From NCBI GenBank assembly GCA_009843725.1, contig VYCX01000173.1, positions 1 through 10,177 of the forward strand: DNA of 10,177 nt, read 5' to 3'. Made by a program: the position numbers and the translations under genes. A model generated the notes under the pieces. That model had not been told where the DNA came from, made no database searches, and worked only from the letters and a program-made list of their open reading frames with translations. Each line of letters opens with the position of its first letter. Position 1 is the stretch's first letter. Shown here piece by piece: positions 1 to 10,177 of this stretch. Source of the stretch: Boseongicola sp. SB0675_bin_26 (lineage in GTDB: Bacteria; Pseudomonadota; Alphaproteobacteria; Rhodobacterales; Rhodobacteraceae).

Positions 1-61
1 TTCTTCCTCCAGGTAGTGACACGAACTGTCCGCCGTGTGGCACGTCATTGTAACAAAGGAA

Positions 62-75
62 TGAACACGTGTTCA
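62..75. repeat. 14-bp perfect palindrome
   Basis: The sequence TGAACACGTGTTCA is identical to its reverse complement and centres on CACGTG. Its size and symmetry resemble an operator for a dimeric regulator. No convincing gene starts just beside it, so its target is unknown and a chance origin is possible. Confidence 0.3.
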
Positions 76-526
76 AGAAATTGTCAGAGCGTCCAAGCGA
101 TTTATGGCAATGGAGAGTGGCTCCGGTAGCCGCAGAAGTCGGCCAGAGCGGCGCGTATGTTGGCGGGCGCGGTGTCGGCTATCGACACGAACTCGTCCGG
201 AATGCCTGGCTCGCCCAGACGCTCCGACCCGCCTTTGCGGCGGGGCAGGGCGTCAAGCAGGCTGTCTCGTACCGACGTGCCTAGCCTCCACATGATCCTG
301 CCCCATGACAAACGTCCCCGACGCAACGTTCTTGATGAGGAAACGGATCGGTCGGCAGCGACGTTTCAGATGAGGCAACGCGCCCCGCGAGATTGAACGC
401 AGGGCAAGAGCCGGGGTCAGTGCCTGCATCATCATCAAGCAACGAACGCAGCATTTGGCGCCTTCCTGTTGAACAATACAGGAACACATGGCAAGTCGCG
501 AATAGTGGATGACGACGTGATTCCCT

Positions 527-762
527 AAAGGCGACCGACGCGACTTGGCCAATGGCCTCTGCAAGTCGTCGACATGATGTTTGCACGAATGGGCATGCAG
601 GCGATCCGACAACCCGCGGCCGATCGTGTTGATACACCACCCGATGCCTTCAGCCTCGTCCAGGTTGTCTGAAAGGCGAATGACAGGCGCAGCCGTCCGA
701 AGATCAGGCGGAACGGCGTTGGACGTCGAGGCAGCGACAGACAGCATTGTCGTCGGAGGCAA
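527..762 (-). pseudogene. Possible decayed gene for a small secreted protein
   Basis: Read on the minus strand from about 762, one frame gives a hydrophobic N-terminal stretch resembling a signal peptide, then PVIRLSDNLDEAEG, WCINTIGRG and SDRLHAHSCK. At about 559 that frame turns into basic, low-quality sequence, while another minus frame picks up with EAIGQVASVAF (559-527). The two pieces could join as one protein if about one base has been lost near 559. Farther downstream no frame is convincing. The pattern reminds me of small exported Rhodobacterales hypothetical proteins with a conserved Cys-Lys motif, but I cannot name the family. The alternative is that this is random high-GC sequence. 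Confidence 0.3.
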
Positions 763-837
763 AAGGTTCGCTACGATGCGGATGTGTTTCCCTAACGCGT
801 TCGGCGCACGCGTTTCAACTTTCCGGGGTCGTGAATG

Positions 838-1014
838 TCAGGGCTTGCCGGATTGCATGCGGCCGTCGGGGGCGGGAACCTGATCAGCGGTCACCTGAAT
901 GACCCTGGGGCCCGCCTGCGGCTTCACGGGCATGGCAACCTGCCTCGCAGGCTTCCCTTCCGGGCCGCCAGGTTGATGTTGTCCATCGCTCGATGCCGCA
1001 CATGGCTGCGGCAT
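838..1014 (-). CDS. Doubtful small ORF downstream of carA
   Basis: A 58-codon minus-strand frame starts at an ATG at 1014, just past the carA stop, and ends at 838. Its C-terminal half (VKPQAGPRVIQVTADQ followed by VPAPDGRMQSG) has high third-position GC and a proline-rich but non-repetitive composition, which makes it look coding. Against it, the only AGGA directly touches the start codon, the start sits inside a hairpin (993-1014), and the first 20 residues look arbitrary. It may be the 3' remnant of a gene whose beginning was lost. I do not recognise a product. Confidence 0.2.
   Translation of the reverse strand: MPQPCAASSDGQHQPGGPEGKPARQVAMPVKPQAGPRVIQVTADQVPAPDGRMQSGKP
993..1014 (-). 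terminator. Hairpin just after carA
   Basis: ATGCCGCA and TGCGGCAT form a perfect 8-bp stem around a 6-base loop, beginning 11 bases beyond the carA stop codon. No U-rich run follows on the minus strand, so it does not meet the intrinsic terminator standard. It could stabilise the carA 3' end or act with Rho. Confidence 0.3.
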
Positions 1015-1024
1015 TCCTCGCGGC

Positions 1025-2185
1025 TCAGGGATTCTTCCCGGCCTCGATCGCGGCAGTGAAGCGTTCGAACAGGTACATGCTGTCAACCGGTCCCGGGCTT
1101 GCCTCGGGGTGGTACTGGACCGAAAACACCGGGCGGTCCGTCATCCGGATGCCACAGTTCGATCCGTCAAACAGCGAAACGTGAGTTTCCTTCACGCCAG
1201 CCGGCAGCGTCTGGCTATCTACCGTGAACCCGTGGTTCATGGACGTGATTTCGACCTTGCCCGTCTCGAGGTCCTTCACCGGATGGTTCGCGCCGTGATG
1301 CCCGTGATTCATCTTCACAGTCCTTGCGCCGAGGGCGAGGGCGAGCATCTGGTGCCCGAGGCATATGCCGAAGACTGGAATGTCCGCGCGTGCAAGCACG
1401 CTCTGAATCATGGGTACGGCATAGGAACCGGTTGCCGCCGGGTCGCCGGGACCGTTCGAGAGAAACAGCCCTTCGGGAGCAAGCGCCAATACGTCATCTG
1501 CAGTGGCGGTTGCTGGCAGGACCGTGACGTCGCATCCGACAGTGGCAAGGCAGCGGAGGATGTTGCGCTTGGCACCATAGTCGATGGCGACGACCTTGCG
1601 TTTCGGGGCGTCCTGATTGCCGAAGCCTTCAGGCCAGGCCCATCGGGTCTCGGTCCAGCGATAGCTTTGCGCACAGGTCACCTTCTTTGCGAGGTCGAGA
1701 CCTTCGAGGCCGGGAAACTCACGGGCTGACGCGACGAGCGCCTCGACATCGAATTCGCCGGACGGGTCATGTGCCAGCGCGACATGCGGTGCGCCTAGTT
1801 GCCGAATCGCGCGGGTGAGGCGCCTGGTGTCGATTCCGCCTATGCCAATACGACCCCTGCGCGCCAGCCAGTCCGAAAGCGAGCTGGTTGACCGCCAGTT
1901 GGACGGCGCTGTCGGATCCCACTTGACGACGAGACCTTCGGCCACCGGGTCGACGGCTTCTTCATCCTGGGCGTTGACGCCGACGTTGCCGACATGCGGA
2001 AAGGTGAAAACCACGATTTGCCCGGCATAGGACGGATCGGTCATGATCTCCTGGTAGCCCGTCATTGCCGTGTTGAAGCACAGTTCTGCCACAGTCGTGC
2101 CGGCGGCACCGAATCCCTGACCCCAAAAAACCGGCCCGTCGGCCAGGGCAAGGCAGGCGGTTGGGGTCTTGGCGGTTTCCGGCAT
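1025..2185 (-). CDS. carA: Carbamoyl-phosphate synthase small subunit (glutaminase)
   Basis: CarA hydrolyses glutamine and passes ammonia through a tunnel to CarB, which makes carbamoyl phosphate for pyrimidine and arginine synthesis in the cytoplasm. The 386-residue length is normal for the family. The N-terminal domain carries ALADGPVFWGQGFG and FNTAMTGYQEIMTDPSYAGQ (residues 37-56). The class I glutamine amidotransferase domain covers about residues 197-380, with SNGPGDP (243-249), the nucleophile elbow GICLGHQ containing Cys275, and the YHPEASPGP segment containing His359 and Glu361, so the triad is complete. The start ATG at 2185 gives the usual short leader before the conserved ADG motif, but no clear Shine-Dalgarno precedes it. 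carB is not in the window, which is common because carA and carB are often unlinked in alphaproteobacteria. Confidence 0.97.
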   Translation of the reverse strand: MPETAKTPTACLALADGPVFWGQGFGAAGTTVAELCFNTAMTGYQEIMTDPSYAGQIVVFTFPHVGNVGVNAQDEEAVDPVAEGLVVKWDPTAPSNWRSTSSLSDWLARRGRIGIGGIDTRRLTRAIRQLGAPHVALAHDPSGEFDVEALVASAREFPGLEGLDLAKKVTCAQSYRWTETRWAWPEGFGNQDAPKRKVVAIDYGAKRNILRCLATVGCDVTVLPATATADDVLALAPEGLFLSNGPGDPAATGSYAVPMIQSVLARADIPVFGICLGHQMLALALGARTVKMNHGHHGANHPVKDLETGKVEITSMNHGFTVDSQTLPAGVKETHVSLFDGSNCGIRMTDRPVFSVQYHPEASPGPVDSMYLFERFTAAIEAGKNP

Positions 2186-2223
2186 TGGGTACCGTGGAGG
2201 TGAAGCGACGATAAACTGTCGTG

Positions 2224-2252
2224 GGTTTACGGGGTTGCCCGAGGAGGGTCAA
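2224..2252 (-). promoter_or_regulatory. Putative carA promoter
   Basis: On the minus strand TTGACC (2252-2247) is followed after 17 bases by TAAACC (2229-2224), about 40 bases before the carA start. The -35 is a good match and the -10 a partial match to the housekeeping sigma consensus. This is a pattern call only. Confidence 0.3.
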
Positions 2253-2262
2253 GGGGTAGAGA

Positions 2263-2287
2263 AAATTGACAATTTGTTTGAAAACAA
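2263..2287. repeat. Two adjacent AT-rich palindromes between carA and yqeY
   Basis: AAATTG-A-CAATTT (2263-2275) has perfect 6-bp arms around one base. It abuts TTGTTT-GA-AAACAA (2274-2287), which has 6-bp arms around two bases. They lie in the divergent spacer upstream of the putative carA promoter and overlap the putative promoter of the YqeY-like gene, a typical place for a shared operator. The bound protein, if any, is unknown. Confidence 0.35.
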
Positions 2288-2305
2288 TGGGTTGCGGGTT
2301 ATGAC
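2278..2305 (+). promoter_or_regulatory. Putative promoter of the YqeY-like gene
   Basis: TTGAAA (2278-2283) is followed after 16 bases by TATGAC (2300-2305), about 65 bases upstream of the chosen start. The match is moderate and overlaps the second AT-rich palindrome. Confidence 0.25.
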
Positions 2306-2369
2306 GCTTGTTGCAGTGAAGGCATGGGTGAGGTAGTCTTGTGACTTGCCACCGAACGTGGGGCTCGAG

Positions 2370-2837
2370 ATGGAACTCAGGCAGCGGATCGATGCCGCAT
2401 TGAAGCAAGCCATGCGAGATCGGGAAGCGGTGCGGCTCTCGACGTTACGGCTGATCACCGCCGCCATCAAGGACCGCGACATCGCTTGGCGAGCCAAGGG
2501 TGGGGATGCCGCGGAATCCGGTGTCGATTCCGAGGGCATCCTCGAAATACTCGGCAAGATGGTGAAGCAGCGCCAGGAATCCGCGCGTGCCTACGAGGAA
2601 GGCGGGCGTGTCGAACTGGCCGAAAGGGAACGCGCGGAAATCTCGGTCATCGAGGAATTCCTGCCCAGGCGGCTGGACGGGGCCGAGACGGAGGCTGCAG
2701 TGGAAGCGGCAATTGCCGAGACGGGCGCCAGTTCGATCCGGGACATGGGCAAGGTCATGGGCACCTTGAAGGCCAGGTACGCTGGCAGGATGGATTTCGG
2801 CGCGGTTGGGCCAAAAGTGCGGGAGCGTCTCGGGTAG
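2370..2837 (+). CDS. GatB/YqeY domain-containing protein
   Basis: This is a 155-residue helical protein of the YqeY family, which is related to the tail domain of the GatB subunit of the tRNA-dependent amidotransferase. The free-standing protein is soluble, and its exact role is unsettled; a tRNA-linked function is presumed from GatB. Family hallmarks are MELRQRIDAALKQAMRD at the N-terminus, VRLSTLRLITAAIKD (21-35), MVKQRQESARAYEEGGR (64-80), FLPRRL (97-102) and DMGKVMGTLKARYAGR (125-140). The ATG at 2370 is preferred over the in-frame TTG at 2346 because it gives the standard family N-terminus and is preceded by GGGG at a suitable distance. Being divergent from carA is an arrangement I associate with alphaproteobacteria. 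It converges with the DUF2244 gene, 81 bases away. Confidence 0.93.
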   Translation: MELRQRIDAALKQAMRDREAVRLSTLRLITAAIKDRDIAWRAKGGDAAESGVDSEGILEILGKMVKQRQESARAYEEGGRVELAERERAEISVIEEFLPRRLDGAETEAAVEAAIAETGASSIRDMGKVMGTLKARYAGRMDFGAVGPKVRERLG

Positions 2838-2918
2838 CCGATCTGGCAAGGCTTTCGACTGGTCGTCACGGGACACGTCAATCCGCAATGGATGCCATCG
2901 GCTGCCGAAAGCCACGGT

Positions 2919-3392
2919 TCAGGGTCGGATGAGCCTCTGAAGCTCGGCATGGAGGTCCTTGCGTTCCGCAGGGGTCAGAAACGCGCCAAGCTCGACCTCT
3001 CGCCCGCCGCCGCGAAGCGTCAGGTAGTCCTCGACCGGCCCTTCCTGTGACAGGTGCACCGTGATCCAGTTGGGGGTGGCGTCCCATGTCTTTGGAGGAT
3101 GCTTCGGCAATCGATGCTCGAGGTGGACGCGATCGGGCGAGAGCGTCAGCTCTTCGTGAATCTGCCGATGCGTGCGGTTGGCCATGAGCGCTCGCCAGAT
3201 GCCGCAGACCGCCACAAGCATGAACGCCAGCAGGACCCAGACCATTGGTGATCCCAAGACCGCGAGAAGAGGCAGGGAAAATAGCGCTGCCGTTGTCCCG
3301 ATGAACCACGCGAACCCTTGTGCCGTCATCGACTGCTGCGGCCAGAGATCAAGTTTTCTGCCATTTGCGGTTTCGGTCCAACGATAGGGCAT
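2919..3392 (-). CDS. DUF2244 domain-containing membrane protein
   Basis: This is a 157-residue protein of the DUF2244 family, whose function is unknown; members are common in alphaproteobacteria. Recognisable features are the N-terminal LDLWPQQSM segment (14-22), two hydrophobic helices at about residues 27-46 and 50-67 split by a GSP turn, and a C-terminal soluble domain with WITVHL, VEDYLTLRGGGREVELGAFL (120-139) and TPAERKDLHAEL (140-151). The layout suggests an inner-membrane hairpin with a cytoplasmic domain. Only a weak ribosome binding site (AGAG) precedes the ATG at 3392. It follows ctaD on the same strand after a 398-bp gap and a hairpin, so it is probably transcribed separately. I see no evidence that it takes part in oxidase assembly. 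Confidence 0.9.
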   Translation of the reverse strand: MPYRWTETANGRKLDLWPQQSMTAQGFAWFIGTTAALFSLPLLAVLGSPMVWVLLAFMLVAVCGIWRALMANRTHRQIHEELTLSPDRVHLEHRLPKHPPKTWDATPNWITVHLSQEGPVEDYLTLRGGGREVELGAFLTPAERKDLHAELQRLIRP

Positions 3393-3790
3393 CTCTGGGG
3401 AATTCTATTCCGTTTTCTGAAACGCGACACGTCCCAGCCTGCCGGCTGATTTCACGGGTCAGCAGAGGTGGCCAACGCCAACGCCCCACCCTGCAGATTC
3501 GCCAATCCCGGACGCCTCGTCCTGCATGGCCCTGGAACGCGGGCTTCCCGGCGTGGCCGCGCATTGCCGCGTCGAAGATCGGCGGGAGATCCGCCCTTCT
3601 GGCTTGCCCCGGACGTGTCATGTTCCACCGTTTCAGTCAACTGCACAATCCCCCACCTTTGCAACCGGCTTCGTCCCTCCAGCCCGCACGGACGGTAGGC
3701 ATGGCTCTCCAGGGTTTCGCGCGACAGCGACACGACGCCGGCTGCAAGGGTGCAGCCGGCACGCTGGTCACGTTCGGCGGCAGTCGCGCG
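3393..3790. other. 398-bp gap between ctaD and the DUF2244 gene
   Basis: It contains the post-ctaD hairpin at 3737-3760. A minus-strand frame of about 93 codons (3452-3733) is arginine- and proline-rich with no recognisable motif or ribosome binding site, so I do not call it. The rest presumably holds the promoter of the DUF2244 gene, which I could not place. Confidence 0.5.
3737..3760 (-). terminator. Hairpin terminator after ctaD
   Basis: GCCGGCTGCA and TGCAGCCGGC form a perfect 10-bp GC-rich stem around a 4-base loop, about 30 bases past the ctaD stop codon. The following minus-strand bases are only mildly U-rich (GTCGTGTCG). The stem strength and position support transcription termination or 3'-end protection of ctaD. 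Confidence 0.6.
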
Positions 3791-5452
3791 CTAGTGCGCG
3801 TGGCCTCGATCCCAGTCCTCGCGCTTTGGCAACGTCTCGAAAGTGTGCGCCGGCGGCGGGGTCGGGAGCGTCCACTCGAGAGTGTCCGCGTGCTCGTTCC
3901 AATAGCTCTTCTCCGAAATGGGCCGCCCGGCGAGGATCGTGTAGACCACGATTCCGATGAACAGCAGGAACGAGGCGAACGCGAGGAAGGCACCCATGCT
4001 GGAGATCTCGTTCCAGTAGGCGAACGCTTCGGGATAGTCGATATAGCGGCGCGGCATTCCTTGGCGGCCGAGGAAGTGTTGCGGGAAGAAGGTGATGTTG
4101 GCGCCGATGAACATCGTCCAGAACTGGATCTTGCCCAGCCACTCAGGATACTGGCGACCGCACATCTTGCCGATCCAGTAGTACATGCCGGCGAAGATCG
4201 CGAAGACGGCGCCGAGCGACATCACGTAGTGGAAGTGCGCCACGACGTAGTAGGTGTCGTGATAGGCCCGGTCGATGCCGGCCTGCGCAAGCACGATGCC
4301 GGTCACGCCTCCGACGGTGAAGAGGAACAGGAAGCCGAAGGCGTAAAGCATCGGCGTCTTGAACTCGATTGAGCCTCCCCACATCGTGGCGATCCACGAG
4401 AAGATCTTCACGCCTGTTGGCACCGCGATCACCATCGTCGCCAGCATGAAATAGGTCTGCTGGGTCAGGCTCATGCCCACGGTGTACATGTGGTGCGCCC
4501 ATACGACGAAGCCGAGCGCGCCGATCGCGATCAGCGCCCATACCATCGGCAGGTAGCCGAAGACGGGCTTGCGGCTGAAGGTGGAGATGACGTGACTTAT
4601 GATGCCAAAGCCCGGAAGGATGATGATGTAGACTTCTGGGTGCCCGAAGAACCAGAGAATGTGCTGGTAGAGAATGGGATCGCCGCCGCCTTCGGCCTGG
4701 AAGAAGGTCGTGCCGAAGTTCCTGTCGGTCAGAAGCATGGTGATGGCGCCGGCCAGAACGGGCAGTGAAAGCAGGATCAGCCACGCCGTCACGAAAATCG
4801 ACCATGCAAAGAGCGGCACCTTGAAGAGCGTCATCCCGGGAGCCCGCATGTTCAGGAACGTCGTGATCATGTTGATTGCGCCGAGGACCGATGATGCGCC
4901 GGAAAGGTGCACCGCAAAGATTGCCAGATCCATCGAGAAGCCCTGTTCGGAGGTCGAGAGAGGCGGATAGAGGACCCACCCGACTCCGGACCCCGTCTGG
5001 CCGTTGCCACCGGGGGTGAGCACGCTGGCAATCGCGAGCGACGACCCGGCCACATACAGCCAGTAGCTGAGGTTGTTCATGCGCGGGAAGGCCATGTCCG
5101 GTGCGCCGATGTGCAAGGGCATGAAGAAGTTGCCGAAGCCGCCGAACATGGCCGGGATGACGACGAAGAACATCATCAGGATTCCGTGCGCGGTCACGAG
5201 GACGTTCCAGAGATGGCCGTTCGGCGCACAGGTGCCGTCCGCGATCAGCCTTGCCCCCTCTGCGCACATGAACTGGACGCCGGGGTCCTTCAGTTCCATG
5301 CGCATGTAGACCGTGAAGGCGACCGCGACGAAGCCGACGATGGACGCCGTGAACAGGTACAGGATCCCGATGTCCTTGTGGTTCGTCGACATGAACCAGC
5401 GTTCGAAGAACCCGGGCTTGTGATCGTGCTCGTGTAGGGCGGCGTCGGCCAT
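3791..5452 (-). CDS. ctaD: aa3-type cytochrome c oxidase subunit I
   Basis: This is the catalytic subunit of the terminal oxidase, which reduces O2 to water and pumps protons across the inner membrane. The 553-residue, twelve-helix protein begins [10 protein letters not shown]. All functional residues lie exactly five positions before the Paracoccus numbering: haem a ligands His89 and His408, haem a3 ligand His406, CuB ligands His271, His320 and His321 with the cross-linked Tyr275, D-channel Asp119 and Asn126, Glu273, and K-channel Lys349. The start at 5452 is favoured because AGGAGG (5458-5463) lies five bases upstream and it gives the family N-terminus; an in-frame start at 5557 would add 35 arginine-rich residues unlike the family. 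Subunits II and III are not nearby, as in Paracoccus and Rhodobacter, where ctaD stands apart. It is divergent from the oxygenase operon. Confidence 0.98.
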
Positions 5453-5514
5453 CCATGCCTCCTGGAGTCGCTGCTTCTGCAAAGCGGCGGTGGGCCGCCG
5501 CGTCTTTGGCGCCC

Positions 5515-5543
5515 TTTTTACGGCCATGATCCGGGCTGAGCAA
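5515..5543 (-). promoter_or_regulatory. Possible ctaD promoter
   Basis: On the minus strand TTGCTC (5543-5538) and TAAAAA (5520-5515) are separated by 17 bases, about 60 bases before the ctaD start. Both boxes are partial consensus matches. Confidence 0.25.
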
Positions 5544-5650
5544 TGGCGGATGGGCACAAGGCGGCGAGAAAAATTGTCTCAGGTGTCGCACCTTAAGAGC
5601 GCACGGACTCAGCCTGTGGCCGGACGGAAGGACCGCAGGAGACTGAATTT

Positions 5651-5665
5651 CGACATGCAATGTCG
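5651..5665. promoter_or_regulatory. Operator-like palindrome upstream of the oxygenase operon
   Basis: CGACAT-GCA-ATGTCG is a perfect 6-bp inverted repeat with a 3-base centre, ending 58 bases before the dioxygenase start, in the 271-bp spacer shared with ctaD. Its size and position fit a binding site for a dimeric transcription factor that controls the dioxygenase/HD operon. No regulator gene is adjacent. Confidence 0.35.
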
Positions 5666-5723
5666 CATTTCGTTCAGCGCGGCGGCATAGTCCTGCCGAG
5701 ATTGGCGCCCAGGGAGATTCGCC

Positions 5724-6596
5724 ATGACCATCAAGCTTGAGAACGGCCGTCTGCCAGACGAGGACGTCGCGCGATACTGGCGAGACGGGTTTCTCTTTCC
5801 GATCCCGGTCTTCAGTGCTGCCGAAGTGGCCGCCGCGCGAGACTCCTTGGAAGACATGGAACGAGACTGGCTGGATGCGGGTCTCCCCTTGCCGCTCAAC
5901 ACGTACAAGCGGGTGAATGCGCAGGTGGTCATGCCGTTCCTGGTAGACATCGCCCGGCACCCTGCGATTCTTGACGTGGTCGAGGGAATCCTGGGTCCGG
6001 ACATCCTTGTCTACGCCGCGGAGTTCTTCATCAAGGAGCCCAGGACGGCGTCGATCGTCAGCATGCACCAGGATCTCACCTACTGGGGGCTGGGAGCGAT
6101 TGACGGCCTTGTGACCGCCTGGTTGGCCCTTTCGCCCGCAACCGTCGAATCGGGCTGCATGGACTTCGTGCGGGGTAGCCACAAGCAGCCGATCCTGCCG
6201 CACGAAGACACGTTCGACGCGAACAACCTGTTGAGCAGGGGACAGGAGGTCAAGGTCGACATTGCCGACGAAGACAAGACGCCGATCACGCTGAAACCTG
6301 GCGAGATGAGCCTCCATCACGGACTGACCATACATGGCTCAGGGCCGAACGGTTCGGACGATCGGCGCATCGGCTGCGTGATCCGCTACGTGCGTCCCGA
6401 CATGGAGCAACTGGTTGGCGCCAATGACTATGCGATGGCGGCCCGTGGAAAGGACCGGTACGGGAACTTCGTCCACACGCCCACGCCGGACTCCCTCTTT
6501 GCGCCCGAAGCCCTCGAGCTCTACGACGAGATGCGGGCCGAGCAGGCAAAGGTCATGATGAGAGACGCCAAGAAGTCAACGGAGATCTATTCCTGA
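5724..6596 (+). CDS. Phytanoyl-CoA dioxygenase (PhyH) family Fe(II)/2-oxoglutarate oxygenase
   Basis: This is a 290-residue cytoplasmic oxygenase expected to hydroxylate an unknown substrate while converting 2-oxoglutarate and O2 to succinate and CO2. The fold's iron-binding facial triad is visible as His115-x-Asp117 (SMHQDLTYWG) and His204 (LTIHGSGPNGS). Arg214 or Arg215, about ten residues later, is the likely 2-oxoglutarate anchor. Other family marks are DGFLFPIPVFS (21-31), VTAWLALSPAT (130-140), ESGCMDFVRGSHK (142-154) and KPGEMSLHHG (191-200). The aspartate of the triad is present, so it should be a hydroxylase and not a halogenase. AGGGAG (5711-5716) lies seven bases before the ATG. 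Its TGA overlaps the ATG of the HD gene by one base, which implies coupled translation and a joint pathway. PhnY of phosphonate catabolism is a PhyH relative with the same kind of partner. The substrate here is not known. Confidence 0.92.
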   Translation: MTIKLENGRLPDEDVARYWRDGFLFPIPVFSAAEVAAARDSLEDMERDWLDAGLPLPLNTYKRVNAQVVMPFLVDIARHPAILDVVEGILGPDILVYAAEFFIKEPRTASIVSMHQDLTYWGLGAIDGLVTAWLALSPATVESGCMDFVRGSHKQPILPHEDTFDANNLLSRGQEVKVDIADEDKTPITLKPGEMSLHHGLTIHGSGPNGSDDRRIGCVIRYVRPDMEQLVGANDYAMAARGKDRYGNFVHTPTPDSLFAPEALELYDEMRAEQAKVMMRDAKKSTEIYS

Positions 6597-7213
6597 TGGA
6601 GCAAGTCAAGTTCACGGCCATGAAAGATGGCGACAAGGAGGACTACGACCTCCTTTCCATGCACGAGGTCGAATACGCGAAAGGCACGGCCGACCGGCTC
6701 CTGAAGGCCCTGGTCCAGCTAGACGAGAGCCTTTCCGGCTACCAGGTCACGCGGCTCGGACATTCGCTTCAGTCCGCAACGCGGGCGTGGTGCGACGGGG
6801 CCGATACGGACTGGATTGTTTCTGCCCTTCTGCACGATGTGGGCGACATATTCGCGCCCCACAATCACGACGAGTATGCGGCAGCGATCCTCAGGCCGTT
6901 CGTGCGCGAGCAATGCACCTGGGTGGTCCAGACGCACGGGGATTTCCAGCTCCTGTACTTTGGCGAGCATGTCGGGGCGGATCCCATGAAGCGCGATAGG
7001 CACAAGGGTCACATCTATTTCGACGATTGCGCTGAGTTCTGCGAGCGTTGGGACCAGTCGAGCTTTGATCCTGGCTATGGCACGATGCCGCTCTCGTTTT
7101 TCGAGCCGATGGTGCGTGAGACATTTGCCCGGGACGCCTACGATCCGGCGGTGTTGCGAAAGGGAGAGCGGGAGCCGCTGGTTGATCCGGAGCGGGCTGC
7201 CCGGCGATGCTGA
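6596..7213 (+). CDS. HD-domain protein, candidate PhnZ-like diiron oxygenase
   Basis: This is a 205-residue soluble HD-superfamily protein. Candidate metal ligands are His56 (RLGHSLQSA), His80-Asp81 (LLHDVGD), His91 (PHNHDEYAA), His114 (VVQTHGDFQ) and Asp153 (CERWDQSSFDP). From my memory of PhnZ the order and most spacings agree (24 residues between the first two histidines, 23-24 between the last two), with a shorter loop after the HD pair. PhnZ, TmpB and inositol oxygenase use this site as a mixed-valent diiron centre to cleave C-P or C-C bonds, not for phosphate-ester hydrolysis. Translational overlap with a 2-oxoglutarate oxygenase, as in PhnY/PhnZ, favours an oxygenase role. Positions I align with the PhnZ phosphonate-contact residues differ (Asp84, Gln118 and Glu150), so another substrate is likely. 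An ordinary phosphohydrolase remains possible. Ribosome entry may rely on coupling, since GGAG lies 11 bases upstream. Confidence 0.85.
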   Translation: MEQVKFTAMKDGDKEDYDLLSMHEVEYAKGTADRLLKALVQLDESLSGYQVTRLGHSLQSATRAWCDGADTDWIVSALLHDVGDIFAPHNHDEYAAAILRPFVREQCTWVVQTHGDFQLLYFGEHVGADPMKRDRHKGHIYFDDCAEFCERWDQSSFDPGYGTMPLSFFEPMVRETFARDAYDPAVLRKGEREPLVDPERAARRC

Positions 7214-7263
7214 AGGAAATTGCACCCCGCACGGGAGTCGCGGCGGCAAGAAGTTTCCGGCGG

Positions 7264-7328
7264 TGGCTTGACGGGAAGCGCGTCGTTGGGGTGGCGCCCG
7301 GTCCGTTTCGGGCGCATGCGTCAAGCCA
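7264..7328. terminator. Nested inverted repeat between convergent genes
   Basis: TGGCTTGACG (7264-7273) and CGTCAAGCCA (7319-7328) are perfect 10-bp arms. Inside them GCGCCCG (7294-7300) and CGGGCGC (7309-7315) form a 7-bp hairpin with an 8-base loop. The structure sits between the ends of the HD gene (7213) and lipB (7346), so it can fold in both transcripts. It is a good candidate for a bidirectional terminator or a block on read-through, although a proper U-run is missing. Confidence 0.5.
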
Positions 7329-7345
7329 GGCCTGCCACGGTGCGT

Positions 7346-8008
7346 CTAGTCACGTCCGGACTCACCGAATGTCTGGATGAACGTCTTCTTCAGCGCGAAA
7401 TCCACGTCCGCCAGGGTCACGGGGATGCCGAGGTCGACAAGCGAAGTCACGCCGTGGCCCGAGACGCCGCAAGGCACGATGCCGTCAAAGTGGGACAGGT
7501 CGGGATCCACGTTGATTGAAATGCCGTGGAACGAGATCCATTTCCGCAATCGAATCCCGAGTGCGGCGATCTTGTCCTCTCTGGGCGTTCCGTCCGCGAG
7601 AGGCGGTTTTTCCGGTCTTGCCACCCACACGCCAACACGTCCCTCCCGGCGTTCTCCGATGACGTTGAACTCGTCCAGCGTGGCGATGATCCACTTCTCC
7701 AGGCTGTGCACGAATTTCCGCACGTCCTGGCCGCGGGCCGCCACGTCCAGCATCACGTAGGCAACCCTTTGACCGGGCCCATGATAGGTGTACTGGCCGC
7801 CGCGGCTGCTCTGATGAACCGGGAAGCGAGCCGGGTCCTTCAGGTCGGCTTCGTTTGCGGATGTGCCAGCTGTATAAAGCGGGGGATGCTCCAGAAGCCA
7901 GATTGCCTCGTGGGCCTCGCCCGCACGGATACGGGACGCGCGATTCTCCATGAAGGCGACCGCTTTCAGGTAGTCCTGCAATTCGTCCGACTGGATCCAT
8001 TCGACCAT
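7346..8008 (-). CDS. lipB: Octanoyl-[acyl-carrier-protein]:protein N-octanoyltransferase
   Basis: LipB moves octanoate from acyl carrier protein to the lipoyl domains of 2-oxo-acid dehydrogenases and the glycine cleavage H protein; LipA then inserts sulphur. The 220-residue length is typical. Signature sequences are the [12 protein letters not shown] motif (69-80), [23 protein letters not shown] (145-167) with the catalytic Lys146, and [15 protein letters not shown] (176-190) with the acyl-accepting Cys180. The start at 8008 is chosen because GGAGAGGG precedes it by about five bases and it gives the normal family N-terminus; an in-frame upstream start at 8107 would add 33 basic residues of no recognisable kind. 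It converges with the HD gene across the nested inverted repeat and appears to be a single-gene unit. Confidence 0.97.
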
Positions 8009-8212
8009 TTCGCCCTCTCCGACAGCAATTCGGCTCCAATCATTGCGCGACTGCCTCCGACAACGCCTGCCAAGTGCGCGTGTATCCAATGGGCCCGTCA
8101 ATGCCAACGCCAGGTTCTGGACGCGTATGGCAAGAGCCAGGGTGTCGGCAATCGTCGCAGTGGCTGCCTGGCCTGACCTGCCACGCGGCTGGCTGTCGGC
8201 CCTTTTTGCCTG

Positions 8213-8254
8213 TTCGCCTCTTCACAAGTCCGCAAACGCTCGTTAAGAGGCGAA
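8213..8254 (+). promoter_or_regulatory. tRNA-Leu promoter region framed by an inverted repeat
   Basis: TTCACA (8221-8226) and TAAGAG (8244-8249) have the 17-base spacing of a housekeeping promoter and would start transcription about 18 bases before the tRNA. The two boxes lie largely within perfect 10-bp inverted arms, TTCGCCTCTT (8213-8222) and AAGAGGCGAA (8245-8254), 22 bases apart. The -10 match is poor, so the promoter call rests mainly on position. Confidence 0.35.
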
Positions 8255-8272
8255 AGTTCCAAGCCGGTGCGT

Positions 8273-8359
8273 GCGGTCGTGGCGGAATTGGTAGACGCGC
8301 AGCGTTGAGGTCGCTGTGGGGTAACACCCGTGGAAGTTCGAGTCTTCTCGACCGCACCA
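8273..8359 (+). tRNA. tRNA-Leu (anticodon GAG)
   Basis: The 87-base gene folds as a class II tRNA. The acceptor stem GCGGTCG (8273-8279) pairs perfectly with CGACCGC (8349-8355), followed by discriminator A and an encoded CCA (8357-8359). The anticodon stem CAGCG/CGCTG encloses the loop TTGAGGT, so the anticodon is GAG (8307-8309), reading CUC and CUU. A long variable arm (about 8317-8331) and a T arm GGAAG-TTCGAGT-CTTCT complete the leucine pattern. Inverted CCGGAC/GTCCGG arms at 8377-8382 and 8401-8406 lie downstream but lack a U-run. Confidence 0.98.
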
Positions 8360-8596
8360 TTTCCAGCAGACTGCGGCCGGACAGGCGCGGCCGGCATTTC
8401 GTCCGGGACACTATTCTTCCCTTGTCGGATTCGCTCTCGCATTCCTGTCGTGAGACTCGGCGGTTTCCATTGCCTGGCTTGGGGCGACGAATGGATGCTG
8501 TGAGTTGACGGGCGAGTGTCGGTGCCGGGTCACGGACCCAACGTGTTGCGGCACCGCAGCCAAAGGGATAGGTCCGGCAGTGAATTGGAGAGCGCA

Positions 8597-9136
8597 GTGG
8601 AACTTTCGGCTGGGTGCAAGGGAAAGGAACAGGAAGTCATCGACCTGCTCTCTGCGGCCTTTGCTGCGTCGGAGGGTGCGGAGGAGGGCGCGCTGATCGG
8701 CGATCTTGTGCGCAACTTGCTGGCCACGACTGCGGATGCCGACATCCATGTCTTCACTGTTCGCGAGGAGCGGTCTCTGATCGGAGCAATCATCTTTTCA
8801 CGGCTGACTTACGATCAGGATGACCGAACCGTCTTTCTGCTGGGCCCCGTGGGAGTGACGACCGACCGCCAAGGCGCACGGATCGGGCAAAGGCTGTTGA
8901 CCCACGGCATTTCGGCACTAAGGAAGAATGGCGTTGACGTTGCCATGACCTATGGCGATCCGAATTACTATTCCAAGGTGGGGTTTCGACCCGTCACCGA
9001 AGAATTTGCTCGTGCGCCGTTCAAGCTGAAATATCCGAAGGGCTGGCTTGGCCAATTCTTGACGGATGGGAAGATGACGCCACTCAACGGTCCGTCCCGT
9101 TGTGTCGAGGCGTTCCATCGCCCGGACTACTGGTGA
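8597..9136 (+). CDS. GNAT-family N-acetyltransferase (YhbS-like)
   Basis: This is a 179-residue acetyl-CoA-dependent acyltransferase of the GNAT fold, closest in look to the YhbS-like group of predicted N-acetyltransferases. The N-terminal helix EQEVIDLLSAAFAASEG (11-27) leads to the central strands VFTVREERSLIGAIIFSRL. The acetyl-CoA site is LGPVGVTTDRQGARIGQRLL (82-101), where R-Q-G-A-R-I-G is the pyrophosphate loop. The GDPNYYSKVGF motif (120-130) is the typical GNAT C-terminal strand and helix, followed by a family-specific tail ending FHRPDYW. The substrate cannot be read from sequence. No in-frame ATG fits; the GTG at 8597 is chosen because GGAG lies six bases upstream and the conserved helix follows, whereas the GTG at 8516 would add 27 poorly structured residues. 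It lies alone downstream of the tRNA. Confidence 0.88.
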   Translation: MELSAGCKGKEQEVIDLLSAAFAASEGAEEGALIGDLVRNLLATTADADIHVFTVREERSLIGAIIFSRLTYDQDDRTVFLLGPVGVTTDRQGARIGQRLLTHGISALRKNGVDVAMTYGDPNYYSKVGFRPVTEEFARAPFKLKYPKGWLGQFLTDGKMTPLNGPSRCVEAFHRPDYW

Positions 9137-9307
9137 CGGATCGATGCTTCAAATTGCAGGGGGGAGGGGCGATAGAATCCGTTGCCGGATATGCAAGGCA
9201 ACCAATTCGACTCAAGCTGCACGCATGCATTTTCTGGTTCTGCAGTGCAAGCAACCACTGCGGGCCGGACTGTCGGTTCCGCTTTGCTGCTGATCCGATG
9301 TCGGCAT

Positions 9308-10078
9308 TCAAATGGTGATGCCGCCGTCCACTGAGAGGATCTGGCCAGTGACGTTGCGCGCGCCGTCGCTGCAAAGGAAGGCGACGGTATCTGCGATTTC
9401 CTCAGGGGTCTGAGGACGCCCCATCGGTACAAGCGCGTCGATGCGCCCTTGGAAGACCTCCTGCGCATTCTTGCCCTGTGCGCCGTCCGACGCCTTAGCC
9501 ATGACCTCACCGAGATCCTCCCACAGCGGTGACCAGACGAAGCCGGGACAGATGGCGTTCACAGTCACGCAGTAAGGCGCAAAGTGACGGGCAAGAACCC
9601 GAGTGAGTCCGTTGGCCGCGCTTTTTGACACGGAGTATGGCGGCATGAACGGGGCTGCGATCACGCCGGCGATCGACGAGATGTTGACAATCCGGCCGTC
9701 GCCCCGGTCGCGCATCTGCTCGCTGACCGCAGAAGCGGTATTGCGGATCGATTTGACATTGATCGCGAACGTGCGATCCCAGTCCTGTTCGCTGTTCTGG
9801 GTGAACGGCTGCCCGGGTGCGCAGACTACGCCAGCGTTGTTGATCAGGAAGTCGACATGCCCGATTTCAGCAAAGCAAGATTGGACCTGGTCATGGTTGG
9901 CCACGTCGCACTGGACAGCCACTCCGTTGCACGAGGCGGCGCTTTCCGACGCGGCCGTCATGTCGACGTCAATAATGTGAACCTTGGCACCCTGCCCGGA
10001 AAGGCCTTGCGCGATTGCGCGGCCCAACCCCTTGCCGCCGCCGGTGACAACCGCGATCTTGCCGGAAAAATTGAACAT
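9308..10078 (-). CDS. SDR-family NAD(P)-dependent oxidoreductase
   Basis: This is a classical short-chain dehydrogenase of 256 residues, expected to oxidise or reduce an alcohol/carbonyl pair in the cytoplasm. It has the cofactor loop TGGGKGLG (12-19), NNAG (80-83), the catalytic serine in NISS (132-135), Tyr148-x-x-x-Lys152 (YSVSK), CPGF (177-180) and the C-terminal VTGQILSVDGG segment (243-253). Asp37 at the end of the second strand (IIDVD) favours NAD over NADP. The ATG at 10078 is chosen because it starts the family N-terminus (MFNFSGKIAVVTGG), although no good ribosome binding site precedes it; its A is also the last base of the upstream gene's TGA, so translation is probably coupled. 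The substrate is unknown, and the right-edge partner should give the clue. Confidence 0.94.
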   Translation of the reverse strand: MFNFSGKIAVVTGGGKGLGRAIAQGLSGQGAKVHIIDVDMTAASESAASCNGVAVQCDVANHDQVQSCFAEIGHVDFLINNAGVVCAPGQPFTQNSEQDWDRTFAINVKSIRNTASAVSEQMRDRGDGRIVNISSIAGVIAAPFMPPYSVSKSAANGLTRVLARHFAPYCVTVNAICPGFVWSPLWEDLGEVMAKASDGAQGKNAQEVFQGRIDALVPMGRPQTPEEIADTVAFLCSDGARNVTGQILSVDGGITI

Positions 10079-10177
10079 CAGAAGAAAATGCCTAGCGACT
10101 TTTGGGTCAGCACGGCATGGTCGAGAATGATGGTCCGGTCCGCGACCTTCCACCCGGTGGCTTCATCGGGACGAAGC
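10078..10177 (-). CDS. C-terminal end of a gene cut by the window edge
   Basis: Only the last 32 codons are inside the window. The frame ends DEATGWKVADRTIILDHAV and then LTQKSLGIFF, and closes with TGA at 10080-10078, overlapping the start codon of the dehydrogenase by one base. Third positions are mostly G or C, as in the neighbouring genes, which supports real coding sequence. I do not recognise the family from this tail. The stop/start overlap implies an operon with the dehydrogenase and probably a shared pathway. Confidence 0.65.
   Translation of the reverse strand, partial: LRPDEATGWKVADRTIILDHAVLTQKSLGIFF

Follow-up and report, generated by a model that had tools for sequence, protein, structure and literature searches.

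A recurrent gene pair for a PhyH-family oxygenase and an HD-domain protein in Rhodobacteraceae, with a possible role in carnitine-linked quaternary-ammonium metabolism

Two adjacent genes of Boseongicola sp. SB0675_bin_26 encode a PhyH-family oxygenase, here called PHY, and an HD-domain protein, here called HD. We put at roughly one in two the probability that the pair hydroxylates and then, by an HD-type oxidative cleavage, splits a quaternary-ammonium compound feeding carnitine or betaine metabolism. The initial annotation had proposed a self-contained two-enzyme module acting on an unknown small molecule, which we infer from the genomic surroundings of HD relatives to be a carnitine-linked quaternary-ammonium compound. 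The window, meaning the whole stretch of 10,177 nucleotides that was analysed, is an entire contig (G000:C167) from a 4.1 Mb draft genome that is 92% complete.

The gene pair and its two products

The coordinates of the two genes and of their predicted metal ligands are collected in Table 1. The junction reads TTCCTGATGG, so that the PHY stop codon (TGA at 6594-6596) and the HD start codon (ATG at 6596-6598) overlap by one base. This overlap had been described in the initial annotation, as had the flanking genes ctaD and lipB, each on the minus strand, and the absence of phosphonate genes, none of which were found in a scan of the nine window proteins. A tRNA gene lies 3' of the pair (8273-8356, plus strand; Rfam RF00005, 51.7 bits).

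Table 1. Positions of the PHY-HD gene pair and of its key residues in the window
Feature	Position	Strand	Basis
PHY, 290 aa, ATG start	5724..6596	+	ORF; PF05721 match; ThoJ nearest structure; AlphaFold2 model
PHY His115 to Asp117 codons, HxD iron ligands	6066..6074	+	sequence and 16 relatives
PHY His204 codon, third iron ligand	6333..6335	+	sequence and 16 relatives
PHY stop TGA / HD start ATG, one base in common	6594..6598	+	sequence
HD, 205 aa, ATG start, PhnZ/TmpB/MIOX fold	6596..7213	+	ORF; PDB profile search; model
HD Leu46 to Tyr49, where PhnZ/TmpB have the YxxE loop	6731..6742	+	alignments, 124 relatives
HD His56 codon, first hexad ligand	6761..6763	+	123/124 relatives
HD His80-Asp81 codons, HD dyad	6833..6838	+	124/124 relatives
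HD His91 codon, hexad ligand	6866..6868	+	124/124 relatives
HD His114 codon, hexad ligand	6935..6937	+	124/124 relatives
HD Asp153 codon, last hexad ligand	7052..7054	+	124/124 relatives

PHY matches the Pfam family PhyH (PF05721) at 106.6 bits (cut-off, 22). Among solved structures, the non-heme monooxygenase ThoJ (6zyk/6zyl) is closest to PHY, whose AlphaFold2 model has a mean pLDDT of 87.9. The His115/Asp117/His204 triad, annotated as intact, is present in full, with both His residues invariant in all 16 aligned relatives and Asp117 retained in 15. The Pfam match above cut-off and the HxD...H triad place PHY among the PhyH-family Fe(II)/2-oxoglutarate oxygenases, so that it is predicted to hydroxylate its substrate. 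The one exception among the relatives (L168:6851-7714) has Asn at the position of Asp117; behind it come HD and a PF04116-type hydroxylase (L168:8407-9411), an extra enzyme that may have replaced a failing PHY.

No Pfam domain was found in HD, and its assignment rests on NCBIfam matches far below cut-off, a PDB profile search and a structure model. The NCBIfam scores are 31.5 bits for Phn-HD (cut-off, 214.6), 28.8 for PhnZ1 (300) and 23.3 for TmpB (300). The best PDB profile matches are PhnZ (E 1.1e-11) and TmpB (E 1.7e-9), compared with E 0.5 for the best hydrolases, while the match to MIOX (E 0.79) is not a significant sequence similarity. In the confident structure model, PhnZ, TmpB and then MIOX fit far better than HD hydrolases. 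The full H..HD..H..H..D hexad (H56, H80, D81, H91, H114 and D153) is conserved among 124 HD proteins, a set from which one duplicate row was removed and rows shorter than 150 residues or containing a stop were excluded. The conserved hexad and the fold bear out the HD-domain identity first given to the second protein, and the model suggests an oxygenase-type HD protein, nearest in fold to PhnZ and TmpB, with a putative diiron site. The YxxE substrate loop of PhnZ and TmpB was not found in the HD alignments, where Leu46 (115 of 124 relatives) and Tyr49 (118 of 124) stand at its Tyr and Glu positions. Because the curated cut-offs are missed widely and this loop is absent, HD is, on sequence grounds, neither TmpB nor PhnZ.

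Recurrence, carnitine operons and other partners

A family sample of 149 Rhodobacteraceae genomes, one per genus, contains HD in 51 genomes (threshold E 1e-30) and PHY in 29 (E 1e-60); HD is present in 28 of the PHY genomes, the exception, G170, being a partial match. The neighbourhood survey proposed in the initial annotation shows the homologous genes side by side in 23 of these 29 genomes (at most 57 bases between aligned ends), 1.6 kb apart in one and far apart in four. HD was also found in 82 of 289 sampled alphaproteobacterial genomes; viral contigs yielded no relative. This recurrence, together with the conserved hexad and the PhnZ/TmpB-like fold, supports the annotated module in so far as a 2-oxoglutarate oxygenase would be coupled to an oxygenase-type HD protein. 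A self-contained module, however, is not supported: 23 of the 51 HD genomes lack PHY at E 1e-60, and relatives of HD are encoded within carnitine operons or next to oxygenases of other kinds.

The related loci are the best 80 of 583 confirmed HD relatives at named loci, so that the counts of 23 PHY-HD loci, 27 carnitine operons and 30 loci with neither concern close kin; ORF calls in the GC-rich loci are heuristic, and families were assigned via one representative per cluster. The closest named relatives belong to Silicimonas, Roseovarius, Mesorhizobium and other Rhodobacteraceae and Rhizobiales. The identical one-base overlap occurs in 14 of the 23 PHY-HD loci, and the widest gap is 35 bases, so the arrangement is more than chance.

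Many of the 30 other loci carry HD alone, with no recognised partner, at one chromosomal site framed by a Tle1-like gene on one side and a valyl-tRNA synthetase gene on the other. PHY thus occurs at this one site in some genomes and is missing from it in others. A molybdopterin-binding hydroxylase subunit and the Tle1-like protein recurrently flank the PHY-HD or HD-only site (L069:4683-6983, L119:6746-7813). As these three neighbours flank PHY-HD and HD-alone loci alike, they are unlinked to the pair and were dropped as pathway members. PHY relatives away from HD have other neighbours, such as a transketolase in L161 and a secretion-type ABC transporter in L163. In L164 (4765-11564), a PHY relative without HD shares a run of genes with a protein that scores 484.5 for DMSP demethylase (cut-off, 410), a formimidoylglutamate deiminase, a ThDP enzyme and an FMN 2-hydroxyacid dehydrogenase-like protein.

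In the 27 carnitine operons among the best 80 of 583 relatives, a BKACE gene is located upstream of HD and a carnitine dehydrogenase gene downstream, followed by genes for an acyl-CoA dehydrogenase, an ATP-grasp CoA ligase and an enoyl-CoA hydratase. Of these operons, 26 also have a divergent AraC-type regulator, and no hydroxylase was seen among the recurring annotated genes. The representative carnitine 3-dehydrogenase scores 595.1 bits (cut-off, 592); the regulator is most like GbdR and the hydratase most like crotonobetainyl-CoA hydratase, both under their cut-offs. The hosts are mainly Mesorhizobium, but also Tabrizicola, Pseudotabrizicola, Hoeflea and further Rhodobacteraceae. HD likewise adjoins carnitine dehydrogenase in two genomes of the family sample (G015 and G017), and in L227 a 52% identical HD is followed by BKACE and a carnitine-dehydrogenase-like gene. 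In a quick tree, in which 55 of 121 inner branches are weakly supported, the 29 carnitine-linked HD proteins need only two label changes and sit among the PHY-linked ones; they form essentially one group, so that the spread of one operon may inflate their count.

Carnitine dehydrogenase is present in 49 of the 51 HD genomes and in 66 of the 98 others (Fisher 2.6e-5, uncorrected for kinship and without a control gene), being common in the family regardless (115 of 149). BBOX/TmpA-family matches at E 1e-50 occur in 23 of the 51 HD genomes versus 21 of the 98 others. The genome of the window itself encodes a carnitine 3-dehydrogenase on contig C296 (668.9 bits; cut-off, 592) and has homologues of BKACE, ECH, CoA ligase and acyl-CoA dehydrogenase clustered on contig C125; HD is absent beside either set of genes, and no BBOX or TMLD was found above cut-off in this genome. 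Judged by these genes, the host would be able to use gamma-butyrobetaine and carnitine. The position of HD relatives within carnitine operons makes carnitine-like nitrogen compounds a likelier target than phosphonates. Among the matches listed, open-access titles and abstract openings held no report of an HD protein in carnitine metabolism or of the present PhyH-HD pair.

HD is also found with oxygenases of other families. In the 29 best alphaproteobacterial loci besides that of the window (L183-L211; flanks of about 1.5 kb, fixed protein panel), PHY lies upstream in three, a TmpA/BBOX-type TauD upstream in five, a divergent TauD in one and BKACE downstream in one, and 19 have none of PHY, TauD and BKACE within these flanks. 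A TauD-family enzyme is encoded 3' of HD in L121. The TmpA-like partners reach 334 to 357 bits in five proteins (cut-off, 400).

Among 125 labelled loci, 7 have a PF04116-type protein directly behind HD, and in three of these HD is itself preceded by PHY (tblastn, at least 40% identity); the Pfam match itself was confirmed in two. This type belongs to the sterol desaturase/fatty-acid hydroxylase family, and the loci are L040 (9646-10647), L106, L107, L159, L064, L124 and L168; a relative with 42% identity is encoded some 1.1 kb away from the carnitine dehydrogenase gene in the genome of the window (L178:2696-3844). A Pseudomonas aeruginosa plasmid (L041:6872-12829) encodes in a row a TmpA-like TauD, HD, a choline-binding protein, a choline dehydrogenase and an aldehyde dehydrogenase, possibly a mobile quaternary-amine cassette.

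Candidate reactions and substrates

In our preferred reading, PHY would use O2 and 2-oxoglutarate to hydroxylate a quaternary-ammonium substrate at one carbon, and HD, with a mixed-valent diiron site and O2, would cut the bond beside the new carbinol, leaving a carboxylic acid. This cleavage is modelled on PhnZ and TmpB, which act on C-P bonds, and on MIOX, which acts on a C-C bond. The product would enter a gamma-butyrobetaine, carnitine or glycine betaine pathway encoded elsewhere in the host genome. The leading candidate substrate is trimethyllysine, which PHY would turn into 3-hydroxytrimethyllysine; HD would then cut between C2 and C3 to give gamma-butyrobetaine and a two-carbon fragment. 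Such a two-oxygenase bacterial route from trimethyllysine to gamma-butyrobetaine, with a PhyH-type hydroxylase in the window and a trimethyllysine hydroxylase-like one of the TauD type elsewhere, is a bold and tentative proposal that we hold at low probability.

A hint at this substrate comes from the TauD partners. N191 and N293 are the acid-group ligands of BBOX and N187, N287 and R288 those of TmpA (PMC9296572). In trimethyllysine hydroxylase, the presumed ligand of the alpha-ammonium group is Asp231, the homologue of BBOX Asn191 (PMC7764450). Six TauD proteins encoded directly upstream of HD were read, five from alphaproteobacterial loci (two of these from one family) and one from the P. 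aeruginosa plasmid. In the alignment, all six have Asp at the position of BBOX Asn191, a count that does not represent six independent events, as the proteins are interrelated. Ser, Thr or Pro takes the place of the second Asn, and the basic position retains Arg or Lys. In the divergent TauD of L218, the Asn191 position is occupied by Asn. Profile searches elsewhere, in the 149 Rhodobacteraceae genomes and 19 genomes of other loci (18 with a carnitine operon), gave 71 matches, and the 50 genes read have Asn in 45 cases, Val in 5 and Asp in none; no Asp-type TauD was thus found among the genes read from the 18 carnitine-operon genomes.

One HD family, several unrelated oxygenase partners, the carnitine setting in several genera and a partner residue suited to an alpha-amino acid that ends in a trimethylammonium group would be most simply accounted for by hydroxylation and subsequent oxidative cleavage of a quaternary-ammonium compound, and trimethyllysine would explain most of them. 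The Asp test is not applicable to PHY, since the hydroxylase of the window is PhyH-type. The prediction of Asp-type TauD enzymes in HD genomes without PHY failed. Of the 23, 9 have a BBOX/TmpA match, and the seven genes read, one from each of 7 of these 9 (second copies in two were left out), all have Asn; the other 14 have no such match at E 1e-50. With 23 of 51 HD genomes lacking PHY and no Asp-type partner read there, the case for trimethyllysine is weakened. The 30 of the best 80 of 583 loci with neither PHY-HD nor a carnitine operon also count against the quaternary-ammonium reading, as does the separation of PHY from HD in 4 of 29 genomes, once (L164) with a DMSP-demethylase-type gene. 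Further points against it are that no hydroxylase was seen among the recurring annotated genes of the carnitine operons, that no Asp-type enzyme turned up in the 18 genomes with such operons, and that carnitine dehydrogenase is frequent in the family at large.

Alternatively, PHY could hydroxylate gamma-butyrobetaine or carnitine, and HD could split the product, for example a 2,3-diol, into a two-carbon acid and glycine betaine, thereby bypassing carnitine dehydrogenase and BKACE. HD lies between the genes of these two enzymes in the 27 operons, with no hydroxylase among the recurring genes. MIOX offers a C-C-cleaving precedent (PMC8177086), and PHY could replace the BBOX that is missing above cut-off in its own genome. 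The proposal is nevertheless doubtful: the HD-coupled TauD enzymes lack the two Asn residues with which BBOX holds the acid group of its substrate (PMC9296572), and the shortcut would be redundant beside an intact operon.

It is unlikely that HD is an ordinary metal-dependent phosphohydrolase, paired with PHY through a shared regulon and not through consecutive chemistry. This simple-hydrolase reading ranks low on fold, profile and partners: PhnZ, TmpB and MIOX stand structurally clear of the rest, the profile E-values separate PhnZ and TmpB from the best hydrolases, and the partners are repeatedly oxygenases of differing families (PhyH, TauD and the PF04116 type of the 7 labelled loci).

A variant of the TmpA/TmpB or PhnY/PhnZ pathway, with oxidative C-P cleavage of a phosphonate, was the first reading considered, and PhnZ and TmpB are indeed nearest to HD in profile and fold, with some HD relatives paired with the TmpA-like enzymes mentioned above. 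We consider it quite improbable on the grounds of cut-offs, loop, genomic context and the residues of the partners. The Phn-HD, PhnZ1 and TmpB scores are far under their cut-offs, the YxxE loop is absent, the window has no phosphonate genes, and both phosphonate-binding Asn residues of TmpA (PMC9296572) are replaced in the HD-coupled TauDs, the Arg being kept as Arg or Lys. In line with the initial annotation, a phosphonate pathway is probably not involved.

That the pair acts on a different methylated onium compound, for instance dimethylsulfoniopropionate or the head group of a betaine lipid, is very unlikely, for although DMSP demethylase matches adjoin the L164 PHY relative and the TauD-HD pair of L216 (504.9; cut-off, 410) and a GcvT-like gene follows PHY-HD-PF04116 in L064, these are few loci against 27 carnitine operons, the L064 gene misses the demethylase cut-off (164.5 of 410) and the betaine-lipid idea is conjectural here.

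Significance and comparison with known systems

Rhodobacteraceae and other Alphaproteobacteria process betaine-type nitrogen in large amounts, in sea water as well as near roots. If the quaternary-ammonium reading is true, it would concern a gene family present in 51 of the 149 Rhodobacteraceae and 82 of the 289 Alphaproteobacteria sampled, and the pair might supply gamma-butyrobetaine in aerobic bacteria. The outcome is a short list of substrates that can be tested by one enzyme assay.

The pair differs from TmpA/TmpB, which degrades 2-trimethylaminoethylphosphonate, in that PHY is of the PhyH and not the TauD family, HD reaches 23.3 of 300 bits for TmpB without YxxE, and HD relatives occur in a carnitine and not a phosphonate context. 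Compared with PhnY/PhnZ, which degrades 2-aminoethylphosphonate, HD has 20-23% identity over the aligned fold, Leu46...Tyr49 in place of YxxE, and a window without phosphonate genes. MIOX works without a 2-oxoglutarate partner (PMC8177086), and its similarity to HD is at E 0.79. The TauD partners of HD relatives share with trimethyllysine hydroxylase the Asp and the aromatic cage positions.

A link to bacterial carnitine catabolism is given by the HD relatives inside carnitine dehydrogenase/BKACE operons (27 of 80 loci, the best of 583), although no HD protein is known to belong to that pathway. In classical carnitine biosynthesis, an aldolase and an aldehyde dehydrogenase act after the hydroxylation, whereas here one HD oxygenase would do both later steps. 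If so, C-C cleavage by an HD oxygenase behind a 2-oxoglutarate-dependent partner would replace the eukaryotic aldolase and aldehyde dehydrogenase, and the hydroxylase-plus-HD-oxygenase logic known from phosphonates would have been adapted to quaternary-ammonium compounds.
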